In this document: positions 1 through 39,586 of the stretch, in pieces
Position numbering within the stretch: position 1 is the stretch's first letter
Layout: each line of letters starts with the position of its first letter
NCBI GenBank assembly: GCA_003232435.1
Contig: QIJL01000249.1
Span: 1 to 39,586, forward strand
DNA length: 39,586 bases
From: Flavobacteriales bacterium
Lineage (GTDB): Bacteria; Bacteroidota; Bacteroidia; Flavobacteriales; Flavobacteriaceae
Direction: 5' to 3'
The notes under the pieces: model-generated
Database searches by the model: none
The model's input: the letters and a program-made list of their open reading frames with translations, nothing else
What the model was told of the DNA's origin: nothing
Translations under genes and position numbers: made by a program

Positions 1-19
1 TCGAGTCTCGTCCAGACCG
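1..19 (+). tRNA. 3' end of a tRNA, probably tRNA-Asp, truncated by the window edge
   Basis: Sequence starts TCGAGTCTCGTCCAGACCG, which fits a T-loop, T-stem and acceptor 3' strand (CCAGACC plus discriminator G) as in Bacteroidota tRNA-Asp. CCA is not encoded. Confidence 0.6.
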
Positions 20-81
20 CAATTAAAATGTTGTGTTGAGCCTAGTAAAATAGGCTAGTGGTTTAGAAATAGACCGATGAG

Positions 82-117
82 AAGCTTTTCCAATTTGGAG
101 AGGCTTTTTTTGATTAG
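82..117 (+). terminator. Rho-independent terminator
   Basis: Stem AAGCTTTTCC / GGAGAGGCTT (with G-U pairs) followed by a T-run, downstream of the truncated tRNA. Confidence 0.6.
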
Positions 118-323
118 GAAACTATTAGTGGACTCGCAACTAAATGTCCACTTTTTTGTTGCAAGTCCAATATATGCAATGGACAACTTTTTAAAAGAAA
201 TGAGGGGGAAATTCAACAGAAAAAGGGAAAAGTGATAGATGTGCTTGAAATAGTCGAAAAATGAAGAATGGAAGGTGCTGAGGAAAATCCGATTTGTTTA
301 ACCTAATATTTAACCTGAATAGA

Positions 324-353
324 AAAAGCCGAGATGAAAAATCTCGGCTTTTC
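324..353 (-). terminator. Terminator downstream of tRNA-Leu
   Basis: AAAAGCCGAGAT..ATCTCGGCTTTT hairpin immediately 3' of the minus-strand tRNA. Confidence 0.7.
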
Positions 354-360
354 CCTTATG

Positions 361-442
361 TACCTTGGGCGGGAATCGAACCCGCACGCCGTGAAGCACT
401 GGATTTTGAATCCAGCGTGTCTACCAATTCCACCACCAAGGC
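361..442 (-). tRNA. tRNA-Leu(CAA)
   Basis: Reverse complement GCCTTGGTGGTGGAATTGGTAGACACGCTGGATTCAAAATCCAG...GGTTCGATTCCCGCCCAAGGTA: acceptor and T arms intact, anticodon loop TTCAAAA, anticodon CAA, long variable arm. Confidence 0.95.
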
Positions 443-527
443 ATAATGGGACGCCAAAAGTAAACAAATAATTCAAAATTGTTAGTAATTCCCACTTGCA
501 TTTTTGCTAAAACCCTAACGATAATTT

Positions 528-535
528 TACATTTG
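528..535 (+). promoter_or_regulatory. Bacteroidota -7 box (TACATTTG) upstream of prs
   Basis: Matches TAnnTTTG, with a TTTG about 21 bp upstream. Confidence 0.5.
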
Positions 536-558
536 CAGTAAATAAAATCAACTCGACC

Positions 559-1500
559 ATGTCCATACCCATTCCCGAACCAAAAATATTTGCCTGCAAA
601 CAAAGTCAGGTGCTTGCTCAAGACATTGCCAACGCCTTTGGCATCACATTAGGTAAGGTAAACACCTCAACCTATAGCGATGGTGAGTTTCAACCTTCGT
701 TTGAAGAATCGGTTCGTGGCAGCAGGGTTTTCATTATTGGATCCACGTTCCCAAACAGCGATCACCTTATGGAAATGTTGCTAATGCTCGATGCTGCAAA
801 ACGCGCCTCTGCAAGACATATTACAGCGGTACTGCCTTATTTCGGATGGGCGCGACAAGACAGAAAGGATAAACCACGTGTTCCTATTGCAGCAAAACTA
901 GTTGCAAAAATGCTTGAAACAGCAGGCGCAACCCGAATTATTACTATGGATCTTCACGCAGATCAAATTCAGGGGTTCTTCGAAAAACCAGTAGATCACC
1001 TCTTCGCCTCTACAGTTTTTCTTCCTTACTTAAGAAAACTCAATCTGGATAACTTAACAATTGCTTCTCCCGATATGGGTGGTTCCAAACGTGCCTATGC
1101 CTACTCAAAAGCACTGAAAAGCGATGTGGTGATATGTTATAAACAACGCGCCAAAGCAAACATGATTACACATATGGAGCTAATTGGCGATGTTACCGGG
1201 CAAAATGTAGTACTTGTAGACGATATGGTAGATACCGCAGGAACGTTAACCAAAGCTGCCGACTTGATGATAGAACGCGGCGCATTGAGCGTCCGGGCAA
1301 TATGTACGCATCCCATTCTCTCCGGCAATGCCTACGAACGTATAGAGAACTCGAAACTTGAAGAGTTAATCGTAACAGATTCAATCCCGCTAAAACAGGA
1401 AGCTTCAAAGATTCGGGTAATTTCATGTGCCAATCTCTTTGCAGAAGTAATGCTTAGTGTAAATGCAAACCGGTCTATAAGCTCAAAGTTTTTGATGTAG
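559..1500 (+). CDS. prs: Ribose-phosphate pyrophosphokinase
   Basis: PRPP synthase sequence: YSDGEFQPSFEESVRG, YFGWARQDRKDKPRVPIAAKLVA, MDLHADQIQGFF, VVLVDDMVDTAGTLTKA. Confidence 0.96.
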   Translation: MSIPIPEPKIFACKQSQVLAQDIANAFGITLGKVNTSTYSDGEFQPSFEESVRGSRVFIIGSTFPNSDHLMEMLLMLDAAKRASARHITAVLPYFGWARQDRKDKPRVPIAAKLVAKMLETAGATRIITMDLHADQIQGFFEKPVDHLFASTVFLPYLRKLNLDNLTIASPDMGGSKRAYAYSKALKSDVVICYKQRAKANMITHMELIGDVTGQNVVLVDDMVDTAGTLTKAADLMIERGALSVRAICTHPILSGNAYERIENSKLEELIVTDSIPLKQEASKIRVISCANLFAEVMLSVNANRSISSKFLM

Positions 1501-1506
1501 CATACG

Positions 1507-1533
1507 GCCCTCTTTTCTGAAAATGGGCTTTAT
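1507..1533 (+). terminator. Possible terminator after prs
   Basis: GCCC..TTTTC..GAAAA..GGGC hairpin followed by TTTAT. The T-tract is weak. Confidence 0.35.
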
Positions 1534-1677
1534 AAAAACTCGCCTTTTAATTACGGTTTATTCTGTCATGTTTGATATGTAGAACCTATTGAAATGTTGA
1601 TTTAGATAAGTTTTATTCGGAATTGCTTTTTAGACAATAAAATAAGCCGTGTTCTTTCCCAGTTTTCAGAAAAAACA

Positions 1678-1685
1678 TACATTTG
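1678..1685 (+). promoter_or_regulatory. Bacteroidota -7 box (TACATTTG) upstream of rplY
   Basis: Exact TAnnTTTG about 100 bp upstream of rplY. Confidence 0.5.
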
Positions 1686-1788
1686 CACCCGCTTTGTTAA
1701 ACGACAAAGTTTTAATCAGTAACGGTTTATCATGAAACAAGCAAAGCAAATTCCATGAAACCATTCAAAAACAATTTTTTATAGAATT

Positions 1789-2460
1789 ATGAAATCAATT
1801 ACAATCAACGGATCCAAAAGAGAAAGCGTGGGCAAGGTAGCTACCAAAGCCCTACGTAATGCTGGAAAGGTTCCTTGCGTAGTATACGGAGGAGACGAGC
1901 CAATTCACTTTTCAGCAGACGAACGGGTATTTAAAAACCTTGTGTATACTCCAGATGTACATACGGTTGTAGTTGCCTTAGAAGATAGTACTAAAGTTGC
2001 GGTCATTCTACAAGACATTCAATTTCACCCTGTAACCGACCGTATTTTACATGTGGATTTCTACCAGATCTTCGACGATAAAGAAGTCATGCTGGAAATT
2101 CCTGTGCGAGTTGTGGGTACTTCACAAGGTGTTCTTAACGGTGGTGTATTACGAATTGTATCACGTAAACTTCGTATAAAAGCAATTCCTGCGAATCTTC
2201 CAGATTTCATTGAAGTAGATATTACCGAAATGAAAATTGGAGATAAAAAATATGTGACTTCTGTCGCAAGCGAGGATTTCAATATACTTCATTCAGACAA
2301 TACAGTTATTTGCCAAGTGAGAACTTCACGTACAGCTATTGTAGATGAAGTTGAAGAAGAAGAGTTGGAAGGAGAAGAAGGAGAAGAAGGAACAGAAGGA
2401 GAAGAAGGAAAAGAAGCTGCTGGTGAAGCAACAGCTACTGAAGCTCCAACGGATAAATAA
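1789..2460 (+). CDS. rplY: 50S ribosomal protein L25/general stress protein Ctc with acidic C-terminal tail
   Basis: L25/TL5/CTC sequence ([40 protein letters not shown]) and an E/G-rich tail. Confidence 0.95.
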
Positions 2461-2487
2461 ACCAATTCTGTATAATATATTTGAAAG

Positions 2488-2516
2488 CATCCGCTCAAGG
2501 CGGATGTTTTTTTTTA
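2488..2516 (+). terminator. Rho-independent terminator after rplY
   Basis: CATCCGC-TCAAG-GCGGATG followed by a long T-run. Confidence 0.9.
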
Positions 2517-2541
2517 TTTTTACTACAGAATTTAATACTGA

Positions 2542-3168
2542 ATGTTCACATTTTTTAGAAAACTATTTGGAAAGACCTCATATACCGAAGGTGACCCTAT
2601 GAAAAAATTTCTCATTGTCGGACTAGGAAATATAGGCCCGAAATACGAAAATACCCGTCATAATATTGGCTTTAAAATGCTCGATTACCTTGTAGAAAAA
2701 GAAGAACTCGCTTGGGAAACTGGGAAACTTGGTGATATTGCCACCTACAAGAAAAAAGGACGTACTTTTTTACTGCTCAAACCAAGCACTTACATGAATT
2801 TAAGTGGGAAATCAGTAAAATACTGGCTCGAAAAAGAGAAGATTCCACTAGAAAATCTACTGGTTGTAACAGACGACCTCAACCTTCCTTTCGGAACACT
2901 GAGAATTAAAACCAAAGGTAGTGATGGAGGACATAACGGATTGAAAGATATTCAGAATGTATTACAAACTACTAAATACAACAGGTTTCGCTTTGGGATT
3001 AGCGATGCATTTTCAAAAGGACGGCAAGTAGATTATGTCCTGAGTAATTGGAGTGAAGAAGAAACCGAAAAACTATCAGAACGCCTACAAAAAGGCCGTG
3101 AAATTATAGAAAGTTTTGGCCTAGCCGGTGTGTCGATAACAATGAATACCTTTAACGGAACTTTATGA
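2542..3168 (+). CDS. pth: Aminoacyl (peptidyl)-tRNA hydrolase
   Basis: FLIVGLGNIGPKYENTRHNIGFKMLD, LLKPSTYMNLSGKSV, DDLNLPFGTLRIKTKGSDGGHNGLKDI. An alternative start at 2599 (MKKFLIVG) is possible. Confidence 0.95.
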   Translation: MFTFFRKLFGKTSYTEGDPMKKFLIVGLGNIGPKYENTRHNIGFKMLDYLVEKEELAWETGKLGDIATYKKKGRTFLLLKPSTYMNLSGKSVKYWLEKEKIPLENLLVVTDDLNLPFGTLRIKTKGSDGGHNGLKDIQNVLQTTKYNRFRFGISDAFSKGRQVDYVLSNWSEEETEKLSERLQKGREIIESFGLAGVSITMNTFNGTL

Positions 3169-4100
3169 TGAAGGAATATACTGCTGCCAATTCCTATAAA
3201 AACCACCGCAATTGTATCGTGACAATTGGCACCTTCGATGGCGTGCATATTGGCCATAAAGCCATATTAAAGCGCATGGTCGATATTGCTAAAAAAGAAA
3301 ATCTGGAATCGGTTTTACTTACTTTTTTCCCTCATCCACGTATGGTTCTGCAAAAAAACAGCGATATAAAACTCTTAAATACAATTGCTGAAAAAAAACA
3401 GTTGTTAAAAAGAACCGGACTTGACAACATTGTAATTCATCCTTTTACAATTGACTTTTCCCGCCTAAGTGCTCAGGAATACGTTCGGGATATATTGGTA
3501 AACGCCCTTAAAGCTAAAAAAGTAATTATTGGGTACGATCATCGCTTCGGAAGAAATAGAACAGCAACCATTACAGATCTTCGTGAATTTGGGAAAACAT
3601 ACGATTTTGAAATCGAAGAAATTAGCGCCCAGGAAATTGATGAAGTAACCGTAAGTTCCACCAAAATTCGGAAAGCCCTCAAAGCAGGAGACATTAATAG
3701 TGCAAACCAATCTCTTGGTTATCCGTATATGCTAACCGGAACCGTGGTTAAAGGGAAAAGCATTGGGCGAACGCTCGATTACCCCACTGCAAACCTATAC
3801 ATTCATGAACGTTATAAACTGATTCCCGGCAATGGTGTTTATGTGGTTTTTGCTGAAATAAACGGCGATATTGTATATGGAATTACAAGTATAGGAACCA
3901 ATCCAACAGTTGGTGGTACACAAAAAACCATCGAAACCTATTTTCTGGATTTTAGCGGAAACCTTTACGAAAAACAACTTTGCATAGAATTTATAACACA
4001 TATTCGCGCAGAGAAAACCTTCGAAAATACTGACCAACTAAAAGAAGCCATCAAAAAAGATGAAGCCTTCGCAAGAACGTACCTCAATCATTTTGGATAA
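3165..4100 (+). CDS. ribF: Bifunctional riboflavin kinase/FAD synthetase
   Basis: TIGTFDGVHIGHKAIL, IIGYDHRFGRNR, SSTKIRKAL, and a C-terminal flavokinase domain (GKSIGRTLDYPTANL, NPTVGG..TIETYFLDF). Confidence 0.95.
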   Translation: MMKEYTAANSYKNHRNCIVTIGTFDGVHIGHKAILKRMVDIAKKENLESVLLTFFPHPRMVLQKNSDIKLLNTIAEKKQLLKRTGLDNIVIHPFTIDFSRLSAQEYVRDILVNALKAKKVIIGYDHRFGRNRTATITDLREFGKTYDFEIEEISAQEIDEVTVSSTKIRKALKAGDINSANQSLGYPYMLTGTVVKGKSIGRTLDYPTANLYIHERYKLIPGNGVYVVFAEINGDIVYGITSIGTNPTVGGTQKTIETYFLDFSGNLYEKQLCIEFITHIRAEKTFENTDQLKEAIKKDEAFARTYLNHFG

Positions 4101-5430
4101 ACTGTTGTTCAAGCATATCGATAATACCAGTCTTGTTCTGTGGCGAGTGGTATTTGGTTTGCTTATTGCCATAGAGGGCTTTGGTGCCATCGCTACGGGA
4201 TGGGTAAAGCGCACCTTAGTAGACCCGGAATTTACCTTCAACTTTATCGGTTTCGAATTTCTGCAACCTCTCCCAGGCAATGGGATGTACTACTATTTTG
4301 CACTCATGGGTGTCTTTGGATTGTGCGTGATGCTGGGGTACAAATACCGATTCAGTATGGCGGCGTATGCAATTATGTGGACCGCAGTCTATCTTATGCA
4401 AAAAACATCATACAACAACCATTATTACCTCATGATGCTACTTTGCTGGGTTATGGTATTCTTACCAGCAAACCAATGGTTTTCTCTTGACGCACGTTTT
4501 AATAAGAAACTAAAATTGCCATCCATGCCGCGATGGGTCCTATTAGCACTAATCCTTCAGGTGTGGATCGTATTCACCTATGCATCGGTGGCAAAATGGT
4601 ATCCAGACTGGCTCAATGCTACGGTCCCAGAGCTATTTATGAAAGGAAAAAGCAATTACTGGCTTATTGGTGAACTTCTTCAGCAAAACTGGATACATTG
4701 GTGTATTGCATACATCGGGATCTTTTTCGACCTGCTCATTATACCGTTACTCCTTTGGAAACGGACCCGAGTTGTCGCTTTTGCTCTTTCGGTGTTTTTT
4801 CATCTCTTTAATTCGATTATTTTTCAAATTGGAATCTTTCCATATATGTCGATTGCCTTTGCTCTTTTCTTTTTTTCTTCGGAAACGTTACAGAAGCGAT
4901 TCCTTCCGAAGAAAACATTGTATACCAAAGGCGAAATTAAAGTTCCCCGATACAAACCGTTACTTATCGGCGTATTATCAATCTATTTTGTGATACAAAT
5001 TGGACTCCCGTTACGTCATTGGTTTTTTAAAGATGACGTACTATGGACAGAAGAAGCCCATCGATTAAGCTGGCGCATGATGCTACGTTCCAAGCAATCA
5101 CTACTTACCGTATGGGTGAAAGACAAAGCCACTCAAAAACTTGAACGTTTCGAGTATACAGAGCTGTTAAGCCCTAAACAAAGCCGAAATGTAGGCTCAA
5201 AACCCGACCTGCTTTGGCAGTTGGCGCAACGCATAAAAAAACTGGAAGCGGAAAACGGAAGGGATATCGCCGTATATATGGACGTAAAAGTGAAAATAAA
5301 CGATGGGGAGTTATTCCGCCTAATCAATTTCAAAACAGACCTGGCCAATGAGCCCTGGCATCATTTTAAACACCATGACTGGATCTTAGCTTCTCCCGAG
5401 GATTATCATAAAAAAGCCGATAATAAATAG
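4060..5430 (+). CDS. HTTM-domain membrane protein (vitamin K-dependent gamma-carboxylase-like)
   Basis: Multi-TM protein with YNNHYYLMMLLCWVMVFLPANQWFSLD and QVWIVFTYASVAKWYPDWL. Resembles the HTTM/VKGC family. The start overlaps the ribF 3' end. Confidence 0.8.
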   Translation: MKPSQERTSIILDKLLFKHIDNTSLVLWRVVFGLLIAIEGFGAIATGWVKRTLVDPEFTFNFIGFEFLQPLPGNGMYYYFALMGVFGLCVMLGYKYRFSMAAYAIMWTAVYLMQKTSYNNHYYLMMLLCWVMVFLPANQWFSLDARFNKKLKLPSMPRWVLLALILQVWIVFTYASVAKWYPDWLNATVPELFMKGKSNYWLIGELLQQNWIHWCIAYIGIFFDLLIIPLLLWKRTRVVAFALSVFFHLFNSIIFQIGIFPYMSIAFALFFFSSETLQKRFLPKKTLYTKGEIKVPRYKPLLIGVLSIYFVIQIGLPLRHWFFKDDVLWTEEAHRLSWRMMLRSKQSLLTVWVKDKATQKLERFEYTELLSPKQSRNVGSKPDLLWQLAQRIKKLEAENGRDIAVYMDVKVKINDGELFRLINFKTDLANEPWHHFKHHDWILASPEDYHKKADNK

Positions 5431-5470
5431 CCAATTTCCCTAACTTTGCCTTCTTAAATTCCTATGGAAA

Positions 5471-6742
5471 ATGTTACAGGTACACGAAATTCGCGAACAT
5501 AAAGAAGCCTATATAACTGCCCTTGTCAAAAGAGGTCTGGAAGCAAAAACCAATATAGAAACGGTGCTGCAAGTAGATGAAGAACGTAGAAGCACACAGG
5601 CGAAATTGGATGAAATTCTTTCCCAATCCAATGCAATTTCAAAAGAGATTGGTATCCTTTTTAAAAATGGTGAAGTAGAAAAAGCCAATGAGTTAAAGGC
5701 GCGAACAACCGAACTAAAAGAAAATTCAAAAACGTTACAGGAACAGTTAAACAAGGCTGTTGAAACTCTTCAGGAATTGTTATACAGTCTCCCTAACATC
5801 CCTCATGAAAGTGTTCCCGCCGGCACCGATGAAAATGATAACGAAGAAATTTTCAGTGAAGGCGAAATTCCAAAACTGAGCGACAATGCCATGCCTCACT
5901 GGGAACTCGCAAAAAAATATGACCTTATCGATTTTGAGTTAGGTGTAAAAATTACCGGAGCAGGGTTTCCCGTTTATAAAGGAAAAGGGGCTCGTTTACA
6001 GCGTGCACTAATTTCATATTTTCTCGATAAAAATACTTCCGCAGGCTACACCGAATATCAGGTTCCATATTTGGTAAATGAAGCCAGTGGTTATGGTACT
6101 GGGCAGCTTCCCGACAAGGAAGGGCAGATGTATTATGTAACTGAAGATGATCTCTACCTGATTCCAACTGCTGAAGTTCCGGTGACCAATTTATTCAGGG
6201 GGGATTTGTTAATGCACAATGAATTACCCATAACGTGTACTGCCTATACGCCTTGTTTTAGAAGAGAAGCTGGAAGCTATGGAACCCATGTTCGTGGCCT
6301 CAACAGGTTGCATCAATTCGACAAAGTAGAAATTGTACGTATTGAACACCCCAATAACAGTTATGCTGCGCTGGAGGATATGGTAGCACACGTAAAAGAA
6401 ATACTTCGTGACCTTAAGTTACCTTATAGAATTCTGCGTTTATGTGGTGGAGACCTTGGGTTTACATCGACACTCACCTATGATTTTGAAGTCTTTTCCA
6501 CGGCTCAGGATCGCTGGCTTGAAGTTTCATCGGTTTCCAATTTTGAGACCTTTCAGGCAAACAGATTAAAACTCCGTTTTAAAGACATTAACGGCAAAAA
6601 CAATCTGGTTCATACATTAAATGGTAGTGCTTTGGCGTTACCACGCGTATTAGCCGGAATTCTGGAAAACTATCAAACTCCCGAAGGCATCAAAATACCG
6701 GAAGTGCTTATTCCATACTGTGGTTTTGATATAATTTCTTAG
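5471..6742 (+). CDS. serS: Seryl-tRNA synthetase
   Basis: N-terminal coiled coil and class II motifs: TAEVPVTNLFRGD, CFRREAGSYGTHVRGLNRLHQFDKVE, LNGSALALPRVLAGILENYQ. Confidence 0.97.
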   Translation: MLQVHEIREHKEAYITALVKRGLEAKTNIETVLQVDEERRSTQAKLDEILSQSNAISKEIGILFKNGEVEKANELKARTTELKENSKTLQEQLNKAVETLQELLYSLPNIPHESVPAGTDENDNEEIFSEGEIPKLSDNAMPHWELAKKYDLIDFELGVKITGAGFPVYKGKGARLQRALISYFLDKNTSAGYTEYQVPYLVNEASGYGTGQLPDKEGQMYYVTEDDLYLIPTAEVPVTNLFRGDLLMHNELPITCTAYTPCFRREAGSYGTHVRGLNRLHQFDKVEIVRIEHPNNSYAALEDMVAHVKEILRDLKLPYRILRLCGGDLGFTSTLTYDFEVFSTAQDRWLEVSSVSNFETFQANRLKLRFKDINGKNNLVHTLNGSALALPRVLAGILENYQTPEGIKIPEVLIPYCGFDIIS

Positions 6743-6798
6743 CAAACGGCTTCATTTTTGATATACCGTTTCAGTAATCAATTTGTTATATTTACCCA

Positions 6799-8580
6799 AT
6801 GCGTGCTATAGTTGTTATTTTATTGTTTTTTATTTCGGGCTCTTCTTTAGGGCAGAATGAACTTTTGGCAAAAAATTATTTTGACCGTGGGGAGTATGAA
6901 AAGGCACTGACTATTTATGATAAACTCTATCGGAAAAATCCAGGTAGGCTCGATTTTTTTATTTTTATCGTAAAATCCAACCAGCAACTTGAACATTTTA
7001 CTGTGGCAGAAGAACTTCTTAAAGCCAAATTGAAATCACGCCGTGTGATTCCGCAGTTATTTGTAGAATTAGGCTATAGTTATTCCCTTCAGAATAAAGA
7101 TTCCCTTTCGGCAGATAGTTATAAAAAAGCTATCGAGTTCACTTACGAAACTCCGGTGTATGCTTATACCATTGGTAAAAGTTTTGAAGGATACAGTTTA
7201 CTGGACGAAGCCGTAATGGTGTACGAAGCAGCAATGAAAAACGACCCTGGAAAGGATTTTAACGTGCCTCTGGCGCGTATTTATGGGGAGCAGGGAAAGC
7301 TAGATAAAATGTTTGATGCTTACCTAAACCTCATGCAAAGCAATCCGGCATACCGGTCAGTTGCCAAGCGAAATTTTAGTCAGCACGTTTCTGAAGACCC
7401 ACTAAACGAGGCCAATATTCTGTTGCGAAAAACATTACTTCGCAAGCTTCAGTCGAACCCCGATGTATTGTACAACGAATTACTAAGTTGGCTATTCATT
7501 CAGCAAAAACAATATAAAAAAGCATTTACACAGGAAAAAGCAATCTACAAACGCAAAAATCAGGATCTCATAGGGATCATTGATCTTGCGCTTATAGCCA
7601 TCGACGAAAAAGACTATAAAAATGCGTCAGAGATTGTCGATTTTATAATTCAGAATGCTCCAACGATCGAATCAGAATTGCGAGGGCAGCAATACCGAAT
7701 GAAAATTCTTTTGGAAACAGCCACCACCAAATCCTATCCAGATATTGAGCAGGAATTTGAAGATTTACTGCAGCGTTATGGGCGAAATGCGAAAACCTAC
7801 GCACTTCAATTGGATTACAATCATTTTCTGGCATTTCAGGCAGGGAAAAAGGAGTTGGCAATCACAAATCTGAAAGCACTTACAAAAAACAACCTGCCTG
7901 TTTATCAGGAAGCTCGGGTAAAAATGGAACTAGCAGATATTTTGGTATTTGATGAAAAATTTAATCAGGCATTAATCTATTATTCTCAGATTCAAAAGAA
8001 AGTAAAAAACGACGTATTAGCACAGGAGGCGCGCTTTAAAGTTGCTAAAACAAGTTATTATAAGGGAGATTTTGAGTGGGCGCAAATACAATTGGACGTT
8101 CTAAAAAAGTCGGCTTCTCAGCTTATTTCCAATGATGCAATGGAACTGAGTTTATTGATTCGGGACAATTCTTTGGAAGATTCCACGCAAACTGCTTTGA
8201 AAAAATTTGCCAGAGCCGATTTACTTAGTCTTCAAAACCGCAATGTTGAGGCAATTGCAGCTTTAAATGATATTCTCACAATCCATAAAGGAGAAAAAAT
8301 TGAAGATGAGGCCCTTTTAAAGATGGCGGCATTGCACGAGAAAACAAATCAGTTTGAAAAAGCAGAAGCCAATTATCTTAAACTTATAGAGTTTTATGCT
8401 GAAGATATTCTCGCAGACGATGCGTATTTTCGTTTGGCAAAACTTTACGAAACTAGACTTATGCTGCCCGATAAAGCCAAAGGATTTTACGAGCAAATAA
8501 TCTACAATTTTGCCGACAGCATTTTTTTCGTGGAAGCAAGAAAACGATATAGAATGCTACGCGGAGACGCAATTAATTAA
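6799..8580 (+). CDS. Tetratricopeptide-repeat protein with signal peptide
   Basis: Hydrophobic N-terminus MRAIVVILLFFISGSSLGQ followed by repeated TPR-like helices (AKNYFDRGEYEKALTIYDKLYRKNP; ALLKMAALHEKTNQFEKAEANYLKLIEFY). Confidence 0.85.
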   Translation: MRAIVVILLFFISGSSLGQNELLAKNYFDRGEYEKALTIYDKLYRKNPGRLDFFIFIVKSNQQLEHFTVAEELLKAKLKSRRVIPQLFVELGYSYSLQNKDSLSADSYKKAIEFTYETPVYAYTIGKSFEGYSLLDEAVMVYEAAMKNDPGKDFNVPLARIYGEQGKLDKMFDAYLNLMQSNPAYRSVAKRNFSQHVSEDPLNEANILLRKTLLRKLQSNPDVLYNELLSWLFIQQKQYKKAFTQEKAIYKRKNQDLIGIIDLALIAIDEKDYKNASEIVDFIIQNAPTIESELRGQQYRMKILLETATTKSYPDIEQEFEDLLQRYGRNAKTYALQLDYNHFLAFQAGKKELAITNLKALTKNNLPVYQEARVKMELADILVFDEKFNQALIYYSQIQKKVKNDVLAQEARFKVAKTSYYKGDFEWAQIQLDVLKKSASQLISNDAMELSLLIRDNSLEDSTQTALKKFARADLLSLQNRNVEAIAALNDILTIHKGEKIEDEALLKMAALHEKTNQFEKAEANYLKLIEFYAEDILADDAYFRLAKLYETRLMLPDKAKGFYEQIIYNFADSIFFVEARKRYRMLRGDAIN

Positions 8581-8602
8581 GCACCAATAACGAATACAAA
8601 CT

Positions 8603-8911
8603 ATGTACATCTATAACGTAACTATAAATATTGATGAATCTATTCACGATCAATGGCTTGATTGGATGAAAACCGAACACATCCCGGCGATGATCAATAC
8701 AGGAAAATTTAGTAAGGCATTAATGACCAAAGTTAATGTTGAAGAGAAAATGGACGGTGCTACCTATTCGGTTCAATTTCGAACAGATTCCAAAGAAACC
8801 CTTAAAAAATTTTATAAGGAAGATTCATTCAGAATGCGTGCTCAAAGTAAACAGTTTGAAGGAAAGTTTGTTGTCTTCCGTACCGAATTAGAAATAATTA
8901 GTGAACAGTAA
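8603..8911 (+). CDS. DUF4286 family protein
   Basis: [36 protein letters not shown] resembles the DUF4286 family found beside rsmA. The stop overlaps the rsmA start. Confidence 0.8.
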
Positions 8912-9705
8912 TGGGCAAAGATGTACGTGCAAAAAAATACCTTGGCCAGCATTTTTTGCATGATGAACACACGGCCGAAAAAATTGGTAATACCCTTACA
9001 TTAAAGGGGTATTCGAATGTGCTGGAAATTGGTGCAGGAATGGGTGTTCTCACTAAATATCTTATCGAAAAGCCTATTGCCCTTGTCGCAATGGATCTCG
9101 ACACAGAGTCTATAGTGTATCTCCAAAACCATTATAAACAGGAGCATCTGGAAATTATCGAAGCCGATGTTTTGAAATTCGATATTTCTCAGCTTTTTAA
9201 TGCTGAACCCTTTGCTATTATTGGGAACTTTCCCTATAATATTTCTACCCAAATTGTTTTTAAAATGCTCGAATGGCGTAAACGAATTCCTGAATTTACC
9301 GGAATGTTTCAAAAAGAAGTAGCGCAGCGTATTTGCGAAACCGAGGGCAGCAAAAAGTACGGTATTCCTTCGGTTCTTGTACAAGCATTTTATGATGCTG
9401 AATATCTTTTTACGGTTAAACCTAGCGTATTTAACCCTCCTCCAAAAGTAGACAGCGGAGTACTTCGCCTAAGGCGAAAAACAGAAAATGCACTTCCTTG
9501 TGATGAAAAACTGTTTTTTAGAGTGGTAAAAATTGCGTTTCAGCAACGTCGTAAAACCCTTCGGAATTCTTTAAAAAGTTTCAATCTTTCCCAAAAACTA
9601 AAAGAAGATACTATCTTTGACCAGCGGCCGGAGCAACTTTCGGTTGCAGAATTTATTTCGCTCACACTAAAGATAGAAGAAGATGCAGTTTCAGCTAACG
9701 ACTGA
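8911..9705 (+). CDS. rsmA: 16S rRNA (adenine(1518)-N(6)/adenine(1519)-N(6))-dimethyltransferase
   Basis: [51 protein letters not shown] (NPPY-like NFPY). Confidence 0.97.
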
Positions 9706-11035
9706 TTTTATAAAACAGGTGGAACAACTTATTATCGTTAAAGACGGTAATGCGTTGCGCCAACTACTGCATGACATTCACTTTGCCGACATAGCCGAGT
9801 TACTCGAAGAACTAAAAAGCGACGAGGCTACCTACCTTATAAAACTACTTGAAAGCGAGCTTACCTCAGAAGCATTAAGTGAACTGGATGACGATGTTCG
9901 GGAAAAAATCCTTAACCGCTTATCCCCTAAAGAAATTGCAGAAGAACTACAAGAACTAGACACCGATGATGCCGCAGATATCGTGGCAGAACTAGATGAA
10001 GAAATACAGCAGGAAGTAATTGGAAAGATTGAAGACAACGAACTGGCGGCAGATATTGTTGAGCTTTTGAAATATGACGAAGATACCGCAGGAGCACTAA
10101 TGGCGAAAGAATTAGTGCAGGTGAAAGAAACCTGGACTGTTGCAGGGTGTGTTAGAGAAATGCGGCGACAGGCAGAAAATGTAACACGCGTTCATTCAAT
10201 TTATGTAACTGACACCGAAGGGAAACTTAAAGGGCGACTTTCACTTAAAGACCTTTTAACTGCTTCGGGGAAAACTCACATTAGCGAGGTATATATTCCT
10301 AAAGTAGATTACGTGACTGTTCACACCGAAAATGAAGAAGTGGCTCGTATCATGCAGAAATATGATCTTGAAGCCATCCCTGTGGTCAACGAAAATGGCG
10401 TACTTATGGGGCGTATTACTATAGACGATATTGTTGATTTTATTAAAGAAGAAGCCGAAAAGGATTACCAGTTGGCTGCTGGTATTTCTCAGGATGTTGA
10501 GGCAGATGATAATATCTGGCAACTTACAAGAGCAAGATTGCCTTGGTTGGTCCTTGGGTTATTTGGTGGTTTAGGCAGTGTATACATTATGCAAGGATTT
10601 GAAGATGCCTTAAATCACTACCCAATACTTTTCTTTTTTACACCACTCATTGCCGCAATGGCAGGAAATGTTGGGGTACAATCGAGCGCAATTATTGTAC
10701 AGGGGCTTGCCAATGATAATGTAAAAGGGAGTTTGTTAAAACGCCTTATTAAAGAAGTTGGTCTTGCACTTATTAATGGACTCGCACTTGGTTTATTGGT
10801 TATGCTCTTTGGTTTTATTGTTGGGCAAAATCAGTTGATAAGTATCGCCATTGCAGTTTCAATGTTATCCGTAATTATAGTTGCCGCCCTGGTTGGCACC
10901 TTCGTGCCAATTATTCTGGACAAAAAAGGAATTGATCCCGCTATTGCTACTGGTCCGTTTATTACAACAAGTAATGATATCTTCGGAATTTTCCTATTCT
11001 TTTATATATCCAGAATTATTCTTGGAGGATTTTGA
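9683..11035 (+). CDS. mgtE: Magnesium transporter MgtE
   Basis: MgtE_N, CBS pair and TM domain: [45 protein letters not shown]. Confidence 0.95.
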
Positions 11036-11433
11036 TTCCTGAAGTATACATCCATCAATTTACAGTTCCGGCTTCGGCAATCGATATCCGGAACCATGTA
11101 AACAATCTGGCCTATCTGCAATGGTGTCTCGAGGCTGCCGAAAACCACTGGAACAAGAATGCTTCCGAAGAAATAAAGCAGCAATTTATTTGGTATGTAC
11201 TGCAACACTCAATAGATTATAAAGCCGCCGCATTTGAAGGAGAAAAGCTTCAGGTAGAAACCTGGGTAGCTTCTTCGGAAGGTGTGCGAAGTGAACGACA
11301 CTACAGAATTTTCAGAATTAAAGATAGAAAAACATTGATTGAGGCCAAAACCCTTTGGTGCTTTTTCGATGCAAAAACCCTTAAGCCAGCCAAAATTCCT
11401 GAAGAAATTCGTATTTTGTTCCTACAAAAATAG
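11032..11433 (+). CDS. Acyl-CoA thioesterase, 4HBT/YbgC-like
   Basis: ASAIDIRNHVNNLAYLQWCLEAAENHW hot-dog fold motif. TTG start overlaps the mgtE stop. Confidence 0.8.
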   Translation: MIPEVYIHQFTVPASAIDIRNHVNNLAYLQWCLEAAENHWNKNASEEIKQQFIWYVLQHSIDYKAAAFEGEKLQVETWVASSEGVRSERHYRIFRIKDRKTLIEAKTLWCFFDAKTLKPAKIPEEIRILFLQK

Positions 11434-11439
11434 CAGTTT

Positions 11440-11805
11440 ATGACGCCTATAAACATTAAAGAAAAGTTTAAGAAATTCGATAAGCAATGGCATCCGCATC
11501 AAATTGCAGTTGTTGATGATATGCAGGTGATACTTGCAAAGATTCAGGGGGAATTTGTGTGGCACACACATGAGCATGAAGACGAATTATTTTACGTTCA
11601 GAAAGGCACCCTTGAAATGCATTTCAGAGATAAGATTGAAGTGGTGAAAGAAGGAGAAATAATTGTGGTTCCGAAGGGTGTGGAGCACTGCCCCAAAAGT
11701 ATCGGGGATGATGAAGTACACCTCCTCCTTTTTGAAAAAATTGCAACAAAGCACACTGGCGAAGTGATACATGATAAAACGCAAACCGAATATCCCAAGA
11801 TATAA
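11440..11805 (+). CDS. Cupin domain protein
   Basis: GEFVWHTHEHEDELFYVQKGTLEMHFRD...EGEIIVVPKGVEHCPKS cupin metal-binding motifs. Confidence 0.88.
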   Translation: MTPINIKEKFKKFDKQWHPHQIAVVDDMQVILAKIQGEFVWHTHEHEDELFYVQKGTLEMHFRDKIEVVKEGEIIVVPKGVEHCPKSIGDDEVHLLLFEKIATKHTGEVIHDKTQTEYPKI

Positions 11806-11807
11806 CC

Positions 11808-12749
11808 ATGCATATTCTCCACCTCGATAAAAATCATCCCTTGTTATTGGAACAACTTACAAAAGCCGGTTTTTCGAACACCGAAGAATACACCGCCAGT
11901 AAAGAAACCGTGGAAAAATACATACGAGAATTTGAAGGTATAGTGATAAGAAGCCGATTTGATATTGACAGGCAGTTCATTGATGTGGCAGTTAACCTGA
12001 AATTCATTGCGCGTGTTGGTGCCGGACTTGAAAGTATCGATGTGACCTATGCTGAAAGTAAAGGGATTCGTCTTTTCTCTGCTCCGGAAGGCAACCGAAA
12101 TGCTGTAGGAGAGCATACATTGGGAATGCTGCTTTCGTTGTTTAATAATCTCAATATAGCCGACCGCGAAATAAGAAAGGGCATGTGGAATCGTGGTGCA
12201 AACCGCGGAATTGAACTGGAAGGCAAAACTGTTGGGATTATTGGCTATGGCAATATGGGGAAAGCCTTTTCAAAAAAACTGAAGGGGTTTGATTGTGAAG
12301 TATTCTTTCACGATATAAAAGACAATCTTGGAGATGAAAATGCCAAACAAGTCTCTTTAGAAGAGCTGCAAAAAAAGGCAGATGTGCTAAGCCTTCATAC
12401 ACCAATGACACCACTCACAGAAAATATGGTAAATACAAAATTTATCAATAAATTTAAAAAGCCCTTTTGGCTTTTAAATACTGCCCGTGGCAAAAGTGTT
12501 GTGACTTCAAATCTGGTTTCGGCATTAAAAAACGGTAAAATTCTAGGTGCTGGATTGGACGTCCTGGAATACGAGAAAAATTCTTTTGAGTCCTTGTTCA
12601 ATTCCGAAGAAACCTCGGGGGTATTACGGGAGCTCCTAACGATGGATAATGTAATTTTGAGCCCACATATTGCTGGATGGACAGTTGAAAGCAAGGAAAA
12701 GCTTGCTAAAACTATTATGAATAAAATATTGGAACATTTTAAACCTTGA
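11808..12749 (+). CDS. D-2-hydroxyacid dehydrogenase (SerA-like)
   Basis: FIARVGAGLESIDVTYAESKGI, GKTVGIIGYGNMGKAFSKKL, LHTPMTPLTENMVN, LNTARGKSVV, SPHIAGWT. Confidence 0.92.
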   Translation: MHILHLDKNHPLLLEQLTKAGFSNTEEYTASKETVEKYIREFEGIVIRSRFDIDRQFIDVAVNLKFIARVGAGLESIDVTYAESKGIRLFSAPEGNRNAVGEHTLGMLLSLFNNLNIADREIRKGMWNRGANRGIELEGKTVGIIGYGNMGKAFSKKLKGFDCEVFFHDIKDNLGDENAKQVSLEELQKKADVLSLHTPMTPLTENMVNTKFINKFKKPFWLLNTARGKSVVTSNLVSALKNGKILGAGLDVLEYEKNSFESLFNSEETSGVLRELLTMDNVILSPHIAGWTVESKEKLAKTIMNKILEHFKP

Positions 12750-12753
12750 AACT

Positions 12754-12924
12754 ATGAAAGCTACTTTATTTCCCGAAGAGTTTAAAGTCCGAAAAGCTGC
12801 ACTCGAACAACAAATGAAAGACTACGGAGGATCCGGTTTTATGGCCATCTTAATGTTTGCTTCGGTTGTAATTATTGGTTTGATAATTTCATTAATTTCA
12901 GCATTAATTTTACAACGTAAATAA
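12754..12924 (+). CDS. Small single-TM protein (56 aa), possibly related to a DUF4199 C-terminus
   Basis: Uninterrupted ATG..TAA frame: MKATLFPEEFKVRKAALEQQMKDYGGSGFMAILMFASVVIIGLIISLISALILQRK. Below the size cut-off of the supplied track; fits tightly between two same-strand genes. Confidence 0.6.
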   Translation: MKATLFPEEFKVRKAALEQQMKDYGGSGFMAILMFASVVIIGLIISLISALILQRK

Positions 12925-12931
12925 GCACAGT

Positions 12932-13390
12932 ATGCAATACAAAGCAACCTCTCCACAAGACTATATTGATCAACTTCCCGAAGATCGAAAAGTGCCGATG
13001 GAACGACTTCGCCAAACGATATCCAAAAACCTTCCAAAAGGGTTTGAAGAAGGCATAAACTACGGAATGATTGGTTACTATGTTCCCCACTCGGTTTACC
13101 CTGACGGCTATCATTGTGATCCAAAATTACCACTCCCGTTCATGCACATTGCCTCTCAAAAGAACTTCATCGCACTTTATCATATGGGTATATACGCAAA
13201 AAAAGAGTTGCTCGATTGGTTTGTTTCCGAATATCCGAAACATTGCAAATACAAACTAGACATGGGGAAAAGTTGTGTGAGATTCAAAAAAACAAATGAT
13301 ATTCCTTTCGATTTAATTGCACAGCTAACTACAAAAATGACCAAAAATGAATTGATTAATCTATATGAAATAAGCATCAAAAAGAAATAA
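12932..13390 (+). CDS. DUF1801 domain-containing protein
   Basis: PQDYIDQLPEDRKVPMERLRQTISKNLPKGFEEGINYGMIGYYVP matches the DUF1801 pattern. Confidence 0.85.
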   Translation: MQYKATSPQDYIDQLPEDRKVPMERLRQTISKNLPKGFEEGINYGMIGYYVPHSVYPDGYHCDPKLPLPFMHIASQKNFIALYHMGIYAKKELLDWFVSEYPKHCKYKLDMGKSCVRFKKTNDIPFDLIAQLTTKMTKNELINLYEISIKKK

Positions 13391-13392
13391 TC

Positions 13393-13590
13393 TTGAAAAA
13401 TAGAGTTACAGGAATAGGCGGTTTCTTTTTTAAGACGAAAGACCCTGATATGGTGAAGAATTGGTATCGTAATCATTTAGGGTTAAACACAGATCAATGA
13501 GGTTGTACCTTCTGGTGGAAGGATGAAAACGGGAACAAATGTTCAACACAATGAAGCCCATTGACAATGATTTTGAGTAGTATTTAATTT
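13393..13590 (+). pseudogene. Decayed VOC/glyoxalase-family gene
   Basis: Frame from TTG 13393: LKNRVTGIGGFFFKTKDPDMVKNWYRNHLGLNTDQ*GCTFWWKDENGNKCSTQ*SPL, a VOC N-terminus with two in-frame TGA codons, a probable frameshift and no C-terminal half. Confidence 0.75.
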
Positions 13591-13658
13591 TATGGTGAAA
13601 ATCAGTTTGTTATTGTTTTTTTTTATAATTTTAACACTTAACTAAATACTAAGTAATT

Positions 13659-14021
13659 ATGTCTGAAGAAAATAACAATGACGCTTTCGAAAGCGCAAAA
13701 GAGGGTGCAGAAAAAGCAGCAGAAAAAATAGGCAATGAAGCCAAAGAAGCTGCAAGTGATATAAAGGAAGAATGGAATACGGTAACCAGCAGTGAGAACA
13801 AGAAAATGATTGCGGGAATCGTTGCAATTGTAATTGGTTCCCTTGGGATACATAAATTCATTTTAGGCTATACAAAAGAAGGAATTATACAGATTATAAT
13901 TACTTTTGTCACCTGTGGTCTTGGTGGTATTATCCCTCTTATCGAAGGAATCATCTACCTCACGAAGAGCGATGAAGAATTTTATGAAACCTATCAAGTC
14001 AATAAAAAAGGCTGGTTCTAA
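13659..14021 (+). CDS. TM2 domain-containing protein with LEA-like amphipathic N-terminus
   Basis: IGSLGIHKFILGYTKEGIIQIIITFVTCGLGGIIPLIEGIIYL is a TM2 domain. The N-terminus is A/K/E-rich. Confidence 0.88.
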   Translation: MSEENNNDAFESAKEGAEKAAEKIGNEAKEAASDIKEEWNTVTSSENKKMIAGIVAIVIGSLGIHKFILGYTKEGIIQIIITFVTCGLGGIIPLIEGIIYLTKSDEEFYETYQVNKKGWF

Positions 14022-14030
14022 TCTAATTTC

Positions 14031-14067
14031 AAGCTTTTGGTACATAAAAAATACTAAAAGCTTTTTT
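14031..14067 (+). terminator. Rho-independent terminator after the TM2 gene
   Basis: AAGCTTTTGGTA..TACTAAAAGCTT stem followed by a T-run. Confidence 0.8.
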
Positions 14068-14078
14068 GCTATATATTA

Positions 14079-14098
14079 ATATCGTAATATTGCGATAT
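14079..14098. promoter_or_regulatory. Putative ArsR operator (20-bp palindrome)
   Basis: ATATCGTAATATTGCGATAT, palindromic at 18 of 20 positions, 14 bp upstream of the arsR ATG. Confidence 0.65.
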
Positions 14099-14112
14099 AT
14101 AAATTATACATC

Positions 14113-14436
14113 ATGGGCGTTTCAAAAAGACATTTACATTCTATACAGGTAAACAGGTTAGCCGATATGGCGAAAGTTCTCTCACATCCCGCACGAATCT
14201 CTATCTTAAATTACATTGGTGATTGTGACGGCTGTCTTTGTAAAGATATTTCAGAAAAAATACGCCTATCGCAACCTACAACCTCTCAGCACCTGCAGGT
14301 GATTAAAAAATCGGGGCTGCTGAAAGGTAAATTCGAAGGTAAATCACAATACTATACTATCAACAAAGATAAACTTATGGCATTGAAGGAATTGTTTGCC
14401 GATTTCTTCGAGGTCACCGAACAAAAATGTTGTTAA
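14113..14436 (+). CDS. arsR: ArsR/SmtB-family transcriptional regulator
   Basis: wHTH: MAKVLSHPARISILNYI..LSQPTTSQHLQVIKKSGLLKGKFEGKSQYY, with Cys cluster DCDGCLCKDI and C-terminal CC. Confidence 0.9.
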   Translation: MGVSKRHLHSIQVNRLADMAKVLSHPARISILNYIGDCDGCLCKDISEKIRLSQPTTSQHLQVIKKSGLLKGKFEGKSQYYTINKDKLMALKELFADFFEVTEQKCC

Positions 14437-14453
14437 TCTAATATCCTTTTACA

Positions 14454-14945
14454 ATGAAAACTCAAGAATTTTTAGACATACTGAAAAATAATCAGGAAAA
14501 ATCACTCCTTTTCGAATATGCTCCCGATCAATTGGTTGGTGCCCATTATCATATTACCGAAGTAAAACACCTTAAAATAGATGCTGTTGATTGTGGTGCC
14601 AATACCGATGCTTGGAACGAAACAGTAATCCAACTTTGGGAGAGCCCTTCTGAAATTGGCAAAACTGAATACATGTCTGCCTACAAAGCACTCGGTATCC
14701 TTAATAAGGTAGGTACTATGAAACCATACAACCTCACTTCCGAAGTAAAAATAGAATACGGAAATGCACTATTCCATACAGCGCACCTTTTTATTGATGA
14801 TTATGAGATAAACGAGACAAATTTGTTGCTTAAATTAGTCGTTACAAAAACCAACTGTAAGGCGAAAGAAACATGTGGCGTTCCTGAAACTGTCGCCGTG
14901 AATACAGAAGAAGCGTGTTGCGTTCCCGGTGGTGGCTGTTGTTAA
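14454..14945 (+). CDS. DUF6428-like protein with Cys-rich C-terminus
   Basis: KSLLFEYAPDQLVGAHYHITEVKHLKIDAVDCGANTDAWNETVIQLWE resembles the family that accompanies ars genes in Bacteroidota. C-terminus NCKAKETCGVP...EEACCVPGGGCC. Confidence 0.7.
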   Translation: MKTQEFLDILKNNQEKSLLFEYAPDQLVGAHYHITEVKHLKIDAVDCGANTDAWNETVIQLWESPSEIGKTEYMSAYKALGILNKVGTMKPYNLTSEVKIEYGNALFHTAHLFIDDYEINETNLLLKLVVTKTNCKAKETCGVPETVAVNTEEACCVPGGGCC

Positions 14946-14986
14946 ATAATGAAAATAGTACCCTTAAAGAAAGAAGGAGTAAAAAA

Positions 14987-15412
14987 GTGAATTATATAAA
15001 AAACGTTTTGGTTTTATGTACTGGGAATAGCTGTCGCAGCCAAATGGCTCATGGCTACTTAAAGCAATTTGCTGAAAATAAAGCGACAATTTACAGTGCT
15101 GGCATTGAAACCCACGGGTTAAACCCAAGGGCTGTTTCAATCATGGCCGAGGATGCTATTAATATTAGTAATCATACATCTAACCACCTAGACGAATATC
15201 TGGGAATAAACTGGGATTTTATTATCACTGTTTGCGATCATGCCAAAGAATATTGTCCGTTTATCGCTGCGCCCAATGCCAAAAGGCTGCATCATAACTT
15301 TAGTGATCCGTCTAAAGTGAATGGTTCCGAAGAAGAAATTCATTCGGCTTTCCTGAAAACCCGGAACGAGATTAAGGAATATTGTCGTAATTTTATGGAA
15401 ACTAACTTCTAA
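14987..15412 (+). CDS. Arsenate reductase/low-MW protein tyrosine phosphatase-like
   Basis: NVLVLCTGNSCRSQMAHGYL (CX5R P-loop). GTG start at 14987 chosen over the upstream extension that overlaps the preceding gene. Confidence 0.88.
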   Translation: MNYIKNVLVLCTGNSCRSQMAHGYLKQFAENKATIYSAGIETHGLNPRAVSIMAEDAINISNHTSNHLDEYLGINWDFIITVCDHAKEYCPFIAAPNAKRLHHNFSDPSKVNGSEEEIHSAFLKTRNEIKEYCRNFMETNF

Positions 15413-15417
15413 CAACT

Positions 15418-15780
15418 ATGACTCTTGCCACCAATATACTTATTGCATTTGTTGCTTTATTACATCTTTACATTATGTGGTTCGAAATGTTTGCATGGAC
15501 CACCCGTGGCCGAAAAATCTTTCGGAATTTCCCAAAGGATCTTTTTGAGCCCACCAAAACAATGGCTGCCAATCAAGGACTGTATAATGGTTTTTTAGCC
15601 GCAGGACTTATCTGGACATTCTTCATTGAAAACCCCGAATGGAAAACTAATGTCGCGATCTTCTTTTTAATTTGTGTTGCCGTTGCAGGAATATACGGGG
15701 CAATGACCGCTAGCAAGAAAATCTTGTTTGTGCAAACCCTTCCGGCGCTTTTAGCACTTGCAGCCCTACTTCTAAGTTAG
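15418..15780 (+). CDS. DUF1304 family membrane protein
   Basis: ALLHLYIMWFEMFAWTTRGRKIF...NQGLYNGFLAAGLIW matches DUF1304. Confidence 0.88.
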   Translation: MTLATNILIAFVALLHLYIMWFEMFAWTTRGRKIFRNFPKDLFEPTKTMAANQGLYNGFLAAGLIWTFFIENPEWKTNVAIFFLICVAVAGIYGAMTASKKILFVQTLPALLALAALLLS

Positions 15781-15785
15781 TCATC

Positions 15786-16310
15786 ATGCAATTCGACCTT
15801 AATAAATCTATATCGATATTAGAAAGAACACCTGCGGTGCTTAAATCATTGTTAGATGGAATTGCTTCTGAATGGACTCAAGAAAATGAAGGTCCCGATA
15901 CCTGGAGCCCATTTGATATTGTAGGTCATTTGCTACATGGAGAAAAAACCGATTGGATTCCAAGAGTTCTTATTATTTTGAATGACAGCGAAAACAAAAC
16001 GTTTCAGCCCTTTGATAGATTCGCCCAATTTGAAGAAAGCAAAGGGAAAAGCCTGAACGAGCTTTTATTGGAATTTGAATTACTTCGGAATAAAAATCTC
16101 GAACAATTAAAAGGGCTGACCCTTACCAAATTCGATTTGAATAGTAAGGGAATGCATCCCGAACTTGGGGAGGTAACCCTTCAACAAGTGCTTGCCACGT
16201 GGGTTACTCACGATCTCGGCCATATAGCACAAATAAGCAGGGTGATGGCAAACCAGTATAAAAACGAGGTAGGGCCTTGGACGGCATATATGAGTATTCT
16301 GAGCCGGTAA
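15786..16310 (+). CDS. DinB family protein
   Basis: WSPFDIVGHLLHGEKTDW...LATWVTHDLGHIAQISRVMA; His metal ligands of the DinB four-helix fold. Confidence 0.85.
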   Translation: MQFDLNKSISILERTPAVLKSLLDGIASEWTQENEGPDTWSPFDIVGHLLHGEKTDWIPRVLIILNDSENKTFQPFDRFAQFEESKGKSLNELLLEFELLRNKNLEQLKGLTLTKFDLNSKGMHPELGEVTLQQVLATWVTHDLGHIAQISRVMANQYKNEVGPWTAYMSILSR

Positions 16311-16530
16311 ATTTGGGAATATTATTTCTGAAAAACTATCCTGAATAGAATAATGGAAACCTTAGTCTAAGTAATTATACATGCTTTTTCATTTCGACTT
16401 AAAAAACCACCTTCTAAGAAGGCGTGATATTTATTTCAAATGAATTCATACAATATGGTTTGCTCTATGCTTTCATAGAACTGCAATTACAACTAAAGCC
16501 ATACATTTATCCTAACGTAAATGATCTATT

Positions 16531-16989
16531 ATGAAGAAAGTTATCTTGATTATCCTAATTGCGTCATTCCCGCTTGCCGGATGCCCGAAGAAACCAACCA
16601 TTGGCAATGTAACCAAGAAGGTACAATCACTTACTATAACCGGGGCCGATATAGATTTTAAAAACCTGATGATCGAAGCTGCTCTTGAAATTGATGGCTG
16701 CACTCTGGCTCCCGAAAACTGCAAAAATCTACCCGACCCCTGGAAGGAAGGTAAAATGCAAACACTTCCCCAGCAAATAGAAACCGTACGGAATGATATT
16801 AATAGTGGCAAGGTTCAAATCATTATGGCTCGATTTGAAAATGCAATGCTTAATGGGAAGGGTGGCGAAGTACTCACAAAAAGCAATCTATTTACTACAT
16901 TTTCCTATCACAGTGGTTACGGTTTGGATACTATTAAAAAGAGGATGGATGGGTATATCGGGAGGCTTGAAGAAACGTCAAAAGAATAG
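16531..16989 (+). CDS. Predicted lipoprotein of unknown function
   Basis: MKKVILIILIASFPLAGCPKK signal peptide with lipobox; no recognised domain. Confidence 0.65.
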   Translation: MKKVILIILIASFPLAGCPKKPTIGNVTKKVQSLTITGADIDFKNLMIEAALEIDGCTLAPENCKNLPDPWKEGKMQTLPQQIETVRNDINSGKVQIIMARFENAMLNGKGGEVLTKSNLFTTFSYHSGYGLDTIKKRMDGYIGRLEETSKE

Positions 16990-16990
16990 A

Positions 16991-18802
16991 TCATTCCTCC
17001 TCTTCTTTACTCAAATACTTCTTTTCAAGCTCGGCTTGAAACTCTTCCATTACTGGTTTTACTGTACTTTCGGGCAAATCGGCAATGCGGATATACATTA
17101 GGCCATCCACAGCATTATTGAACATGGGGTCCACATTAAATGCGACCACCTTCGCATTTTGCTTGATGTATTTTTTAATAAGTACGGGTAGGCGCAAATT
17201 GCCAGGTTCCAGCTCATCTATAAGCCTGTCGAATTTGTTAAGATCTGCTTTAGATTCATCGAAGATGAAATCTTTATCGGCATCTTTCAGTTTAACTTTA
17301 AACTCTTTTTTAGGGTTTATGTATTGCGCGACATAGGGGTCGTAGTAATTCGATTTCATAAACTCGATCATAAGTGACTTTGAGAATTCAGAAAATTTAT
17401 TACTAATACTCACCCCTCCAATAAGGAAACGGTGTTCGGGAAAACGCAAGGTTGTATGCACAATTCCCTTCCAAAGCAAAAACAATGGCATTGGGCGCAG
17501 CTGATATTCTTTAATAATAAACGCCCTACCCATCTCAATAGACTCGTTCATCATAGGATATAATTCGGGTTCAAACCTAAACAGGTCCTGTAGGTAAAAA
17601 CCATCGATTCCATACTTCGGAAAAATCTTAGATCCAAACCCCATTCGGTAGGCACCTACAAGTTTCTTCGCATCGCTATCCCATAAAAACATATGATGGT
17701 AATAACTGTCAAATTTATCCAGATCGGTCGCATTATTAGTGCCTTCCCCCACTTCCCGGAACGTTATTTCACGAAGGCGGCCAATTTCTTGAAGTACATT
17801 GGGAATACTTTCTGCGGGCGCTAAAAACACTTCATAATTTTTACTAATGAGCAATCGCTTGTCTTTCTTCCGAAGCAATTCAATTTCAGTTTCCATCATT
17901 TCCACAGAAACTGCCCCGGCGATTTTTTTAGGAGGTTTGGGAATTTTTAGCTTTTTAGGAATGTTTTCCAGTAATTTTTTCTTCTGAAAAGGATTTGCGA
18001 GAACGTACGTTTTCTTCCTGAGAAACTCAGTGAAGTCTTCGAGCGACTTGTATTCTCTTTGATCAGCCACAGAAATAGGATTCCCAATACGCACTTTGAT
18101 TACTCGATCCCGCTGTGTTAACAATTCCGAAGGCAACTTTGCTGTACGTAAGGTGTCATTTAATTTTGCCAAACGATAGAACATTTTACTATTCTTCGCG
18201 TGAAAATAAAGTGGCACAACAGGGACTTCGGCATTTTTAATTAGCTTCATTGCTGCGATTTCCCATGGTTTATCAACAACAAGCTTACCGTCGCGATAGG
18301 TAGAAACCTCTCCAGCCGGAAAGATTCCCAATGGGTGACCGTCCCGTAAATGTTCTAAAGCATATTTAAACCCCATGATACTCGACTTCACGTCTTTTCG
18401 TTCTTCGAAAGGATTCACCGGCATCACATAGGGTTTCAGCGGTTTAACACGATGCAGTAAGAAATTCGCAATAATTTTAAAATCGGAACGGTGTTCCACC
18501 AATAATTTTAACAGTAATATTCCATCTATTCCTCCAAGCGGGTGGTTACTAATAGTAATAAAAGGACCGGTTTTAGGAATACGCCTGAGGTCTTCCTCCG
18601 GAATCTCAAAATTAATCTCAAATTCGTCTAAAAGAGCATTAATAAATTCAAGATCACTAAGGTGTTTATTGCGATCGTAAATTTTATTGATGGTCGAAAT
18701 CTTCAACACCTTCATCAGCATCCAACCCAAAAATGTGCCTATAAATCCAAATTTATCGACATTAATAGTTTTGGCTACCTCTTTGGCATTTACTAATCCC
18801 AT
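16991..18802 (-). CDS. Two-domain acyltransferase: PlsC-like N-terminus and OlsB/GNAT-like C-terminus (OlsF-like)
   Basis: PlsC motifs ISNHPLGGIDGILLL and GIFPAGEVSTYRDGKL; C-terminal AEVFLAP-like..LREITFREVGEGTNNATDLDKFDSYYHHMFLWD..LVGAYRMGFG. Confidence 0.85.
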   Translation of the reverse strand: MGLVNAKEVAKTINVDKFGFIGTFLGWMLMKVLKISTINKIYDRNKHLSDLEFINALLDEFEINFEIPEEDLRRIPKTGPFITISNHPLGGIDGILLLKLLVEHRSDFKIIANFLLHRVKPLKPYVMPVNPFEERKDVKSSIMGFKYALEHLRDGHPLGIFPAGEVSTYRDGKLVVDKPWEIAAMKLIKNAEVPVVPLYFHAKNSKMFYRLAKLNDTLRTAKLPSELLTQRDRVIKVRIGNPISVADQREYKSLEDFTEFLRKKTYVLANPFQKKKLLENIPKKLKIPKPPKKIAGAVSVEMMETEIELLRKKDKRLLISKNYEVFLAPAESIPNVLQEIGRLREITFREVGEGTNNATDLDKFDSYYHHMFLWDSDAKKLVGAYRMGFGSKIFPKYGIDGFYLQDLFRFEPELYPMMNESIEMGRAFIIKEYQLRPMPLFLLWKGIVHTTLRFPEHRFLIGGVSISNKFSEFSKSLMIEFMKSNYYDPYVAQYINPKKEFKVKLKDADKDFIFDESKADLNKFDRLIDELEPGNLRLPVLIKKYIKQNAKVVAFNVDPMFNNAVDGLMYIRIADLPESTVKPVMEEFQAELEKKYLSKEEEE

Positions 18803-18869
18803 TGTTTCGGTTGTTTTAGGTATTCCCTTAATAATTGAGGGAAGAACAAATATAAGAAAACGCAGACAG

Positions 18870-20126
18870 TTATTCTTTCACAATTAGCTGTACGGTATCT
18901 CTGGTTTCTTGCTTAAGCAGCACCTCTTTGTTTTTAGTAAGGGTTTTTATTTCTGAAGGAACCGAGTGCCGGACGGTATACAGTGTAACATCTTCATCCC
19001 ACCGAACCCTGAATTTTTCCCTGAGTTTTGCGAGCAGCTTGTCTAGCTTATCGAACTTATTATCAACACATACCGAAAAACTTATCGCAGAATTCTGAAT
19101 GAGCTCGACTTTCATTTTATACTCGTGTAACCATCGAAAAACATCACTAATATTGTCTTCCATCATAAAGCTAAAGTCCAAAGATGACAACGAAATTAAC
19201 ACCAGATTTCGTTTCAGAATAAAACAGGATATCATAGGGTTGAGCGTTACACCTTTTCCAACACAGGTTCCTTGATTCGTTGGATTTAAAAATGAGTTTA
19301 TAAACAACGGAATCTCCTTTCGTTGCAATGGTTGAAGAGTTTTCGGATGAATTACTGATGCCCCGTAAAAGGCAAGCTCAATGGCCTCTCTATAGGAGAT
19401 ATTCTTTAACAGAGTGGTGTTTTCGAAATATCTGGGATCGGCATTCAGCAATCCTGGAACATCCTTCCAAATCGTTACACTGTCTGCATTGAGGCAATAG
19501 GCGAAAATAGCAGCTGTATAATCACTCCCTTCACGACCAAGTGTGGTTGTAAAGTTATTTTCGGCATCCGACCCTAAAAATCCCTGTGTAATGGTAAGAC
19601 CGGTTTTTTGTACTTTTTCTGAAATGTACTTATGCGTCTGTTCCCAATCTACACGCGCATCCCTGTAATTGGAATCGGTAATAATACATCTGCGAACATC
19701 GAGCCAGCTGTTCCTTATATCATTGTCTGTAAGGTAAGCAGCAATTATCGTTGTAGAAAGTAATTCACCAAAACCAACTACCTGATCGTAAACAAAAGGA
19801 TGTTTCTTTGAACGGTTTGTGTCAAAAAAAACGTCGAGCTTATTAAAAAGTTCTCCTAGCTGTTTAAAAACTGGGTGTGATGCATTTGGAAATAAATCCT
19901 GAAGAACCGTGATATGATAATTTCGAAATTGAGATATATACTCCGAAAGTTGCTCTCCCTCCTTTAGGTATTCGTTAACGGTTTTTTCAAGATGATTGGT
20001 CATTTTTCCCATCGCCGAAATCACCACAAGAAGATCCTTTTCGGCAGTGGCTTCCAAAACTTTTTTAATATTTCTTACCCCTTCAGCATCCTTTACTGAG
20101 GCGCCACCAAATTTAAATACTTTCAT
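18870..20126 (-). CDS. lysC: Aspartate kinase
   Basis: MKVFKFGGASVKDAEGVRNIKKV, TTTLGREGSDYTAAIFAYCLNADSVTIWKDVPGLLNADPR. Confidence 0.93.
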   Translation of the reverse strand: MKVFKFGGASVKDAEGVRNIKKVLEATAEKDLLVVISAMGKMTNHLEKTVNEYLKEGEQLSEYISQFRNYHITVLQDLFPNASHPVFKQLGELFNKLDVFFDTNRSKKHPFVYDQVVGFGELLSTTIIAAYLTDNDIRNSWLDVRRCIITDSNYRDARVDWEQTHKYISEKVQKTGLTITQGFLGSDAENNFTTTLGREGSDYTAAIFAYCLNADSVTIWKDVPGLLNADPRYFENTTLLKNISYREAIELAFYGASVIHPKTLQPLQRKEIPLFINSFLNPTNQGTCVGKGVTLNPMISCFILKRNLVLISLSSLDFSFMMEDNISDVFRWLHEYKMKVELIQNSAISFSVCVDNKFDKLDKLLAKLREKFRVRWDEDVTLYTVRHSVPSEIKTLTKNKEVLLKQETRDTVQLIVKE

Positions 20127-20162
20127 GTGTTTTCTTTATTGTTTCTCAATGGTCACCTCGTT

Positions 20163-20645
20163 TCATGATTGTTCTTCAATAAACTTTTTCAACGACTCTT
20201 CTTTCATTTCCACTAGCCACCAATCTTTCAATACCTCGGCACCACTTTTTTCATAGAAATCGACTGCATCTTTATTCCAGTCCAAAACCATCCATTGCAC
20301 CCGTTTCACTCCCTGCTTATACGAATATTCCAAAACCCGATTATAAAGTGCCCTCCCTACTCCGTTACCTCGCATATTTTCGGTAACAATAAGATCTTCG
20401 AGATGCACTGTTCGACCTTTCCATGTCGAAAATCGAAAATACGCAAGTGACATACCTACAATTTCCGATTTTACTTCGGCAACAAAGCACATAAATTGAG
20501 AATTACTGCCAAAACCAGCATTTTGAAGTTCTGCGACCGTAACCTCTACTGCATCAGGTTCTTTCTCAAAAACTGCAAGTTCTTTGATAAGTTCTAACAC
20601 AGCTTCCATGTCGTCTTTCCGGGCATTTCTTACGGTTATCTCCAT
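20163..20645 (-). CDS. GNAT family N-acetyltransferase
   Basis: LEDLIVTENMRGNGVGRALYNRVLEYSYKQGVKRVQWMVLDWNKDAVDFYEKSGAE. Start chosen at MEITVRNARK; the ORF extends to 20666. Confidence 0.9.
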   Translation of the reverse strand: MEITVRNARKDDMEAVLELIKELAVFEKEPDAVEVTVAELQNAGFGSNSQFMCFVAEVKSEIVGMSLAYFRFSTWKGRTVHLEDLIVTENMRGNGVGRALYNRVLEYSYKQGVKRVQWMVLDWNKDAVDFYEKSGAEVLKDWWLVEMKEESLKKFIEEQS

Positions 20646-20728
20646 GGTTTTGGTTTTGGCTAACAAATATCGGCTCTATTTTCCAAAAATTACGATATTT
20701 GCCTTAAATCTACAACACCCTATTACTA

Positions 20729-21733
20729 ATGCCACAAAAAAATAAAACCTTAGGTGAATTCATTATCGAAAATCAAGAAGAATTTCGGTATTCCTCCGGA
20801 GAATTGTCACGTCTCATTAATTCAATCCGACTAGCCGCGAAAGTGGTAAACCATGAGGTAAATAAAGCGGGATTGGTTGATATATTGGGCACTGCGGGCG
20901 ACACCAATATTCAAGGGGAAGATCAGCAAAAGCTTGATATTTATGCCAATAACGCCTTTATAAGAACCCTTACCAATCGTGAGATTGTTTGTGGAATTGC
21001 AAGTGAGGAAGAGGATGATTTTATCACCATTAAAGGCCGGAACGAGCAGCACGACAACAAATATGTTGTTTTAATCGATCCGTTAGACGGCTCATCCAAT
21101 ATTGATGTAAATGTTTCGGTTGGAACTATTTTTTCAGTGTATCGCCGCATTACCCCTTCGGGTACTCCAGTTACTCTTGAAGATTTTCTCCAACCCGGAA
21201 ATAAGCAAGTGGCGGCAGGTTATATTATTTATGGGACATCGACGATGCTTGTATACAGTACAGGGCATGGTGTAAACGGTTTTACGCTTAATCCTGCAAT
21301 TGGAACTTTCTATTTGTCACACCCAAACATGAAGTTTCCAAAAGACGGAACTATTTATTCAGTAAACGAAGGGAATTATGTGCATTTTCCGCAGGGGATA
21401 AAAGATTATATAAAATACTGTCAGGAAGAAGAAGGGGATCGTCCATATACTTCCCGATACATTGGTTCGCTGGTTTCAGACCTGCATAGAAACATGATTA
21501 AGGGAGGTATTTACATTTATCCAAATACAGCAAAAAATCCAAAAGGTAAACTCAGGTTGTTGTACGAATGCAACCCAATGGCGTTCGTAATTGAACAGGC
21601 GGGTGGTATGGCCAGTGATGGCTTCACAAAAATTCTTGATATTAAGCCTACTGAACTTCACCAGCGCATTCCGTTTATCTGCGGAAGTCTAAACATGGTT
21701 TTAAAAGCGAAACAATTCATGCAAAACGTATAA
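20729..21733 (+). CDS. fbp: Class I fructose-1,6-bisphosphatase
   Basis: [63 protein letters not shown]. Confidence 0.97.
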
Positions 21734-21802
21734 TCTCATAAATATAGGAGTTTTAATCTTTTTTTTTTAAATTTATAGGAATCTACAAACACTAACATAC
21801 TG

Positions 21803-22153
21803 ATGGCAAAAAAAACTACATCAAAACCAAATCCTGAAAATCAGGATTCTACATCAAAAATCGAAGCGATTAAAAACCTGATTTTTGGTGAGAATATAGC
21901 GCAATACGACAACGAATTTGAAACCCTAAAAAGAGATCTCGACAAAAAGAAAAAGGTTTTGGAGGACTATATCGATGATGTTCGGAATGAGCTTATGCAG
22001 TCGATAGATTCGCTTAGTACAGATGTGAATATTCGCATCACCGATCTGGAAGATGCGTTCAATGCCAAGGCAGAATCTTTGGGCGAAAAGAAGGTGGATC
22101 GAAAAGAACTGGGTAAACTTCTTATAAATCTAGGTGAAAAAATAAGTTCTTAA
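21803..22153 (+). CDS. Small coiled-coil protein of unknown function
   Basis: IKNLIFGENIAQYDNEFETLKRDLDKKKKVLEDYIDDVRNELMQSIDSL; heptad-like helices, no known domain. Confidence 0.75.
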   Translation: MAKKTTSKPNPENQDSTSKIEAIKNLIFGENIAQYDNEFETLKRDLDKKKKVLEDYIDDVRNELMQSIDSLSTDVNIRITDLEDAFNAKAESLGEKKVDRKELGKLLINLGEKISS

Positions 22154-22177
22154 CGACCCATTACTGTATTAAAACTG

Positions 22178-22999
22178 ATGGTAAAAGAGGAAGAGGACAA
22201 ACTACAGTTGCTTCGTGATATCCTGTTAATTGATGACAGGGAAGTTGCGCGTGCTGTATCTCAACGACTGGACACCATTTCAGAAATACTGGAAAAACGG
22301 GAAAAGCTTTCAAAAAAAGTAGACCCTATTATTGAAAAACGCCTGAACAAATTTGTTGAAGATATTCCATCAACATTGGGACCTGTAATAACACAAACCC
22401 TGAAAGAACAGATTAAAAACTCAAAAGATCAGGTTGTTGAAGCACTTTATCCCATTCTGGGTAAAATGATTAAAAGATATGTTCAGAATGAAATAAAATT
22501 GCTTTCAGAAAGTATAAATAAAAAAGTAAACAACACTTTTTCCGTTCAAGGAATTAAGCGTAAAATACGTTCGGTATTTACCGGTATAAAGGAAAGCGAT
22601 CTTATTATCGCTGAATCGAACCAGCCACTTATAAATGAAATTTTTATAATTGAAAAGGGCTCCGGTTTATTATTAGGAAATTACAGCACCACCGAAACGA
22701 TGGATAAAGATATGCTCTCGGGCATGCTCACTGCGATTAAGAGTTTCGTTGAAGATGCATTCTCTGGAGGAGCTCAGAATCTTGAGGCTATAGAATATGA
22801 GTTGTACACCATCCATATCCAGAATTTCTTTTCGTATTATATCGCTGTAGTCGTTTCTGGAAATTACACCCGCGCTTTCGAGAGTAATCTTGAAAACGAT
22901 TTACTGGAACTTTCAAAAAATCTTTCTCCAAATATCAATACACTATTGCGCGAACAAGTCGATGAAATTTTAGAAAAGCACCTAAAGCAGTATTCATAA
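22178..22999 (+). CDS. Conserved hypothetical protein with helical N-terminus and possible roadblock/longin-like C-terminal region
   Basis: Helical N-terminus, then EIFIIEKGSGLLLGNYSTTETMDKDMLSGMLTAIKSFVEDAFSGGAQNLEAIEYELYTIHIQNFFSYYIAVVVSG. Confidence 0.7.
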   Translation: MVKEEEDKLQLLRDILLIDDREVARAVSQRLDTISEILEKREKLSKKVDPIIEKRLNKFVEDIPSTLGPVITQTLKEQIKNSKDQVVEALYPILGKMIKRYVQNEIKLLSESINKKVNNTFSVQGIKRKIRSVFTGIKESDLIIAESNQPLINEIFIIEKGSGLLLGNYSTTETMDKDMLSGMLTAIKSFVEDAFSGGAQNLEAIEYELYTIHIQNFFSYYIAVVVSGNYTRAFESNLENDLLELSKNLSPNINTLLREQVDEILEKHLKQYS

Positions 23000-23172
23000 A
23001 AAAAGCGTGTTCAACCATAGGATTTTTTAAGAAGGTCTTTCAGGAGATTATGGTAATAAATTAAAAAAAAGAAAGAAAAAATAGAATTCGTGGATTCTTT
23101 TTATTCTCTTTGTCTTAAAGTGTATCAACTAAATAGTAATTTTATTATTTTTAATCCCTAGAAATTGAACGC

Positions 23173-23658
23173 ATGGCAACGGTTCGAAAAATTGTACTTC
23201 TTGGTCATTTTGGGGTAGGAAAGACTAGTCTTGTGCGTCGTTATATAGACAGCCAGTTTAGTGAAGATTATCTTGTTACAGTTGGGGTTCATGTAAAGAA
23301 AAAGGATGTGATTATTGATGATGAGAAAGTTACGCTCATCATTTGGGATATCGAAGGAAACAATTCAATTGAAAAAACCCGAAACTCTTATCTTCTTGGT
23401 AGTCATGGATTTATGTATATATTTGATGTTAATCGACCAGAAAGCTACAATACTCTTCAAACAGAATTGGATTATCTCAATGATAATTTTAACGGCGTCC
23501 CTGTTTGTATTGTAGGGAACAAATGTGACCTTTTTACCAACGATTTTAACATAGACTTCTTTAAAGATTCAATTTATAAAGATTGCCATTTTACCAGTGC
23601 CAAAACTGGCGATAATGTTGAAGCGATCTTTCGCGATATTGCCAAACGAATCCAATAA
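23173..23658 (+). CDS. Rab/Ras-like small GTPase
   Basis: G1 GHFGVGKTS, G3 WDIEG, G4 NKCD, G5 SAK; about 160 aa single-domain GTPase. Confidence 0.92.
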   Translation: MATVRKIVLLGHFGVGKTSLVRRYIDSQFSEDYLVTVGVHVKKKDVIIDDEKVTLIIWDIEGNNSIEKTRNSYLLGSHGFMYIFDVNRPESYNTLQTELDYLNDNFNGVPVCIVGNKCDLFTNDFNIDFFKDSIYKDCHFTSAKTGDNVEAIFRDIAKRIQ

Positions 23659-23659
23659 T

Positions 23660-25168
23660 ATGAATCCAAGCCTCAAAACCGAAATCCTAAACAACAGGAT
23701 TCAGGAAATTCAACTCGAGAATAGTGGCATTGTTATAAGGAGTGATAACGCTCTTTTCAATATTTCTGAAGGGCAATCTATTAGCGAAATCCATCCGTTT
23801 TTTGAGGGTATTATTCCTTTGCTGGAAACAGTTTCAGACACCCTTAAAATCCCATGTGTCAATATAGATTTAGTCTCAGACTTGAAGATTGTTGACGTTG
23901 AATTTTTTCGGAAGGATGGTGAATTGATTTTATTTCTGTTTGATCTAACTGAACATTACGAAGCCTCTCAGCCCCTTGTTCAGGAAAAAAACCTAGTCTC
24001 TATTGCAAAGTATAAGTTGGCTTTCGAAAAACAACTATTGCAGGCTAAGGAAGAGTTCAAGAATAATTTTTTATCGAATCTTAACCATGAGATTAGAAAC
24101 CCCTTAAATAATCTCCTGGGTTTTATGGAATTACTGAAAGAAACCCGGCTTGACTACGATCAAAACGAAACCATGAAAGTCATGCAAAGAACCGGAGCGC
24201 ATATCAAGGTATTGATGGATGATATGCTCGACATATCAAAAATTGAACGGGGCGTCCTTGATATTAAAAATGTGAGTTTTAATCTGAGCCATCTGGTCAA
24301 TAATCTTCAGAACCATTTCCAGCTAAAATATCATGATAATCCAGTGGAGCTTGTAGTTAATTTCCAAAATAAAGTGCCACGTAAACTTATTGGTGATCCT
24401 ACCCGTTTAAATCAGATACTTTCAAATTTACTTGAAAATGCTTTCAGAAATACAGAAACCGGGCAAATCTCCCTGTCTGTTTCTGTAGGTAAGAAAACGG
24501 GGGAAACTATCAAATTCGAATTTACAATCTCCGATTGCGGAAGAGGGATTCCTTCAGACAAGCTCGAGAAAATTTTCGACTCCTATTTCCAATTTCAGAT
24601 CGAAAAGTTAAAACCTTTAGGCCAAGGTTTAGGTCTAAAAATCGTGAAAGATTTGACCGAGTCTTTAAAAGGTAATATCCAGGTGTCAAGTGAACCTGAA
24701 GGCGGTACCTCTTTTCAATGCATTATTCCTTTTGAAATAAGAACAACATCACAGGCTAAAAAAACAGTTCCAAAAGGGTCAGGAATTTTAATGAGCAAGC
24801 GAATTCTTATCGTTGAAAATGAAACAACAAACCAAATGCTCCTCATGAAAACATTTCTTAACAATGAAAAGGGATATGTTATTGAGGTGGCAATGAATGC
24901 CGAACATGCTCTAGAACTATTGGAAAATAACGTCTACAGCATGGTAATGTTTAAAATGTCTTTACCAGAAATTGGTGGAGAAGAGCTTATTTCCAGAATA
25001 AGTAATCACAAATTAGACACTATTGCAAACCTTCCTATACTTATTGCAAGTGGTAGCACCTTATTGCTGGAAAGAGAAGCAATTATCGCTGCAGGCGCCT
25101 CAGTCTTTCTAGCAAAACCATATACAAAAAAAGAGCTTTTCAATTGCATTGAAAAGCTCATTAGATAA
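23660..25168 (+). CDS. Hybrid sensor histidine kinase with degenerate receiver
   Basis: H-box NHEIRNPLNNLLGF, N-box NQILSNLLENAFRN, G1 DCGRGIP, G2 GQGLGLKIVK, then REC-like KRILIVENETTNQ...VMFKMSLPEIGG...LAKPYTKKEL. ATG 23660 lies 1 nt after the GTPase stop. Confidence 0.93.
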   Translation: MNPSLKTEILNNRIQEIQLENSGIVIRSDNALFNISEGQSISEIHPFFEGIIPLLETVSDTLKIPCVNIDLVSDLKIVDVEFFRKDGELILFLFDLTEHYEASQPLVQEKNLVSIAKYKLAFEKQLLQAKEEFKNNFLSNLNHEIRNPLNNLLGFMELLKETRLDYDQNETMKVMQRTGAHIKVLMDDMLDISKIERGVLDIKNVSFNLSHLVNNLQNHFQLKYHDNPVELVVNFQNKVPRKLIGDPTRLNQILSNLLENAFRNTETGQISLSVSVGKKTGETIKFEFTISDCGRGIPSDKLEKIFDSYFQFQIEKLKPLGQGLGLKIVKDLTESLKGNIQVSSEPEGGTSFQCIIPFEIRTTSQAKKTVPKGSGILMSKRILIVENETTNQMLLMKTFLNNEKGYVIEVAMNAEHALELLENNVYSMVMFKMSLPEIGGEELISRISNHKLDTIANLPILIASGSTLLLEREAIIAAGASVFLAKPYTKKELFNCIEKLIR

Positions 25169-25177
25169 CAAGAAAAT

Positions 25178-25603
25178 TTATTTTTTATTTAGCAAATAGC
25201 GATAATCTTCAAGGTCGAGTCCTCCCTTAAAAATTGCTATCGAGCGCTTAATTAGTTTGTTTGCAAGAACTTCGGTATAACCAAGACCAATTGCATATCG
25301 TGCTATTAAACTACGCTCTTCTTCATCAATTTCGTGATCGGCAAAAATTATTTTAAACAGATCCAACATACGCTGTAGGCGTTCGCTGGCTGAGTTTGGA
25401 GGATTAATAGGGTATTTTGATGGGTTTTTCAAAACAATCGCATATTCTACCTCGGTAATATCAAGTTTTCTCGCAAAACGTTCAAGTAGTTTTACTTCTG
25501 CCGGTATTAACTCACCATCCACTAAGGCCATTCTTACAATTGAAGCAAAGTGGCCAAGATTTTGGGAATGTTTTCCACTTTCAAAAAGATCTGTAAATGT
25601 CAT
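25178..25603 (-). CDS. TerB family tellurite resistance-like protein
   Basis: VRMALVDGELIPAEVKLLERFARKLDI...KIIFADHEIDEEERSLIARYAIGLGY; two TerB-like acidic helices. Confidence 0.85.
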   Translation of the reverse strand: MTFTDLFESGKHSQNLGHFASIVRMALVDGELIPAEVKLLERFARKLDITEVEYAIVLKNPSKYPINPPNSASERLQRMLDLFKIIFADHEIDEEERSLIARYAIGLGYTEVLANKLIKRSIAIFKGGLDLEDYRYLLNKK

Positions 25604-25731
25604 AATTCCAATTTATGGTGCAAAGATAACCCTGTTTCTTGTTTTTTACCTGAAATTTCTTCGGAATAAAACCCATTATAAAACTTTTCTTATTTCAGAT
25701 AAAATATAACACCACATCTGCTATCTTTAGA

Positions 25732-26922
25732 ATGAATTTATACAATACATTCCTGATAGTCAATCAAAAACAACCCATGCTTCAAAATCAAAAAAAACTA
25801 TTCAATCTTTCAGAAGAAGTTACCTATCTCAACTGCGCAACCATGTCTGTTCAATTGCGTTCCGTGGAAAAAATTGGTGTTGAAAATCTTTATAAGAAAT
25901 CGAACCCACACACCATTACAGCAGCACATTTTTTTGAAGATCGGCAGTTGCTAAAAGAGCGTTTCGCCCAACTTATCCATGCTCCAGATCCTCAGAGTAT
26001 TGCAATTATTCCGGCCGTTTCCTATGGTATTGCGACCGTGATAAAAAATATTCGCTTCGAAAAAGACGATGAAATAATTCTTTTAGAAGAGCAATTTCCA
26101 AGCAATTTTTATGCTTGGAAAGCACTTGAAAAAGAAAAAGGGGTGAGGCTCAAAGTTATTCCCGCTCCACCTCTAGCAACAGCTAGAGGCAAAAAATGGA
26201 ATGCATCTATTCTCAGTGCAATCTCTGCAAAAACAAAAGTCGTTTCCATTCCCAATGTTCACTGGGCCGATGGAACTCTTTTCGATCTTAGAACGATTCG
26301 CAGTCGAACAAACGACATTGGAGCCTACCTCATCATTGACGGGACGCAGAGCATTGGCGCACTTCCTTTTTCGGTTGAAGAAATAAAACCAGACGCCTTA
26401 ATTTGTGGAGGATATAAATGGCTTATGGGTGGTTATGGTTTAGGATTGGCTTATTATGGCGAGCGTTTTTACAATGGAATTCCCTTAGAAAACAACTGGA
26501 TTAATCACGAAGGCAGTGAAGATTTTTCACGGTTGGTGAAATACAACGAAAACTTTAAGCCAAAAGCTGCGCGTTACGATATGGGAGAATCCAGTAATTT
26601 TATTCTTACTCCTATGCTTTCCGAAGGTATCCGGCAACTCCTTGAATGGACTCCGGAGGGAATTCAGCGGTATTGTGAAATGATAACTTCGGAAGCGATC
26701 TCGGAATTTACAAAACAAGATTATTTCATTGAAGATGCCCAGTATAGAGGAAATCATTTGTTCGGAATTTACAGCACCACCGGGGAACCAGATGAGAAAG
26801 TGAAGCAATTGATTGCAAAAAAAAATATCGCTGTTTCCTATCGCGGAAATGCTATCCGTGTGTCACCAAATGTTTATAATACCAAGGAAGATATAGAAAA
26901 ACTATTTTCTTGTTTCATATAA
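25732..26922 (+). CDS. Class V-fold PLP-dependent aminotransferase
   Basis: YLNCATMSVQL, PAVSYGIATVIKNI, VVSIPNVHWADGTLFDL, YLIIDGTQSIGALPFSV, DALICGGYKWLMGGYG. A start at 25777 (MLQNQKKLF) is possible. Confidence 0.92.
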   Translation: MNLYNTFLIVNQKQPMLQNQKKLFNLSEEVTYLNCATMSVQLRSVEKIGVENLYKKSNPHTITAAHFFEDRQLLKERFAQLIHAPDPQSIAIIPAVSYGIATVIKNIRFEKDDEIILLEEQFPSNFYAWKALEKEKGVRLKVIPAPPLATARGKKWNASILSAISAKTKVVSIPNVHWADGTLFDLRTIRSRTNDIGAYLIIDGTQSIGALPFSVEEIKPDALICGGYKWLMGGYGLGLAYYGERFYNGIPLENNWINHEGSEDFSRLVKYNENFKPKAARYDMGESSNFILTPMLSEGIRQLLEWTPEGIQRYCEMITSEAISEFTKQDYFIEDAQYRGNHLFGIYSTTGEPDEKVKQLIAKKNIAVSYRGNAIRVSPNVYNTKEDIEKLFSCFI

Positions 26923-26949
26923 AAACTTCCTATACTATCTTAGCACTCA

Positions 26950-29900
26950 ATGAGCAAAACCCTTGTTCGATCCCTGTTCGAACAGTCTTCGAAAATTCGA
27001 AAACTGCGAGATACTATTGCTAAAATTCAAGCGAGCGACCACCAACAGAATGACAAAAAGATAGGAATCTCAGGGCTTGTGGGGTCTTCGTTGTCTCTTG
27101 TTGTTGCCGAATTGTTTAAATCTTCTGAACATCCCTTTTTAATAATTCTCAACGACAAAGAAGACGCTGCATACCACCTAAATGATCTGGAGAATTTATT
27201 GGGCGACCAGAATGTACTATTTTATCCCGGAAGTTACCGAAGACCTTATCAAATTGAAGAAACCGACAACGCCAATGTTCTATTGCGAAGCGAGGTATTG
27301 AATCGAATTAACTCTCGCCGAAAACCCGCGTTTATTGTAACATATCCCGCCGCCTTGTTCGAAAAAGTTGTAACGCGGCGCGAGCTTGATAGGAATACAT
27401 TAAAATTAAGAACGGGAGAGGAAGTTTCAATCGATTTTGTAAATGAAGTATTGTTCGAATATCGTTTTAAGCGTACCGACTTTGTAACCGAGCCTGGCGA
27501 ATTTTCTGTCCGGGGAGGAATATTGGATGTATTCTCGTTTAGCAACGATGAACCCTATAGAATTGAATTTTTTGGTGATGAAGTGGAGAGTGTCCGCACC
27601 TTCGATGTAGAAACCCAACTCTCCCTTGAGCAGGTAAAAAAGATTTCTATCATTCCGAATGTTGAAAACAAAATGGTGGATGAGGATCGTGAGAGTTTTT
27701 TAAAATATATCGATTCAAAAACTGTTGTATTTCTCAAAAATGAAGAACTCTTCCGCAGCGATATTGATAAACTTTTTAAAAAAGCAACAAAGGCGTTTCA
27801 GCATATAAGTGGTGAAGTAAAAATGAGTGACCCCGCCAAACTTTTTTGTACTTCAGAACTACTTGTAAAACAACTGTTGGAATATACCACGGCTTCCTTT
27901 GTGAGCAAAAATAATGCGACGACCTATCTTAACAACATACCTTTTAATATTGCTCCACAGCCATCATTCAACAAGCAGTTTAATCTCCTGATAGATAATC
28001 TGAACTCAAATTCCGAAGAAGGCTACAGCAACTACATCTTCTGTAGTAGTGAGCAACAGGCAAAACGGTTTCACGATATATTCGAGGATTCCGAACAACA
28101 TGTAGTTCAATTTGAAACTGTTGTCTTCCCACTGTCTCAAGGGTTTATTGACCATGATCAAAAAAATATTTGCTATACAGACCATCAGATATTTGAACGA
28201 TATCACAAGTTTCAGTTAAAGAATGGTTATGCTAAAAAACAAGCAATAACCTTTAAAGAACTTACCAATCTTGAAGTTGGCGACTATGTAACACATATAG
28301 ATCATGGTATCGGAAAATTTGGTGGCCTGCAAAAAATAGACGTGGAGGGCAGGCAACAGGAGGCCATAAAATTAATCTACGGTGAGCGTGATATTCTGTA
28401 TCTCAGTATACATTCATTGCATAAAATAAGTAAGTACAACGGCAAGGATGGCGCTGTTCCCAAAATCTATAAACTTGGGAGTGCTGCATGGAAAAAACTA
28501 AAGCAGAAGACCAAGAAACGTGTTAAAGAAATTGCGTTTAACCTGATAGAGCTATATGCCAAACGCCGTTTGCAAAAAGGAGAGGCTTTTGCTCCCGATT
28601 CATATTTGCAGCACGAATTGGAATCGTCGTTTATTTATGAAGACACTCCAGACCAGATTACGGCAACCGAAGATGTTAAGCGTGACATGGAAAGCGAACG
28701 CCCCATGGATCGTCTGGTGTGTGGTGATGTTGGCTTCGGAAAGACAGAAGTGGCTATTCGAGCAGCCTTCAAAGCGGTCGATAATGGAAAACAGGTGGCG
28801 ATACTTGTTCCTACTACAATATTGGCATTTCAGCATTTTAAAACATTTACTGAACGGTTGAAGGATATGCCGGTTAACGTAGATTATCTCAATCGTTTCA
28901 GAAGTGCAAAACAGCGAAGAACCATTCTCGAAAATCTGACCAATGGGAAGCTTGATATTGTTATTGGCACCCACCAACTTGTCAATAAATCAATAGTATT
29001 CAAAGACCTCGGCCTTCTCATTATAGATGAAGAACAAAAGTTTGGTGTTGCTGTTAAGGACAAATTAAAAACCATTAAACAAAATGTGGACACACTAACA
29101 TTAACGGCAACTCCCATCCCAAGAACGCTTCAGTTTAGTTTAATGGCAGCCAGAGATCTTTCGATAATTAACACCCCTCCTCCCAATCGGTATCCCATAG
29201 ATACTCAAGTTGTACGTTTTTCTGAAGAAATTATTCGAGATGCAATTCGCTATGAAATTTCCCGCGGCGGACAAACATTCTTTGTACACAATCGTATTGA
29301 AAATATAAAGGAAGTAGCCGGAATGATTCAGCGTCTGCTTCCTGATGCGAAAATTGGAATTGGCCACGGAAGGTTGGATGGTAAAAAGTTGGAACAGCTT
29401 ATGCTCGCTTTTATGAACAATGAGTTTGATATATTGGTTTCTACCACCATCATAGAAAGCGGATTGGATGTTCCCAATGCTAACACCATTTTTATAAATA
29501 ACGCTAATAATTTTGGTTTATCCGATCTTCACCAAATGCGTGGTCGCGTAGGGAGAAGCAATAAAAAAGCGTTCTGCTATTTTATCACGCCGCCATATTC
29601 GGCAATGACTGAAGATGCCAGAAAACGCATTACAGCTTTAGAACAGTTTAGTGATCTAGGTAGTGGTTTTAATATTTCAATGAAAGATCTTGAAATAAGA
29701 GGCGCTGGTGATCTTTTGGGTGGAGAACAAAGTGGGTTTATCAATGAAATAGGTTTTGAAACATACCAAAAAATCCTTTCAGAAGCCATAGATGAACTTA
29801 AAGAAAAAGAGTTTAAACATCTTTATGCCGAAACAGCCCATGAAGTTAAAGGCTTTGTTAAGGAAACCGTTATCGATACAGATTTTGAGCTCCTCTTCCC

Positions 29901-30321
29901 AGATGATTACATAAATAATATCACCGAACGCTTAAACCTGTATCAAAAACTTAATGCCATTAAAACAGAAGAAAAGTTACTTCAATTTGAAGCCGATCTC
30001 ATTGATCGTTTTGGAGAACTCCCCCGGCAGGCTGTTGATTTGCTTAATAGTGTTCGTATAAAATGGATTGCCATTGGTATGGGTCTTGAACGTGTGATTA
30101 TGAAAAAGAACCGGTTGATTGGTTATTTCGTGAGCGATCAACAGAGTGGATTTTACCAAAGTGATGCTTTTAGTAAAGTGCTTCAGTATGTTCAAAATAA
30201 TTCGCAGCGAGTAACGATGAAAGAGAAAGAAACCCGAAACGGCCTGCGGTTATTATTAATTTTTGAAAGGATTGGATCGGTTGATAAGGCATTGGAAACA
30301 CTTAAACCGTTTTCAATATAA
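26950..30321 (+). CDS. mfd: Transcription-repair coupling factor
   Basis: UvrB-like N-terminus, CarD-like RID (LEVGDYVTHIDHGIGKFGG), helicase motifs GDVGFGKTEVAIRAAFK, LIIDEEQKFGV, TLTATPIPRTLQ, TTIIESGLDVPNANT, QMRGRVGRS. Confidence 0.97.
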   Translation: MSKTLVRSLFEQSSKIRKLRDTIAKIQASDHQQNDKKIGISGLVGSSLSLVVAELFKSSEHPFLIILNDKEDAAYHLNDLENLLGDQNVLFYPGSYRRPYQIEETDNANVLLRSEVLNRINSRRKPAFIVTYPAALFEKVVTRRELDRNTLKLRTGEEVSIDFVNEVLFEYRFKRTDFVTEPGEFSVRGGILDVFSFSNDEPYRIEFFGDEVESVRTFDVETQLSLEQVKKISIIPNVENKMVDEDRESFLKYIDSKTVVFLKNEELFRSDIDKLFKKATKAFQHISGEVKMSDPAKLFCTSELLVKQLLEYTTASFVSKNNATTYLNNIPFNIAPQPSFNKQFNLLIDNLNSNSEEGYSNYIFCSSEQQAKRFHDIFEDSEQHVVQFETVVFPLSQGFIDHDQKNICYTDHQIFERYHKFQLKNGYAKKQAITFKELTNLEVGDYVTHIDHGIGKFGGLQKIDVEGRQQEAIKLIYGERDILYLSIHSLHKISKYNGKDGAVPKIYKLGSAAWKKLKQKTKKRVKEIAFNLIELYAKRRLQKGEAFAPDSYLQHELESSFIYEDTPDQITATEDVKRDMESERPMDRLVCGDVGFGKTEVAIRAAFKAVDNGKQVAILVPTTILAFQHFKTFTERLKDMPVNVDYLNRFRSAKQRRTILENLTNGKLDIVIGTHQLVNKSIVFKDLGLLIIDEEQKFGVAVKDKLKTIKQNVDTLTLTATPIPRTLQFSLMAARDLSIINTPPPNRYPIDTQVVRFSEEIIRDAIRYEISRGGQTFFVHNRIENIKEVAGMIQRLLPDAKIGIGHGRLDGKKLEQLMLAFMNNEFDILVSTTIIESGLDVPNANTIFINNANNFGLSDLHQMRGRVGRSNKKAFCYFITPPYSAMTEDARKRITALEQFSDLGSGFNISMKDLEIRGAGDLLGGEQSGFINEIGFETYQKILSEAIDELKEKEFKHLYAETAHEVKGFVKETVIDTDFELLFPDDYINNITERLNLYQKLNAIKTEEKLLQFEADLIDRFGELPRQAVDLLNSVRIKWIAIGMGLERVIMKKNRLIGYFVSDQQSGFYQSDAFSKVLQYVQNNSQRVTMKEKETRNGLRLLLIFERIGSVDKALETLKPFSI

Positions 30322-30349
30322 AAAACCGAAGTTGTTAAACTTCGGTTTT
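30322..30349 (+). terminator. Terminator after mfd, possibly bidirectional
   Basis: AAAACCGAAGT-TGTTAA-ACTTCGGTTTT between the convergent mfd and T9SS-protein genes. Confidence 0.8.
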
Positions 30350-30370
30350 CGAAATAGCCATTATTTGAAA

Positions 30371-31492
30371 TTATTTTACGATTCTCTCTGTAAATACAGT
30401 ATCGTTTGTTGTAATTGTAAGCAAATATACCCCACTGGTCCAGGTCTCTGTACTAACCCTTTCCAAAAGTTTTGGACTGGTCATCTCAAAAAATATTGAA
30501 AAGATCTCTTTCCCCGAGACATCAAATATTTTTATCGTAATTGCTTCTGAATTTTCCAGGTATCCTTCAATATTAACAAACGTTTTTGTTGGATTTGGAT
30601 GCACAGTAATTCTATTTTCTTCTATTACATCATCCCCCACTGCCAGAACCACATCTGAAATTATCCGAAAGTTCTTCGACCCAAAGTCGGTAACATAAAT
30701 TACATCTCCGGCGGCATTTGCCAAAATTCCGTTTGGATGGTTAAATGTAGCCTGCGAAATGTCACCATCCATTCCTCCCTGAGTACTTCCTGCAAATAAT
30801 AAATAGGAATCAACACCTGCGGGATCCACACTATAAATTTTATGATCCCCAAGGATGGTTCCAAAAATACGCCCTTGGGCATACGTAATAAAACCCAAAT
30901 TAGGCGTTGGCCCCGAAGCCGGAAGTGTTGCAATATAACCCAAATCACCATTAGCCAAAACATGGTAAATCTCACGATTGTTATAGTTACCAACATACAA
31001 TTCTCCAAACTCATCATATGCCAGACCGACCGGTCCGTTAAGTTCCGGAGCAGATGAAATTTCGGTAATTACTCCTGCAGGTGTGATACGATTAATAGTA
31101 TTGGACGTATATCGCGTATATATCATATCATCATTATCGAAAGCTTTTATAATCCCCGATGGATTTCCCGGAATAGAGATCGAATCATCCAGATTCCCGT
31201 TACTATCGTATCGAAAAATCATACTTGCGGAAAAGTCACACACATATAAATTATCATTCGAATCGAATGCAAGACCATTTGGTGTATTAAGCCCTGTAAC
31301 GAACGAGCTCACATTGCCATTGGTGTCGAATTTAAATACCGTGTCTCCGGTAAAGTTTGATGCATAAAAATTCCCATTACTGTCGATGGCAATGGCATCA
31401 TCTGGAGTTCCCGCTGTAAAGGTTGAAACCGTTTGGGAATATCCCGATATAATTAATAAAAAAGTTGCTAAAAATGTAAGTGTTGTTTTCAT
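30371..31492 (-). CDS. Secreted NHL/SMP-30-like beta-propeller protein with T9SS type A sorting domain
   Basis: Signal peptide MKTTLTFLATFLLIISGYSQ; repeats (AIDSNGNFYASN, LAFDSNDNLYVCDF, AYDEFGELYVGNY); C-terminus VHPNPTKTFVNIEG...TSGVYLLTITTNDTVFTERIVK. Start set to the signal peptide rather than the longer ORF. Confidence 0.88.
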   Translation of the reverse strand: MKTTLTFLATFLLIISGYSQTVSTFTAGTPDDAIAIDSNGNFYASNFTGDTVFKFDTNGNVSSFVTGLNTPNGLAFDSNDNLYVCDFSASMIFRYDSNGNLDDSISIPGNPSGIIKAFDNDDMIYTRYTSNTINRITPAGVITEISSAPELNGPVGLAYDEFGELYVGNYNNREIYHVLANGDLGYIATLPASGPTPNLGFITYAQGRIFGTILGDHKIYSVDPAGVDSYLLFAGSTQGGMDGDISQATFNHPNGILANAAGDVIYVTDFGSKNFRIISDVVLAVGDDVIEENRITVHPNPTKTFVNIEGYLENSEAITIKIFDVSGKEIFSIFFEMTSPKLLERVSTETWTSGVYLLTITTNDTVFTERIVK

Positions 31493-31610
31493 AGTATTTA
31501 AGTTTAAATTTTTTATCAAATGTATTTGAATGCCATGAAAAAAAGGTAGTAATACAAACAATGGTTCTCGGGATTTATAAATTACAGCCATTTTATACTC
31601 GTTCAAAATT

Positions 31611-31970
31611 CTAAAAATGATAAAAAGCATTTTCAAAATGCTCTATTTTTTCTAAATCCTTATTCTTTAAAACAGCAATAATATCGAAGCGGACTTCTTC
31701 ATCCAGATTATTTGAGATGATGTATTGGTTAGCTGCTTTTACGAGTAATTTTATTTTTCCTTTTGAAACAAAACTTTGTGGGTCGCCAAAAAAAGCGCTG
31801 TTTCGCGTTTTAACTTCCACCACTATAATCTGATTGTCCTTCCCTGCGATGATGTCGATTTCCGCTTTATTGAACATAAAATTTCGTTCCAGAATAGTAA
31901 ACCCTTTCCGAAGCAAAAATGCTACAGCTAAATCTTCTCCAATATTTCCGAGATCATTATGGTAGGCCAT
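31611..31970 (-). CDS. yraN: YraN family protein (UPF0102)
   Basis: GNIGEDLAVAFLLRKGFTILERNFMFNKAEIDIIAGKDNQIIVVEVKTRNSAFFGDP. Confidence 0.93.
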   Translation of the reverse strand: MAYHNDLGNIGEDLAVAFLLRKGFTILERNFMFNKAEIDIIAGKDNQIIVVEVKTRNSAFFGDPQSFVSKGKIKLLVKAANQYIISNNLDEEVRFDIIAVLKNKDLEKIEHFENAFYHF

Positions 31971-32032
31971 TATTATTCGAAATTTTCAACTCGTAAAATC
32001 CAAAGTACAACTTAAGAAAATCTAAAGATTCC

Positions 32033-32929
32033 TTAAAAATCAATTTGCACCCTGTTTTCATGAATTTCGAGAGAAACCCTCCGTCCCATAATTATTGCTC
32101 TGTTATCTGAAACATGGCCCGCAGGGAAATTCAAACAAACCGGATAATTGTACTCAGCTACGGCAGCCATTACAATTTCTATGGCCGTTTTACCAAATGG
32201 GATGGTATTATCATGCATCTCTGTCATACCTCCAACAACAAGACCAGCCAGGTCGTTTAGCATTCCATTGCGTTTTAGGTTTTGCATCATTCGGTCGATA
32301 TGATACAGGTATTCGTCGAGATCTTCGATGAACAAAATTTTTCCTTCCGTGCGTATTGCTGAAGCGCTTCCACAGAGTGAATACAACACAGAAAGGTTAC
32401 CGCCAACAAATTGTCCCTTCGCACTACCAATTCGATTGGCCGTGCTTTCGGAAGTCAACGACACCGTATACGGTTCCCCGAAAATTACCTTTCGAATGGT
32501 TGCTGAAGTCTCCAGTGTTTTCTTTTCAATCTCCAAAGGCATTTGGGCATGGAGTGTTTCTATTCCGAAGTTATGGATATGTGAATGAAAAACTGTAATA
32601 TCGCTGTAGCCAATAATCCATTTTGGGTTTCTTCTGAATTCAGTAAAATCCAGCATATCAATCATCCGCACTGTTCCATAGCCTCCCCGTGCGCACCAGA
32701 TTGCCTTAATTTCAGGATTATCCATCATCTGTTGAAAATCGGAAGTCCTAACCTCATCATCCCCTGCAAATTGATCACTCTCCGCACCAATGCTTTTTCC
32801 CAAAACAACTTTCAGCCCCCAACCAAAAAGTAATTTCAGGGCGGGTTTTAATTCCTCTGAAGTAATTTTTCGAGCTGTAGATATTATTGCAACAGTATCG
32901 CCTAATTGTAAAAAAGGAGGGGTTGTCAT
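32033..32929 (-). CDS. ldcA: LD-carboxypeptidase (peptidase S66)
   Basis: PPFLQLGDTVAIISTARKI, IWCARGGYGTVRMIDMLDF, IGYSDITVFHSHIH, LFIEDLDEYLYHIDRMM. Confidence 0.93.
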   Translation of the reverse strand: MTTPPFLQLGDTVAIISTARKITSEELKPALKLLFGWGLKVVLGKSIGAESDQFAGDDEVRTSDFQQMMDNPEIKAIWCARGGYGTVRMIDMLDFTEFRRNPKWIIGYSDITVFHSHIHNFGIETLHAQMPLEIEKKTLETSATIRKVIFGEPYTVSLTSESTANRIGSAKGQFVGGNLSVLYSLCGSASAIRTEGKILFIEDLDEYLYHIDRMMQNLKRNGMLNDLAGLVVGGMTEMHDNTIPFGKTAIEIVMAAVAEYNYPVCLNFPAGHVSDNRAIIMGRRVSLEIHENRVQIDF

Positions 32930-33025
32930 TGAAAAGTAGTATTTATCTTTTAAAAAACTAAAGTTAAACTATTGCATTAAAATTGGGTTAAATTAACTAT
33001 AAATAGCTATATTTCAGTATATTTA

Positions 33026-34519
33026 GTGGTCTCAATCTTAAAAAATTATTCTATGGAATCATTTGCACCATCTCCTTGCAATACCTCAACCTTAGCACCG
33101 TACATCCCATCAGCGGGAGATCCATGGAACGTTAGTAAAGTAAAACACGTCTACCGACGCCTTGGCTTTAGTGCCTCTCAGGCTACTGTAGATACAGCAT
33201 TAGGGCTTTCGCCTAGTCTTTTTATAGATCAACTGGTTGATAATGCATTTAGTTTACCGCTTACCCCAACACCTTTTTGGGGAAACTATTCGGTTCCCGA
33301 TTTTACTGATTACGAAACTGAAAATCAACAGTATATTTTTGATTGGCGTATTCAGACCGGAAATGACCTCATTACTGAAGATTTACGTGGTCGCATCACT
33401 TTTTTCTGGATGAATCATTTTGTTACCGAACTGGAAACCTATTTCTATTCACCATACCTGTTTCAGTATTATAATATATTGCAAACACATGCTCTGGGTA
33501 ATTATAAAGATTTCGTAAACGCAATTGGTATTAATAGTACCATGCTTATATATTTAAATGGTTTCCAAAACACCAATAACAGCCCAAATGAAAATTATGC
33601 CCGTGAACTGTACGAATTATTCACCCTTGGTGAAGGAAATGGCTATAACGAAACAGATATCACTGAAACAGCTAGGGCGCTAACCGGGTACAACCATTGG
33701 ACAGAAGCAGGTGCTCCAATATATTTCGATGTAATTACACACGATCAGGGTTCGAAAACAATATTCAATCAAACCGGAAATTGGGGGTACAGTGATGTTA
33801 TCGACATCCTTTTTCAGGAACGCGGACTCGCTTTAGCAGAATACATTTGCACGAAACTATATAAGTTTTTTGTGAGCCCAACGGTGGATTTATTAGTAAC
33901 TCAGGACATTATTCAGCCTCTTGCCCAAACATTAATAGCGAGTAATTATGAAATAGTCCCCGTGCTTAAGGAACTTTTTAAGAGTGAACATTTTTTCGAT
34001 GAACGCGCTTTAGGCGTTGTTATTAAAAGCCCTGTTGACGCCATTTTCAATTTTGTAAATGAAACTACTTTTTTCTATAACAATACCATCATCGAGGCTT
34101 TTTTGTACTACGCATCCCTGATGGGTCAGGAAATATACGACCCTCCCGATGTTTCGGGCTGGCAGCGTGATGAAGACTGGATAAGTACTTCCACATTAAC
34201 GGGTCGATGGCAGTTAATGGAACTCTACGTAGATTTCATCTTTAATGAGCACGAATTTACACTAACCGATTTGGCACGTGATCTTACAAACGACAGTAAC
34301 GATCCCGAATTTATAACCAGAGTTCTAATAGATCATTTCGTTTCCAAAGAACTCCATACACCCGAAGATTATATTACCGCCACCGATATATTTAAATGGG
34401 ATGTTCCCCAAAATTATTACGACGACGGAAGCTGGAACCTCAGCTGGTCTACAGCAACATATCAGGTAGCTTTATTACTGAAGCATATTGCTAGAATGCC
34501 CGAATTCCAACTTAAATAA
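33026..34519 (+). CDS. DUF1800 family protein
   Basis: WNVSKVKHVYRRLGFSAS, NYARELYELFTLGEGNGYNETDITETARALTGY, YDPPDVSGW, the DUF1800 pattern. The start at 33053 (MESFAPS) may be the true one. Confidence 0.9.
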   Translation: MVSILKNYSMESFAPSPCNTSTLAPYIPSAGDPWNVSKVKHVYRRLGFSASQATVDTALGLSPSLFIDQLVDNAFSLPLTPTPFWGNYSVPDFTDYETENQQYIFDWRIQTGNDLITEDLRGRITFFWMNHFVTELETYFYSPYLFQYYNILQTHALGNYKDFVNAIGINSTMLIYLNGFQNTNNSPNENYARELYELFTLGEGNGYNETDITETARALTGYNHWTEAGAPIYFDVITHDQGSKTIFNQTGNWGYSDVIDILFQERGLALAEYICTKLYKFFVSPTVDLLVTQDIIQPLAQTLIASNYEIVPVLKELFKSEHFFDERALGVVIKSPVDAIFNFVNETTFFYNNTIIEAFLYYASLMGQEIYDPPDVSGWQRDEDWISTSTLTGRWQLMELYVDFIFNEHEFTLTDLARDLTNDSNDPEFITRVLIDHFVSKELHTPEDYITATDIFKWDVPQNYYDDGSWNLSWSTATYQVALLLKHIARMPEFQLK

Positions 34520-34526
34520 CCCACTT

Positions 34527-36155
34527 ATGTGTAACAATCATCAATTACCAAAAAAGGAAGCGTCGAGAAGTGAAAAAGACGAAAAGAATATACACGATCA
34601 GGAACATGCAACCTGGAACCGTCGCTCGTTTATTCAAGCACTCGGTCTTGTAGGTGGAGGAAGTATAATGCTTGGAAGTGCTGCTGTTACAGCATCAAAA
34701 CCATCTCCGCTCTCCGTTGCCCTTTCTGAAAGTGAAACAGATAACATTCTCGTTATCATAAGGCTTAAAGGTGGAAATGACGGGCTTAATACTATTGTTC
34801 CGATATACGATTATGCTACCTATGCTAACCTTAGACCCAACATTCGTCATCAACAAAGTGACCTTATAAACCTCGACAGTGATTTTGCAATCCCCAACTA
34901 TTTGGATAGTATGGAACAAATGTGGGGTGATGGGCAGATGAAAGTAATTCACGGAGTAGGATATTCACCACAAAATTTATCGCATTTTCGTTCTTCAGAA
35001 ATCTGGGCTTCAACTGCAGACTCCTATTTCGAGCCAACCGGATGGTGGGGTCGTTATCATGAATATCTGTATCCAGATTACCTGATTAATCCTCCCGATG
35101 CACCTCCGGCAATTCAAATTGGAAGCATTGGTAATCTTATCTTCGATGGGCAAGAGACCAATTATGCATTTTCTGTGGCAAATCCAGAACAACTGGAAAA
35201 TGTAGCAGAGAACGGACAATTCCATGATCTGCTCAACTTACCCGATTGTGTTTATGGAGACAAGCTTTTCTTTATGCGGTCTACAACCAATACCACATTT
35301 ACGTATGCAAGTGTGATTCATGATGCCTACACAAGCTCATCGAATGAAGCACCATACAGCAATGAACAACTCGCGAACCAATTATCTATTGTTGCGCGCA
35401 TGATTAAAGGTGGTCTTGGAACTAAAGTTTATATGGTGACATTAGGCAGTTTCGACACACATGCGAACCAACCGAATGCGCACCAAAATCTCCTCGAAGA
35501 TCTGGCAGATACACTAAAGAATTTTTATATAGATCTTGGTGCCGCAGGTATGGAAAATAATGTGCTATCCATGACCATTTCTGAATTTGGACGCAGGCCT
35601 TACGAAAATGGATCGAATGGTACAGACCACGGTGCTGCATCGCCAGTACTGTTGTTTGGCCCCAGCTTGAACGGAAGTGGTTTTGTAGGTACACACCCCG
35701 AACTGGATGTTTGGGACGACAACGACAATCTCATTCCGTCTACAGATTTCCGATCGGTTTATTCAAGTGTGCTCACCAACTGGTTCTGTCTGGACCCTTC
35801 CGTAGTAGATCTAATAATGCTTAACGAGTCGTACAACACACTCGATCTTGGTTTTGAATGTGAAACTCTTGGGAATAGTGACTTCGGAAATGTAACCCAT
35901 TTTATCCATGCACCAGTTTACAAAAATAACCGCGTCTATATCGAAATAAACATGACCAATACTAGCCACGTAGACGTAAAATTGTACGACATCATGGGCA
36001 AAGAACTTGGCACGCTGAAAAATGAAGTCCTCTTTCCGGGAGTTCACGCTATTGATGTTAAAGCCGCTATTAACTCCAGGCTAAGTTATGGACAATATAT
36101 CTACAGGATATCGATGGGAGGACAGTTTTACAGTAAATCCTTAATTATTAAGTAA
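34527..36155 (+). CDS. DUF1501 family protein with Tat-like signal and T9SS-like C-terminal domain
   Basis: WNRRSFIQALGLVGGGSIMLGSAAV; LVIIRLKGGNDGLNTIVP; FGRRPYENGSNGTDHGAASPVLLFG; C-terminal VDVKLYDIMGKELGTLKNEVLFPGVHAIDV...YGQYIYRISMGGQFYSKSLIIK. Confidence 0.9.
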   Translation: MCNNHQLPKKEASRSEKDEKNIHDQEHATWNRRSFIQALGLVGGGSIMLGSAAVTASKPSPLSVALSESETDNILVIIRLKGGNDGLNTIVPIYDYATYANLRPNIRHQQSDLINLDSDFAIPNYLDSMEQMWGDGQMKVIHGVGYSPQNLSHFRSSEIWASTADSYFEPTGWWGRYHEYLYPDYLINPPDAPPAIQIGSIGNLIFDGQETNYAFSVANPEQLENVAENGQFHDLLNLPDCVYGDKLFFMRSTTNTTFTYASVIHDAYTSSSNEAPYSNEQLANQLSIVARMIKGGLGTKVYMVTLGSFDTHANQPNAHQNLLEDLADTLKNFYIDLGAAGMENNVLSMTISEFGRRPYENGSNGTDHGAASPVLLFGPSLNGSGFVGTHPELDVWDDNDNLIPSTDFRSVYSSVLTNWFCLDPSVVDLIMLNESYNTLDLGFECETLGNSDFGNVTHFIHAPVYKNNRVYIEINMTNTSHVDVKLYDIMGKELGTLKNEVLFPGVHAIDVKAAINSRLSYGQYIYRISMGGQFYSKSLIIK

Positions 36156-36173
36156 CCTATAATGTTTTTTACT

Positions 36174-36210
36174 GAAAAGTCTTCTGGTATTTGGAAGACT
36201 TTTCTTTTTT
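36174..36210 (+). terminator. Rho-independent terminator after DUF1501
   Basis: GAAAAGTCTTC-TGGTATTTG-GAAGACTTTTC followed by TTTTTT. Confidence 0.9.
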
Positions 36211-36239
36211 CAGATATCTCCTTCCGAAGATAAAATCGT

Positions 36240-36247
36240 TATTTTTG
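36240..36247 (+). promoter_or_regulatory. Bacteroidota -7 box (TATTTTTG) upstream of metG
   Basis: Matches TAnnTTTG 38 bp upstream of the ATG. Confidence 0.45.
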
Positions 36248-36285
36248 TGCCTGTTTACCAAAACAGAGGACATCTTAGAAATTAA

Positions 36286-38352
36286 ATGAACAACCCAAAA
36301 AGATATACAATTACCGCTGCATTGCCTTACACTAACGGCCCAGTACATATTGGCCACCTTGCAGGCGTATATATCCCCGCCGACATTTATGCGCGTTTTC
36401 AACGATTACAGGGAAAAGACGTAGTATTTGTTTGTGGCAGTGACGAACACGGTGTGCCCATCACCTTAAAAGCTAAAAAGGAAGGAATTACACCGCAACA
36501 GCTGGTCGATAAATATCACGAAATCATTAAAAAATCTTTTTCTGATTTTGGTATTACATTCGATAATTATTCCCGGACTTCAGCAAAAATACATCACGAT
36601 ACTGCTTCCAAATTTTTCAAAAAACTGTACGATGACGGGAAGTTTGTGGAAGAAGTAACAGAGCAATTATACGACCCCGAAGCGAAGCAATTTTTGGCCG
36701 ATCGCTTTGTGGTGGGTACATGCCCCAAATGTGACTACGAAGAAAGCTATGGGGATCAATGTGAAAATTGTGGCACTTCCCATAATGCTACAGATCTTAT
36801 TAATCCGAAGAGCACTATTTCAGGAAGCACCCCCATTACTAAAAAAACCAAACACTGGTTTTTACCTCTGGACCAGTATCAAGATTGGCTCAGCGAATGG
36901 ATTCTAGAAGGACATAAAAAAGACTGGAAAATCAATGTTTACGGACAATGTAAATCCTGGATTGATGATGGTTTGAGACCTCGTGCAGTAACCCGCGATC
37001 TAGATTGGGGTATTCCGGTTCCTCTTGACGGAGCGGAAGGGAAGGTGCTTTATGTTTGGTTCGATGCGCCAATAGGGTATATCTCTGCGACAAAAGAATG
37101 GGCAGAGCGGGAAGGAAAAGACTGGAAACCTTACTGGAAAAGTGAAGACACAAAACTACTGCACTTTATTGGGAAGGACAATATTGTTTTCCACTGTATT
37201 ATTTTCCCGAGCATGCTAAAAGCAGATGGCTCTTATCTCCTTCCGGATAATGTACCTGCCAATGAATTTCTCAATTTGGAAGGAAGCAAGATATCTACCA
37301 GTAAAAACTGGGCTGTTTGGTTACATGAGTATCTGGAAGAATTTCCAGGGCAGCAGGATGCTTTAAGGTATACATTAACTGCGAATGCCCCCGAAACCAA
37401 GGATAATGATTTTACCTGGACAGATTTTCAGGCGCGGAATAATAATGAACTGGTGGCTATCTTCGGAAATTTTATAAACCGGGTCGTTGTACTCACGAAT
37501 AAATATTATGATGGCGAAGTACCCCAGCCTTCCAATTTTTCAGAAGCAGATAACACCGTTTTACAAGAACTTCAATTGTATCCCGATGTGATTACAAGCT
37601 CCATTGAGCGGTATCGTTTTCGCGAAGCCCAGAACCGACTTATGGAAGTAGCCCGTTTGGGGAATAAATATCTGGCAGATGAAGAACCCTGGAAAACCAT
37701 CAAAACAGATGAAGAGCGTACCAAAACAGTGATGTACGTTGCCTTGCAAATAGCTGCGTCATTAGCCGTTTTATGCGAACCTTTTTTGCCACATACTTCA
37801 GAAAAGTTAAAAAACATATTGAACCACTCCAACCTCGTTTCTGAACCACAATGGCAGGATATTAGTGCAAAAACGAATATCCTTCCTGCCGGTCATCACA
37901 TCGGAAAGGGCGAGTTACTCTTCAGCAAAATAGATGATGACCAAATACAACATCAACTGGAGAAACTGCAAGCCAGTAAAAAAGCAAATGAAGCCATGAA
38001 TGCAACTGTAGACCCTCAAAAGGATATTATTACTTTCGATGATTTCACCAAACTTGATATGAGAGTAGGTACAATTATTTCTGCTGAAAAAATGCCGAAA
38101 ACTAAGAAGCTACTTATCTTACAGGTTGACACCGGAATAGATACAAGAACTATCGTTTCGGGGATTGCCGAAAGTTATACCCCCGAAGAAGTTGTTGGTA
38201 AAAAAGTGACTGTATTGGTTAATCTTGCACCTCGAGAACTTCGTGGAGTTGAGAGTGAAGGGATGATTCTGATGACAGAAACACCAGATGGGAAACTTGT
38301 TTTTGTGAATCCTGATAAGAAAAATGTTGGGAATGGTGCAAGTATAAGTTAG
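36286..38352 (+). CDS. metG: Methionyl-tRNA synthetase with C-terminal tRNA-binding domain
   Basis: [27 protein letters not shown], zinc knuckle [33 protein letters not shown] (KMSKS-like), C-terminal [29 protein letters not shown]. Confidence 0.97.
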
Positions 38353-38370
38353 TTGTAAACAATTTAAGAA

Positions 38371-38505
38371 ATGCCGAAAAGCATTCATATAATAAAGAAG
38401 AATTTTAAAGGTTTAACAAAAGTCGAACGTGATAAACAAGCTAAAGACCTATATTCTGAATTAAACGAATGGGGCTCGAAAAAGTTCGATAATAAAAGAG
38501 GTTAA
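38371..38505 (+). CDS. Small hypothetical protein (44 aa)
   Basis: ATG..TAA frame MPKSIHIIKKNFKGLTKVERDKQAKDLYSELNEWGSKKFDNKRG; absent from the supplied track. Confidence 0.4.
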   Translation: MPKSIHIIKKNFKGLTKVERDKQAKDLYSELNEWGSKKFDNKRG

Positions 38506-38515
38506 GAAGAATTGA

Positions 38516-38687
38516 AAGAATAAAAAGAATAGTTAAATATGGATTTTTGATTTTCGGAGCAATAATTCTAATAGGGTTTGCTCTAATAGGAAATATTACA
38601 CACGAGGAATTTGATTCTCAAAAATGGGAAAATTGGACGGAAACTGAATCTAGTATTTCAATGCGCTGGGATATGATGAATAGTTAG
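38516..38687 (+). pseudogene. Possible truncated membrane-anchored protein fragment
   Basis: Frame reads IERIKRIVKYGFLIFGAIILIGFALIGNITHEEFDSQKWENWTETESSISMRWDMMNS* with one TM helix but no good start codon and an abrupt stop. Confidence 0.4.
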
Positions 38688-38746
38688 CGTCTTTTTACAC
38701 ACTACGTTTCATACACCAGACCGGTCTTATGACTAAGTTCTAAATT

Positions 38747-38782
38747 AACAAGGAATTTAGATTAATACCTAAATTCCTTGTT
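38747..38782. terminator. Terminator downstream of ssb, possibly bidirectional
   Basis: Perfect 14-bp inverted repeat AACAAGGAATTTAG...CTAAATTCCTTGTT. Confidence 0.75.
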
Positions 38783-38800
38783 TCACTTATTAGTCTCAAA

Positions 38801-39133
38801 TTACTTCCCAAGCAGCAACAACTCATTACAAACTACTTCTGTCGTGTAACGCTTATTACCCTCTTTGTCATCCCATGAGCGTGTAACCAGCTTTCCTTCA
38901 ATGGCAATCTCTTTGCCTTTTACAACATAGTTTTCAATAATCTCTGCGGTCTTTCCCCATGCCACTACATTATGCCATAGCGTGTTTTCTACACGTTCCC
39001 CTTCAGCATTTTTATAGCTATCGTTTGTAGCCATAGAAAATTTAGCGAGTTTCTTCCCGCCATCAAGGTTTACAATTTCCGGGTCTTGCCCCAGTCTACC
39101 AATCAACTGTACTCTGTTTCTAAGTGCGTTCAT
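38801..39133 (-). CDS. ssb: Single-stranded DNA-binding protein (short form)
   Basis: NRVQLIGRLGQDPEIVNLDGGKKLAKFSMATNDSYKNAEGERVENTLWHNVVAWGKTAEIIENYVVKGKEIAIEGKLVTRSWDDKEGNKRYTTEVV. Confidence 0.94.
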   Translation of the reverse strand: MNALRNRVQLIGRLGQDPEIVNLDGGKKLAKFSMATNDSYKNAEGERVENTLWHNVVAWGKTAEIIENYVVKGKEIAIEGKLVTRSWDDKEGNKRYTTEVVCNELLLLGK

Positions 39134-39191
39134 TTTAATTAATTTTAATGTTAAACAATTGATACTATCGAACGTCTTTCATTCGACACTG

Positions 39192-39199
39192 CAAACATA
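39192..39199 (-). promoter_or_regulatory. Bacteroidota -7 box (TATGTTTG) upstream of ssb
   Basis: Reverse complement of CAAACATA matches TAnnTTTG, with a minus-strand TTG about 17 bp further upstream. Confidence 0.5.
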
Positions 39200-39586
39200 T
39201 ATCGCTGTCACTGTACAACCCGGTTGCGAAACACTTACTTTCGTTTATAGTTGTTTGTAAGCGTTTGTAAATATATAGATGCCAGTGGGGCGGGGGCAAC
39301 TATATATAAGTTTACACTGATAGGCATAGTTAATTTTCGCCGTTGGAAAATTGGCTTTTTTTGAAGTATGTAAGTTGTTCAATCTATGGTTCTACCGCCA
39401 CTAATTCAGCTTGTACAGAGCATAAGCTATCGCCGACCTAAATAGGTCAAATCAAACTCTTACTTGTCATTGAACGTATTACACTTGTTAATACTATCTC
39501 TTAGAGCTTAGTTCTAACATACGGTCAAAACCGATGCAATTACTTTTTATGTTTTTTGGGGTCAAATTCAAGACCCTTCTTTAGTT

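What the first reader, a model, noticed from the sequence alone, without database searches (positions are those of the whole stretch)
21803..25168. Candidate GTPase/histidine-kinase signalling module: coiled-coil, roadblock/longin-like, Rab-like GTPase and hybrid HK
Seen: four consecutive same-strand genes encode a small coiled-coil protein, a helical protein with a globular C-terminal region, a Rab/Ras-like GTPase and a hybrid histidine kinase; the GTPase and kinase are separated by 1 nt. Established: bacterial Ras-like GTPases such as MglA work with roadblock/LC7 partners (MglB) and connect to two-component proteins in Myxococcus polarity. Inference: these genes form a GTPase-controlled phosphosignalling module, perhaps for polarity, envelope or gliding functions. 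I am not aware of a characterised system with this composition.
Basis: partly seen in the sequence, partly recalled or inferred. Interest (0 to 1): 0.82.

Follow-up and report, generated by a model that had tools for sequence, protein, structure and literature searches.

The report
Bacterial Rab-like GTPase–longin–kinase signalling module
Four neighbouring genes encode a bacterial relative of the eukaryotic Rab switches together with a scaffold carrying a roadblock/longin-type regulator domain and a histidine kinase; this "Group 1 Rup" four-gene system was predicted in 2014 but has never been tested, and the regulator domain recognised here makes it look like a miniature bacterial version of a Rab GTPase and its exchange factor.

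Summary
CC (21803-22153), H (22178-22999), Ras/Rab-type GTPase G (23173-23658) and hybrid-type kinase HK (23660-25168) form a conserved cassette. All 90 Flavobacteriaceae loci have CC beside H; all 88 not cut by a contig end have G and HK downstream, in several unrelated neighbourhoods. The window's genome holds a second complete copy. H, G and the kinase's N-terminal domain occur in matching sets of genomes. The cassette is not unknown: it fits the "Group 1 Rup" systems predicted by Wuichet & Søgaard-Andersen 2014 (PMC4316618), including the missing G3 glutamine in the GTPase and the invariant glutamine (Q108) in the output protein. No experiment on a Rup system was found. New here: the published "domain of unknown function" in the H partner is a roadblock/longin-superfamily domain (AlphaFold plus Foldseek, with weak sequence links to MON1/CCZ1/FUZ and TRAPP Bet5 longins). 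Flavobacteriaceae H lacks the usual membrane and OmpA parts, the window kinase's receiver lacks its phospho-acceptor Asp, and relatives duplicated G-HK and keep a kinase-less effector domain under purifying selection. Likely mechanism, inferred: CC/H controls the nucleotide state of G, and G acts on HK through its N-terminal domain. Nothing links it to gliding.

The parts
21803..22153 (+). CC: 116-aa soluble coiled-coil-like protein, conserved first gene of the cassette
   Evidence: Homologue directly upstream of H in 90/90 Flavobacteriaceae loci; CC profile also hits the gene upstream of H in Nostoc, Rhizobium and Mesorhizobium
22178..22999 (+). H: 273-aa protein; helical N-terminal part (about 1-135) and roadblock/longin-superfamily domain (about 139-272); no TM or OmpA part
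   Evidence: AlphaFold2 with 66 homologues: domain blocks mostly pLDDT 84-90; Foldseek matches to longin and roadblock domains; homologous to the N-terminal half of OmpA-fused proteins; no TM
22592..22996 (+). Roadblock/longin-type domain of H, strand order bb-a-bbb-a-a, with the conserved GMLTAIKxFVEDAF helix
23000..23172 (+). 173-nt H-G gap, unusual for the family (usually overlapping or nearly so); probably where an earlier G-HK copy was lost
   Evidence: L020 and relatives carry G1-HKN-G2-HK here; the window G falls in the copy-2 clade; no readable remnant is left
23173..23658 (+). G: Group 1 Rup-type (Ras/Rab-like) small GTPase, 161 aa; P-loop GHFGVGKT, D59-x-x-G62 followed by N63 instead of the catalytic Gln, NKCD, SAK
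   Evidence: Pfam Ras 3.9e-33; motif counts over 116 homologues; best solved relatives are Rab1/Ypt1/Rab35/Sec4
23660..25168 (+). HK: 502-aa soluble hybrid-type histidine kinase with intact HisKA/HATPase and a receiver lacking its Asp (K432)
23660..24013 (+). HKN: N-terminal domain found only in proteins of these cassettes; invariant Gln108
   Evidence: Q in 133/135 sequences spanning HK, sigma-54 activator and adenylate cyclase outputs; in the family sample HKN occurs only in the 10/61 genomes that have H
25178..25603 (-). TerB-domain protein: convergent downstream neighbour of the ancestral locus, not part of the cassette
   Evidence: Pfam TerB 3.6e-07; next to HK in most, but not in relocated, cassettes

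Best explanation
The four genes are a Group 1 Rup GTPase signalling cassette in its cytosolic, OmpA-less Flavobacteriaceae form. Shown by computation: family membership, four-gene conservation, matched occurrence across genomes, and the predicted fold of H. Inferred: CC and H form a scaffold whose roadblock/longin domain (probably paired with itself or another copy) binds the Rab-like GTPase G and sets its nucleotide state, most likely as an exchange factor as longin pairs do for Rabs (TRAPP, Mon1-Ccz1), or as a combined exchange/activating platform as MglB does for MglA. GTP-bound G then binds the dedicated N-terminal domain of HK (HKN) and changes its autokinase activity. The invariant Gln108 at the end of HKN may supply in trans the catalytic glutamine that G lacks, so that the effector is also the GAP (the hypothesis of the 2014 paper). 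Output would go to a separate response regulator or phosphotransfer protein, because the kinase's own receiver lacks its Asp.
For: Conserved order CC-H-G-HK in 90 loci, including relocated ones and a second cassette in the same genome. Matched genome sets: H and G in the same 14 genomes of the phylum samples, with G on a different contig from H in three of them; H and HKN in the same 10 of 61. Published defining features met: four partners, no G3 Gln, invariant Gln in the output N-terminus. In relatives the output is a kinase, adenylate cyclase or sigma-54 activator behind the same N-terminal domain, which points to G acting on that domain. Roadblock/longin fold of H, with weak sequence links to MON1/CCZ1/FUZ longins and TRAPP Bet5. 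Kinase-less HKN proteins are kept under purifying selection.
Against: No interaction was measured or modelled; no complex prediction was possible. The whole-protein pTM of H is only 0.47, although the domain is confident. Individual sequence matches to longin families are below significance (best E 0.012 and 0.65). The two models disagree on longin versus roadblock. G3 Gln is present in 5 of 116 GTPases, so its absence is not absolute. A divergent CC-H pair occurs without an adjacent G or HK in five genomes, four of which have no G match, so CC-H can have another role. In the window H and G are 173 nt apart, so co-transcription is not certain.
Confidence: 0.6

Rival explanations
1. Direction reversed: HK (or its N-terminal domain) is upstream and controls G, as GAP through Gln108 or by phosphorylation, and G is the output, as proposed for actinobacterial conservons.
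For: In conservons the GTPase is thought to be the output because there is no response regulator (PMC4316618). The window clade's receiver lacks its Asp, and kinase-less HKN next to its own G is retained under selection, which fits HKN acting on G without a kinase.
Against: The constant N-terminal domain sits on catalytic outputs of three types (kinase, adenylate cyclase, sigma-54 activator). That pattern fits better if G instructs the output.
Confidence: 0.25
2. H's roadblock/longin domain is a passive platform or effector rather than a GEF/GAP, and CC-H localises G, for instance to a filament or membrane.
For: Many longin and roadblock domains are structural (SNARE longins, adaptor sigma and zeta-COP subunits; matches). 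CC-H pairs exist without an adjacent G.
Against: H and G co-occur exactly in the phylum samples, and the superfamily's best-known GTPase partners act on nucleotide state.
Confidence: 0.25
3. A true MglA/MglB-type polarity module for gliding.
For: Ras-like GTPase with a roadblock-superfamily partner; the poorer model of H also matches MglB.
Against: G has the DxxG aspartate and Rab-like motifs; no Robl_LC7 protein in the genome; the cassette is in only 10 of 61 genera of the family.
Confidence: 0.05
4. Chance clustering of unrelated genes.
For: The window's 173-nt H-G gap and possible separate promoters.
Against: Order conserved in 90 loci in different neighbourhoods and matched occurrence across genomes.
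Confidence: 0.01

Closest known systems
Group 1 Rup GTPase systems (Wuichet & Søgaard-Andersen 2014, PMC4316618)
   Same: Coiled-coil protein, protein with a conserved uncharacterised domain, Ras-superfamily GTPase without the G3 Gln, and output module (kinase or c-di-GMP enzyme) with an invariant N-terminal Gln
   Different: The window H lacks the TM and OmpA parts that are 'often' present; the kinase's receiver lacks its Asp; the paper left the H domain unassigned and reported Rups as not coupled to MglB, whereas H carries a roadblock/longin-superfamily domain
Actinobacterial conservons (CvnA-D, including mycobacterial MfpB/MfpD)
   Same: Sensor kinase, roadblock-superfamily protein, extra small protein and Ras-like GTPase in one operon
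   Different: The conservon GTPase is MglA-type and CvnB a stand-alone MglB-type roadblock; here a Rab-like GTPase, a helical fusion protein and a soluble kinase; no Robl_LC7 in the genome
MglA/MglB polarity module
   Same: Small GTPase with a roadblock/longin-fold partner
   Different: Different GTPase family (MglA lacks the DxxG Asp) and no MglB homologue; no polarity link shown
Eukaryotic longin Rab GEFs (TRAPP Bet5-Trs23, Mon1-Ccz1, Fuzzy-Inturned)
   Same: Longin-type domain paired with a Rab-like GTPase; weak sequence and fold similarity of the domain
   Different: Eukaryotic, heterodimeric, and acting in membrane traffic; GEF activity untested here

Membership tests
Group 1 Rup system | Single-domain Ras-superfamily GTPase of 150-240 aa | tested here: met
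   161 aa, Pfam Ras 3.9e-33 over 6-160
Group 1 Rup system | Rup rather than MglA type: DxxG aspartate, Rab/Ras-like motifs | tested here: met
   Asp59 in 116/116; N116, K117, D119 and SA invariant; best solved relatives are Rabs
Group 1 Rup system | Catalytic Gln of the G3 motif absent | tested here: met
   N63 in the window; Q in only 5/116 homologues
Group 1 Rup system | Neighbouring cytoplasmic coiled-coil protein | tested here: met
   CC in 90/90 loci; no TM. Coiled coil judged from its composition; no dedicated coiled-coil predictor was run
Group 1 Rup system | Neighbouring protein with the conserved unknown domain, often followed by TM and OmpA | tested here: met
   H is homologous to OmpA-fused proteins in Bacteroidota, Nostoc and Mesorhizobium; TM/OmpA part absent in the window and in the other Flavobacteriaceae loci, an optional feature
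Group 1 Rup system | Output module with N-terminal region holding an invariant Gln | tested here: met
   Q108 in 133/135; the two exceptions are kinase-less proteins of 127 and 139 aa
Group 1 Rup system | Position in the published Rup tree | not tested
Actinobacterial conservon | MglB-type Robl_LC7 protein (CvnB) | tested here: not met
   No Robl_LC7 match in the genome, which is 84% complete
Actinobacterial conservon | MglA-type (Group 2) GTPase | tested here: not met
   Rup-type motifs
Actinobacterial conservon | CvnC-type protein next to the GTPase | tested here: not met
   CC and H match no such Pfam family above its cut-off
Roadblock/longin superfamily (H domain) | bb-a-bbb-a fold with flanking helix | tested here: met
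   AF2 secondary structure and Foldseek matches from two models
Roadblock/longin superfamily (H domain) | Longin (not roadblock) topology | tested here: inconclusive
   Better model and sequence links lean to longin; poorer model also matches roadblocks and MglB
Longin Rab GEF | Nucleotide-exchange activity on the partner GTPase | not testable with these tools
   Needs purified proteins

The most novel reading that the evidence does not exclude
Group 1 Rup systems are a bacterial Rab-GTPase/longin-regulator pair kept as one operon: the unassigned domain of the OmpA-type partner is a longin-type regulator of a Rab-like GTPase, so GTPase and regulator of the kind used by eukaryotic TRAPP and Mon1-Ccz1 exist as a linked signalling unit in bacteria, with interchangeable kinase, cyclase, sigma-54 or c-di-GMP outputs.
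Probability: 0.42. Interest if true: 0.82.

Novelty: new member of a known kind. Interest (0 to 1): 0.6.

Why it matters
Group 1 Rup proteins are, according to the 2014 analysis, the prokaryotic GTPases very similar to the eukaryotic Rab/Ras/Ran/Rho group, yet that paper reported none as tested and their regulators were unknown. A roadblock/longin domain in the constant partner gives a concrete, testable regulator and would extend the GTPase-plus-roadblock/longin principle (MglA-MglB, conservons, TRAPP) to the Rup family. It bears on where the Rab-longin pairing came from. The small soluble Flavobacteriaceae version, without membrane or OmpA parts, is a convenient system for reconstitution.

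Tried and rejected
Viral contigs scan with H: no relative. First H model with 11 sequences had pLDDT 58.8 and was replaced by one with 66 sequences. Profile of full H against PDB sequences: no hit with the shallow profile; with the deeper one only a TRAPP Bet5 match of E 1.1 was sensible. DUF445 hint for H (E 0.0067) judged chance from helical composition. HKN against Pfam and PDB: nothing coherent, so a PAS fold is not claimed. Consensus scan for a Bacteroidetes-type promoter over the whole window gave chance numbers and no site in the H-G gap. No remnant of the lost G-HK copy is readable in the gap.

Full report
Observation. The G stop codon and the HK ATG are one base apart. G is a Ras-family GTPase over its whole length (Pfam E 3.9e-33); HK has HisKA, HATPase_c and receiver domains; CC and H match no Pfam family above its cut-off. 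None of the four has a transmembrane segment by hydropathy. Surrounding genes are ordinary: FBPase, GNAT and amino-acid-kinase genes upstream, a TerB-domain gene and an aminotransferase-like gene downstream, tRNA synthetases and ribosomal genes elsewhere in the window.

Conservation. The window's genome has a second complete CC-H-G-HK cassette on another contig (C34; 55, 53, 45 and 30% identity). Of 61 genera sampled in the family, 10 have H, and all ten have G and HK beside it. In 90 loci (10 from whole genomes, 80 named ones from genome contigs; one species appears in both sets) CC lies beside H in all 90 (84 as ORFs, 6 by tblastn) and G plus HK follow in the 88 not cut by a contig end. Most sit between FBPase and TerB genes, probably the ancestral site; others (for example L057, L091, L096, L108, L023-L028) lie in unrelated places, so the four genes move as a unit.

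Matched occurrence. In the phylum samples H and G were found in the same 14 genomes (with the H profile, 346 genomes; with the G profile, 396 genomes). In three of them (G073, G094, G191) G lies on another contig than H, so the association is not only physical linkage. HKN, the N-terminal domain of HK, was found in exactly the 10 of 61 genomes with H and nowhere else in that sample. In the order sample all eight genomes with G also have H; five genomes have a divergent CC-H pair with no G or HK beside it, one of which also has a complete cassette.

What it is. Wuichet & Søgaard-Andersen (PMC4316618) defined Group 1 Rup systems in 2014: a coiled-coil protein, a protein with a conserved unknown domain often followed by a TM helix and OmpA, the Rup GTPase, and an output module (c-di-GMP enzyme or histidine kinase) whose N-terminus has an invariant glutamine; the GTPase lacks the G3 glutamine. 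They proposed analogy with conservons and stated that no Rup had been characterised. The window meets each of these. The residue after DxxG is N63, and Gln is found there in 5 of 116 homologues. HK Gln108 is Gln in 133 of 135 N-terminal domains, including those in front of a sigma-54 activator (L126-L128) and an adenylate cyclase (L139, L140); the two exceptions are short kinase-less proteins. H is homologous to OmpA-fused proteins in other Bacteroidota, Nostoc, Rhizobium and Mesorhizobium; the Mesorhizobium operon is annotated hypothetical / OmpA family / Rab family GTPase / adenylate cyclase. Paper searches found no experimental study of a Rup, but the library holds open-access papers only.

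New points. (1) The unknown domain of H is a roadblock/longin-superfamily domain. An AlphaFold model with 66 homologues gives strand order bb-a-bbb-a-a at residues 139-272, mostly pLDDT 84-90 with weaker stretches around 170-205. Foldseek's best PDB matches are mostly longin domains: clathrin-adaptor sigma chains, Mon1-Ccz1, zeta-COP, Sec22b (TM 0.68-0.69 by target) and Ykt6. A poorer model matches both longins and roadblocks, including MglB and Ragulator. Independently, the families hit by most members in Pfam include Fuz_longin_1 (4 of 40, best E 0.012) and Intu_longin_1 (2 of 40, 0.017), and the only PDB sequence match of the domain profile is TRAPP Bet5 (E 0.65). Each sequence match is weak on its own; together with the fold they agree. 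Literature read here describes longins as GEF platforms for Rabs and roadblocks as their relatives by circular permutation (PMC3521125, PMC6864590, PMC10933270); no paper linking longins to Rup systems was found. (2) Flavobacteriaceae H proteins end right after this domain (267-289 aa), whereas the OmpA-type proteins go on into a TM helix. (3) The kinase keeps its His (100 of 102) but the receiver Asp is Lys in the window and most of its clade, and Asp in only 55 of 102. (4) Close relatives carry G1-HKN-G2-HK, where HKN is a kinase-less protein of about 200 aa. It is under purifying selection (pN 0.11-0.29 against pS 0.77-0.90 for pairs of ~200-aa and ~116-aa proteins). The window G belongs to the copy-2 clade (support 94/91), copy-1 GTPases form a separate clade (100/99), so the window's 173-nt H-G gap probably marks the loss of copy 1.

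Mechanism. Best supported: CC/H sets the nucleotide state of G, and G-GTP acts on the dedicated N-terminal domain of the output protein. The interchangeable outputs behind one constant N-terminal domain, and the selection on that domain without a kinase, are the main arguments. Whether H is GEF, GAP or scaffold, whether Gln108 completes the active site of G, and which regulator receives the phosphate are inferences. No interaction was modelled or measured, since only single chains could be predicted.

Verdict. The finding is real and well conserved, and belongs to a predicted but untested known kind (Group 1 Rup). The value lies in the regulator assignment for bacterial GTPases that closely resemble Rabs.

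Noticed in passing
L020:7432-8028 (-); L030:9301-9903; L032:9301-9903; L036:8883-9233; L050:8896-9246: Kinase-less copies of the HK N-terminal domain (about 200 aa, or 116-139 aa in others) retained between two GTPase genes or after H, under purifying selection: an effector domain without output.
   Followed up: partly
L141:5175-7173; L142:5264-7211; L143:4512-6438; L144:5638-7642; L145:5296-7258: Divergent CC (about 360-390 aa) and H pair with no GTPase or kinase next door, in one family of the same order; CC-H may have a role of its own.
   Followed up: partly
L126:2905-4656; L127:8002-9756; L128:3395-5179: Output module of some Bacteroidota Rup systems is a sigma-54 activator with PAS domain behind the same N-terminal domain (Pfam checked for L126); an output type not named in the passages of the 2014 paper read here.
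   Followed up: partly
L067, L077, L079, L080, L084, L087, L094, L095, L106, L107: Lacinutrix/Bizionia-type loci carry one GTPase followed by two full kinases in tandem; each of these ten loci has a kinase with Asn at the receiver phospho-acceptor site.
   Followed up: no
window 4060-5430: Homologue of vitamin K-dependent gamma-carboxylase (HTTM and VKGC lumenal domains).
   Followed up: no
window 33026-36155: Adjacent DUF1800 and DUF1501 genes, a pair of unknown function.
   Followed up: no
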